Shown here piece by piece: positions 1-43,130 of a DNA stretch of 43,130 nt (its first letter is position 1; every line of letters begins with the position of its first letter). A model generated the notes under the pieces. That model made no database searches, was not told where the DNA came from, and was given only the letters and a program-made list of their open reading frames with translations. This stretch comes from Gammaproteobacteria bacterium (GTDB lineage: Bacteria; Pseudomonadota; Gammaproteobacteria; Xanthomonadales; SZUA-5): the NCBI GenBank assembly GCA_030430155.1, contig JAUIFV010000018.1:1-43130 (forward strand), given 5' to 3'. The translations under genes were made by a program, and so were the position numbers.

Positions 1-640
1 GTTCCACCGGCAGCGGCGGATCGACCCGCAGCGCATCGACGAGTTCAGGATGGGCCTGGCCCTGCAATCCAGCTGCGCTGATCCGCTCCAGCATGCTGGC
101 TCGATCGGTCGCGCTGGCGTTGACCCGCAGCCACAGCGGCGCGCGCTGGTTGTTGGCTGCAAGGATCTGCTCGGCATGCTGCGGCCAGTCGTCGCGCAGC
201 CGAGCTATCCACCAGCGTGGATGTTCGAAGCAGGCCACGGAATCGCCGACCAACTGCTGTTCCAAGCCCTCACGCTCGCGCAGGAAGCGGCGTAGCAGGG
301 CGTTGATCAGACCCGATTGCCGGGCCAGCCCCATGCGCTTGGCGACGGCGACGCTTTCGGCTACTGCCGCATGCTGCTTGCTGGCCAGAAAGCGCAGTTC
401 GCTCAGGCCGCACAGCACGATCGCGTCCAGCGCCAAAGGCCTGGCCCGCTTGGGTTGGCTGAGCAACCGCTGCAGCAGGGCGCGGTTGGATCCCAGATGG
501 CGGGCGCAAGTGTAGGCCAGCGCCTGGGCCAGCGGCCGCTGTCTTGGCGCCACCTTCTGCGCTGCCAGCGCCTGATCCAGGGCGTGGCCGCCGAGCAGCT
601 GTTCAATGGCGCGCGCCGCGGCGGTGCGCGCATCGCTCAT
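1..640 (-). CDS. rsmB: 16S rRNA m5C967 methyltransferase RsmB, N-terminal part (cut by window edge)
   Basis: The reading frame starts at the ATG at 640-638 ([18 protein letters not shown]) and stays open for about 213 codons to the window edge, so only the NusB-like RNA-binding half is present. The catalytic SAM-binding half with its two cysteines lies outside. Recognisable family stretches are [29 protein letters not shown] and [14 protein letters not shown]. RsmB methylates C967 of 16S rRNA. Its start codon overlaps the fmt stop as ATGA, so the two are translationally coupled, and def-fmt-rsmB is a widespread gene order. The family call rests on the visible N-terminal motifs plus this context. 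Confidence 0.9.
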
Positions 641-1551
641 AGCCGCAGATCCTGGCGCGCGTTGAGGTAGTCGCTGACCGCCATTGCGCGACCGCCCGGT
701 CGCTGCAGCCGGATCACCTTGAGCGCACCGCTGCCGCAGGCAATCAGCAGTTCGTCGCGCTGCGCGCGCAGGATCGCGCCGGGCGTGCCGCTGCCAGAAA
801 CCGCCTCAGCACCGTGCAACTTGACCAACTCGCCGCCGATTTCGGCTTCAGCCACCGGCCAGCCTGCCAAGCCACGGACTCTGCGGGCGATTGCCGTGGC
901 GCTGTCGGACCAGTCGATACGGGCTTCGCTGCGCTCCAGCTTGTGCGCGTAGGTCACACCTTCGGTGGATTGTGTGGTGGCCGGCAGCGGCGTGCCTGCC
1001 AACAGCCTGTCCAGGCCCTCGCTGAGCACCTCGGCGCCGAGCAGGCTGAGTCGATCATGCAAATCCGGCGCGCTGTCACCGGGGCCGATGTCGCAGGCTT
1101 TGCTCAGCAGCACCGGTCCGGTGTCCAAACCGCGTTCCATTTGCATCAGACACACACCGGTCTGGCGGTCCCCGGCGATGATCGCGCGCTGGATGGGTGC
1201 GGCACCGCGCCAGCGCGGCAGCAGACTGGCGTGGACGTTCCAGCAGCCGTGGGTCGGAACATCCAAAACCGCCTGCGGCAGCAGCAGGCCGTAGGCGACC
1301 ACCACCATCAGATCAGGCTGCAGGTCGGCCAACGTTTGCTGCGCCTCGAGGTCTTTCAAGCTGGCCGGCTGCTGCACGGCTATTCCCGCTTCCATCGCCA
1401 GTTGCTTGACCGGTGACGGCTGTAGACGGCGGCCACGACCGGCGGGGCGGTCGGGCTGGGTATAGACCGCGACCACCTCAGCGGACGAGCGCAGCAGAGT
1501 GCGCAGGCAGGGAACGGCAAAATCCGGCGTGCCGGCAAAGATCAGACGCAT
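637..1551 (-). CDS. fmt: Methionyl-tRNA formyltransferase
   Basis: Cytoplasmic enzyme of 304 residues that formylates initiator Met-tRNA using 10-formyltetrahydrofolate. The N-terminal Rossmann-like domain opens with [16 protein letters not shown]. The catalytic trio is visible as N105 and H107 in [18 protein letters not shown] and D143 in [11 protein letters not shown]. The C-terminal OB-fold domain (about residues 207-304) binds the tRNA. The length matches the family (about 310-315). It lies 29 bp downstream of def and overlaps rsmB by 4 bp, forming a def-fmt-rsmB operon. Def removes the formyl group that this enzyme adds. Confidence 0.97.
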
Positions 1552-1580
1552 GAGGGTCTCGCAGGGTTGGCGCAGAACGG

Positions 1581-2105
1581 CTAGGCGCGCACTTCAGCGT
1601 GTTCACGTTCCAGGCGGGCACGCTTTTCCAGCTTCTTGCGCACCATTTGCCGCTTCAGCGGTGACAGATAGTCGACAAAGAGCTTGCCCTGCAGATGATC
1701 CATCTCGTGCTGTATGCACACTGCCAGCAGTCCGTCGGCTTCGACACGGATGCTCTCGCCGTTGCGATCCAGCCCAGTGACCACGATACGTTCGGCGCGG
1801 GTGACATCGGCGGTAATGGTCGGCACCGACAAACAGCCCTCACTGCAGGTCTGCACGCCGTCGCGCTCGACGATCTCAGGGTTGATCAGCACCAGCGGCT
1901 CCGAGCGGTCTTCGCTGACGTCGGCAACCAGCAGACGTCGATGCACATTGACCTGAGTCGCCGCCAGGCCGATGCCGGGGGCGTCGTACATGGTCTCGAA
2001 CATGTCATCGATCAGACTGCGCAGGGCGTCGTCGACGACCTCAATGGGCGCCGCCTTGGTACGCAGGCGCTCATCGGGGAATTCCAATATTTGTAGCTTT
2101 GCCAT
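1581..2105 (-). CDS. def: Peptide deformylase
   Basis: Metallohydrolase of 174 residues that removes the N-formyl group from new proteins. All three family motifs are present: GIGLAATQ (residues 44-51), EGCLSV (89-94, metal-binding C91) and QHEMDH (metal ligands H133 and H137, catalytic E134). The length is typical (about 170). It is the first gene of the leftward def-fmt-rsmB operon and is divergent from the LysM gene across a 222-bp gap that should contain both promoters. In many gammaproteobacteria the divergent neighbours are a LysM gene and dprA; here only the LysM gene is present. Confidence 0.97.
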
Positions 2106-2327
2106 CTAGCCGATCTCAGTGAGCTTTGCGATAGGCTCCCATGGGCGCCTTGCCGCCGCAAGCAACGCGGCGTGAAAGTGGCCAAATGGGCCGGAGACCT
2201 CGAAATCGCCGTCTTTTTGCCCTCTGAGGCGGAAAAATGCGGGGTTCAGCGCAAAAGCCGGCCTTGCTGCTCGTTTTCTATCCCTGTTAGTTGTACTACA
2301 CTGAAGAAGGCTCGGGGAATCAGGTAG

Positions 2328-3521
2328 ATGGCCGCTATGCTTAAAAAAGCACTTGCAGTTGTGGCAAGCGTGTTGCTCAGCGGAAGCTTGTTCGCTGCTG
2401 ATCCCGCGCTGCGTCCGGATCATCCAGAAACATATGTGGTCAAGCGCGGCGACACCCTTTGGGACATATCCTCGCGCTTCTTGAAGAGCCCGTGGCTGTG
2501 GCCGGAGATCTGGCAGGCCAACCCGCAGATTGAGAATCCGCACCTGATTTATCCGGGTGATCTGATCAGCCTGGTCTACATCGATGGCCGGCCGCATCTG
2601 GTGGTCTCCAGCGAATCCAAACTGTCGCCGCAGGTGCGTCGGGAAAGCCTGGAGGAGGCGGTCAAGCCGATTCCGCTGGCCGACATCCGCCAGTTCCTGG
2701 AGCGCCCGCGGGTGCTCAGCAAGGACGAGGTGGACAGCGCGCCCTATGTCGTCGGCCTGGAAGAGAGCCGCATACTCGGCGCGCCCGGTGAGCTGGCCTA
2801 CGTACGTGGGTTGGAAGGCTCCCAGGTCGGCGACCGCTACATGATCGCGCGGCCAACCCTGGAATACACCGATGTGCCGGCACGGCATATCTTCGATCGC
2901 AAAGAGCGCCGTGTGCGCACCGATGACTGGCGCAAGGGCCGCGGTGAACCCTTTGGCGGCGAGCGCCACTGGGCTTTTGTCGACTGGATCTACGACCAGA
3001 TGGGCGACAAGCTGGGCTACGAGGTGTTGATCATCGGCACCGCCAGCGTCTCCAAGCTGGGCGATCCGGCCACCACTTATCTCACCTACGGCGATGTCGA
3101 GGTCAAGCAGGGCGATCTGCTGGTGCCTTTCGAAGAGGTGGAGTTCGACCTGGAATACGTACCGCATCCGCCCGAATCGGTGCCGGAGAACATGCGAGTG
3201 ATTGCGTTTACTGGAGCGCTTAACGCTGTGGGACCGCGCGAGGTGGTAGTGCTCAATCGCGGTGCACAGGACGGCGTGGCCAATGGCGAGGTCTACTCCA
3301 TCTACAAGCCGGGTGAGACCATTCGCGACGAGGTCATGTACGAAAAGAGCACTTGGCGCGGTTTCTTCAGTCCGCGCAAGTCCAAAGTGACTCTGCCCGA
3401 AGAGTATGCTGGCCACGTGATGATCTTCCGCACCTTTGATCGGATCAGCTACGGCTTGGTGATGGACGCGGTGAAGCCGACGCATCTCGGTGACATGCTG
3501 CGTATGCCCGTCGAGCAGTAA
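2328..3521 (+). CDS. Secreted LysM peptidoglycan-binding protein
   Basis: Protein of 397 residues. An N-terminal signal peptide (basic LKK, then ALAVVASVLLSGSLFA) suggests cleavage after residue 23 or 24 and export to the periplasm. A single LysM domain follows at about residues 36-82 (YVVKRGDTLWDIS, then NPHLIYPGDLI), which in this family binds peptidoglycan glycan chains. The remaining 300 residues have no motif I recognise beyond a conserved gammaproteobacterial LysM-protein architecture usually found divergent from def and next to dprA. An alternative ATG at 2337 (MLKKALAVV) has the better-placed AGGTAG upstream and gives a more typical signal peptide. A strong terminator follows at 3548, so this gene is probably monocistronic. 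Confidence 0.9.
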   Translation: MAAMLKKALAVVASVLLSGSLFAADPALRPDHPETYVVKRGDTLWDISSRFLKSPWLWPEIWQANPQIENPHLIYPGDLISLVYIDGRPHLVVSSESKLSPQVRRESLEEAVKPIPLADIRQFLERPRVLSKDEVDSAPYVVGLEESRILGAPGELAYVRGLEGSQVGDRYMIARPTLEYTDVPARHIFDRKERRVRTDDWRKGRGEPFGGERHWAFVDWIYDQMGDKLGYEVLIIGTASVSKLGDPATTYLTYGDVEVKQGDLLVPFEEVEFDLEYVPHPPESVPENMRVIAFTGALNAVGPREVVVLNRGAQDGVANGEVYSIYKPGETIRDEVMYEKSTWRGFFSPRKSKVTLPEEYAGHVMIFRTFDRISYGLVMDAVKPTHLGDMLRMPVEQ

Positions 3522-3547
3522 CCACAACCGCACAAGCGTTAATGAGC

Positions 3548-3587
3548 AGAGCCCGCCTAGGGAGCCCCTAGCGCGGGCTCTTTCTTT
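3548..3587 (+). terminator. Intrinsic terminator after the LysM gene
   Basis: The left arm AGAGCCCGC plus CTAGGG pairs with CCCTAG plus GCGGGCTCT, with one bulged C in the right arm and a 3-nt loop. The run TTTCTTT follows directly. It lies 27 bp after the LysM stop and upstream of the methyltransferase. Confidence 0.9.
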
Positions 3588-3605
3588 ACTGTGCCGTGCG
3601 CACCG

Positions 3606-3611
3606 TACAAT
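3606..3611 (+). promoter_or_regulatory. Candidate -10 hexamer for the methyltransferase gene
   Basis: TACAAT (5 of 6 consensus) lies just after the terminator T-run and 25 bp before the ATG at 3637. No convincing -35 is seen at 16-18 bp. Its position between a terminator and a start codon supports an independent transcription unit. Confidence 0.4.
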
Positions 3612-3636
3612 CAGGTCGTCTACTGCAGCGGCAGCG

Positions 3637-4383
3637 ATGGCATTTCAGGACCACTTCAGCGCCCAGGCTAGCGCCTATGCGCAACATCGTCCGACCTATC
3701 CGCCGGCGCTGTTTGACCATCTGCAGCGCTTGGTCGGTTCGCAAGCACAGGTTTGGGAAGCCGCTTGCGGGAGCGGTCAGGCGACGGTCGATCTGGCCCG
3801 ACGATTCGCTCAGGTCCATGCTACCGAGCCTTCCGCAACCGCGTTGGCGCACGCGCCGCCGCTGCAAGGCGTGCAGTACGAGTGCGCGGCCGCCGAGCAG
3901 TGTGCCTTGCCGGCGCGCAGCGTGGACCTGATCGTGGTCGCCCAAGCCCTGCATTGGTTCGATCAACCTGCCTTCTTCGCCCAGTGCGAACGCGTGCTGC
4001 GACCTGACGGGGTGCTTGCCGCTTGGTGTTATCAGGATTTTGAGCCGCCGGCCGCCATCGCCGCGGCTTGCGGCGAGTTTCGCAGCCGCATCGACAGCTA
4101 CTGGCCCGCCGAAAGGCGCCTGATCGATCGCGCCTATGCCGACTCACCCTGGCCTTTCAGCGAACTGCAGGCGCCGATCTTTCCGCTAACCGCACTATGG
4201 GACTTGAACCAGCTGCTGGGGTACCTGTCCAGCTTCTCAGCGGTGGTTCGCTGCGGCAAGGCTACCGGCAGCGATCCGGTATGCGCGCTTGCAGATGAGT
4301 TTCGCGCTCAGTGGGGAGACCCGGCTCAGCGGCGCCGTATCCGCTGGCCGCTACACGTGCACTTGCGGGTCAATCGCGTCTGA
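3637..4383 (+). CDS. Class I SAM-dependent methyltransferase
   Basis: Protein of 248 residues starting at the ATG MAFQDHFSAQASAYAQHRP. The frame is open further upstream (to 3490), but that part overlaps the LysM gene and the terminator, so it is not used. The SAM-binding motif I appears as VWEAACGSGQATVDLA, the acidic end of strand 2 as VHATEPS, and the post-motif stretch as VDLIVVAQALHWFDQPAFF followed by VLRPDGVLAAW. The pattern resembles the trans-aconitate/Crg1-like methyltransferases, but the substrate cannot be read from sequence. There is no clear Shine-Dalgarno. The gene occupies the place where dprA would often follow the LysM gene. Confidence 0.85.
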   Translation: MAFQDHFSAQASAYAQHRPTYPPALFDHLQRLVGSQAQVWEAACGSGQATVDLARRFAQVHATEPSATALAHAPPLQGVQYECAAAEQCALPARSVDLIVVAQALHWFDQPAFFAQCERVLRPDGVLAAWCYQDFEPPAAIAAACGEFRSRIDSYWPAERRLIDRAYADSPWPFSELQAPIFPLTALWDLNQLLGYLSSFSAVVRCGKATGSDPVCALADEFRAQWGDPAQRRRIRWPLHVHLRVNRV

Positions 4384-4481
4384 GCCGTGCGGGGGCTAGC
4401 AGCCTGCGCGGCAGTAGCGGTCGAGGATAAGCCACGGCGCGCCTGCGGAAGCCGCAGTAGAAGGATCATGCATGGTGCAGG
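4384..4481. repeat. Intergenic inverted repeat with CTAG ends (methyltransferase-purD)
   Basis: No gene is seen. GGCTAGCAGCCTGC (4394-4407) is matched in inverted orientation by GCAGGCTAGCC (4477-4487), with a 2-nt interruption. This bounds a roughly 90-bp segment with a CTAG at each side. The right CTAG is shared with the left end of the 184-bp element that follows. The interior carries two GCAGTAG words. Confidence 0.5.
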
Positions 4482-4665
4482 CTAGCCCGCATATTTCACG
4501 AGTCTTCTACTGCGGCCGCCGGAGAGCCGCTGTGGCGCGATCTGCTCCCTACAATCGACTCGACGTACTGTTCAAGTACGCCTTCATCGATTTCCAGTCC
4601 GCGGACCGCACCACAACGGCTCTCCGACGCCCTCGCTACGAACACTCATGAAATGTGCGGGCTAG
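4482..4665. mobile_element. MITE-like palindromic element, family 1, copy A (184 bp)
   Basis: The terminal inverted repeats are CTAGCCCGCATATTTCACGA (left) and, read on the other strand, CTAGCCCGCACATTTCATGA (right), with CTAG at both ends. A second nested inverted pair is GGAGAGCCGCTGTGG against CCACAACGGCTCTCC, and the centre is the hairpin GTACTGTTCAAGTAC (4565-4579). Copy B at 8163-8347 has the same length and high identity, which shows this is a dispersed repeat. There is no coding capacity. The right CTAG (4662-4665) contains the TAG stop of purD on the minus strand. Long palindromes without a transposase suggest a non-autonomous element. Confidence 0.8.
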
Positions 4666-5948
4666 GTGGACAGCGCCCTGTGCGCAATGTCCTCGCGGCA
4701 GAAGCAGCCCGGCCAGCTGATCGCGCTGACGCGCTGGTAAGCCAGCGCCCGGGCGCGCGCGTAATCCTCACCCAGAGCACACACGGTCAGCACCCTGCCG
4801 CCAGCGGTGACCACCTCACCATCAAGCAGCGCGGTGCCAGCATGAAAGACCTTGACCTCGCCTAGCTGGGTCACATCCAGCCCGGTGATGGGGTCGCCGC
4901 TGCGCGGGGATTGCGGATAGCCTTCGGCGGCCATCACCACGCCGATTGCCGGGCGCGGATCCCACTTCAGGCTCCGCCCGGCGAGATCGCCGTTGGTGGC
5001 AGCGTGTAGCAGTGCATAGAGGTCGTCGTCCAGCCGCATCATCAGCGGCTGGGTCTCCGGATCGCCCATACGCACGTTGAACTCGAGCACCTTGATGCCG
5101 CCCTGCTCGTCAATCATCAGTCCGGCATAAAGGAAGCCGCGAAAACGCCGTCCCTCGGCAGCCAGTCCGGCCAGCGTGGGTTCGATCACCTGACGCTGAA
5201 CAGCCTGTTCGATCGCCGCGGTAACTACCGGTGCCGGACTGTAGGCGCCCATGCCGCCGGTATTGGGGCCCTGGTCGCCGGCGTCGCGGCGCTTGTGATC
5301 CTGGCTGGAGGCCAGCGCCACATAGTCCAGACCGTCGGCCACCACCATGTAGCTGGCTTCTTCGCCGGCCAGGAAATCCTCAACCACAACCCGGTGGCCG
5401 GCGCTGCCCATGCTGCTGCCTTCGAGCATGTCCTGCAGCGCGGCTTCGGCAGCGGCCAGATCCATGGCTACCACCACACCCTTGCCGGCGGCCAGGCCGT
5501 CGGCCTTGATCACTATCGGCGCGCCGCGCTGACGCACATAGGCCAGCGCCTGGTCCAGATCGGTGTAGACCTGATGGGCGGCAGTGGGAATGCCGTGTCG
5601 TTCCAGGAAGGCCTTGGCATAGGTTTTGGACGCCTCCAGCTCGGCAGCCTGCTGGTTGGGTCCGAAGATGCGCAGCCCAGCAGCCTCGAAGGCATCCACC
5701 ACGCCCGCGGCCAGCGGTACTTCGGGGCCGACGACGGTCAAGTCCACCTGCTCGTTGTTGGCTAACGCGATCAGGCCGTCAATGTCGGTGACTGCCACCG
5801 CGGCATTGCGCATGCCGCGCTCTCGGGCGGTGCCGGCATTGCCAGGCGCGACGATCACCTCGGCCACTTGCGCCGCGCGCAGCAGGCGCCAGGCCAGCGC
5901 GTGCTCGCGCCCACCGGCGCCGATTACCAATACCCGTTTAGTCTGCAT
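4662..5948 (-). CDS. purD: Phosphoribosylamine-glycine ligase (GAR synthetase)
   Basis: ATP-grasp enzyme of 428 residues for step 2 of purine synthesis, joining glycine to phosphoribosylamine. The N-terminal motif [20 protein letters not shown] is diagnostic. [14 protein letters not shown] is an ATP-grasp segment, and [20 protein letters not shown] and [12 protein letters not shown] are conserved PurD signatures for substrate and metal binding. The length matches the family (about 425-430). It lies 24 bp downstream of purH in a fis-purH-purD run. The stop TAG is formed by the CTAG terminus of a MITE-like repeat, so the native C-terminus may have been set by that insertion. Confidence 0.97.
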
Positions 5949-5972
5949 GGTTTGCTTCCGTCGCTGTACGGC

Positions 5973-7535
5973 TCAGTGTCTGAAGTGGCGGCGGCCGGTG
6001 AAGACCATGGCCATGCCGTGTTCGTTGGCGGCGTCTATCACTTCTTCATCGCGTATCGAGCCGCCTGGCTGGACGATGGCACGGATGCCGGCCTTGGCGG
6101 CGGCATCGACGCCGTCGCGGAAGGGCAGGAAGGCATCGGAAGCCATGGCCGCGCCTTTCAGCTGCAGTTTGGCCTCTTCGGCCTTGATCGCGGCAATTCG
6201 GGCGCTGACCACGCGGCTCATCTGCCCGGCGCCGATGCCCAGCGTCGCCCCTTCGCGGGCGTAGACGATGGCGTTGGATTTGACGAACTGCGCCACTGAC
6301 CAGGCAAAAGCCATATCGGCGAACTCCTGGCTGCTGGGCTGCCGCTCGCTGACCACCTTCCAGCTGGCCGGATCGTCCGGTCCATCGTCACCCTGTTGGA
6401 CCAAGAAACCGCCCTGGATGCGCTTGTAATCCCGCCAGGCCGGACGCGGTGTCGGCCAGGACCCGCTGGCGAGCACGCGGACATTGGGTTTGGACACCAG
6501 CGCGGCGCTGGCCAATTCGTGTATCTCCGGAGCGATGATGACTTCCACAAACTGTCGTTCCAGGATTCGCCTGGCCGCTTCGGCGGGCAGCGGGCGATTG
6601 AAAGCGATGATGCCGCCAAAGGCGGAAATGGGATCGCAGGCATAGGCCTGTTCGTAGGCGCCAAGCAGCGTTGCGGCCACAGCCACGCCGCAGGGGTTGG
6701 CGTGTTTGACGATCACGCAGGCCGGTTCGTCGAATTGCTTGACGCACTCCAAAGCCGCGTCGGCATCGGCCAGATTGTTGAACGACAACGCCTTGCCCTG
6801 AACGATGCGCGCGCCGGCCACAGTGCCTGCCGCTGGCTTGTCCTCCAGATACAGCGCAGCGGACTGGTGCGGGTTCTCACCGTAGCGCAGGCTTTCGGCG
6901 CGACTGAGGGCCAGATTGATGGTCGGCGCATAGGATTCCTCGCCGGCCAGCCCGCCGAGCCAGTCGGCAACCCGGCCGTCATAGCGCGCGCTGTGGGCAA
7001 AGGCCTTGGCCGCCAGCTGCCGTCGCAGCGGCAGCGTGGTGCCGCCGGATTGCAGGGCGTTGACGATCTGCGCATAGTCCTGCGGATCGACGACCACGCT
7101 GACCCGCAGATGGTTCTTCGCCGCGGCGCGCAGCATGGCCGGTCCGCCGATGTCGATCTGCTCGATGGCCTCGGCGTCGGTGACGCCCTCGCTGGCGATG
7201 GTCTGCTCGAACGGGTAAAGATTGACCACCAGCAAATCGATGGGTGCGATCTGATGTTCGGCCATCACCGCATCATCGACACCGGCTCGGCCCAGCAGGC
7301 CGCCGTGTATCTTTGGGTGCAGAGTCTTAACCCGCCCGCCCATGATCTCCGGGAATCCGGTGACGCTGGAAACGTCGACCACGTCCAGACCGGCCTCGCG
7401 CAGCGTTTTTGCGGTCCCGCCTGTGGAATACAGCTCGACGTTGGCGTCAGCCAGCACCCGCGCCAGTTCGATCAATCCGCGTTTGTCGGAAACGCTGAGC
7501 AGGGCCCGACGCAGCGGGATGAGATTGGCAGCCAT
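5973..7535 (-). CDS. purH: Bifunctional AICAR formyltransferase / IMP cyclohydrolase
   Basis: Protein of 520 residues catalysing the last two steps of IMP synthesis. The N-terminal MGS-like cyclohydrolase domain (residues 1 to about 200) starts [18 protein letters not shown] and includes [14 protein letters not shown] and [16 protein letters not shown]. The C-terminal AICAR transformylase domain carries the active-site signature [10 protein letters not shown] and ends with the family's [14 protein letters not shown]. The length fits (about 525). It precedes purD by 24 bp, so the two are probably cotranscribed, and it follows fis by 129 bp. Confidence 0.97.
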
Positions 7536-7664
7536 AGGGATTCCATAGTCAGGTTATCGGGCCCAGGCGCGAACGGTCCGCGCAGAGGGCGGGCGCAATC
7601 TACCACTGTCTGGTCGCGCAGGCAGCCTGCGCGTGGCGAGCGAGCCTGGGCAGACACTTCGTGT

Positions 7665-7967
7665 TCAGGTCAGCTTGTAGTCGACCAGTCGCTTGCGCAG
7701 GGTGGCTCGATTGATGCCGAGGATCTGCGCGGCGTGGCTGAGGTTGCCGTCGCAATGGCGAACGACTTCGCGCAACAAGGGTATTTCCACCTGCTGTAGG
7801 AACAACCGGTGCAGGTCGCTGCACTGTGTCCCATTGAGGTCGTCCAGATAGCGACAGATCGCCCGCTCAGCGCACTCGGCCAGAGTTGATTCCATCACCC
7901 CATCGCCACCCCCGCTAAGCTCCGGGCGGTCTTGACCAGCGGTGTTGGATCGACTGTTAGGGCTCAC
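7665..7967 (-). CDS. fis: Nucleoid/DNA-bending protein Fis
   Basis: Protein of 100 residues, against 98 in E. coli. The C-terminal helix-turn-helix is clear: GNLSHAAQILGINRATLRKRL. The middle helices (LFLQQVEIPLLREVVRHCDGN) match the Fis dimer core. The first 24 residues are low-complexity and poorly conserved, so an internal ATG (MESTLAECAERAICRYL, about 76 residues) is a possible alternative start. Fis activates stable-RNA promoters and shapes the chromosome. Linkage to purH is usual in xanthomonads and pseudomonads. The usual upstream partner (dusB or prmA) is absent; the upstream region is repeat-filled non-coding DNA. Confidence 0.93.
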   Translation of the reverse strand: MSPNSRSNTAGQDRPELSGGGDGVMESTLAECAERAICRYLDDLNGTQCSDLHRLFLQQVEIPLLREVVRHCDGNLSHAAQILGINRATLRKRLVDYKLT

Positions 7968-8162
7968 TTCGACGACTTACCATGTTTGTGCGTCAGCACG
8001 TGGCGACGGCGTGGATCGGATTTTGAAGCAAAGCATCCCGCGCTCGCCCTGGCGAGCGTTTACTGACGGTGAGATGCAATGCGGGTGAGAGAGCATAGCC
8101 CAAGCTGGGCTCATGGGTAAGGGCCGATCATCACATTTCTTCGGCAGGTTTCGCTCGCGGCC
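7968..8162. other. Non-coding region upstream of fis
   Basis: No credible gene is seen between fis and the repeat at 8163. The span should contain the leftward fis promoter. It holds one perfect inverted repeat, CGCTCGCC-CT-GGCGAGCG at 8041-8058, without a following T-run. Confidence 0.5.
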
Positions 8163-8347
8163 CTGGCCCGGATAATTCATGAGTCTTCTACTGCGACCGC
8201 CTTCGATGTGCTGTGGTGCGATCTGCTCCCTACGATCGACTCGACGTACTGTTCAAGTACGCCTTCATCGATTTTCAGTGATGCGGACCGCACCACAGCG
8301 GCTCTCCAACGCTCTCGCGACGAACACTCATGAAATATCCGGGCTAG
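8163..8347. mobile_element. MITE-like palindromic element, family 1, copy B
   Basis: This copy has the same organisation and size as copy A at 4482-4665: left end CTGGCCCGGATAATTCATGA, right end (other strand) CTAGCCCGGATATTTCATGA, the same central hairpin GTACTGTTCAAGTAC (8246-8260), and the same nested arms around GTGGTGCG and CGCACCAC. Two long blocks, CGACTCGACGTACTGTTCAA and GTACGCCTTCATCGAT, are identical in both copies. The left terminal CTAG is degenerate (CTGG) and the right CTAG is intact. It has no coding capacity. Confidence 0.8.
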
Positions 8348-8453
8348 TGTCGTGAACCACTGATTCGTTGCAGTCAGTTCCGATGGATTCCTTCCTCGGA
8401 CAAGGCGTAGCACCGCGTGGGGACGACGAGCAACGCCGCATTCAGGGAAGCGG
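8344..8453. mobile_element. MITE-like element, family 2, truncated copy
   Basis: It starts at the CTAG shared with family-1 copy B and reads CTAGTGTCGTGAACCA, closely matching the left end of the complete family-2 element at 15422-15585 (CTAGTGTGGTGAACCA). Both contain the words AGTTCCGATGGA and GACGAGCAACGCCGCATTCA. Similarity stops near 8453 and no right terminal inverted repeat is seen, so this copy is decayed. Confidence 0.7.
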
Positions 8454-8662
8454 CGCTGCGCTGCCCATGGTGAGGACCCGCGAAGTTCCCCATGCCACCG
8501 TTCCGACTATCTCTGGATCGTCCCGCCGTGGAGCTCAGTGGCCGCGCGTTGCAATGCGCCGTTGTGGCCTGAACGAGCTATGGGGTTGCAGGCTTATCAC
8601 CATTCATCTTCGCCCGGTTAGCATGGCCGATTGGCTTTGGCCGACCCGTGTACGTATAGACA
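8454..8662 (+). promoter_or_regulatory. thrE upstream region with a start-proximal -10
   Basis: No gene is seen. Near its end, TTGGCT is followed by an 18-bp spacer and TATAGA, and the hexamer ends only 2 bp before the ATG at 8663. There is no Shine-Dalgarno. Transcription from this promoter would begin at or just inside the start codon, so either the mRNA is leaderless or the hexamer is fortuitous. Confidence 0.35.
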
Positions 8663-9946
8663 ATGCCCGCATTGGAAAGTGTGCGCCTGGAAACCTTGAT
8701 CGATGATCGCGCCGCGCAGGCCGAGCGCTCGCGCAGCGTGGCGCTGCTGTGCACGCTTGCTCGCGAACTGCACGCCTGTGGAACCACGGCGCCGCGGCTG
8801 GAAGCGGCACTGCGCGGGATTGCCGATCGGCTCGGCCTTAGCGCGCAGATCTGGTCCGGACCGACATTGATACTGCTGTCGATACGCGATGCATCGCTGT
8901 CGGCCGGTGCGCCGGTACACACCGAGTTGCTGCGGGTGGAACCCAATGACATCAACCTCGGCCGGCTCAGCATGCTTGACGATATCGCCGAGGCCATCGT
9001 CGCCGGTGAAATGGACGTGGCAACAGCCGAAGCGGCGTTGGCTACCGCGCTGCAGCCGGTTTCCAAGGGTTGGAATCTGGCCCAGACCCTACTTGGGTTC
9101 CCACTGGCCTCGGCCAGCGTTGCCGGCCTGCTGCGTGCGCACCCCAATGAAATCGTGGCCTCGGCGGCGATTGGTCTGTTGATCGGCATGCTCGCCCTGG
9201 CCAGTGAACGGCATCCTCGTCTGGGAGAAAATCTCAGTGTGATTGCGGCCTTTCTGGCGGCACTGTCGGCTGCCGCTTTCGCCAACTGGATCGCCCCGGT
9301 GGCATTCAAGGTCGTGCTGATCGCCAGCTTGATCGTGCTGATGCCCGGGCTCACCCTGACCGTTGCGGTGGCCGAGTTGGGCATGCGTCATCTGGTCTCG
9401 GGCAGCGCCCGTCTGGCCGGCGGGGTGGTGACCCTGCTGGAGTTGGCCTTTGGCGCCCTGGCAGGCAGCAAGGCAGCAGAGCTCCTGGGCAGTTTCGATC
9501 AGACACTGACCCCTGGGACTGGCCCGAACTGGCTGCCCTGGGCCGTGATCCCGCTGGCCGGCCTGGCCTTCTCGTTGCTATTTCGCGCCCGCCTTTCCGA
9601 TTGGCCTTTCGTGTTTCTGGCCGCAGCGGTGGCATTTGCCGTTTCCCACTACGGCACTTTCCTGGCGGGTCCGGAAATGGGTTTGTTCTTCGCTGCGCTG
9701 CTGCTGGCGTTGATCAGCAATGCGTTTGCCCGCTACCTCAATCGGCCAGGGGCGCTGCTGCGGGTACCCGGATTGATACTGCTCGTGCCGGGATCGGTGG
9801 GCTTCCGCAGCTTGAGCTTCATATTCGAAAAAGACGTGTTCCTTGGTCTGGATGCGGCATTTTCGGTGATCGTCATGGTCGCTTCGCTGGCCGCGGGGCT
9901 GCTCCTGGGTAATTCGCTGTTGCCGCCGCGGCGACTAACCGCATGA
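8663..9946 (+). CDS. Threonine/serine exporter family protein (ThrE-like)
   Basis: Protein of 427 residues with a soluble N-terminal part (about 1-125) and about 10 hydrophobic membrane segments after that. The N-terminal pattern LARELHACGTTAPRLEAALRGIADRLGL is typical of ThrE/DUF1212 proteins, and the second half (ISNAFARYLNRPGALLRVPGLILLVPGSVGFRS) matches the companion ThrE domain that is often a separate protein. Both halves are fused here, as in Corynebacterium ThrE, which exports threonine and serine. The substrate is inferred from the family only. It ends convergently with the H-NS-like gene, with a terminator between. Confidence 0.88.
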   Translation: MPALESVRLETLIDDRAAQAERSRSVALLCTLARELHACGTTAPRLEAALRGIADRLGLSAQIWSGPTLILLSIRDASLSAGAPVHTELLRVEPNDINLGRLSMLDDIAEAIVAGEMDVATAEAALATALQPVSKGWNLAQTLLGFPLASASVAGLLRAHPNEIVASAAIGLLIGMLALASERHPRLGENLSVIAAFLAALSAAAFANWIAPVAFKVVLIASLIVLMPGLTLTVAVAELGMRHLVSGSARLAGGVVTLLELAFGALAGSKAAELLGSFDQTLTPGTGPNWLPWAVIPLAGLAFSLLFRARLSDWPFVFLAAAVAFAVSHYGTFLAGPEMGLFFAALLLALISNAFARYLNRPGALLRVPGLILLVPGSVGFRSLSFIFEKDVFLGLDAAFSVIVMVASLAAGLLLGNSLLPPRRLTA

Positions 9947-9972
9947 GCGGGCTTGCGGTCAGTTTCAAGCAA

Positions 9973-9998
9973 TAAAAAAGGCCCGCAATGCGGGCCTT
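9973..9998 (-). terminator. Intrinsic terminator of the H-NS-like gene
   Basis: A perfect stem AAGGCCCGC-AAT-GCGGGCCTT. On the minus strand it is followed by six T residues, so it terminates the leftward H-NS-family gene. It lies between convergent genes and may also stop transcription from thrE, though no T-run follows on the plus strand. Confidence 0.88.
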
Positions 9999-10029
9999 GG
10001 TGCTTCTGGTCGATTGATCCAGGGGCTGC

Positions 10030-10356
10030 CTAGATTGCCAGATCGTCCAGGGACTTGCCCGCAGCCAGCGCCTCGCGAACCCAAACGGGTTGCCTGCCGC
10101 GACCGCTCCAGGTCATGTCCGGGTTGCCAGGGTGGCGATACTTGGGCTTGACCGGCGATTTGGCCTTGCGCGCGCCGCCTTTGCCGCGGCCGCCGAATAG
10201 GTCGGAAATATCGTAGCCGTGCGCACGCGCCTTGGCGGCGAGTTCTTCGCGCAGCTTGTTGACGGTTTCTTCCTTGACTTCAACGATGCGCGCCTTGGCG
10301 CGACCGATCAGATCTTCGAGCTGATCGACATTCATATTCTTTAGATCTATAGCCAT
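10030..10356 (-). CDS. H-NS histone family nucleoid protein
   Basis: Protein of 108 residues. The N-terminal half (about 1-50) is a charged, heptad-like helix for oligomerisation (VDQLEDLIGRAKARIVEVKEE). A basic Gly/Lys-rich linker (GGRGKGGARKAKSPVKPKY) leads to the H-NS C-terminal DNA-binding domain, YRHPGNPDMTWSGRGRQPVW, whose W-x-GRGR-x-P core is the minor-groove hook of the family. H-NS proteins silence AT-rich, often horizontally acquired DNA. AGAGAGGA gives a good Shine-Dalgarno before the ATG. The gene has its own terminator and a 249-bp upstream region, consistent with separate regulation. Confidence 0.93.
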   Translation of the reverse strand: MAIDLKNMNVDQLEDLIGRAKARIVEVKEETVNKLREELAAKARAHGYDISDLFGGRGKGGARKAKSPVKPKYRHPGNPDMTWSGRGRQPVWVREALAAGKSLDDLAI

Positions 10357-10605
10357 GATTGTCCTCTCTACTTGGCTGGTTTTACTCGTCGTCTCCGGCC
10401 CAGCTTTCTCAGTCCACTTCGCGCGCAGGGTCGATATGATATCGGCAACTGCGTGCGGGTCCGAAAACCACCGACCTGGGCTTGTGTTTGATCAATCCCT
10501 GACGAGGATGACGAATAATGCCAAAAAAAAGATTGATTATCGAGTGCCGGTCTCTCGATTTGCCGATCTCACCCTGACTGCGTCAAATAAGCTGGAACAG
10601 GCAGC

Positions 10606-12315
10606 CTATGCGCCCAGTTTGCTCAGTATGCGTTCGCGCACTTCGGCCATCGGCCACAATTCGTTCTCCGTCGATTCACGCTGCCGGTACTCGATCTGAT
10701 CACTCTCTATTCCGCGCTCGGCGATCACCAGACGGTGCGGTATACCAATCAGTTCCAAATCGGCAAACATTACTCCGGGGCGCAGGCCGCGGTCGTCCAG
10801 TGCCACTTCGACGCCTTTGGACAGCAGTTCTGCATATAACGATTCGGTGTAGTCGACGACCGGGCTGTCGGCCTTCTTGTAAATAGGACAAAGCACGACC
10901 TGAAATGGCGCCATGGGCCCGGGCCAACAGATGCCTCTATCGTCGTGATTCTGCTCTATCGCTGCGGCCACAATGCGCGAGACGCCCACCCCGTAGCAGC
11001 CCATGTGCATGGTCCGCGCCTTGCCCTGCTCGTCGAGCACGTTGGCTCCCATGGCCTCGGCATACTTCTGACCCAGCTGAAAGACATGACCCACCTCGAT
11101 GCCGCGAACCAGCTGCAGCGGTCCGGAACCATCAGCGGCGGGATCACCGGCGACCACCTTGCGCAAATCGGCCACCTGTTTGGCGACCGCATCCCTTTGC
11201 CAATTGGCACCGGTGTAGTGCGCGCCTTCAATATTGGCGCCGCATACGAAATCGGCAAGCAGGGCCGCGCTGCGATCAACAATCACCGGAATGTTCTCAG
11301 GCAGGCCGACCGGGCCGATGAAGCCCGGGCTGCAGCCCAACTGCTGGCGAATCTCGTCCTCGCTGGCCAATGCTGCCGCCGCACCCAATTCGGGCAGTTT
11401 GGCGGCTTTGATCTCGTTCAATTCATGGTCGCCGCGCAGGCACAGGGCGACCAGTCCCTTTTTGCCCTTGAGCAGCAAGGTCTTTAGGCACCGACTGGGC
11501 GGCGTTTGCAGAAACTCACTGATTTCCTCGATGCTGCGCTGAGTGGGGGTGTCGACTTTGCACAAGGGTGCGCTGGCCACGCCCGGACTGCCGACCGCAA
11601 GCGCTTCGGCCTTTTCCACGTTTGCCGCGTAGTCAGATGCATTGGAGATTGCAATCGCGTCTTCGCCTGAATCGGCCAGCACGTGAAACTCATGGCTGGC
11701 GCTGCCGCCGATGGCCCCGGTATCGGCATCCACGGCCCTAAAGCGCAGGCCCAGACGGGTGAAGATCCGCGCGTAGGCGTCATACATGACTTGATAGGTT
11801 TGCCCCAGGCATTCAGGGGTCAGATGAAAAGAGTAGGCGTCTTTCATCAAAAACTCGCGTGCCCGCATCACCCCGAAGCGAGGCCGGATTTCATCGCGGA
11901 ATTTGGTTTGAATCTGGAAGAAATTCAGCGGCAGCTGTTTGTAGCTGCGAATCTCGAATCGGGCAAAATCGGTAATCACTTCCTCGTGGGTAGGACCGAA
12001 GCAGAAATCGCGCTGCAGGCGATCGCGAATCTTCAGCAACTGACCACCAAACTGCTCCCAACGCTGGGTTTCCTGCCACAGCTCGGCCGGTTGTACAGCC
12101 GGCATCAGCAGTTCCAATGCGCCGGCGCGCTCCATCTCTTCACGCACCACCGTTTCCACCCGGCGCAGCACGCGCAGGCCCAGCGGGGTCCAGGTGTAGA
12201 TGCCGGCTGCCAGCTTGCGGATCATGCCGGCGCGCATCATCAGCTGGTGTGAGGCGATTTCTGCGTCGGCAGGGGTTTCCTTGCTGGTGTGCAGGTGGAA
12301 TTGACTCAGGCGCAT
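10606..12315 (-). CDS. proS: Prolyl-tRNA synthetase
   Basis: Class II aminoacyl-tRNA synthetase of 569 residues (E. coli 572). The chosen start [19 protein letters not shown] matches the conserved family N-terminus; the frame is open 25 codons further upstream, but those codons are not conserved-looking. Motif 1 ([20 protein letters not shown]), motif 2 ([21 protein letters not shown]) and motif 3 ([17 protein letters not shown]) are present. The insertion domain that edits Ala-tRNA(Pro) occupies about residues 220-380. The anticodon-binding domain closes the protein. The gene is divergent from the NrtR-like gene and follows the H-NS region. Confidence 0.97.
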
Positions 12316-12422
12316 GGCGATCACAATTGGAAAGCGGGGGCGCGATTGTAACGACACCGGCACGGACATGTTCATCGCTGAAGCCAGCAACAGCGAACTG
12401 AGTGGCTTAAGGGGCCGCTCAT

Positions 12423-12443
12423 ACTCATGGATATCCGGGCTAG
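12423..12443 (+). repeat. Solo terminal repeat of MITE family 1
   Basis: ACTCATGGATATCCGGGCTA plus G is nearly the same as the right end of family-1 copy B (ACTCATGAAATATCCGGGCT plus AG), with one deletion and one change. No matching left end or interior is seen nearby. It ends 9 bp before the ATG at 12453. Confidence 0.6.
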
Positions 12444-12446
12444 AAT
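12441..12446 (+). promoter_or_regulatory. -10-like hexamer within the solo repeat end; likely leaderless start
   Basis: TAGAAT (5 of 6 consensus) begins inside the terminal CTAG of the solo repeat and is followed by 6 nt and the ATG of the NrtR-like gene. Transcription would start at about the A of the ATG. No Shine-Dalgarno precedes the start, which fits a leaderless mRNA. No good -35 is visible. Confidence 0.45.
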
Positions 12447-12452
12447 CCGCCC

Positions 12453-13376
12453 ATGCCCACCACCTTGCGCATCAGCCTGGACGCGGTGATTGTCGCGGTG
12501 ACCGATGACGTGCCGCGGGTGCTGACCGTCAACAGTCCGGACGACCAGCAGTTCGAGGCCTTGCCCTCCGGGCCGCTGGACATCCATCAGCATCCCACCC
12601 TGGAACGCGGCATTCGCGCCTGGGTCAGCGCACAGACCGATCTGCATCTGGGCTATCTGGAGCAGCTCTATACCTTTGGTGATCGCGACCGCGCCAGCTC
12701 CGGCAATGGTCAGCCCTCCAGGGTGGTCTCCACCGCCTATCTGGCGCTGGTGCGGGAGCAGTCGCCGTCGCCGGAGCTGCGCGCCCACTGGCGGCCCTGG
12801 TATGCCTTCCTGCCCTGGGAAGACTGGCGCGACGGCCGGCCGGAGTTTATCGATGACGACCTGGCGCCGCGCCTGCGTCACTGGGCCGGCACCGACGCCG
12901 TGCGCCGCGAGCGCATCGCCCTGTGCTTCGGTCTGGAACGCTCGCCGTGGGATCCGGAGCGCTGTTTGGAGCGCTACGAGTTGCTTTGGGAGATCGGTGT
13001 GGTGGCCGAGTCGCCGGCATTCGACGGCGCGGGATCCTCCGACTTTGCGGGTCGACCGATGGCCTGGGATCATCGCCGCATGCTGGCCACCGCGCTTGGA
13101 CGGATGCGCGGCAAGATCAAATACCGGCCGGTGGTGTTCGAACTGCTGCCCAAGCGCTTCACCCTGTCCCAGCTGCAGCGGGTGGTCGAAGCGCTGGCCG
13201 GCAATAAGCTGCACACACAGAATTTTCGCCGCCTGGTGGAGCAGGGCGGGCTGGTCGAGCGGACCGGCGAGCATGAGCATGCCACCGGCGGTCGACCAGC
13301 GGCGCTGTTCAGGTTTCGCCACGAGGTGCTGCGCGAGCGGCCGGCACCCGGGGTCAACGTGCCCCGAGCCTGGTAG
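12453..13376 (+). CDS. Nudix-fold/winged-helix regulator, NrtR-like
   Basis: Protein of 307 residues. The N-terminal Nudix-like fold (about 1-170) contains [32 protein letters not shown] at about 49-80, where the Nudix helix is present but the catalytic REUXEEXGU glutamates are missing; the QLYTFGD stretch is typical of NrtR proteins. The C-terminal part (about 220-307) reads as a winged helix ([45 protein letters not shown]). NrtR regulators sense ADP-ribose or NAD-related ligands and repress NAD genes. No NAD gene is adjacent; queC follows after 26 bp. The function as a repressor is inferred. Confidence 0.75.
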
Positions 13377-13402
13377 TTGCGAGTCAATCAAGGAATGAGC
13401 AG

Positions 13403-14080
13403 ATGAATCAAACGACGGGTCCGGCAGTGGTCTTGCTGTCGGGCGGAATGGATTCGGCGGTGGTGCTGGCCCACGCCAGCGCTGCCGGGCACGCCTGTCA
13501 TGCGCTCAGCGTGGACTACGGACAGCGCCATCGCGCCGAACTGGATGCGGCCGCCACCCTGGCCCGGGCGATGGGCGCGGTCAGTCACAAGAGCGTGAGT
13601 GTGGACCTGCGCAGCCTTGGCGGCTCGGCGCTCACCGATGAAATCGCGGTCCCGGAGCGGGCCAGCCCCGGCATACCGATTACCTATGTGCCCGCACGTA
13701 ACACCGTCATGCTGTCAGTGGCCCTGGGCTGGGCAGAGGTGCTGGGCGCCAGGGACATCTACGTCGGCGTCAACGCGGTCGATTATTCGGGCTATCCGGA
13801 CTGCCGGCCGGCATTCGTTTCCGCCTTTCAGGCGCTGGCGCACGTGGCCACCAAAGGCGGCGTGGAAGGCGAGGCGTGGCAGGTGCATGCGCCGCTGATG
13901 ACCATGAGCAAGGCCGATATCGTCAATCGTGGCCTGCAGCTGGGGGTCGATTTTTCCCTCACCGTGTCCTGCTACCAGGCCGACCAGGCCGGTCGCGCCT
14001 GCGGCCGTTGTGACGCATGTCGGTTGCGAGCGAAGGGGTTTGAAGAGGCCGGTGTGGTTGATCCGACGCATTACGTTTGA
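13403..14080 (+). CDS. queC: 7-cyano-7-deazaguanine synthase
   Basis: Enzyme of 225 residues converting 7-carboxy-7-deazaguanine to preQ0 with ATP and ammonia, in queuosine tRNA-modification synthesis. The PP-loop SGGMDS is at residues 13-18. A zinc site of four cysteines (C190, C200, C203, C206; in SCYQ and ACGRCDAC) closes the protein as in the family. [12 protein letters not shown] and [15 protein letters not shown] are family signatures. AAGGA precedes the ATG at good spacing. It follows the NrtR-like gene by 26 bp, so the two may be cotranscribed. No other que gene is in the window. Confidence 0.96.
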
Positions 14081-14344
14081 GGGCCCAGGATCCAGGGCTC
14101 AGGGCCCAGTTGCAGCCCAACCATCCATCGCCCGGAGTTTGGCTCTGGGCTTCGTGCGCTACAGCTGTGGTGTACGCTGCGCTGTGCACGACCCACGACA
14201 ACCCGCAGGTAACCGGAGCTTTCCTGGGCCCTGGGCCCTAGAGCCAAAACTTGCGTTACCTCGACAATCCACCACCCCAGAGCACTTGTATCCCACCAAA
14301 CTCTCCCGCATCTTTAAGCCAATGGACTGTACGGAGGGCCGAGG
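14081..14344. repeat. GGGCCC-rich inverted repeats between queC and the SirB1 gene
   Basis: No gene is seen. GGGCCCAGG, AGGGCTC and AGGGCCCAG just after queC are matched in inverted orientation by CCTGGGCCCTGGGCCCTAGA near 14223-14242, enclosing about 110 bp. The pair could fold into a long hairpin after transcription. Similar GGGCCC and GGGCTGA runs also follow 22403 and 37513 in this window, so this is a recurrent intergenic motif. Confidence 0.45.
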
Positions 14345-15208
14345 ATGAAGCGCCGTGCTGAACTGCTGGAAATGGACGACCCCTGGACCTGGTTGGCCAA
14401 TGCGCCAGACGAGGCCATACCCCTGGACGAAGCCAGTCTGCTGATTGCGCGGGACGAGTATCCGCAGCTGCAAAGCGATCATTATTTGGCGCGTTTGGAC
14501 GAACACGCCCAGCGGCTGGCCGAGTTGATGCATTCGCCCTACAGCATCGATGAGCCGCTGCGTCGGGTGGCCGCGCTGAATCGCTATCTGTTCGAGGAGG
14601 CCGGCTTTGTCGGCGAGCAGATGGATTACTACGATCCGCGCAACAGCTACATCAACGAAGTCCTGGATCGGCGTCGCGGGATCCCGATCAGCCTATCGGT
14701 GATCTATCTGCATCTAGCGCGCAGCGTGAATCTGGACGCCGAGGGGGTTTCCTTCCCCGGTCACTTCCTGGTCCGACTGCCGGTGGATGACGGCATCCTG
14801 GTGCTCGACCCCTTCCATCGCGGCCGCTCGCTGGGTACCGAGGAGCTGCGCCAGCGCGCCTGGGGCGTGCAGACCGGTGAACGGCCGGACGATGAGGCGC
14901 TGATCGACATGCTCGAGCCCACCCACAATCGCGGCATCCTGGTGCGCATGCTGCGCAATCTGAAGTCGGTCTATGCCGAGCAGCAGTCCTGGGACAAGGC
15001 GCTACGGGTGGCCGACAGGCTGGTGGTGTTGAACGCCGAGGCGGCCGATTACCGCGATCGCGGCCTGCTCTATCGCGCCGTTGGTGCCGACAACGCCGCC
15101 GCCCGCGATCTGTCGCAGTATCTGCAGATGGAGCCGGAGAGCGAGGCCGAGGAAAGCGCTCGCGAGTTGCTCACCGAGCTGGCGGCGCGTTCGCACCGGG
15201 TGCATTGA
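14345..15208 (+). CDS. SirB1 family protein (transglutaminase-like fold with TPR)
   Basis: Protein of 287 residues. The core YDPRNSYINEVLDRRRGIPISLSVIY (about 99-124) and SFPGHFLVRLP are the SirB1/transglutaminase-like signature; the His of GH remains, while a catalytic Cys is not obvious (the equivalent place reads GIPISLS). The C-terminal third (about 200-280) resembles TPR helices: LRNLKSVYAEQQSWDKALRVADRLVVL and YRDRGLLYRAVG. No biochemical role is established for most members. GGAGGGCCGAGG precedes the ATG. It ends convergent to usp across a repeat-rich gap. No prmC or hemK partner is seen beside it. Confidence 0.85.
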   Translation: MKRRAELLEMDDPWTWLANAPDEAIPLDEASLLIARDEYPQLQSDHYLARLDEHAQRLAELMHSPYSIDEPLRRVAALNRYLFEEAGFVGEQMDYYDPRNSYINEVLDRRRGIPISLSVIYLHLARSVNLDAEGVSFPGHFLVRLPVDDGILVLDPFHRGRSLGTEELRQRAWGVQTGERPDDEALIDMLEPTHNRGILVRMLRNLKSVYAEQQSWDKALRVADRLVVLNAEAADYRDRGLLYRAVGADNAAARDLSQYLQMEPESEAEESARELLTELAARSHRVH

Positions 15209-15314
15209 CCTCAATGCGCCTATCCCTCAGGCGTCCAGTCGGTAGCTCTCGCTAGTAGCTTTCGTGAGCCGTGCGGACTGGAAGCATCCGCCGCCGAAGC
15301 TCTTCGGGTTGGCT

Positions 15315-15399
15315 TGCCGGCACCCCGGCGCATGCCGGGGTCCAGTGGCCTCTCAACGTGCTTGAAGAGCGCTGGGTCCCGGCTCAAGGCCGGGATGAC
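15315..15399. repeat. Pair of inverted CCGGGATGAC-type intergenic repeats
   Basis: GGCACCCCGGCGCATGCCGG plus GGTCCAG (15318-15344) and GCTGGGTCCCGGCTCAAGGC plus CGGGATGAC (15371-15399) are two copies of the same motif in opposite orientation: each has a CCCCGG or CCCGG hairpin next to a GGTCCAG or GGGTCCC flank. Each copy is itself a small hairpin. This resembles REP-like repeats scattered in proteobacterial intergenic DNA. Confidence 0.6.
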
Positions 15400-15421
15400 A
15401 CGTGCACTATTCAGGGAGTCC

Positions 15422-15585
15422 CTAGTGTGGTGAACCATTAATTCGTTGACTTTAGTTCCGATGGACAATTCCTGAGGCAAGGCGCGAGGAGGAGGCATAG
15501 CAGGGCTATGGTGACGACGAGCAACGCCGCATTCAGGGAAAAAGACGCGGAAATAATTCAAGGCATTAATGGTTCACCACACTAG
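15422..15585. mobile_element. MITE-like element, family 2, complete copy (164 bp)
   Basis: The terminal inverted repeats match for 21 bp: the left end CTAGTGTGGTGAACCATTAA plus T is the exact complement of the right end. Both ends are bounded by CTAG, and the right one is followed by a second CTAG (15586-15589), which contains the TAG stop of usp on the minus strand. The interior, without coding capacity, contains GACGAGCAACGCCGCATTCA, also found in the decayed copy at 8344. A 4-bp CTAG target duplication would fit an IS5-group-type transposase acting in trans; that is inference. Confidence 0.82.
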
Positions 15586-16029
15586 CTAGCGAACCACCAA
15601 CACCGGCACCTTCGAATGGGTCAGCACTCGGGTCGTTTCGCTGCCCAGGATCAGCCCGCTCAAGCCACGCCTTCCGTGTGAGGCCATGACGATCAGATCG
15701 CACACGCGCTGTTCGGCGATGTCCAGGATCAGTCGGTAGGGGTCGTCATTGAGCGCCCACTCGGTTTCACAGGGCACGCCGGCGTCGTCGGCGGCCTTGG
15801 ACACCGCTTCCAGCACGTGTTCGGCCTCCTGCTTGGCGCGGGCCTGATACTCGTCCAGTGTGGGCAGATAGTAGATCGGCGCGATGGCTTCCACCGGCGG
15901 CACGTAGTTGGATACGGCATAGACAGCGACCAGCTCGGCGCCGATGTGGCGGGCCAGCGCGACCCCTTCGCTGATGGCGCGTTCGGACAGCTCCGAGCCG
16001 TCGGTGGCAATCAGTATGCGGCGGTACAT
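15586..16029 (-). CDS. Universal stress protein (UspA family)
   Basis: Cytoplasmic protein of 147 residues with the UspA alpha/beta fold. It starts MYRRILIATDGSELSERAI, where the ATD at the end of strand 1 is the conserved nucleotide-binding aspartate. The ATP-binding motif G-2X-G-9X-G-S is intact (GRRGLSGLILGSET), preceded by DLIVMASHG, so it is probably of the ATP-binding subclass. A TTG two codons upstream is possible, but the ATG at 16029 with GGGAGC upstream is preferred. It lies 120 bp after dps in the same direction, both stress-related. The stop TAG lies in a CTAG abutting a MITE-like element. Confidence 0.93.
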   Translation of the reverse strand: MYRRILIATDGSELSERAISEGVALARHIGAELVAVYAVSNYVPPVEAIAPIYYLPTLDEYQARAKQEAEHVLEAVSKAADDAGVPCETEWALNDDPYRLILDIAEQRVCDLIVMASHGRRGLSGLILGSETTRVLTHSKVPVLVVR

Positions 16030-16149
16030 TGGCAAGCTCCCGATTCAAGCTACGCATAGAATGACAGCAAATCGAGGCCGCCGGTTGCGCTGAGTCAAAT
16101 CGGGCGCGGGTGCCGCGCTGTTACCGGTTCAAGTGCCGATGCAGCCCGC

Positions 16150-16617
16150 TCAGGCCAGCATGCTGCGCAGCATCCAGGCGTTCTTCTCGTGCACCTGCAT
16201 GCGCTGGGTGAGCAGATCGGCGGTAGGCTCGTCGTTGGCGGCCTCGGCGTGCGGGAACACGCTGCGCGCCGTGCGCACGATGGCCTCTTGACCTTCCACC
16301 AGCTGCGCAATCATTTCTTTGGCATCGGGAACGCCGGTCTCTTCGGTGATGCTGGTCAGTTCACCGAACTGCCGATACGAGCCAGGTGCTGCCACGCCTA
16401 GCGCGCGTATGCGCTCGGCGATCTCGTCCACCGCGGTAGCCAACTCGACATACTGCCCTTCAAACATCGTGTGCAGCGTGTTGAACATTGGACCGGTGAC
16501 ATTCCAATGGAAGTTGTGGGTCTTCAGGTATAGCGTGTAACTGTCGGCCAGCAGTCTGGCCAGACCCTGCGCGATTTCTTCGCGCTGCGGCTCGCTTATC
16601 CCTATGTTGATTTTCAT
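16150..16617 (-). CDS. dps: Dps family DNA-protecting ferritin-like protein
   Basis: Protein of 155 residues. The inter-subunit ferroxidase ligands are all visible with the correct spacing: H37 (THNFHWNV), H49 ([10 protein letters not shown]), D64 and E68 (AVDEIAERI), equivalent to E. coli H51, H63, D78 and E82. Dps dodecamers oxidise and store iron and shield DNA from peroxide. The N-terminus is short, without the lysine-rich tail of E. coli Dps, so direct DNA binding is uncertain. AAAGGA lies upstream of the ATG. The gene is divergent from hrpA across a 91-bp region. Confidence 0.94.
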
Positions 16618-16708
16618 CGGTCTATCCTTTGCTTGGCTGGGTACAGACTAGCAATCGACGCCAGTTTAGTAAAATTGATTAATTTCATATTTTCGATCGC
16701 TTTCATCA
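16618..16708. promoter_or_regulatory. Shared AT-rich dps/hrpA divergent region
   Basis: A 91-bp spacer that is far more AT-rich than its surroundings at 16662-16705 (TTTAGTAAAATTGATTAATT and onward). It must hold the leftward dps promoter and the rightward hrpA promoter. Individual -35 and -10 boxes cannot be assigned with confidence. hrpA has no Shine-Dalgarno. Confidence 0.45.
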
Positions 16709-19700
16709 ATGTCTCAGCAATCTCACAATGCCAAGCTGCGCGCACTGGGTCGTCAACTGCGCCAGGTGCCGGCGCGCGACTGGCCGGGTCTGAAGCGCTC
16801 ATTGCGGGCGCTCAACGGCGATGACCGCCAGGCGGTAGCGGCATTTGAGGGCCGACTGCAGCGTGCCTGCGCGCAGGTTGCCGCACGCCGTGCAGCGTTG
16901 CCCCAACTGCGCTACGACGACGCCCTGCCGATGGTCGGTCAGCGCGAGGCCTTTCTGCGCCTGCTGCGCCAGCATCAGGTGGTGGTGGTGGCCGGCTCCA
17001 CCGGCTGCGGCAAGAGCACCCAGCTGCCCAAGCTGCTGCTGGAGGCCGGATACGGCACTCGAGGGCTGATTGGGGTCACCCAGCCGCGGCGCATTGCCGC
17101 CCGCTCGTTGGCGCGGCGGGTCGCCGATGAGCTGGGCGAGTCGGTCGGTGGCCGGATCGGCTGGCAGGTGCGATTTGCGCAGAATCTGGGCGAAACATCC
17201 CAGGTCAAGTTCATGACCGACGGCATTCTGCTCGCCGAAACCCAGGGTGATCGCGAGTTGCGCGGCTACGACGCGATCATCGTTGACGAGGTTCACGAGC
17301 GCTCGCTGAATATCGACTTTCTACTCGGCTATCTGCAGCGGCTGCTGTCTAAACGCCCCGATCTGAAGCTGGTCCTGGCCTCGGCGACGCTGGACACCGA
17401 ACGTTTTGCCGAGCATTTCGGCGGCGCGCCGGTGCTGGCGGTGGAGGGCCGTGGATATCCGGTGGAGATTCGGCATCGGCCCCTGGTCAGCGAGGACAAG
17501 GGCGAGGATCTGGACCTGTATGAGGGTATCCACGCCGCCATCGTCGAGCTGTCGGCGGAGGATAGGCGCGGCGATGTGCTGGTCTTCCTGCCCGGGGAGC
17601 GCGAGATCCGCGACGCCCATCGGCACCTGGAGAACGCCGGCCTGCGGCATACCGAGATCGTGCCGCTGTACGGCCGCCTGAGCGCGCAGCTGCAGGATCG
17701 GGTGTTCAAGCCGGGCAGCGGGCGGCGCATCGTGCTGGCTACCAACGTCGCCGAGACCTCGCTGACCGTGCCGCGGATCAAGTTCGTTATTGATTCGGGG
17801 CTGGCGCGGGTGATGCGCTATGCGCCGCGCACCCAGGTGCAGCGACTGCAAGTCGAGCCGATCTCGCAGGCCGCCGCGGCGCAGCGGGCCGGACGCTGTG
17901 GGCGCACGTCGCCCGGGGTCTGCGTTCGGTTGTACGCCGAGGCCGACGCTCAGCGGCGTCCGGAATTCACCGATCCGGAGCTGCTGCGCTCGTCGCTGGC
18001 CGGGGTGATACTGTCCATGCTCAGCCTGCGTCTGGGCGACCCGGACCGTTTTCCGTTCATCGATCCGCCGGCTCGGCGTCTGCTGCACGAGGGTTGGCAG
18101 GTGCTGTTCGAACTCGGTGCGGTCGACGACAAGCGGCGCATCACCGACACCGGTCGGCTGATGGCCAAGCTGCCTATAGACGTGCGCATGGGACGCATGC
18201 TGGTGGCCTCGCGCGAGCGCGACGCGCTGGATGAGGCGTTGATCATCGCCAGCGCGTTGAGCGTGCAGGACCCCAAGGAGCGCCCTCAGGAGCGTCGCGG
18301 TGAAGCCGATTCCAAGCACGCCGTGTGGCGCGATGAGCGCTCGGACTTCCTCGGCTGGGTCAACCTGTGGCGGGCCTTCGAGCAGGTCGCAGCCGAGCAG
18401 ACCCAACGCGGCCTGCGGCAGTGGTGCAGCGATAATCTGTTGTCCTATCCGAAGATGCGCGAGTGGCGCGAGCTGCATCGTCAGCTCAAGCTGCTGGTCA
18501 AGCAGCTGGAGTGGCGGATCAATGCCGAGCCGGCCAGCTACGAGGCGCTGCATCAATCCATCCTGGTGGCCTATCTGAGCCATATCGGCGAGCGCGACCC
18601 CAAACAGGACTACCGCGGTCCGCGGCAGCGCAAGTTCCGCCCCTTCCCGTCTTCGGCGCTGGCCCGCAGCGGCGGCCGCTGGCTGGTCGCCGCCAGCCTG
18701 TTGGAGACTCGGCGGCTGTACGCGCTGGAGGTGGCGCGCATCGAGCAGAAATGGATCGAGCCGCTGGCCGCGCACCTGCTCAGCCGCCAGCACTACGAGC
18801 CGCAGTGGGATGCCGTACAGGCCCAGTCCTGGTGTTTCGAAGATCTGCTGCTCGAAGGGCTGGCCGTCGTTCGCCGGCGGCGCACCCGGCTGGCTCCGTT
18901 GGACCAAGCGGCGGCGCGAGAGCTGTTCCTGCGCCACGGCCTGGTCCGCGGCGAGTGGCAGCTGCGTCATCCGGTCTTGCATCAGCACCGGCGTCTGTTC
19001 AATGAGGCGCAGGACAAGGAGGAAAAGCTGCGCCGCCGCGGACTGCTGCGCGACGAGTTGGAACTGGCCGCGTGGTTCGACCAGCGCATTCCCGCCGAGA
19101 TCGTCGATGGCCGCAGTCTGCTGGCCTGGCTGCGCAATGCCGAGCCGACGCAGCTGGAGGCGCTGGTGCTGCGGATCAGCGATCTGGTCATTCCCGAAGC
19201 CAGCGCCAGCGAGCTGGATCTGTATCCGGCGCAGCTGGAACAGAACGGCATGTCGCTGCCGCTGCGCTACAGCTTTGATCCGCACGCCGACGACGACGGC
19301 GTCACCGCGAGCGTGGCGCTGGCCGATCTGGGCCGCATCGATGGCCAGCTGCTGCAGTGGCTGGTACCCGGCCTGCGCGAGGAGAAGGTGGTCGCCCTGA
19401 TCAAGGGCCTGCCCAAGGCGCAGCGCCGCCATTACGTGCCTGCGCCGGACTTTGCGCGCGCTTTCCTGGAGGCCCATCCGACGCCGAAGGGCAGCCTGCA
19501 CGGCGCGCTGGCCGCCTTTCTGACTCGGGTTACCGGCGCCCCGGTGCAGGCCGAGGACTTCGCCGCGGTCAGTCTGGCCGACCACCTGCAGCTGCGCTTG
19601 GAGATTCGCGATGGCGAAAAACTGCTGGCCAGCGACCGGGATATCGATAGCCTGATCAACGGATTGGCGCAGCGCGCGCAGCAGGCCTTCGCGCAGCGGG

Positions 19701-20563
19701 CTCGTGATGCCTTCGATGAGCAGCCACTGGCGGATTTTCCGGTCGAGGCCATCGCCGAATCGCAGCGGCTGGCCGACGGCGCCACCGCCTACCCGGCACT
19801 GACCGTCACCGAGGCCGGGGTGGTGTTACGTGGATACGTCGACCCCGCGGCGGCCGCCCAGGCCCATCGGCAGGGCGTCCGCCAGCTGTTACGCGAGCGT
19901 CTGGCCGACCAGCTGCGCTACTGGCGCCGGCACCTGCCGCTATCGGCACAGGCCGGTCTGCAGGCCGCGCCCATCGGCGGCACCGAGGCGATCGCCGAGG
20001 ATCTGGTTGAAGGCGCATTCCTGGCGCTGACCGAAAACGTCGACCAGATTCGAGACCCTGAAGGCTACATGCGCTGCGCGGAAGCCGTTCGCGGCCAGCT
20101 CGGGCCGATGGTCAGTGAGCGTGGCCAGCAGATTGAGCGGTTGTTGATCCGCTACGGCGAGCTGCGCCGGCAGATGCAGCCGCCGCTGATGGGTTTTGCG
20201 GCCGCCAATCTGGCCGATCTGAAGGCGCAGCTGGAGCGCCTGCTGGGCACCGGCTTCGCCGGCCGTTGGTCAGCTGAACGACTGGGTCATATCGACCGTT
20301 ATCTGCAGGCTGCAGCCAAACGCCTCGAGCGGATGCTGCTGGACCCTAGCAAGGATCAGCAAAAACAGCTTGAGGTGGCGCCTTTCGACGCCGAACTGCA
20401 GCGTCTGCGCGCAGCCGGCGCCAGCGAAGAACTGCTAGACCCGCTGCGCTGGGCCATCGAGGAACTGCGCGTGTCCGTGTTCGCCCAGGAGTTGGGTACG
20501 GCACTTCCGGTGTCGGCCAAGCGATTGCACCGGCTGGTGCGCAAGATCGAGAACGCGATTTGA
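16709..20563 (+). CDS. hrpA: ATP-dependent RNA helicase HrpA
   Basis: DEAH-type helicase of 1284 residues (E. coli HrpA about 1300). Walker A is GSTGCGKST at residues 96-104, the DEVH box at 193-196 (DEVHER), motif III is SAT at 225-227, and motif VI appears as QRAGRCGR, the reading typical of HrpA rather than eukaryotic DEAH proteins. Helicase-associated and OB-fold regions follow, and the long C-terminal DUF3418-type half distinguishes HrpA from HrpB. HrpA resolves stalled ribosomes and acts on mRNA in E. coli. It is divergent from dps. A 754-codon frame on the opposite strand is a GC-driven shadow. Confidence 0.96.
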   Translation: MSQQSHNAKLRALGRQLRQVPARDWPGLKRSLRALNGDDRQAVAAFEGRLQRACAQVAARRAALPQLRYDDALPMVGQREAFLRLLRQHQVVVVAGSTGCGKSTQLPKLLLEAGYGTRGLIGVTQPRRIAARSLARRVADELGESVGGRIGWQVRFAQNLGETSQVKFMTDGILLAETQGDRELRGYDAIIVDEVHERSLNIDFLLGYLQRLLSKRPDLKLVLASATLDTERFAEHFGGAPVLAVEGRGYPVEIRHRPLVSEDKGEDLDLYEGIHAAIVELSAEDRRGDVLVFLPGEREIRDAHRHLENAGLRHTEIVPLYGRLSAQLQDRVFKPGSGRRIVLATNVAETSLTVPRIKFVIDSGLARVMRYAPRTQVQRLQVEPISQAAAAQRAGRCGRTSPGVCVRLYAEADAQRRPEFTDPELLRSSLAGVILSMLSLRLGDPDRFPFIDPPARRLLHEGWQVLFELGAVDDKRRITDTGRLMAKLPIDVRMGRMLVASRERDALDEALIIASALSVQDPKERPQERRGEADSKHAVWRDERSDFLGWVNLWRAFEQVAAEQTQRGLRQWCSDNLLSYPKMREWRELHRQLKLLVKQLEWRINAEPASYEALHQSILVAYLSHIGERDPKQDYRGPRQRKFRPFPSSALARSGGRWLVAASLLETRRLYALEVARIEQKWIEPLAAHLLSRQHYEPQWDAVQAQSWCFEDLLLEGLAVVRRRRTRLAPLDQAAARELFLRHGLVRGEWQLRHPVLHQHRRLFNEAQDKEEKLRRRGLLRDELELAAWFDQRIPAEIVDGRSLLAWLRNAEPTQLEALVLRISDLVIPEASASELDLYPAQLEQNGMSLPLRYSFDPHADDDGVTASVALADLGRIDGQLLQWLVPGLREEKVVALIKGLPKAQRRHYVPAPDFARAFLEAHPTPKGSLHGALAAFLTRVTGAPVQAEDFAAVSLADHLQLRLEIRDGEKLLASDRDIDSLINGLAQRAQQAFAQRARDAFDEQPLADFPVEAIAESQRLADGATAYPALTVTEAGVVLRGYVDPAAAAQAHRQGVRQLLRERLADQLRYWRRHLPLSAQAGLQAAPIGGTEAIAEDLVEGAFLALTENVDQIRDPEGYMRCAEAVRGQLGPMVSERGQQIERLLIRYGELRRQMQPPLMGFAAANLADLKAQLERLLGTGFAGRWSAERLGHIDRYLQAAAKRLERMLLDPSKDQQKQLEVAPFDAELQRLRAAGASEELLDPLRWAIEELRVSVFAQELGTALPVSAKRLHRLVRKIENAI

Positions 20564-20768
20564 GCAGCCCGCACGGCGTGCGTAAGGGTCTACTAATGCA
20601 TTCTGCTCCCTCCGCTTGACTCGGCGCATCTGTTGCTGCATTGCAGCGCGATGGCGACGCCAGCTGTTACCCGCAGCTAAACGCAGTGTCCAAACCATGC
20701 GCTGTTTGGCTTTCTTGATCCTCCAGGGGTGGGATACACTGGGGTAATTTGTTTGCGTACAGGTCCAC

Positions 20769-22403
20769 ATGAAAGCTTGCCTATTGCCGCTTTGCCTCTC
20801 TCTTTTGGCTTACTCATCAATAGTTCCCGCCGCTGGCAACATGCGCCTGGGGATCAACGGGTCCGGTCCTATCGAGCTGGACAACGCGCAAACCCAGCAG
20901 CTGTTCACGCCGACCTTGACCACCCAGAAGCGCCTGCGGATGAAGCTGGCCCAGCCGGTGCTGTGCACCTCCTTCTCTACCGCGACCACCGATGTGGCGG
21001 TGGAACTGGTCAATCCTCAGGAGTTTTTCGCCAATCCGCTGGTCTACCCGCCGATCCGCGGCCTGTCGAGCATCAGCTATTTCGTCAACGACAATCAGAA
21101 CCGCGGGCTACTGCAGATTTCTTCCACCGGCAGTGCGCCAGCAGGAAATGTGGCTTGCTGCATCCTGACTCCGGCGGCCAATGCACTGTGCCTGCAGGGC
21201 AACGCCACCCAGTCGGCCATCATCGATAGCGAACTGTTCGAGGACGGCTTTGAGAATTTCATCCCGCTGACCGGTCCGGATCTGATCGTCACCGTGCAGG
21301 CCCCGGCCACCGTGGGCCAGGGAGCGACGCTCAACTACGACATCGTGATTCGCAACGAGGGGGTCTCCACTGCGACCAGCGCGCGGATCCGCGAATACTT
21401 CCCCACGGTTGCTGCCAACCCGCCGGCGTTGACCACCGGCTCGTGGACCTGCAGCGCCACGCCGGGCAGCAGCTGCGCTACCGGGGCCGGCACCGGCATC
21501 ATCAGCGCCGCGCCCAACGAACGGCTGTTCAACGTTGCCGTTGGCGGTACGGTCACCTTCAGCGTTACTCGCAGCGTGCTTAATTCGCCGCCGCCGATGA
21601 TCGGCTCCACATTGCGCCTGAATGCCGCGGTATTCACCCGGCCGCAGGAGAACGAATCGCGCATCGGCAACAATCAGGCTGACGCCACCGTCACCATCCA
21701 GAACAACACTGCACCGACCATCAGCGACGTGGCCAACCAGACCATCGATGAAGATGGCGCTACCGGTGCTCTGGCCTTTACCGTGGGCGATGCGGAGACT
21801 GCGCCGGGCTCACTGGGGGTGAGTGCGGTCAGCAACAATCAGGCGCTGATCCCGAACGGCAATCTGGTCCTCGGCGGCAGCGGTGCCAATCGCACGATCA
21901 CCGCCACGCCAGTGCAGGACGGCAACGGTACGGCGACCATCACCGTCACGGTCAGCGACGGCAGTGCGACCAGCAACGACACCTTCACCGTCACCGTCGA
22001 TCCGATCAACGACGCGCCCAGCTTCACCGCTGGCGGTGATCTGAGCTTCACCACCGGGGCGGCTGCCGGTGCGCGCAATCCGGACTGGGCCAGCGATATC
22101 TCGCAATGTCCGCCGGCCCGACCCACCTGCGAGGGCAACGAGCCGGACATCGGGCTGAACTTCATGGTTCAGATCGACAGCGACACGGGCATCCTCAGCG
22201 GACCAGTCAGCGTCGGCACCGATGGCAAGATCCTTTTCGCGCTGGCCGACTCCGGCGGTGGCGTGGCCTCGGACGGCCTGGCCTGCATCGTGGTCACCCT
22301 GAACGATGGCGGCGACGGCAATCCGCCCAACGCCAACAGCCAGACCCAGGGGCCGTTCCGTATCGAGGTCGGTAGTCCGGGCGGCAGCTGTTTGCCGCGT
22401 TAG
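20769..22403 (+). CDS. Secreted protein with DGFE motif, DUF11-like and cadherin/Ig-like domains
   Basis: Protein of 544 residues. The signal peptide MKACLLPLCLSLLAYSSIVPAAG is cleaved around residue 22. Residues 25-155 form a cysteine-containing domain I do not recognise. It ends with SELFEDGFE at 154-162, the same tag that closes two other secreted proteins here. A DUF11/CARDB-like domain (about 170-305; DLIVTVQAPATVGQGATLNY) and a cadherin/Ig-like segment (TISDVANQTIDEDGATGALAF, about 317-418) follow, then a module with NDAPSFTAGGDLSFTTGAAA. There is no membrane anchor or known sorting signal at the C-terminus (GSCLPR). It is likely extracellular or surface-associated. It lies between hrpA and relA with no obvious partner. 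Confidence 0.8.
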   Translation: MKACLLPLCLSLLAYSSIVPAAGNMRLGINGSGPIELDNAQTQQLFTPTLTTQKRLRMKLAQPVLCTSFSTATTDVAVELVNPQEFFANPLVYPPIRGLSSISYFVNDNQNRGLLQISSTGSAPAGNVACCILTPAANALCLQGNATQSAIIDSELFEDGFENFIPLTGPDLIVTVQAPATVGQGATLNYDIVIRNEGVSTATSARIREYFPTVAANPPALTTGSWTCSATPGSSCATGAGTGIISAAPNERLFNVAVGGTVTFSVTRSVLNSPPPMIGSTLRLNAAVFTRPQENESRIGNNQADATVTIQNNTAPTISDVANQTIDEDGATGALAFTVGDAETAPGSLGVSAVSNNQALIPNGNLVLGGSGANRTITATPVQDGNGTATITVTVSDGSATSNDTFTVTVDPINDAPSFTAGGDLSFTTGAAAGARNPDWASDISQCPPARPTCEGNEPDIGLNFMVQIDSDTGILSGPVSVGTDGKILFALADSGGGVASDGLACIVVTLNDGGDGNPPNANSQTQGPFRIEVGSPGGSCLPR

Positions 22404-22511
22404 CAGAGCAGGGCCCGGGGCCCAGCGGCGGTCCGCTCGATCTGATCGGCGGACCGGCGGCGCTGCGCCGCCTTCGCTAAACTCGCCGGTACCCATTCCC
22501 AACTGCTCAAG

Positions 22512-24644
22512 ATGCGCCGCAACGCGACTGAAAACCCGGACGCCGCTGGCGGCGAGACCTTGTGGCACGAGCAGGTCGCCGAGCCGCTGCGCGATGCGCT
22601 GCGCGAGGCCTGCGCGGCTTCGGACTCGCTGCGCGCCGATCTCGGCGCGGCGCAGGCGCTGCTGACCGACCTGGAGGTTGACGAGGAAACACGTCAGGCG
22701 GCGTTGATCGACGGCGCCGGGCTGACCACGACGGCCCTGCAGTTGCCCGGCGGCGGCTTGTCGGCCGGATTGCGCAATCTGCTTGTGGGACTGGAAGAGG
22801 CGAGCAAGGTCTGGGCGTTGTGGGACGACAAGGGCGTGCACACCAGCGCCGAAGGCCTGCGGCGGCTCCTGCTGGTACTGATTCGCGACCTGCGCGTGGT
22901 CTTCGTGCTGCTGGTGGCGCAGTTGGTGCGCCTGCGCGGATTGGCCCATGCCGACCCGGAGCAGGCTCGGCGCGCGGCCCAACTGACCGCTGACATCCAC
23001 GCGCCGCTGGCCAATCGGCTCGGTATTTGGCAGCTGAAATGGGAGCTGGAGGACTGGACCTTCCGTTTTCTGCGTCCGGACGTCTATCGCCGCGTGGCCA
23101 AGCTGCTCGGCGAACGCCGCGCCGATCGCGAGCGCTATATCGACCAGGTGCTTGGTCAGCTGCGCCAGGCTCTGGCCGATGCCGGCATTGCCGGGGCGCA
23201 GATCGCCGGTCGCCCCAAGCACATCTTCAGTATCTGGAAGAAGATGCAGCGCAAGGGCGTGGACTTCGATCAGCTCTACGACGTGCGTGCGGTACGCGTG
23301 CTGGTCGCCGATGTCCCCACCTGCTACGCCGTGCTCGGCCTGGTGCACGGACTGTGGCCGTACATTCCGGGTGAGTTCGACGACTACATCGCCAATCCCA
23401 AGGGCAACGACTATCGTTCCCTGCATACCGCGGTCTTCGGCCCCGGCGGCACTTCGCTGGAAGTGCAGATCCGCACCTTTGAGATGCACCGCCAGGCGGA
23501 AATGGGCGTGGCCGCACACTGGCGCTACAAGGAAGGCGGCAGTGGCGATTCCAGCTTTGAGCGCAAGGTTGCCGAGATGCGCCAGCTGCTTGAGCACCGC
23601 GAAGAAGGTGAGGACGATAGCGCGCTGCTGGCCGGTTTCCCCACCGACGCGCTGGAAGACCGTGTCTATGTACTGACCCCCAAGGGTCAGGTGGTGGACA
23701 TGGCCAAGGGCGCGACGGTGCTGGACTTCGCCTATCAGATCCACACCGACGTCGGGCACCGCTGTCGCGGCGCCAAGATCAACGGCCGCATCGTCCAGCT
23801 GACCCATCAGCCGCGCACCGGCGATCGCATCGAAATCCTGACCAATAAACAGCCGGCGCCGCGGCGCGACTGGCTGAATCAGCAGAACGGCTATCTGCAT
23901 ACCGCCAGAGCCCGCACCAAGGTGCGCAACTGGTTCAACCGGCTGGACTTCGAGCAGAACGTGCGCGACGGCAAGGAGATCGTCGATCGCGAGCTGTCGC
24001 GGCTGGCTCTGGCCGCCGGTGGACTGGAGGCGCTGTTGCCGCGTCTGCACGTCAACAGCGTGGACGAGATGTACGCGCAGGTGGCCTTGGGCGATCTGTC
24101 GCCCGGGCAGATTGCCAGGGTTGCCCATGAAGCCCAGGCGCCGGCCAAAGAGGAGATTCCGGCGCTCAAGCCGCAGGGGCGCAGCCCCGCTCAGGGCAAG
24201 GACGCGGTGGTCATCGATGGCGTCGGCAATCTGTTGGTGAGCATGGCGCAGTGCTGTAGGCCGGTGCCCGGCGACGCCATCTCAGGCTTCATCACCCGCG
24301 GCCGCGGTGTGCGCGTGCATCGTGCCGACTGCGGCAGCCTGGGTGCGTTGGCCACCCGCCACCCGGAGCGGGTGATCGAAGTGCAGTGGGGCAGGGCCGG
24401 CAGCCAGCGCTTCGAAGTGCGAGTGCGCATCGAGGCCTACGATCGCCACGGGCTGCTGCGCGATGTGGGCGCGGTGCTGGCCGCGGCGCAGGTCAGCGTG
24501 CTGCAGCTCAACAGTTCGGCGGCCAAGGACGGCAGTGCCACTGTGGAGGTGGATCTGGCGGTCAACGACTTTGCCCAGCTTTCCGAGCTGCTTGGCAAGC
24601 TGCGCAGCCTGCCCAATGTGATGGATGCGCAGCGGATGGGTTGA
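22512..24644 (+). CDS. relA: GTP pyrophosphokinase, (p)ppGpp synthetase RelA
   Basis: Protein of 710 residues. The N-terminal region aligns with the hydrolase domain (APLANRLGIWQLKWELED) but lacks the HD metal-binding residues, so the enzyme should synthesise but not degrade (p)ppGpp, as RelA does. The synthetase domain begins near residue 233 (RPKHIFSIWKKMQRKG) and includes YDVRAVRVLV and GNDYRSLHTAVFGP (about 297). TGS is at about 382-442 (DRVYVLTPKGQVVDM), with a zinc-finger/helical region and an ACT domain at about 634-710. Ribosome-bound RelA responds to uncharged tRNA. The Ser/Thr kinase gene follows 178 bp later. No mazG or recombination genes adjoin. Confidence 0.95.
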   Translation: MRRNATENPDAAGGETLWHEQVAEPLRDALREACAASDSLRADLGAAQALLTDLEVDEETRQAALIDGAGLTTTALQLPGGGLSAGLRNLLVGLEEASKVWALWDDKGVHTSAEGLRRLLLVLIRDLRVVFVLLVAQLVRLRGLAHADPEQARRAAQLTADIHAPLANRLGIWQLKWELEDWTFRFLRPDVYRRVAKLLGERRADRERYIDQVLGQLRQALADAGIAGAQIAGRPKHIFSIWKKMQRKGVDFDQLYDVRAVRVLVADVPTCYAVLGLVHGLWPYIPGEFDDYIANPKGNDYRSLHTAVFGPGGTSLEVQIRTFEMHRQAEMGVAAHWRYKEGGSGDSSFERKVAEMRQLLEHREEGEDDSALLAGFPTDALEDRVYVLTPKGQVVDMAKGATVLDFAYQIHTDVGHRCRGAKINGRIVQLTHQPRTGDRIEILTNKQPAPRRDWLNQQNGYLHTARARTKVRNWFNRLDFEQNVRDGKEIVDRELSRLALAAGGLEALLPRLHVNSVDEMYAQVALGDLSPGQIARVAHEAQAPAKEEIPALKPQGRSPAQGKDAVVIDGVGNLLVSMAQCCRPVPGDAISGFITRGRGVRVHRADCGSLGALATRHPERVIEVQWGRAGSQRFEVRVRIEAYDRHGLLRDVGAVLAAAQVSVLQLNSSAAKDGSATVEVDLAVNDFAQLSELLGKLRSLPNVMDAQRMG

Positions 24645-24822
24645 GCCGCTCGTTCTCGGCACGGGGCCTCCGCAGCTGCCCTAAAGCGGCCGCCGTAGGC
24701 ATTTGTCGAGGTCTGCGGGCGCCTTCTCCTATGCCTGTGCCTCGCGCTTGGGCTAAGCTGCGCGCTTTGGCTTCAATGCTCGCAGGCCAACGCGGCCGGC
24801 GGCAGTGCGGGCTTAGGCGCAA

Positions 24823-26910
24823 ATGGTCGATATTCCTGGCTACAAAATCATTCGTCAGCTGGGCCGTGGCGGAATGGCGACGGTGTATCTGGCCGAGCAG
24901 GCGCTGGTTGAGCGCGAGGTGGCGCTGAAAGTGATGGCGCCGCAGCTGACCGTCGATCCCAGCTTTGGTGAGCGCTTTCTGCGCGAGGCGCGGATTGCCG
25001 CCAAGCTGCGTCATCCGCATATCGTCTCGATCATCGAAGTCGGCGTGCACGGCGACTACCACTATGCGGCGATGGAGTACCTGGCCGGGCCGGTGCAGAC
25101 GCGCGAAAGCGATACGCTAAGCCTGAAGGCGACGCTGCGAGTGGTGCGTGAGATCGCCACCGCGCTGGACTATGCGCACAGCAAGGGTGTGGTGCATCGC
25201 GACGTCAAGCCGGACAACATCCTGCTGCGTGAGGACGGTAGCGCGGTGCTCGGCGATTTCGGCATTGCCCGCGCCGCCGACGCAACCGGTGCGGTGACCC
25301 GTACCGGCGCGGTGGTCGGCACGCCGCTGTTCATGAGTCCGGAGCAGCTGCGCGGCAAGCAGGTCGACGGGCGCTCGGATTTGTACAGCCTGGGTGTAGT
25401 CGCCTTTCAGCTCCTCAGCGGCCGTCCACCCTATGTTGCCGAGGACGCGCTGGCGCTGGGGATCATGCACATGACCTCGCCGATTCCGGCGCTGCCGGCC
25501 AGTTTTCAGCCGGCGCAGGCGCTGGTTCACAAGCTGTTGGCCAAAGACCCCGCCGATCGCTACCAGACCGGTGCCGCGGTGGCTGCCGCAGTGACCGCGC
25601 TGGAAGCGCAGTTGGGCGGTAACGACGCGGCAGCATTGCCTGCGCCCGCGCCTGCGCCTGAAGCGCCGCCGCCCGAGGATATCGACCTGGGCAGCCCACG
25701 TGGTGGACGCGCCGAACCAACCATAGGCGAATTCGCAGAAGCGGTCGCTGACCGTTGGCGCGTGACCCCACGCCCGGCCAGTCGGCTGCGTCGCCGCCGC
25801 CGTTGGGGCCTGCCGCTGTTGCTGGTGCTGGTGCTGCTGGCCGCCGTCGGCTGGTGGCAGCGAGAGCTGTGGCTGCCGCAGGCGCAGCAGTGGCTGAACG
25901 AGCAGCTCGGCGCAACCGATCAGCGCCTAGAGCAATTCTCCGAGCGGCGCGCCAAAGGCGAGCTGATACGCCCCGGCGGAGACGATGCGCTGGCCGACCT
26001 CAGCGCGCTGCTGGCCGAGCAGCCGGACAACGCCCAAGCCTTGGGCGCGCTCGCCGCCGCTTGGCCGGAACTGGTCGCCGAGCTCAAGCGGCTGGACAAC
26101 AGCGACCCGCCGGCAGCGCAACAGCTGCGCGCGCGGCTGCTGGCGCTGCGCCCGGACGATGCGGCCCTGCAGCCGCCAGCGGCGCCGACCAGCAACGATG
26201 CAGCACCCATCGCCAACAGCACCGTCGGCAGCGGTGCCCCGACGCCGACTTCATCGCTGTCAGAGGATCAGGTCCAGACGCTGCTGGATGAACAGCTGGA
26301 GGCCGCTCGAGCCGCCGAGCGGCAGCGCCAGTGGTATGGCGAGGACGGTGCCCTGGAGGCCTATCGCGCGGCGCTGGCGCTGCGCCCGGAGAGTGACGCC
26401 GCGCGAGTTGGGCTGCTGCGGCTGATCGATCGGATACTGATCGACGCGCGCGAGGCCGTGCAGCGTCGCCAGCAGACCGAACCCGCACAGGCCGCGGTGG
26501 AGGCCTTTGACGGCATCGAGGTGGCCAAGGCCGCGCGCGATGAGCTGATGCGACTGCTGCAGCTGGCCGAACGTCGCGGTGCCGGCGCCGACCGGGTGCA
26601 GCGCATCAACGCCGCCCTGGCCGCCGCCGATCAGCTGCTGCGCCGCGGCACGCCGGCCGATCAAGCGCTGATCGATCTGGCCACGCAGCTAGCCGATGCA
26701 GCCCAGCTGGACCGTCGCGATCCGCGTTTGCGCGAAACCATCGACAAAGTCGCCGCGCTGCTGCTGGTGCGCGCCGGCGAAAAACTGGAAGCCAACGACG
26801 CTGGCGGTGCCGAAGCGCTGCTCAAGGCGGCCGGCACGCTGACCCCGGACAGCGCCCAGCTGGAGGATCTGCAGATTCGGGTGGAACGAGCGGGGGCGGC
26901 TGGCGGTTAG
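24823..26910 (+). CDS. Membrane Ser/Thr protein kinase (Hanks type) with extracytoplasmic helical repeats
   Basis: Protein of 695 residues. Kinase domain at about 7-270: glycine loop GRGGMATVY (14-22), Lys36 (VALKVM), catalytic loop HRDVKPDN (125-132, D127), DFG at 145-147, SPE in place of APE at 172-174, and an activation loop rich in Thr (AVTRTGAVVGTP). A Pro/Ala/Glu linker and an Arg-rich stretch (RLRRRRRW) precede one transmembrane helix at about 328-345. The outer 350 residues are Ala/Gln/Glu-rich helices resembling TPR or coiled coil. There is no PASTA domain. The target is unknown. Its place after relA hints at, but does not show, a stress-signalling link. No cognate PP2C phosphatase or FHA protein is present in the window. 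Confidence 0.9.
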   Translation: MVDIPGYKIIRQLGRGGMATVYLAEQALVEREVALKVMAPQLTVDPSFGERFLREARIAAKLRHPHIVSIIEVGVHGDYHYAAMEYLAGPVQTRESDTLSLKATLRVVREIATALDYAHSKGVVHRDVKPDNILLREDGSAVLGDFGIARAADATGAVTRTGAVVGTPLFMSPEQLRGKQVDGRSDLYSLGVVAFQLLSGRPPYVAEDALALGIMHMTSPIPALPASFQPAQALVHKLLAKDPADRYQTGAAVAAAVTALEAQLGGNDAAALPAPAPAPEAPPPEDIDLGSPRGGRAEPTIGEFAEAVADRWRVTPRPASRLRRRRRWGLPLLLVLVLLAAVGWWQRELWLPQAQQWLNEQLGATDQRLEQFSERRAKGELIRPGGDDALADLSALLAEQPDNAQALGALAAAWPELVAELKRLDNSDPPAAQQLRARLLALRPDDAALQPPAAPTSNDAAPIANSTVGSGAPTPTSSLSEDQVQTLLDEQLEAARAAERQRQWYGEDGALEAYRAALALRPESDAARVGLLRLIDRILIDAREAVQRRQQTEPAQAAVEAFDGIEVAKAARDELMRLLQLAERRGAGADRVQRINAALAAADQLLRRGTPADQALIDLATQLADAAQLDRRDPRLRETIDKVAALLLVRAGEKLEANDAGGAEALLKAAGTLTPDSAQLEDLQIRVERAGAAGG

Positions 26911-27296
26911 TCAGCCGCTGTCGCTGCATACGGCGACAAACTGACTGGGGTGGCTCCGATCGATGTCCTGGTCGCCGCGCTGGCTGGGCACGAAAGCGCC
27001 AGCGCACAGCGCCGACCCACAGTGCGGCCAACTCGCTCATATCTCCGGTCCCGCAGTGGTGTTGTGGTCTTCTTCAGCTGTTGTGGGTCCGATCTGCGAT
27101 CGGACGCTCTTCGCAATCAGGCCAAAGTCAGTTCAAGCGCGCCACCGCGCAGTGCTCACCCGATGCCGATCCTGCTTCTAGCCTCTTCCAAGCGCAATCC
27201 GCTCCCCGCTCAACGCCTTCTAAACAATTGGCCCTCTAGCGTGATTCGGCACTAGACGCTGATCGCGGCGATTGCGCCGCACCGCTGGAGATTCCG
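26911..27296. other. Non-coding gap before the beta-helix gene
   Basis: No credible gene is seen in 386 bp. It holds one hairpin, TCCGATC-TGC-GATCGGA (27088-27104), with no T-run after it, so not a clear terminator. A good Shine-Dalgarno (GGAG at 27287-27290) serves the next gene. A promoter for that gene should lie in the AT-richer stretch near 27215-27270, but no boxes can be named. Confidence 0.5.
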
Positions 27297-30275
27297 ATGA
27301 CCGCTATTCGCTCGCTGATTGCATTCCTGCTGCTCGCACCTGCATCTCTGTGGGCCGCAACCATCGCCCTCGCCCCTGGGGAAGTGGCGGTGGCTGCCAA
27401 CGGTCAGTGCTCGCTGATCGAGGCCATCCACAATGCCAATGCTGACGCCCAGGTGGACAACGGCGATTGCGGCGCCGGCAGCGGCGCCGATACGCTGCTG
27501 CTGCCCGTCGGTGGTTTTGACGACTACGTGCTGCAGCAGCCCGATGCGGTCAATGCCGACAACGGCCTGCCGGTGATCAGCTCCGCGATCACCATCGACG
27601 CCCCGACCCCTGGCGTCATCCGTCGCGCTACCGCCGCCTGCAATCGCAACGGCACGGCGGACCCGGGAGAGTTTCGGCTGATCGAGGTGGTCAGCGGTGG
27701 GTCACTGACGCTGCGCAATCTGTCGCTGCGCAGCGGCTGCGCCGACGGCAGCGGCCCGCGCAATGACGGTGGTGCGGTACGGGTCAACAGCGGCGCAACG
27801 TTGATTGCCCATCGCGTGGATTTCGCCAGCAATCGCGCGCGGGACAAGAGCGGCGCGGTCGATGTGGATTCGGGCGCGACGGTGACCATTACCGCGAGCA
27901 AGTTTCAAAACAATCAGGCCGACGGCGGGGCCGGCGCCATTGGCAACGGTGATTCCATCGTGACCATCGATTCCTCGACCTTTTCCAACAACAGCGCTGG
28001 TGGTGAGGGCGGCGGCGCTATCGGCAATTTCGGGACACTGCATCTGCGCAACAGCACGGTGTCCGGCAATGACACGACCGGCAACGGCGGCGCCATCGGC
28101 AATGGCAGCGGTGGCACATCGGTGATCGAGTTCAGCACCCTGGTCGACAACAGCGCCAGCGGCGCGCTGGGCGGCGGTGGCATCGGCAATGCCGGCACGC
28201 TGCAGATCAAGAACTCGATCGTTGCCGACAACGGCGCCGATGACTGTGTCAATCTGGGTGCCTTCGAGGCCTTTGGTGAGAATTTCGACAGCAGCGGCAG
28301 CTGCGCGGCAATCGACCCGGACTTCGTCCAAGCCACACTGGCTGCACTCAACCTGGGCAATCTGTCCAGCAACAGCGGATTCACTTTCAGCCACCTGCCC
28401 GGCGCCGGTAGCGTGGTCATCGATGCGGTCAGCGACTGCACCGCAGTGGACGGTCTGACCGCCTATGAGCGCGACCAGCGCGATCTGCCCCGGCCCTGGG
28501 ATGGCGACGGTCAGAACGGCGCGCAGTGCGATGTCGGCTCGGTGGAGGTGATTCCGCTGGGCAGCGAGCAGATCGTGGTGGACGGAGTGAGCTGCACCCT
28601 GGGCGATGCCATCGAGGCGGCCAACAGCAGCCAAACGGTGGCCGGCTGCGCGAACGCCCTGTTCGGCAGCGACACGCTGATCCTCAATGCCCCGGTGCTG
28701 CTGACCGGCGCAGACACCCTGCGCTCGACCGAACGCGAAGGCGCCTTTGCCGCGCTGCCCGACATCACCAGTCAGATCAGTATCGAGCCGGGCACGCACC
28801 GCCGTATCGAGCGTGATCCTGGCCTGGACTGCGTCAGCGCCGACGGCCCCAATGAGTTCCGGCTGTTCAACGTGGTGGCCGAAGGCGAACTCCGGCTGGA
28901 AGACGTCGAACTGGCCAACGGCTGCGCCAATCGCGGCGGCGCGGTGCTGGTGGCTGACGCCGCTCTGCTGGCCCTGCAGCGCGACGATACAGGCGTCAGC
29001 ATGATCGGCAACACCGCGCGCTCGACCACCTTGAGCGCACAAGGCGGCGCGATCTGGATCGATTCCAGCGCCCAATCGGAGATCAATGGGGCGCGCTTTG
29101 AGGGCAACCGGGCCATCGGCGCGCGTGCTCAGGGCGGCGCGTTGTGGGAGAACGGTGCGCTCGTTGAGTTGCTCGGCAGCCGCTTTGACGGCAATCAGGC
29201 GCTGGCGATGGGCGCGACCATCGCGGAGAGGGAAGCACAAGGCGGCGCAGCCCATCTGGTCCGGTCAAGCATCCGTAGCGGCGTCTTCAGCGACAATCTT
29301 GCCCAAGGGGGCGATGCTGCAGGCAGCATCGGAGGAAGCGCCAGGGGTGGTGCGCTGTACGTAGACAACCTTGATGAAAGCGCGCCGCAAATTGCCGATA
29401 CGTTGTTCGAAGGCAATTCGGCCCGTGGCGGGCAGGGTAATACCGGGGGCAGGGCCGAGGGCGGCGCCGCGTTCCTGTCCAGATCCGGGATCACGATCGT
29501 TCGCGCCACCTTCCAGTACAACCTGGCCGAAGCTGGTCTGGGTATGGCAAACGCGGAGGCTGCCATCGGTGGTGCGCTCAGGACGACGGCTTTGGTCGAA
29601 CTTGACCACGTCACCATTTCCCACAACGAGGCTCGTGGCGGCAGTTCAGTACCGATCGGCGGGAACGCCGAGGGCGGCGGTCTCTCCCTTGACACCGGCT
29701 CAGTGCCATTGATGCTGCGCCATTCCACCGTTGCCGCCAACCGGGCAATCGCCGGCACTGGCGGCGTGCCCGGAGTCGCATTAGGCGGCGGCCTGTCGAT
29801 TAGGGACAAGGGCACAACGCAGATTTTCTCCTCAGTGCTGGAGGGCAATGTGGCGGTCGTTGGTGCAGCGATCTCGCCCTCGGAATGCTTCGCTGATAGC
29901 GATGGCACATTCGACAGCCTGGGCTTCAACACCCTGGCTGAAGCCAGCCCGGACTGCGCCTTCGACGAGCCCAGCGACCAGACCGGCGTCGGTCCTTCGC
30001 TGATCCCGCTGGGCGACTACGGCTGCGTGGAGACTCTGCCCGACGGTGCCTGCCTGCCCACCCATCCGGTGCGCGTCGGTCGACCGGCCCAGGATGCCGC
30101 CAGCTGCGCCTCCGGGGCCACCGAAGACGCCCGCGGTTCCTCGCGCCCCTGGGACGACCCCAACGTGGTCAATGCCGACGACGGCTGCGATGCCGGCGCC
30201 TATGAATCGCGCGATGTCGACAACGATGGCTTCGACGACGATTCCATCCGAATCCACGACGACGGCTTCGAGTAG
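27297..30275 (+). CDS. Secreted beta-helix repeat protein with two CSLREA-type modules and C-terminal DGFE
   Basis: Protein of 992 residues. A signal peptide (ALIAFLLLAPASLWA-like, residues 1-20) is followed by two copies of one architecture. Module 1 begins CSLIEAIHNANAD (residue 37) and module 2 begins CTLGDAIEAANSS (about 430); both resemble the CSLREA motif of proteobacterial surface proteins. Each is followed by many Gly/Asn-rich right-handed beta-helix turns (GGAIGNGG, FSNNSAGGEGGGAIGN, GNRAIGARAQGGALW) and a choice-of-anchor-like close (CDVGSVEV; CDAGAYES). An acidic tail DVDNDGFDDDSIRIHDDGFE ends the protein. Such helices form adhesins or carbohydrate-acting surface proteins; no catalytic site is recognisable. 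It lies upstream of a two-component system in the same direction. Confidence 0.85.
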   Translation: MTAIRSLIAFLLLAPASLWAATIALAPGEVAVAANGQCSLIEAIHNANADAQVDNGDCGAGSGADTLLLPVGGFDDYVLQQPDAVNADNGLPVISSAITIDAPTPGVIRRATAACNRNGTADPGEFRLIEVVSGGSLTLRNLSLRSGCADGSGPRNDGGAVRVNSGATLIAHRVDFASNRARDKSGAVDVDSGATVTITASKFQNNQADGGAGAIGNGDSIVTIDSSTFSNNSAGGEGGGAIGNFGTLHLRNSTVSGNDTTGNGGAIGNGSGGTSVIEFSTLVDNSASGALGGGGIGNAGTLQIKNSIVADNGADDCVNLGAFEAFGENFDSSGSCAAIDPDFVQATLAALNLGNLSSNSGFTFSHLPGAGSVVIDAVSDCTAVDGLTAYERDQRDLPRPWDGDGQNGAQCDVGSVEVIPLGSEQIVVDGVSCTLGDAIEAANSSQTVAGCANALFGSDTLILNAPVLLTGADTLRSTEREGAFAALPDITSQISIEPGTHRRIERDPGLDCVSADGPNEFRLFNVVAEGELRLEDVELANGCANRGGAVLVADAALLALQRDDTGVSMIGNTARSTTLSAQGGAIWIDSSAQSEINGARFEGNRAIGARAQGGALWENGALVELLGSRFDGNQALAMGATIAEREAQGGAAHLVRSSIRSGVFSDNLAQGGDAAGSIGGSARGGALYVDNLDESAPQIADTLFEGNSARGGQGNTGGRAEGGAAFLSRSGITIVRATFQYNLAEAGLGMANAEAAIGGALRTTALVELDHVTISHNEARGGSSVPIGGNAEGGGLSLDTGSVPLMLRHSTVAANRAIAGTGGVPGVALGGGLSIRDKGTTQIFSSVLEGNVAVVGAAISPSECFADSDGTFDSLGFNTLAEASPDCAFDEPSDQTGVGPSLIPLGDYGCVETLPDGACLPTHPVRVGRPAQDAASCASGATEDARGSSRPWDDPNVVNADDGCDAGAYESRDVDNDGFDDDSIRIHDDGFE

Positions 30276-30531
30276 CAATGGGCTGCCGCTAGCAGACCTG
30301 ATCCAGCATGCCGATGGCTGCGAAGACGATGGCGGGCAGCGCCCGCCCGCTCGATCCAGCTAGGGCTGGCGGCTTGCGCCGACCAGGGCACAAACCTATG
30401 CTCGAGCGCTGCGGCGGTCAGTCATGCTAGGCGATTATTTGCGCCGGCTGGGCTGGTTGCGGGGAAGGGTGAAATCGCCGCCTCGCCTGCCGCCGTCGAC
30501 GAATCAGCCGCGGCAGCGGGTTGGGGGGCGG

Positions 30532-31221
30532 ATGCGGGAACAGCCATCGGGCGCTGCGACGCGGCTGCTGTTGATCGAGGATGATCAGCGCTTCGGTCGG
30601 GCGCTGCTGGCCGCGCTCAACGCTCAGGGCTTTGAGGTGGAGTGGAGTCAGGACGGCCTGCGCGGGCTGGATCTGGCGCTGGGCCACGCCTGGGGTGCGG
30701 TGATCCTGGATCTGATGATCCCCACGCTCAATGGGCCCACGGTTTTGCGTCGGCTGCGCGAGGAATCGCAGGTCCCAGTGCTGATACTGACCGCCAGGCA
30801 TTCGCTGCAGGATCGGGTCGATCAGCTCGATCACGGCGCGGATGACTATCTGACCAAACCGGTGGAGCTGCCCGAACTGGTGGCGCGGCTGCGCGCGCTG
30901 ATCCGGCGTGCTGCGGGTTCGGCGAATCAATCCTTGACGCTGGGCGATCTGGAGATTGACCTCTACCAGCGACTGGTGCATCGCCAGGGCCAGCGCATCG
31001 AGCTGACGTCCACCGAGTTCCGCCTGCTCGAGCATCTGATCCGCAACCGCGGGCGCACGCTGGCCACTGCCGAGATCGCCAAAGTCGTGTCGGGCAGCGG
31101 TGATTTGCTTACCGCGGCGACGGTGCGCGCCCACGTTCGCAACCTGCGAGCCAAGCTGGGCGAGTCGACCGTGCAAACGCGGCGCGGCTACGGCTACTTG
31201 ATCCCGGATCAGGCGCAATGA
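30532..31221 (+). CDS. OmpR-family response regulator
   Basis: Protein of 229 residues with start MREQPSGAATRLLLIEDDQ. The frame is open 36 codons further upstream, but that stretch is unlike a receiver. Receiver domain: acidic pair E16/D17-D18, phosphoacceptor D60 (VILDLMIP), T87 (LTAR) and K109 (LTKP). The C-terminal winged helix (about 125-225) includes IELTSTEFRLLEHLIRNRGR and VRAHVRNLRAKLG, typical of OmpR/PhoB. Its stop overlaps the histidine-kinase start (ATGA), so the two are translationally coupled. It is flanked by two secreted repeat proteins, the most likely regulatory targets by position. GGGGGG precedes the start. Confidence 0.92.
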   Translation: MREQPSGAATRLLLIEDDQRFGRALLAALNAQGFEVEWSQDGLRGLDLALGHAWGAVILDLMIPTLNGPTVLRRLREESQVPVLILTARHSLQDRVDQLDHGADDYLTKPVELPELVARLRALIRRAAGSANQSLTLGDLEIDLYQRLVHRQGQRIELTSTEFRLLEHLIRNRGRTLATAEIAKVVSGSGDLLTAATVRAHVRNLRAKLGESTVQTRRGYGYLIPDQAQ

Positions 31222-32489
31222 GCAGCGCCGGCGATTCGGCGGCGGTGTCCACCGGTATTCCGGTATCGGTGCTGCGCATGGCCTCGGGAAATACCGTGCA
31301 GGTGCTGGCCGCTTTTGCGCTGCTTGCTGTGCTGTTTCGAGCGGCAGGAGCCTGCTACTCGTACGTGCTCGGCCCGCCGTTGATGGTCTGGTTGCAGGTG
31401 CTGAGTGCTGTGCTCTATCTCGGGCTGGCGCTAGGGCCCTGCCGGCGTGGTCAGGCCAATCTCTTTCTCGCCGTCATTGGTCCCGAATTCGTCGTCTGGG
31501 GTGTTGCGATGGTCCTGAGTTACGGACTGGGCAGCTTGTTCCATCTGCACACCCTGTTCGTCACCGCTGGGATCATCCTGCTCTTGCACGAGCAACCGGT
31601 GCGTCAACGCCTGGTGCTGTTTGTGCTGCCGATCGTGCTACCGATCCCCTTCATGCTGGTGCTGCGTACAAGCGTGCCGGCGGTTTTGCTCGACCACGAG
31701 CATGAGCAGTTTGTCGCCATCTTCAATCAAGGCGTGGGTGCGGCCTACTTCATGATCATCTGCGGTCTGGCGACGCTGGACCACGCCCGCGCCCGTCAGC
31801 TGGCCGAATCCCGCGCCGAGATGCAAACCCGGCTCATCGAAGACTTGAGCCACGAACTGCGCACCCCCATTGCCACCGTGCTGACCTCGGCGCAGGGCGC
31901 GCAGCTCGGCGGTCAAGCCAGCGCCGAGGTCAGCGAGTGCCTGCAGTGGATCGAGGAATCGGCCCGGGCGGCCGGACGGTTGACGCAACGGATGCTCGAT
32001 CTGGCCACCCTGGATCGCGGCTGGCGGCCGGATTCAAAGCCTGTGGCGCTGGCCGACGGGGTCGCCGAGATCGTCGAGCGCATTCGGCCGCTGGCCGGCG
32101 CACACGGTGCGAGTCTGCGCGCCAGGCTGGATCCGGCATTGCACAGGGAGGTCGACCTGGCCTCGCTGGAGATCGTGCTGCAAAACCTGATTGGCAACGC
32201 GCTGGCACACTCGCCCCGGGGCAGTGTGGTGACCGTCCAGCTGCGCGTGGGCGGCAACGGCCTGCCGCGAATCGCGGTGGCTGATCAAGGCGAGGGGATT
32301 GCCGCCGAGGATCTGCCGCGGGTCTTTGATCGGCTGTGGCGCGCCGACCGCGCCCGTACTCGTGACGAGGGCCGTTTTGGGCTGGGCCTGTCCATCGCCC
32401 AACGCCATGCTCACTTGATGGATGCGCGCATCGAGGTTCAGTCCAAGCTGGGCAAGGGCTCGATCTTCACCGTGGTTTTCGTGGTTTGA
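31218..32489 (+). CDS. Membrane sensor histidine kinase
   Basis: Protein of 423 residues. The N-terminal part (about 25-187) has six hydrophobic helices and no large periplasmic loop, so the signal is probably sensed within or near the membrane. HisKA domain: H-box EDLSHELRTPIATV with phosphoacceptor H212. The HATPase domain has N-box LQNLIGNALAHS, G1 ADQGEGIAAEDL, F-box VFDRLWRAD and G2 FGLGLSIAQRH. It overlaps the response-regulator gene by 4 bp, forming a two-gene cassette. The stimulus cannot be inferred. A direct repeat lies immediately after the stop. Confidence 0.93.
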   Translation: MSSAGDSAAVSTGIPVSVLRMASGNTVQVLAAFALLAVLFRAAGACYSYVLGPPLMVWLQVLSAVLYLGLALGPCRRGQANLFLAVIGPEFVVWGVAMVLSYGLGSLFHLHTLFVTAGIILLLHEQPVRQRLVLFVLPIVLPIPFMLVLRTSVPAVLLDHEHEQFVAIFNQGVGAAYFMIICGLATLDHARARQLAESRAEMQTRLIEDLSHELRTPIATVLTSAQGAQLGGQASAEVSECLQWIEESARAAGRLTQRMLDLATLDRGWRPDSKPVALADGVAEIVERIRPLAGAHGASLRARLDPALHREVDLASLEIVLQNLIGNALAHSPRGSVVTVQLRVGGNGLPRIAVADQGEGIAAEDLPRVFDRLWRADRARTRDEGRFGLGLSIAQRHAHLMDARIEVQSKLGKGSIFTVVFVV

Positions 32490-32529
32490 GTTCAACTCAA
32501 CGCAAACTCAACAAAACGGCGCCTAGGGT
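32488..32529 (+). promoter_or_regulatory. Candidate OmpR/PhoB-type operator and promoter upstream of the repeat protein gene
   Basis: AACTCAAC occurs twice, at 32494-32501 and 32505-32512, exactly 11 bp apart (one helical turn). The second copy ends 11 bp before the -10-like TAGGGT (32524-32529). This is the layout of a PhoB-box class II promoter. The left copy also sits in the palindrome GAGTT-C-AACTC (32488-32498), which overlaps the kinase stop codon. The regulator assignment is inference from adjacency. Confidence 0.5.
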
Positions 32530-32591
32530 GGAGCAACGCTACCGCGACTGAACAACCGCGCGGTGGCGACTCAATCCACCTGGAGCCACTC

Positions 32592-34805
32592 ATGCGCATA
32601 GCACACTGTCTACCGCCATCATCTGTACTCGGTCGCGTGTTCCGCCGCCCACTTTCGGTTGGCGCCTTGCTGTTCGCATCTACAGCCGCGAGCGCGTCCG
32701 GCAATGGCCCCTTCGGTCTCCCCGACATGCCCATCGTAGACGGCCAGGTTCTGGCGATGGCTGCAGACGGCGACCTGCTCTACGTCGGGGGTATCTTCGA
32801 CATGGTCGGCCCGGCCACCGGCCCGGCGGTGGAGATCGACCTGGTCAGCGGCGCCATTTCGCTGCAGTCGCTGGGCATCGCTGCGGCAGAAGAAAACGAC
32901 GTCCGAACAGTCGTCTCCGATGGCAGCGGCGGATGGTACATCGGCGGAAGATTCACCGAGGTCGGCGGCCTGCCGCGGCGGGGCTTGGCCCGAGTGCTCG
33001 CCGACGGCAGCGTGGACCCGGCCTTCGACGCCCAGCTCGATGACGACGTGGAACTGCTGCTGCTGCACGCCGGCAACCTCTATGTGATGGGCGATTTCTC
33101 ACAGGTGGGCGCCAGCGCGCGCAGTACCGCCGCCGCGGTCGACCCGACCACCGGCGCGGTGACGATGTGGGCGCCCGAGCCCAATCGAGGCATCGCCGCC
33201 ATTGCCGTCGGGCCAACCGGACTGCTGGTCGGTGGGCGCTTCGACAACATCGGCGGTGTGCAGCGCAGCCGCTTCGCCGAATTGGACCCGATCAGCGGCG
33301 CCGCCACCGCCCTGCAGGTGGACATCAATGGCGGAAGCAATCGATTGGTAACAGCCTTGGCCGTTGTCGGCAACACCGCCTACCTGGGCGGCTCCTTCAC
33401 CGGCATTGGCGGACAGCCGCGGGATCGCCTGGCGGCGGTCGACCTGAGCACCGGACTGCCCACGGCCTGGAATCCGGGCGCCGACGCTAATCCGAACGTC
33501 CTGCTCGCCGCCGACGATGTGCTTTGGGTGGGCGGCGTCTTTTCCATGCTCGACGGGACAGCCCGACAGGGTGTGGGCGCCTTCGACCTGACCAGCGGCA
33601 ACCTCAGCACCTGGGATCCTGCCCTGGGCGCCGATGGATATGTCGAGGCGATCGCCCTTGGCGGGAAGGGCACGGTGATACTGGGTGGGGAATTTGACAG
33701 CGTGGGTGGTGTGGATCGTCTCAATCTGGTCGAAGTCGACGATTCCAGCGGGATGGCCGTGGGCTTTGGCCAGGGCACAGGTCAGCCGGTGCGAGCGCTG
33801 GCCCGTGACGGCGCCCGACTGATGGTCGGCGGTGATTTCGCCACGGTTGGAGGCCTGATCCGGCGCAATCTGGCCGCATATACCGTTTCCACCGGCGAGC
33901 CCACCGCCTGGGCGCCGAGCGTATCGGCACAGAACCCACTCATCCTCGACGTGGCGGTGTCCGGGAATACGCTGTACGTCGGCGGGGGATTCAGCGAGAT
34001 CAACGGCGCTGCGCGTGAGAATCTTGCCGCGATCAACGCGGACGACGGGACCCTGCTGCCCTGGAATCCCGCCCCCAACGACTTCGTCTATGCGCTGGAG
34101 ATCGTCGATGATTCGGTCTATGTGGGCGGCGAGTTCGGGCAGATCGGCGGGCAGTCGCGGTCCTTTCTGGCCGAGCTCGACGCCACCAGTGGTGCAGCCA
34201 GCGCCTGGGCGCCCAGCCTGTCCGAGACGGTTTACGCGCTCGCGGTCAGCGACGACACCGCCTACGTCGGACTGCGACTCGGCGACTCGATTCGTGCCAA
34301 CAGCGCATTCGCCTTCGACCTAGTGAGTGCGATGCCCACGGCCTGGGATCCCAACCTCATCAATCAGTCTGTCGACAGTCTGGCCATCGACGGCGCGGAG
34401 GTCCTGGTCGGCGGGCTGTTTGCGCAACTCGGTGGCCAGCCGCGCGAGAACCTGGGCGCGGTCGATGCCACGGTGGGATTAGCCACCGGATGGGACCCCG
34501 GAGCTGGCGGCCGGGTCGGCGACTTGCTGGTCGATGGCCGAACGGTGTACGTGGCCGGCAGCATCAACGGGGCAGGCACCGGGGTAGCTGCGCGGGGTGG
34601 TCAGGGTTCGGTCGGAGTCGCGGCGGTGGACCGGATCAGCGGTGCGACCGTCTGGCTGCCGGAGATCAGCGGCAATGGGTCAGCCGTGGCGCTGTCGGGC
34701 GAATGGGTAGCCGTCGGCGGCAACTTCCGCAGCATGGGCCGCGGTGGCCTGCTGCTCTTGCGTGGGCCGGAATTCCTTTTCGCTGACGGCTTTGAGGCGC
34801 CGTAG
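32592..34805 (+). CDS. Secreted beta-propeller-like repeat protein with C-terminal DGFE motif
   Basis: Protein of 737 residues. A signal peptide (RRPLSVGALLFASTAASASG) is followed by about 14 units of roughly 50 residues. Each has a YVGGxF-type strand (LYVGGIF, WYIGGRF, LLVGGRF, AYLGGSF, LWVGGVF, LYVGGGF, VYVGGEF), then VGGxxRxxLAAxD, then TGxxTAWDP. The pattern resembles delta-60/beta-propeller repeats. The protein ends in FLFADGFEAP; no membrane anchor is seen. It is probably extracellular; substrate or ligand is unknown. GGAG precedes the ATG. It follows the histidine kinase by 102 bp, with the direct-repeat operator candidate in that gap. Confidence 0.85.
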   Translation: MRIAHCLPPSSVLGRVFRRPLSVGALLFASTAASASGNGPFGLPDMPIVDGQVLAMAADGDLLYVGGIFDMVGPATGPAVEIDLVSGAISLQSLGIAAAEENDVRTVVSDGSGGWYIGGRFTEVGGLPRRGLARVLADGSVDPAFDAQLDDDVELLLLHAGNLYVMGDFSQVGASARSTAAAVDPTTGAVTMWAPEPNRGIAAIAVGPTGLLVGGRFDNIGGVQRSRFAELDPISGAATALQVDINGGSNRLVTALAVVGNTAYLGGSFTGIGGQPRDRLAAVDLSTGLPTAWNPGADANPNVLLAADDVLWVGGVFSMLDGTARQGVGAFDLTSGNLSTWDPALGADGYVEAIALGGKGTVILGGEFDSVGGVDRLNLVEVDDSSGMAVGFGQGTGQPVRALARDGARLMVGGDFATVGGLIRRNLAAYTVSTGEPTAWAPSVSAQNPLILDVAVSGNTLYVGGGFSEINGAARENLAAINADDGTLLPWNPAPNDFVYALEIVDDSVYVGGEFGQIGGQSRSFLAELDATSGAASAWAPSLSETVYALAVSDDTAYVGLRLGDSIRANSAFAFDLVSAMPTAWDPNLINQSVDSLAIDGAEVLVGGLFAQLGGQPRENLGAVDATVGLATGWDPGAGGRVGDLLVDGRTVYVAGSINGAGTGVAARGGQGSVGVAAVDRISGATVWLPEISGNGSAVALSGEWVAVGGNFRSMGRGGLLLLRGPEFLFADGFEAP

Positions 34806-34913
34806 GAACACCTATCGCCGCTGCAGACATCGCGCAGTAGGGAGCGGAGAAGTTCCGTAGAGGCGGCTTGTGCTGCGGATTAAAACGCTGAAATCATTGC
34901 GATTTCGTGCAGA
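34806..34913. terminator. Gap after the repeat protein, with a possible tRNA terminator (minus strand)
   Basis: No gene is seen in 108 bp. On the minus strand, downstream of the tRNA, GAAATC-GCAAT-GATTTC (34890-34906) is followed by AGCGTTTTAA, a weak intrinsic-terminator shape suited to the leftward tRNA. The stem is only 6 bp. Confidence 0.4.
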
Positions 34914-34990
34914 TGGTGGCTATGGGTGGACTCGAACCACCGACCCCAGCATTATGAGTGCTGTGCTCTAACCGGCTGAGCTACATAGCC
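34914..34990 (-). tRNA. tRNA-Met (anticodon CAT), elongator type
   Basis: Read on the minus strand, the 77-nt sequence begins GGCTATGTAGCTCAGCCGGT and ends CCCATAGCCACCA. The acceptor stem GGCTATG/CATAGCC is perfect, the anticodon stem is CAGCA/TGCTG with loop CTCATAA, and the T-loop is TTCGAGT. CCA is encoded. The body matches elongator tRNA-Met rather than initiator, since the first pair is G-C; a CAT-reading tRNA-Ile2 is a less likely alternative. No other tRNA is adjacent. Confidence 0.95.
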
Positions 34991-35205
34991 ACTGAGCCGC
35001 GCAGAATGCCACAGCGCTGGCCACTCGTCCACAGTCTTTTCCGATTATCGCCGCCTCTGCGGCGCGCCCCCGTCTGCGCGCTCACCTGCGCTTCGGCCGA
35101 GCAAACCCGGATTTCTCATAGCACGCGTTCTGCGGACAGCGCCGCCAAGACAGGTAGGAGGCATGCGGGCCAAGCTGAATGTCAGCCAACCTTCATCGAA
35201 GCTTT
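34991..35205. other. Non-coding gap between tRNA-Met and phasin promoter
   Basis: No credible gene is seen. The interval must contain the leftward tRNA promoter. No repeat or hairpin worth naming was found. Confidence 0.4.
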
Positions 35206-35244
35206 GTTGCAGTGCAACATAAACAGGGTTATGCTGCACCGCAA
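35206..35244 (+). promoter_or_regulatory. Phasin promoter with GTTGCA-G-TGCAAC palindrome
   Basis: The perfect palindrome GTTGCA-G-TGCAAC (35206-35218) overlaps a candidate -35 (TTGCAG, 35207-35212), with -10-like TATGCT 17 bp downstream (35230-35235). A second TGC-ACC-GCA motif (35234-35242) follows. Paired TGC/GCA words are the type of site reported for the polyhydroxyalkanoate repressor PhaR upstream of phasin genes. PhaR control here is inference; no phaR lies in the window. Confidence 0.5.
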
Positions 35245-35270
35245 CATCGAACCACTGGGAGAGCACCGCA

Positions 35271-35648
35271 ATGTTTGATCAAGTCAGCAATCAGTTCCTT
35301 TCCTTCGGCAAGCAGGCCGCTGAGACCCTTCTGAAAGCCAACGCCATCGCCAGCGAAGGCGTCGAGAAGATGATCGACGTGCAGCTGAAGACCATGGAAG
35401 ACCGCTTCAACGCCACTTCCGAGCTGGTCAGCATGGCCTCCGAGGCGCGCGACGCCGAAGCCTTCAAGACCCTGCTGCCCAAGAGCGTGTCGCTGATGAA
35501 GGATTCCGGTGAGAAGCTGTACTCCACCAGCCAGGAAATCTTCGGCATCGTGGTCAAGACCAACGAAGCCCTGGGCGATCTGGCCAAGACCAACTTCGAA
35601 TCCGCCAACGGCGCGGTGAAGAAGGCGACTGCGAAAGCGGCCAAGTAA
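35271..35648 (+). CDS. Phasin family protein
   Basis: Protein of 125 residues, helical and without cysteine. MFDQVSNQFLSFGKQAAETLLKAN and the middle helix IDVQLKTMEDRFNATSELVSM match the phasin_2 pattern. It ends in an alanine/lysine-rich tail (KKATAKAAK) typical of small phasins. Phasins coat polyhydroxyalkanoate granules. No PHA synthase is in the window, so a granule role depends on genes elsewhere; small phasins also occur as general stress proteins. GGGAG lies 9-14 bp before the ATG. Confidence 0.85.
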   Translation: MFDQVSNQFLSFGKQAAETLLKANAIASEGVEKMIDVQLKTMEDRFNATSELVSMASEARDAEAFKTLLPKSVSLMKDSGEKLYSTSQEIFGIVVKTNEALGDLAKTNFESANGAVKKATAKAAK

Positions 35649-35781
35649 GCGAATCAACGATTCAGCGGGACTGCCTGGCAGGCCCGTACAGTTTGCGGTA
35701 CACGCGAGCCTCCCTCCCTCCCCTTGTGGTTGCTCGGGTTGCCGCACCGGTCGGAGTCCGGCCGGTTCTTGCGTGACAGTG

Positions 35782-35819
35782 ACGGCGTGCCCCACGGAAG
35801 GGGCGCGCCGTTTCTTTTT
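35782..35819 (+). terminator. Intrinsic terminator after the phasin gene
   Basis: The stem ACGGCGTGCCCC pairs with GGGGCGCGCCGT around loop ACGGAA, with a single G-T wobble, followed by TTTCTTTTT. It lies 134 bp after the phasin stop. Confidence 0.9.
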
Positions 35820-35850
35820 GCGCGTGGCAGTGATCAGTACGCGTGAAGCA

Positions 35851-35880
35851 TTGGCCCTTTGTCGCGCGGTCGGCGACAAT
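35851..35880 (+). promoter_or_regulatory. Candidate aceF promoter with TTGTCGC inverted repeat
   Basis: TTGGCC (35851-35856), an 18-bp spacer and GACAAT (35875-35880) form a weak sigma-70 pattern 35 bp before the aceF start. The 7-bp inverted repeat TTGTCGC (35859-35865) / GCGACAA (35873-35879) lies between the boxes and overlaps the -10, a position suited to a repressor. It does not resemble the PdhR operator of E. coli. Confidence 0.35.
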
Positions 35881-35914
35881 GCGCCGCTGACGCACCTTAG
35901 GGATGGGAGGACCG

Positions 35915-37513
35915 GTGGCAGAAACGCGCGAGGCGAAAGTTCCGGACATTGGCGATTTCGACGAGGTGCCGGTCATCGAGGTGCTGGTCGCGGTCGGCGA
36001 CGAGGTCAAGGCCGATCAGGGCTTGATCACCCTGGAGTCGGACAAGGCGACCATGGAAGTGCCGGCGCCTTTCGCTGGCGTGATTCGCGACATCATGGTC
36101 AAGGTTGGCGACAATCTGTCCGAAGGTGCGGTGGTTGCGCTGATCGAAGCGGCCGAACAGGGTAGCGAGGGGCAGTCCAGTGACGCGGCCCCGGCGAGCG
36201 AATCTGCCAGTACTGATGTGTCCACGGCCGAGGCCGGCGAGCTGATCGAAGCCAAAGTGCCGGACATCGGCGACTACCAGGGCGTGCCGGTGATCGAGGT
36301 GCTGGTCGCGGTGGGCGATACGGTCAAGGCTGATCAGGGGCTGGTCACCCTGGAGTCGGACAAGGCGACCATGGAAGTGCCTTCGCCCGCTGACGGTGTG
36401 GTGGAAAGCATCGCGGTCAAGGTCGGCGACGAGCTTGCTGAGGGCAGTCTGGTGGCCACATTGCGCGGTGGAAGTAGCGCCAGCGCGTCCAAGACCGCAG
36501 CGCCTGCCCCGGCGCAGGAAAGGGCAGAGTCGACCAAGCAGTCCCCACCGCCCGCACCCCCCACCCCTCAGCGACCGCCAGCGCCGCTGCCGCCCGCACC
36601 CAACAGCGGCGGCAAGCCGGCCCACGCTTCCCCCGGCATCCGTCGCTATGCCCGCGAACTGGGTGTGGACCTCAGTCAGGTCAGCGGCACCGGACGCAAG
36701 GGCAGAATCACCCGCGAAGACGTCAACGCCTTCGTCAAGGGCGCGCTGAGTGCGCCCAGGTCGTCGACTGCCGGCAGCGGTGGCGGACTGGATCTGCTGC
36801 CCTGGCCGAAAGTGGATTTTTCCAAGTTCGGCGAGGTGGAATCGCAGCCGCTGTCCCGCATCAAGAAGATCTCGGGCGCCAATCTGGCCCGCAACTGGGC
36901 GATGATTCCGCACGTCACCCAGCAGGACGAGGCCGACATCACCGAGATGGAGGCCTTCCGCAAACAGATCGGCAGCGAACAGAAGGACGTCAAGGTCACT
37001 CCGCTGGTGTTCCTGATCAAGGCGGTGGTGCGCGCGCTGCAGGCCTTTCCCAGCTTCAACGCCTCGCTGGACGGCGACAACCTGGTGCTGAAGAAGTATT
37101 TTCACGTCGGTATCGCCGTCGACACGCCCGATGGGCTGGTGGTGCCGGTGATCCGCGACTGCGATCGCAAGAGCCTGCTGGATCTGGCTCGCGAGCTGGC
37201 CGAGGTCAGCGGCCGCGCCCGCGACAAGAAGCTCAAAGGCGAGGACATGCAGGGCGGCTGTTTTTCGATTTCCTCCCTTGGTGGCATCGGCGGCACCGGG
37301 TTCACGCCGATCATCAACGCCCCCGAAGTGGCCATCCTCGGCGTGTCCCGATCGGCAATGAAGCCGGTTTGGCAGGGCGACAGCTTCCAGCCGCGGCTGA
37401 TGCTGCCGCTGTCGCTCAGCTACGACCACCGGGTGATCGATGGCGCCGCTGCGGCGCGCTTTACCGCTTATCTGGCGCAGCAGCTGGGGGATATACGGCG
37501 GCTGTTGCTTTAG
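35915..37513 (+). CDS. aceF: Pyruvate dehydrogenase E2, dihydrolipoamide acetyltransferase
   Basis: Protein of 532 residues from a GTG start (MAETREAKVPDIGDFD), preferred over the ATG 12 bp upstream because GGGAGG sits just before the GTG and the product then aligns with the Lpd N-terminus MAEQVQVRVPDIGDFD. Two lipoyl domains (lipoyl lysines K44 and K150, in ESDKATMEVP), then a peripheral-subunit-binding domain (ASPGIRRYARELGVDLSQV, about 245-280), then the acetyltransferase core with the catalytic SYDHRVIDG (H505, D509). The linkers are Ala/Pro-rich. E2 transfers acetyl groups to CoA. aceE is not in the window. A secreted-protein gene separates it from lpd. Confidence 0.95.
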   Translation: MAETREAKVPDIGDFDEVPVIEVLVAVGDEVKADQGLITLESDKATMEVPAPFAGVIRDIMVKVGDNLSEGAVVALIEAAEQGSEGQSSDAAPASESASTDVSTAEAGELIEAKVPDIGDYQGVPVIEVLVAVGDTVKADQGLVTLESDKATMEVPSPADGVVESIAVKVGDELAEGSLVATLRGGSSASASKTAAPAPAQERAESTKQSPPPAPPTPQRPPAPLPPAPNSGGKPAHASPGIRRYARELGVDLSQVSGTGRKGRITREDVNAFVKGALSAPRSSTAGSGGGLDLLPWPKVDFSKFGEVESQPLSRIKKISGANLARNWAMIPHVTQQDEADITEMEAFRKQIGSEQKDVKVTPLVFLIKAVVRALQAFPSFNASLDGDNLVLKKYFHVGIAVDTPDGLVVPVIRDCDRKSLLDLARELAEVSGRARDKKLKGEDMQGGCFSISSLGGIGGTGFTPIINAPEVAILGVSRSAMKPVWQGDSFQPRLMLPLSLSYDHRVIDGAAAARFTAYLAQQLGDIRRLLL

Positions 37514-37621
37514 ATTTCAGGGCTGAGGGCTGAGTCAAGAGCCACTTTCGTGCAGGCATTGGCTTGCATGAGTTTTCACATCGGGCGACCATTGCCCGGG
37601 CATTTACCAATGGGGTGTTAG

Positions 37622-39430
37622 GTGAGCAAATTTACGTTGTCGGCGCTGTGCGCCGGGTTGTTGTTGGGTACGGGCGGACTTTGGGCACAGGATGCGGTCG
37701 AGCAGGAGTTGGCCGGAACGGGTGATGTCAATCCGACCAGCGAAACCAATCCGGATCCGCAGGCGCGCATCAATGCACTGGAGGGACTGGCCGGTGGCGG
37801 CCTGCTGCTGATTCCCGAATCGACCAATGACCGGGTGATGGCTTTCGATCCGGCGACCGGCGATCTGGTCGATGCCGACTTCATCCCGTCCGACCCGACT
37901 AATCTGTCCACGCCCATCGAAGCGATATTGAGTGCCGACGGCAGCCGTGTACTGGTTTCCGACCAGCTCGAAGACGTGGTCCAGTCCTATGACCCGATGA
38001 CCGGCACCTTCGTCGCCACCTTCGCTCCCGCCGGCGGCGCCAACACCGCGATCCTTGACAACGTTCGCGGCATTGGCCTGCGCCCCAACGGCAATCTGCT
38101 GGTCAGCGTCGGCGGCGGCGCCAACGATGACGCCATCGCCGAATTCGACACCAGCGGCAACTCGGTCGGCAACTTTGTTGCCAACGGCGCAGCCGGCCTG
38201 GATTCGCCCTTCGACGTATTCGCTGTGGTTACGCCGGGTGGTGTGCTCGCGGCGGGCGATTTCCTGGTTCCAGGCATTACTTCCGATGCGATCCATCGCT
38301 ATGACGCCAGCGGCGCGGCGCAGGCCGATTTCAGCGCGCTCAATACCTTCGGTGAGCAGATCGCCCAGGCTGCCAATGGCAATGTGCTGGTGGCAAATTT
38401 CTCCGGCACCGAGGAAGGTATCGTCGAATACATGCCGGACGGCACGCAGGTGGCGATCTACGACGTCGCCTCGCTAGGCGGCTACCGCGGTGTCTATGAG
38501 TTGCCCAACGGCAATCTGTTGATCACCAACGGCGGCGGCGTGCACGAGATTGACCGCTCCTCCAACCTGATCCGTACTGTCGTGGCCGGTGTCAGCGCCC
38601 GCTTCATCAGCCTCGCCCAGGGTTCCCAGGCCGATCTGGCATTGACCAAGACCGGCCCGGCGGCGCCGCTGGCGCCCAATGAGCAGGGCAGCTTCGTGCT
38701 TGGCGTCAGCAATCTTGGCCCGGGCGATGCGCAGAATGTGGTGGTCACCGATACTTTCCCGCCTGGCCTGACCTTCGCTGGCAGCGACTGCGGTGCCACT
38801 GTGGCCGGCCAGGTGGTGACCTGGAATGTGGGCAACCTCACCGCTATGTCCAGCGCCAGTTGCGTGGTCAACTTCTCCGCCGCGGTTGCTGGCAGTTACA
38901 GCAATAGCGCCAGCGTCGCCAGCGACACCACCGATCCGGAGCCGGCCAACAACAGCGCTACGGCCACGGCCAGCGTGACTTCCGCCGACCTGACCCTGGT
39001 CAAAACCGCCGGTGGCCCGGTCGCGCTGGGCGATGTGGGCACCTTCGGACTGACCGTGAACAACACCGGCCCGAGCACGGCGATCAACGTGGTGGTGACT
39101 GACGTGCTGCCGGCCGACGTGCTGTACATCTCCGATACCTGCGGTGGCAGCGTGGTAGGTGATGTGTTCACCTGGGCCGTTGGCGACCTGGGCATGAATG
39201 CGTCGGCCTCCTGTACGGTGACCGTCTCGCTGCTGGTGGCGGAGGTGAGCAACACCGCGACGGTGACCAGCGACACCTCCGATCCCAATCTGGCCGATAA
39301 CACCAGCACCACCATCCTGTCGCGCAATATCGAACCGGTGCCGACCTTCGGTAGCTGGGGACTGCTGCTGTTGCTGCTTGGCTTGGGTGGCGTTGGCCTT
39401 TGGTTCCTACCCAGGCTCAGCGCGCGCTAG
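37622..39430 (+). CDS. Secreted beta-propeller/DUF11 protein with IPTL-CTERM-like tail
   Basis: Protein of 602 residues from a GTG start (MSKFTLSALCAGLLLGTGG); the start is not well supported by a ribosome site. Signal peptide cleaved after WAQ (about 23). Residues about 55-330 look like an NHL/SMP-30-type propeller (NDRVMAFDPATGDLVDADF, FDTSGNSVGNFVANG). Two DUF11 domains follow at about 337-440 and 456-560 (DLALTKTGPAAPLAPNEQG; DLTLVKTAGGPVALGDVG). The tail has VPTFGSWGLL, a hydrophobic helix and basic end (RLSAR), matching the IPTL-CTERM pattern for sorting to the cell envelope. It is set between aceF and lpd, unrelated to pyruvate oxidation. Confidence 0.85.
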   Translation: MSKFTLSALCAGLLLGTGGLWAQDAVEQELAGTGDVNPTSETNPDPQARINALEGLAGGGLLLIPESTNDRVMAFDPATGDLVDADFIPSDPTNLSTPIEAILSADGSRVLVSDQLEDVVQSYDPMTGTFVATFAPAGGANTAILDNVRGIGLRPNGNLLVSVGGGANDDAIAEFDTSGNSVGNFVANGAAGLDSPFDVFAVVTPGGVLAAGDFLVPGITSDAIHRYDASGAAQADFSALNTFGEQIAQAANGNVLVANFSGTEEGIVEYMPDGTQVAIYDVASLGGYRGVYELPNGNLLITNGGGVHEIDRSSNLIRTVVAGVSARFISLAQGSQADLALTKTGPAAPLAPNEQGSFVLGVSNLGPGDAQNVVVTDTFPPGLTFAGSDCGATVAGQVVTWNVGNLTAMSSASCVVNFSAAVAGSYSNSASVASDTTDPEPANNSATATASVTSADLTLVKTAGGPVALGDVGTFGLTVNNTGPSTAINVVVTDVLPADVLYISDTCGGSVVGDVFTWAVGDLGMNASASCTVTVSLLVAEVSNTATVTSDTSDPNLADNTSTTILSRNIEPVPTFGSWGLLLLLLGLGGVGLWFLPRLSAR

Positions 39431-39458
39431 TCGCCAGCTCAGTAGAAGCGTAGTACCG

Positions 39459-39489
39459 AACGCCCCCGGAATCCTCCGGGGGCGTTTTT
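39459..39489 (+). terminator. Intrinsic terminator between the secreted-protein gene and lpd
   Basis: The perfect 12-bp stem AACGCCCCCGGA / TCCGGGGGCGTT with loop ATCC, running into TTTTT. It separates lpd from the upstream transcription unit. Confidence 0.92.
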
Positions 39490-39553
39490 GTGTGCCGGCA
39501 GCGCAGCCGGTCGGGTTATGCTTGACGGCTATCGCACACGGGACGGGGTGAGG

Positions 39554-41317
39554 ATGGCTGAGCAAGTGCAGGTTCGGGTGCCGGACATCGGTGATTTCGA
39601 CAAGGTGCCGGTGATCGAGGTGCTGGTCGCCGTAGGCGATACGGTCAAGGTGGACCAGGGCCTGCTGACGCTGGAGTCGGACAAGGCGACCATGGAGGTG
39701 CCTACTCCCAGCGCCGGGGTGATTGCCAGCATTGCGGTGAAAGTCGGCGATGAGGTCTCGGCCGGAGATCTGGTGGCGAACCTGGAGATCGCCTCGGCCG
39801 CGTCCGAAGCCCAGCCCGATGAATCAGCGAAGACGCCGCCCAAAGCCGAATCCAAGCCTGCCGAGCAGCCCAAGGCCGCGGCGGTCAGCGCCGAGCAGGA
39901 GGGCGATCTGCGCTGCCAACTGGTCGTGCTGGGCGCCGGCCCCGGTGGCTACACGGCCGCCTTCCGCGCTGCCGATCTGGGTCTGGACGTCATTCTGATC
40001 GAACGCTATCCGGTGCTCGGCGGGGTTTGTTTGAACGTCGGCTGCATCCCCTCCAAGGCGCTGCTGCACGCCGCCGAGGTGATCGACGAGGCCGCCCATT
40101 TCGCCGACATCGGCATCGAATTCAAGCCGCCGAAGATCGATCTGGACAAGCTGCGCGGCTACAAGTCCAAGGTGGTTGGCCAGCTCAACGGCGGGCTGGG
40201 CAGCATGGCCAAGCAGCGCAAGGTGCGGGTGGTCACCGGCAGCGGTGCCTTCGTCGACCCGCACACCATAGAAGTGAGCGCCGACGGCGGCAGCCAGCGG
40301 GTGCGCTTCGAGCAGGCGATCATTGCCGCCGGCTCGCAGCCGGTGAAGCTGCCCAGTTTTCCCTGGGACGATAAGCGGGTGATGGATTCCACCGACGCGC
40401 TGGAACTGGCCGACGTGCCGAAGCGGCTGTTGGTGGTCGGTGGCGGCATCATCGGTTTGGAGATGGCCAGCGTCTACGCGGCGCTGGGCAGCCAGATCAC
40501 CGTGGTTGAGCTGATGGATCAGCTGATGCCAGGCACCGACAAGGATCTGCTCAAGCCGCTGCAAAAGCGCATTGCCAAACGCTACGCGGCGATCCACACC
40601 AAGACCAAGGTGACCAAGGTGGAGGCCGGCAAGAAGGGACTGACCGCCTGGTTTGAGGGCGATGGTGCGCCGGAGAAAGCGGAATTCGACCGGGTGTTGG
40701 TTTCGGTAGGCCGCGCCGCCAACGGCAACAAGATCAACGCAGGCGCGGCAGGCGTGGCGGTGAGCGAGCGCGGCTTTATCGCCGTCGATGAGCAGATGCG
40801 CACCAACGTGCCGCACATCTACGCCATTGGCGACATCGTCGGCCAGCCGATGCTGGCGCACAAGGCCACACACGAAGGCAAGGTTGCCGCCGAAGTCGCT
40901 GCGGGCGAAAAGAGCAGCTTCGTGGCCAGGGTGATTCCATCGGTGGCCTACACCGATCCGGAAATCGCCTGGGTGGGTCTGACCGAGACCGAGGCCAAGG
41001 CCAAGGGCATCAAATACGGTAAGGGCGTGTTTCCGCACGCCGCCAGCGGGCGCGCAATAGGCATCGGCCGCACCGAGGGCTTCACCAAACTGCTGTTCGA
41101 TGAGGAGACCCATCGAGTGGTCGGCGGCGCAGTGGTCTGTCCGCATGCCGGTGATCTCATCGCCGAGATCGCGCTGGCCATCGAGATGGGCTGCGATGCG
41201 CAGGATCTGGCGCTGACCATCCATCCGCATCCGACCCTGTCGGAAACCGTGAACTTCGCCGCCGAGGTCTATGAAGGCACGGTCACCGACCTCTATATCC
41301 CGCAGAAAAAACGTTGA
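39554..41317 (+). CDS. lpdA: Dihydrolipoamide dehydrogenase (E3) with N-terminal lipoyl domain
   Basis: Protein of 587 residues from the ATG at 39554 (MAEQVQVRVP), chosen over a longer frame because it aligns with AceF. One lipoyl domain at 1-80 (lipoyl K44), a linker, then the flavoenzyme. FAD-binding GAGPGGYTAA starts near 128, the redox-active disulfide is C159/C164 (GGVCLNVGCIPSK), and the NAD-binding GGGIIGLEMAS lies in the second Rossmann half. The catalytic dyad H559/E564 is in HPHPTLSE. E3 reoxidises dihydrolipoyl E2. Lpd with its own lipoyl domain is known in Neisseria and xanthomonads. A terminator upstream means it needs its own promoter, despite the functional pairing with aceF. 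Confidence 0.96.
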   Translation: MAEQVQVRVPDIGDFDKVPVIEVLVAVGDTVKVDQGLLTLESDKATMEVPTPSAGVIASIAVKVGDEVSAGDLVANLEIASAASEAQPDESAKTPPKAESKPAEQPKAAAVSAEQEGDLRCQLVVLGAGPGGYTAAFRAADLGLDVILIERYPVLGGVCLNVGCIPSKALLHAAEVIDEAAHFADIGIEFKPPKIDLDKLRGYKSKVVGQLNGGLGSMAKQRKVRVVTGSGAFVDPHTIEVSADGGSQRVRFEQAIIAAGSQPVKLPSFPWDDKRVMDSTDALELADVPKRLLVVGGGIIGLEMASVYAALGSQITVVELMDQLMPGTDKDLLKPLQKRIAKRYAAIHTKTKVTKVEAGKKGLTAWFEGDGAPEKAEFDRVLVSVGRAANGNKINAGAAGVAVSERGFIAVDEQMRTNVPHIYAIGDIVGQPMLAHKATHEGKVAAEVAAGEKSSFVARVIPSVAYTDPEIAWVGLTETEAKAKGIKYGKGVFPHAASGRAIGIGRTEGFTKLLFDEETHRVVGGAVVCPHAGDLIAEIALAIEMGCDAQDLALTIHPHPTLSETVNFAAEVYEGTVTDLYIPQKKR

Positions 41318-41595
41318 GCTGCGCGGCCCGGCGGCGCGCGATTCCGGTCGATGCCCAAGTATTGATGCGAGGGCACACGCCTAAAGCGGCGCTGCCTGCT
41401 AAGCTGCGCGGCCGCGCAAGTATGCACGTCGCGACAGTCACAGTGTCTTGCCTCCGGTTGATAGGCGGTTCCGACCGATGTTGGATGGCGGCGTGCTCGA
41501 CTGCCTTGCGGCTGACGCGAGGTCGGGTGGTGCGTATCGCTGGACCGGCTTGTACCCCAGACTTGCTACCGTAGTGTGACCCCCGAACTGTCCTG
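41318..41595. other. Non-coding gap between lpd and the antiporter gene
   Basis: No credible gene is seen in 278 bp; a short open frame here has no family features. No terminator for lpd was found. No promoter can be named for the next gene. Confidence 0.4.
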
Positions 41596-42564
41596 ATGCT
41601 GATCCACCTTCTCATCTTCCTCGCCGGGCTGACCGTCCTCACCTTGGGCGCCGACCAGTTCCTGCGTGGCGCCTCCGATCTGGCGCGGCGCTTTGGGGTC
41701 AAGGAATTTGTGATCGGCATGCTGTTGATCGGCTTCGGCACTTCGGCGCCCGAACTCACCGTCAATCTGGCTGCGGCCTTTCACGGTCGCTACGACCTGG
41801 CGATCGGCAACGTGGTCGGCAGCAACGTGGCCAACGTCGGCTTGATCCTGGGGATCTCCGCGCTGATCGCGCCGCTGGCGGTGCAGATGCGACTGGTCAA
41901 GGTGGAAGCACCGATACTGATCGCGGCCAGCGTCGGGCTGTGGCTGCTGTGCGCCGATGGCGAGTTGTCCAGGCTGGATGGGCTAATCCTGCTGGCCGGC
42001 TTTGCCGGGGTCATTGCCCTGGTCGCCACCGATATGCGCCTGGAGCCCAGCAACGTGCAGGACGTGCTGGCCGAATCGGTACCCGAGCACAGCGACTTCT
42101 CTCCCGGTAAGACCGTGATGCGTACCCTGGGCGGCTTGATCGGACTGGTGTTGGGTGCGGAGTTGATGGTCGAGGGCGCGGTCGCCATGGCCCGGATCTG
42201 GGGTATGAGCGAGCTGATGATCGGCCTGACCGTAGTCGCCATCGGCACCAGCCTGCCGGAGTTGGCCTCTTCGGGTATGGCTGCCTGGCGCGGTCAGGTG
42301 GATATCGCGCTGGGCAACGTGCTCGGCTCGTGTTTGTTCAATATCTTCCTCATCCTTGGGATCAATTCCACCGTCCATCCGCTGCCGGTGGGGCGCACCG
42401 TAGTCACCACCGAGCTGCCGATCATGATCGGGTTCGCCGTGGCGATGGTGCCGATCATGCTGCGCAACAAGCGAATCAGCCGGCGCAGCGGCAGCCTGCT
42501 GCTGCTGGCCTATGTCGGCTATCTGCTGTGGCAGATCAACTTCGGGCTCGCCGCAGAGACTTGA
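41596..42564 (+). CDS. Calcium/sodium antiporter (YrbG family)
   Basis: Inner-membrane protein of 322 residues with ten or so hydrophobic helices in two inverted repeats. Each repeat carries the exchanger signature: GFGTSAPELTVN in the first half and VVAIGTSLPELASS in the second, with GNVVGSNVANVGLI and GNVLGSCLFNIFLI as the paired second motifs. These alpha-repeats form the ion-binding site in the CaCA superfamily. The length fits (about 320-330). There is no clear Shine-Dalgarno. It ends convergent with the ACT-domain gene; an inverted repeat CTTGACGGC/GCCGTCAAG (42580-42619) spans the junction. Confidence 0.93.
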   Translation: MLIHLLIFLAGLTVLTLGADQFLRGASDLARRFGVKEFVIGMLLIGFGTSAPELTVNLAAAFHGRYDLAIGNVVGSNVANVGLILGISALIAPLAVQMRLVKVEAPILIAASVGLWLLCADGELSRLDGLILLAGFAGVIALVATDMRLEPSNVQDVLAESVPEHSDFSPGKTVMRTLGGLIGLVLGAELMVEGAVAMARIWGMSELMIGLTVVAIGTSLPELASSGMAAWRGQVDIALGNVLGSCLFNIFLILGINSTVHPLPVGRTVVTTELPIMIGFAVAMVPIMLRNKRISRRSGSLLLLAYVGYLLWQINFGLAAET

Positions 42565-42588
42565 TCGGCAGTCGGATGGCTTGACGGC

Positions 42589-43002
42589 TCAGCCTGCTCG
42601 CAGCGACAGCGCCGTCAAGACCGCCAGCGCATCTTCCCGCGCAGGCCAGGGCACCAGCAAATGATCGTGATGCAGAGCGGCGATTACGTTGGCGCTGATC
42701 CCTGCGTCGGTGAGCGCCGTAGCGATTGCTGCGGTCAGTCCCACGGCCTGCAGACTGGAGTGCACGCGCAGGCTGATCAGGGCGAACGGTCCTTCCCCTT
42801 GCAGTTCTGCCGCCGTAGCGCACGCTTGGCTGACCACTGCGCTGATGCCCTCGGACTCGGCGAACAAGGCGAAGGGTTGCAGCCGCTGCAGCTGGGCAGC
42901 ATCGGGCCAGTCCGGCAGGCGCAGGTAGGCATAGGGCTCAGCCTGCAGCTGTGGCTGCATCTGCTGCAGCAGCACTTGCAGGTCGGTGATCGGAGCGCTC
43001 AC
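42589..43002 (-). CDS. ACT-domain protein, uncharacterised
   Basis: Protein of 137 residues starting with GTG (MSAPITDLQVLLQQMQPQL). The pattern PYAYLRLPD, ISAVVSQACATA, GPFALISLRVHSSLQAVGLTAAIATALTDAGISANVIAALHHDHLLVPW fits the small two-ACT-domain family (COG3602-like). ACT domains bind amino acids or related ligands; no role is established for this family. The start overlaps the stop of the upstream gene as GTGA, so the two are translationally coupled. Confidence 0.8.
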   Translation of the reverse strand: MSAPITDLQVLLQQMQPQLQAEPYAYLRLPDWPDAAQLQRLQPFALFAESEGISAVVSQACATAAELQGEGPFALISLRVHSSLQAVGLTAAIATALTDAGISANVIAALHHDHLLVPWPAREDALAVLTALSLRAG

Positions 43003-43130
43003 CGCGCTCTGACCAGCCCTAATCGACGTAGCCCGCGATGGGCCAGTCTAGCCAGGCGTTCCAGACGGCTGGCCGACAGCGCGTCACGTATCTCGTTGAC
43101 TTCGGTGGTCAGCCGGGCGACGTCGCCGTA
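42999..43130 (-). CDS. C-terminal fragment of an unknown gene (cut by window edge)
   Basis: The last 43 codons of a minus-strand frame, open at the window edge (YGDVARLTTEVNEIRDALSA and onward), ending TGA that overlaps the GTG start of the ACT-domain gene by 4 bp. The residues are charged and helical (RLERLARLAHRGLRRLGL). Too little is visible for a family call. Confidence 0.5.
   Translation of the reverse strand, partial: YGDVARLTTEVNEIRDALSASRLERLARLAHRGLRRLGLVRAR

Follow-up and report, generated by a model that had tools for sequence, protein, structure and literature searches.

Does a two-component system control the two secreted proteins encoded on either side of it, and does the C-terminal word DGFE that these proteins share bear on that question? 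Both points are raised by four consecutive genes in a contig of 43,130 nucleotides from a gammaproteobacterium (JAUIFV010000018.1, assembly GCA_030430155.1; the whole contig is hereafter the window), which a first-pass annotation had read as a kinase and a regulator governing two extracellular proteins.

Gene content and conservation of the cassette

The four open reading frames lie on the forward strand in the order and single direction that the first-pass annotation gave, and encode a secreted beta-helix-type protein of 992 aa (P1, 27297..30275), an OmpR/PhoB-family response regulator (RR, 30532..31221, in a frame that opens at 30424), a histidine kinase (HK, 31218..32489) and a secreted DUF5122 beta-propeller protein of 737 aa (P4, 32592..34805). 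The RR stop and the HK start share 4 bp. When the RR frame is compared with that of the sister species described below, positions 30424-30531 are 68% identical and the part from MREQ (30532) onward is 89% identical; the conserved ATG at 30532 appears more likely to be the true start than 30424.

The regulator, kinase and beta-propeller calls are confirmed by domain matches. RR joins a receiver domain to a C-terminal winged-helix domain, as members of the OmpR/PhoB family do (Response_reg 80.1 bits, Trans_reg_C 58.8 bits, both over the Pfam gathering score), and HK has the HisKA and HATPase_c domains of a sensor kinase, both again over the gathering score, together with a membrane input region of six hydrophobic segments (predicted TM helices) between residues 22 and 184. 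P4 matches DUF5122 (PF17164) with 62.4 bits against a gathering score of 27. For P1 a Pfam search gave no match and the CSLREA domain (TIGR04214) reached 15.0 bits, under its cut-off of 25, while the NCBIfam model choice_anch_Q (NF041518) scored 60.6 bits against a cut-off of 25; the choice-of-anchor group to which this domain belongs is named for its variable C-terminal anchors. P1 is built of two repeat halves; a paralogue from the sister species, 48% identical, matches the second of them. Signal peptides had been proposed for both flanking products, and both are positive in a crude signal-peptide test. AlphaFold gave models too poor for fold searches, with a pLDDT of 39 for P1 by itself and of 53 for P4 modelled from two sequences, and a sequence search of the PDB gave weak Kelch matches only for P4 and none for P1.

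Just 3' of P4 lies a tRNA-Met(CAT) gene on the reverse strand (34914-34990), followed by a phasin-like gene (35271-35648) and a gene for a lipoyl-domain acyltransferase resembling pyruvate dehydrogenase E2 (35903-37513); judged from sequence, the latter two make this an ordinary chromosomal setting.

Among 398 genomes of the order, an orthologue of HK was found only in the sister species Lysobacterales bacterium HKST-UBA245 (87% identity), and a scan of the contigs of the genome collection with HK returned one true orthologue and otherwise only distant kinases. The expectation that the four genes co-occur in related genomes is borne out in that their linkage is kept in the sole other genome with HK, but the arrangement is that of two congeneric species among 398, and conservation is shallow because only these two genomes hold the RR-HK pair. 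In the sister species the locus reads Ser/Thr kinase - P1 - X - RR - HK - P4, where X is a further tagged protein, 2287 aa long, whose domains are of the FG-GAP, GEVED and cadherin-like kinds; it was looked for in the genome holding the window and is absent from it. The Hanks-type Ser/Thr kinase gene (24823..26910, + strand), whose product has a C-terminal repeat region, stands directly 5' of P1 in both genomes and could belong to the same unit.

The DGFE tag in the genome and across the order

The first-pass annotation placed DGFE at the C-terminus of both flanking products. This is exact for P1, which ends in IHDDGFE-stop (tag at 30261..30272, + strand), whereas P4 ends in LFADGFEAP-stop (tag at 34785..34796, + strand), two residues beyond DGFE. 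The shared word is no chance match, yet it is unspecific to the cassette: the pattern GAYGGNTTYGAR matches the genome 109 times and its reversed control 15 times, and DGFE-stop occurs 20 times against 0 in the control. Given these 109 matches and the order-wide spread described below, DGFE does not support a link between the flanking genes and RR-HK, and we have dropped it as an argument because it is genome-wide.

What the tag marks is instead a large class of proteins. In the form [LIV][FHY]x[DN]GFE it stands at the C-terminus of about 50 mostly secreted proteins of the genome (the logo reads [LIV]-[FHLY]-x, often A-[DN]-G-F-E), and in 49 of the 100 places that were read it falls within the last 24 residues of the frame. 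Most tagged frames with a closed N-terminus begin, by the crude test, with a signal-peptide-like segment. In a survey of 0.8 Mb of the genome, with contigs taken by size, the tag was carried by 11 of 158 proteins that the test calls secreted and by 1 of the 403 remaining proteins (Fisher p = 6e-6), a contrast weakened because the test passes some cytoplasmic proteins. The tag ends exactly at E in 23 of 53 tagged proteins, and a C-terminal hydrophobic segment is present in one of the 53.

Across the order, DGFE-stop is common in families f1, f4 and f5 and in the greater part of f9, reaching 25 copies per genome, and is absent or near control level in families f2, f8, f10 and f12; among 398 genomes sampled from the phylum, those outside the order stay at control level, with at most 3 per genome. 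Most of the tagged frames in 20 stretches of other families again encode signal-peptide proteins, whose tails include LFADGFE, IFIDGFE and LFSDGFE. Furthermore, eight P4 homologues, the most distant of them 27% identical, retain a tail of the form [LI]F-x-x-x-F-[EQ], and the linker that precedes it varies in length. The carriers belong to unrelated families, including propellers, FG-GAP and DUF11 proteins, subtilases, M36 and M28 proteases and amidohydrolases.

Several proteins carry the motif in unusual positions or number. The window encodes a 544-aa protein with DUF11 and Big_9 domains (20769-22403) in which LFEDGFE is internal, at about residues 156-162, and is followed by a DUF11 region, possibly as a fusion or an internal tag. 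A secreted protein of another genome (L186, genome G041) has two tandem tags at its end, DLIFEDGFDPFIDLIFIDGFE. In L069:4170 (ADRLHVDGFE) and L082 (AIFSDGFEG) the motif comes shortly after signal-peptide-like starts, and both frames are incomplete because they lie at contig or stretch edges.

From its position and its carriers, we infer that the DGFE tail is a sorting or secretion tag. The alignment of one M36 protease with the tag (L059) to a model for T9SS-dependent M36 proteases covers positions 232-780 of 869, after which the protein ends in DADTIHIDGFES, so that its tag stands at the place of the sorting domain, which the name of the model suggests to be its last ~89 positions. No T9SS CTD model is among the families listed for the tag carriers, and a search of the literature for DGFE or FADGFE as a protein motif found no bacterial sorting paper.

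A transmembrane-anchored sorting signal of the PEP, GlyGly or MYXO type was considered and is ruled out by the C-terminal hydrophobic segment being found in just 1 of 53 carriers. A second explanation is that the tail is a structural end motif, that is, a closing strand or linker remnant of extracellular beta-rich proteins. Many carriers are indeed beta-rich repeat proteins, internal copies occur in a few secreted frames (that at 20769-22403 in the window and L050), and one copy stands just past a signal-peptide-like start in the cut-off frame L069. However, the carriers span many unrelated folds, proteases included, nearly half of them stop exactly at E, the tail is retained behind linkers of differing length even among the most divergent propellers, and its distribution is restricted by lineage and not by fold. 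We regard a purely structural role as the less probable alternative and retain the reading of the tail as a sorting or secretion tag.

A common upstream box and the proposed local regulation

With the tag set aside, the regulatory link is supported by gene order, conservation, a box upstream of the flanking genes and the specificity of that box. The upstream regions of P1 and P4 have in common CTMAACGC-N3-CTMAAC-N10-CTAG, about 90 bp before the start codon. The predicted RR operator/promoter of P1 (27209..27239, + strand) reads CTCAACG-CCTT-CTAAACA...CTAG and lies 88 bp 5' of its start codon, and that of P4 (32496..32526, + strand) reads CTCAACG-CAAA-CTCAACA...CTAG and lies 96 bp 5' of its own; in both, the layout is CTCAACG-N4-CTMAACAA with CTAG 10 bp past the second CTMAAC. 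The box consists of two 7-nt direct repeats with a 4-nt gap and an 11-bp period, which is the 7-4-7 geometry of the Pho box bound by PhoB-type response regulators (PMC4415409).

The pattern CTCAACRNNNNCTMAACAA has 2 matches in the window against 0.07 expected, although the motif was picked after inspection and the P1 and P4 sites match by construction because the pattern was written from both. When one mismatch is allowed, the genome of 5 Mb has 3 matches, namely the P1 and P4 sites and one other. Without mismatches, the box occurs only 5' of P1 and P4 in this genome and of their orthologues in the sister species, the reversed control being at background, and CTMAACGCNNNCTMAACN10CTAG with up to one mismatch found no further match in nine genomes of the family. 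The pattern written from P1 and P4 alone also turned up a third copy in the sister species, CTAAACGCATTCTCAAC...CTAG, 87 bp 5' of the tagged gene X, with 3 mismatches and the register kept. Taken alone, the pairwise similarity of the P1 and P4 upstream regions is modestly unusual, being equalled by 1 of 400 shuffles and 2 of 221 upstream regions; the three-way similarity of P1, P4 and X is stronger, with 19 of 38 columns identical against a random mean of 12.6, a value reached by 1 of 1500 random upstream triples. Between the two genomes the HK-P4 intergenic region is 95% identical and the flanking coding sequence 86-88%; upstream of P1, the last 100 bp are 86% identical and the preceding 100 bp 24%. 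A scan for consensus promoters and terminators returned no promoter-like site and terminator-like sites at background only, and in it the flanking promoters of P1 and P4 showed no good -35 element.

The RR-HK operon differs from the genes on its flanks in having no box in its upstream region, so that no autoregulation is visible. A sigma-70-like promoter, TTGCGC-N17-TATGCT (30374..30402, + strand), was seen there by eye; it falls under the threshold of the promoter scan and is conserved in the sister species.

We therefore turn to the claim that RR and HK control both secreted genes. It gains from the predicted box common to P1, P4 and a third tagged gene, and must be narrowed in that this is not a widespread system. 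Our preferred reading, which we hold to be somewhat better than an even bet on these sequence comparisons, is a local two-component regulon in which RR-HK controls the flanking tagged secreted genes through the box as its predicted operator. The RR-HK operon would be transcribed from its own basal promoter, and the membrane-embedded HK would sense an envelope or membrane signal and phosphorylate RR in a presumed phosphorelay. RR may then bind as a tandem dimer to the two CTMAACR heptamers 11 bp apart, which would stand in for the -35 element about 10 bp 5' of CTAG and switch on P1 and P4, plus the FG-GAP/cadherin protein X in the sister species, if the sign of regulation is as we suppose. The products of P1 and P4 would cross the inner membrane by means of their signal peptides, and the lineage-wide tag would most likely route them to secretion or surface attachment through machinery presumably common to dozens of proteins. 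Other OmpR-family regulators of the genome could also be binders of the box. If so organised, the cassette is a compact and testable regulon, with one regulator, two or three promoters and one motif.

A gene set related to P1 and P4 elsewhere in the sister genome bears on this proposal. On its contig C693 (L107, L200), a P4-like, a P1-like and another P4-like gene lie beside an ECF sigma factor (TIGR02999, 191.6 bits against a cut-off of 126) and a Ser/Thr kinase, and are not accompanied by the RR-HK of the cassette. Paralogues of the flanking genes are thus adjacent to a different regulator, which tells against a general linkage of such genes to this kinase and regulator. The cassette box is absent from the upstream regions of the three paralogues, which have a common motif of their own, TGAGACG...GTCGCAG (22 of 38 columns; 0 of 856 random triples). 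This suggests that P1/P4-type gene sets may be wired to different regulators.

The paralogues also enter into the main alternative to the local regulon, namely that the neighbourhood is due to chance, RR-HK controlling distant genes while the promoters of P1 and P4 are of one type that another regulator or the housekeeping polymerase reads. That the tag is uninformative on RR-HK, that the paralogues sit together without it and that the arrangement occurs in two related genomes only are all compatible with this explanation. However, the box is confined to RR-HK-linked genes in both genomes, the inserted third gene X among them, whereas a generic promoter would be expected to recur elsewhere, and the paralogues lacking RR-HK have a different common promoter beside a sigma factor; we consider a chance neighbourhood unlikely, at perhaps one chance in four. 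Less likely still is that the box silences P1 and P4, or that at the cell surface their products tune the kinase signal: the genes lie close together and a box falls within the HK-P4 intergenic region, secreted products beside a kinase could conceivably feed back, and the sequence evidence leaves the sign of regulation free, but the 7-4-7 repeat ends about 10 bp 5' of CTAG, resembling the position of an activating Pho box, and a good -35 element is wanting at either flanking promoter.

Taking the local regulon together with the tag, we arrive at a broader proposal, to which we give about an even chance: DGFE would be an undescribed short sorting or secretion signal of several Lysobacterales/Xanthomonadales families, read by a machine that needs no membrane-anchor helix, and the secreted propeller and beta-helix gene sets bearing it would answer to different regulators, namely a two-component system in the window and, in the paralogous cluster of the sister species, an ECF sigma factor with a Ser/Thr kinase.

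Comparison with known systems

The cassette resembles PhoB/OmpR regulons in pairing a receiver and winged-helix regulator with a HisKA kinase, and in a predicted operator of 7-bp repeats with a 4-bp gap (PMC4415409). It differs from them in the sequence of the repeat, CTMAACR, in an apparent regulon made up of adjacent secreted genes only, and in a kinase whose six-TM input region has no recognised sensor domain. For the paralogous cluster, the closest likeness is the ECF43 sigma/Hanks-type kinase module EcfK-PknS of Xanthomonas (PMC13147305). As in that module, a TIGR02999 sigma factor and a Ser/Thr kinase occur together, here preceding the P4-like, P1-like and P4-like genes with their own shared promoter motif; it would, however, govern the paralogous cluster and not the cassette in the window, and its sigma factor is at most a candidate member of ECF43 proper.

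Of wider interest than the regulon is the tag, a seven-residue tail on dozens of unrelated and mostly secreted proteins in several families of one order, which points to a route of secretion or surface attachment absent from the literature searched. Like the signals of the GlyGly-CTERM/rhombosortase, PEP-CTERM/exosortase, MYXO-CTERM/myxosortase and LPXTG/sortase systems, it is a lineage-restricted C-terminal signature on unrelated signal-peptide proteins (PMC3237569, PMC11980579), with many such carriers per genome by the crude signal-peptide test. Those known tags depend on a TM helix together with basic residues (PMC3237569, PMC11980579), whereas the DGFE tag has neither the helix (1 of 53) nor a basic cluster at the extreme C-terminus, most tails ending at E, often the end of the protein, or a few non-basic residues later. 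With the T9SS C-terminal sorting domain it has in common the place that it holds in the M36 protease L059, but it is a tail of 7 residues and not a domain of roughly 80.
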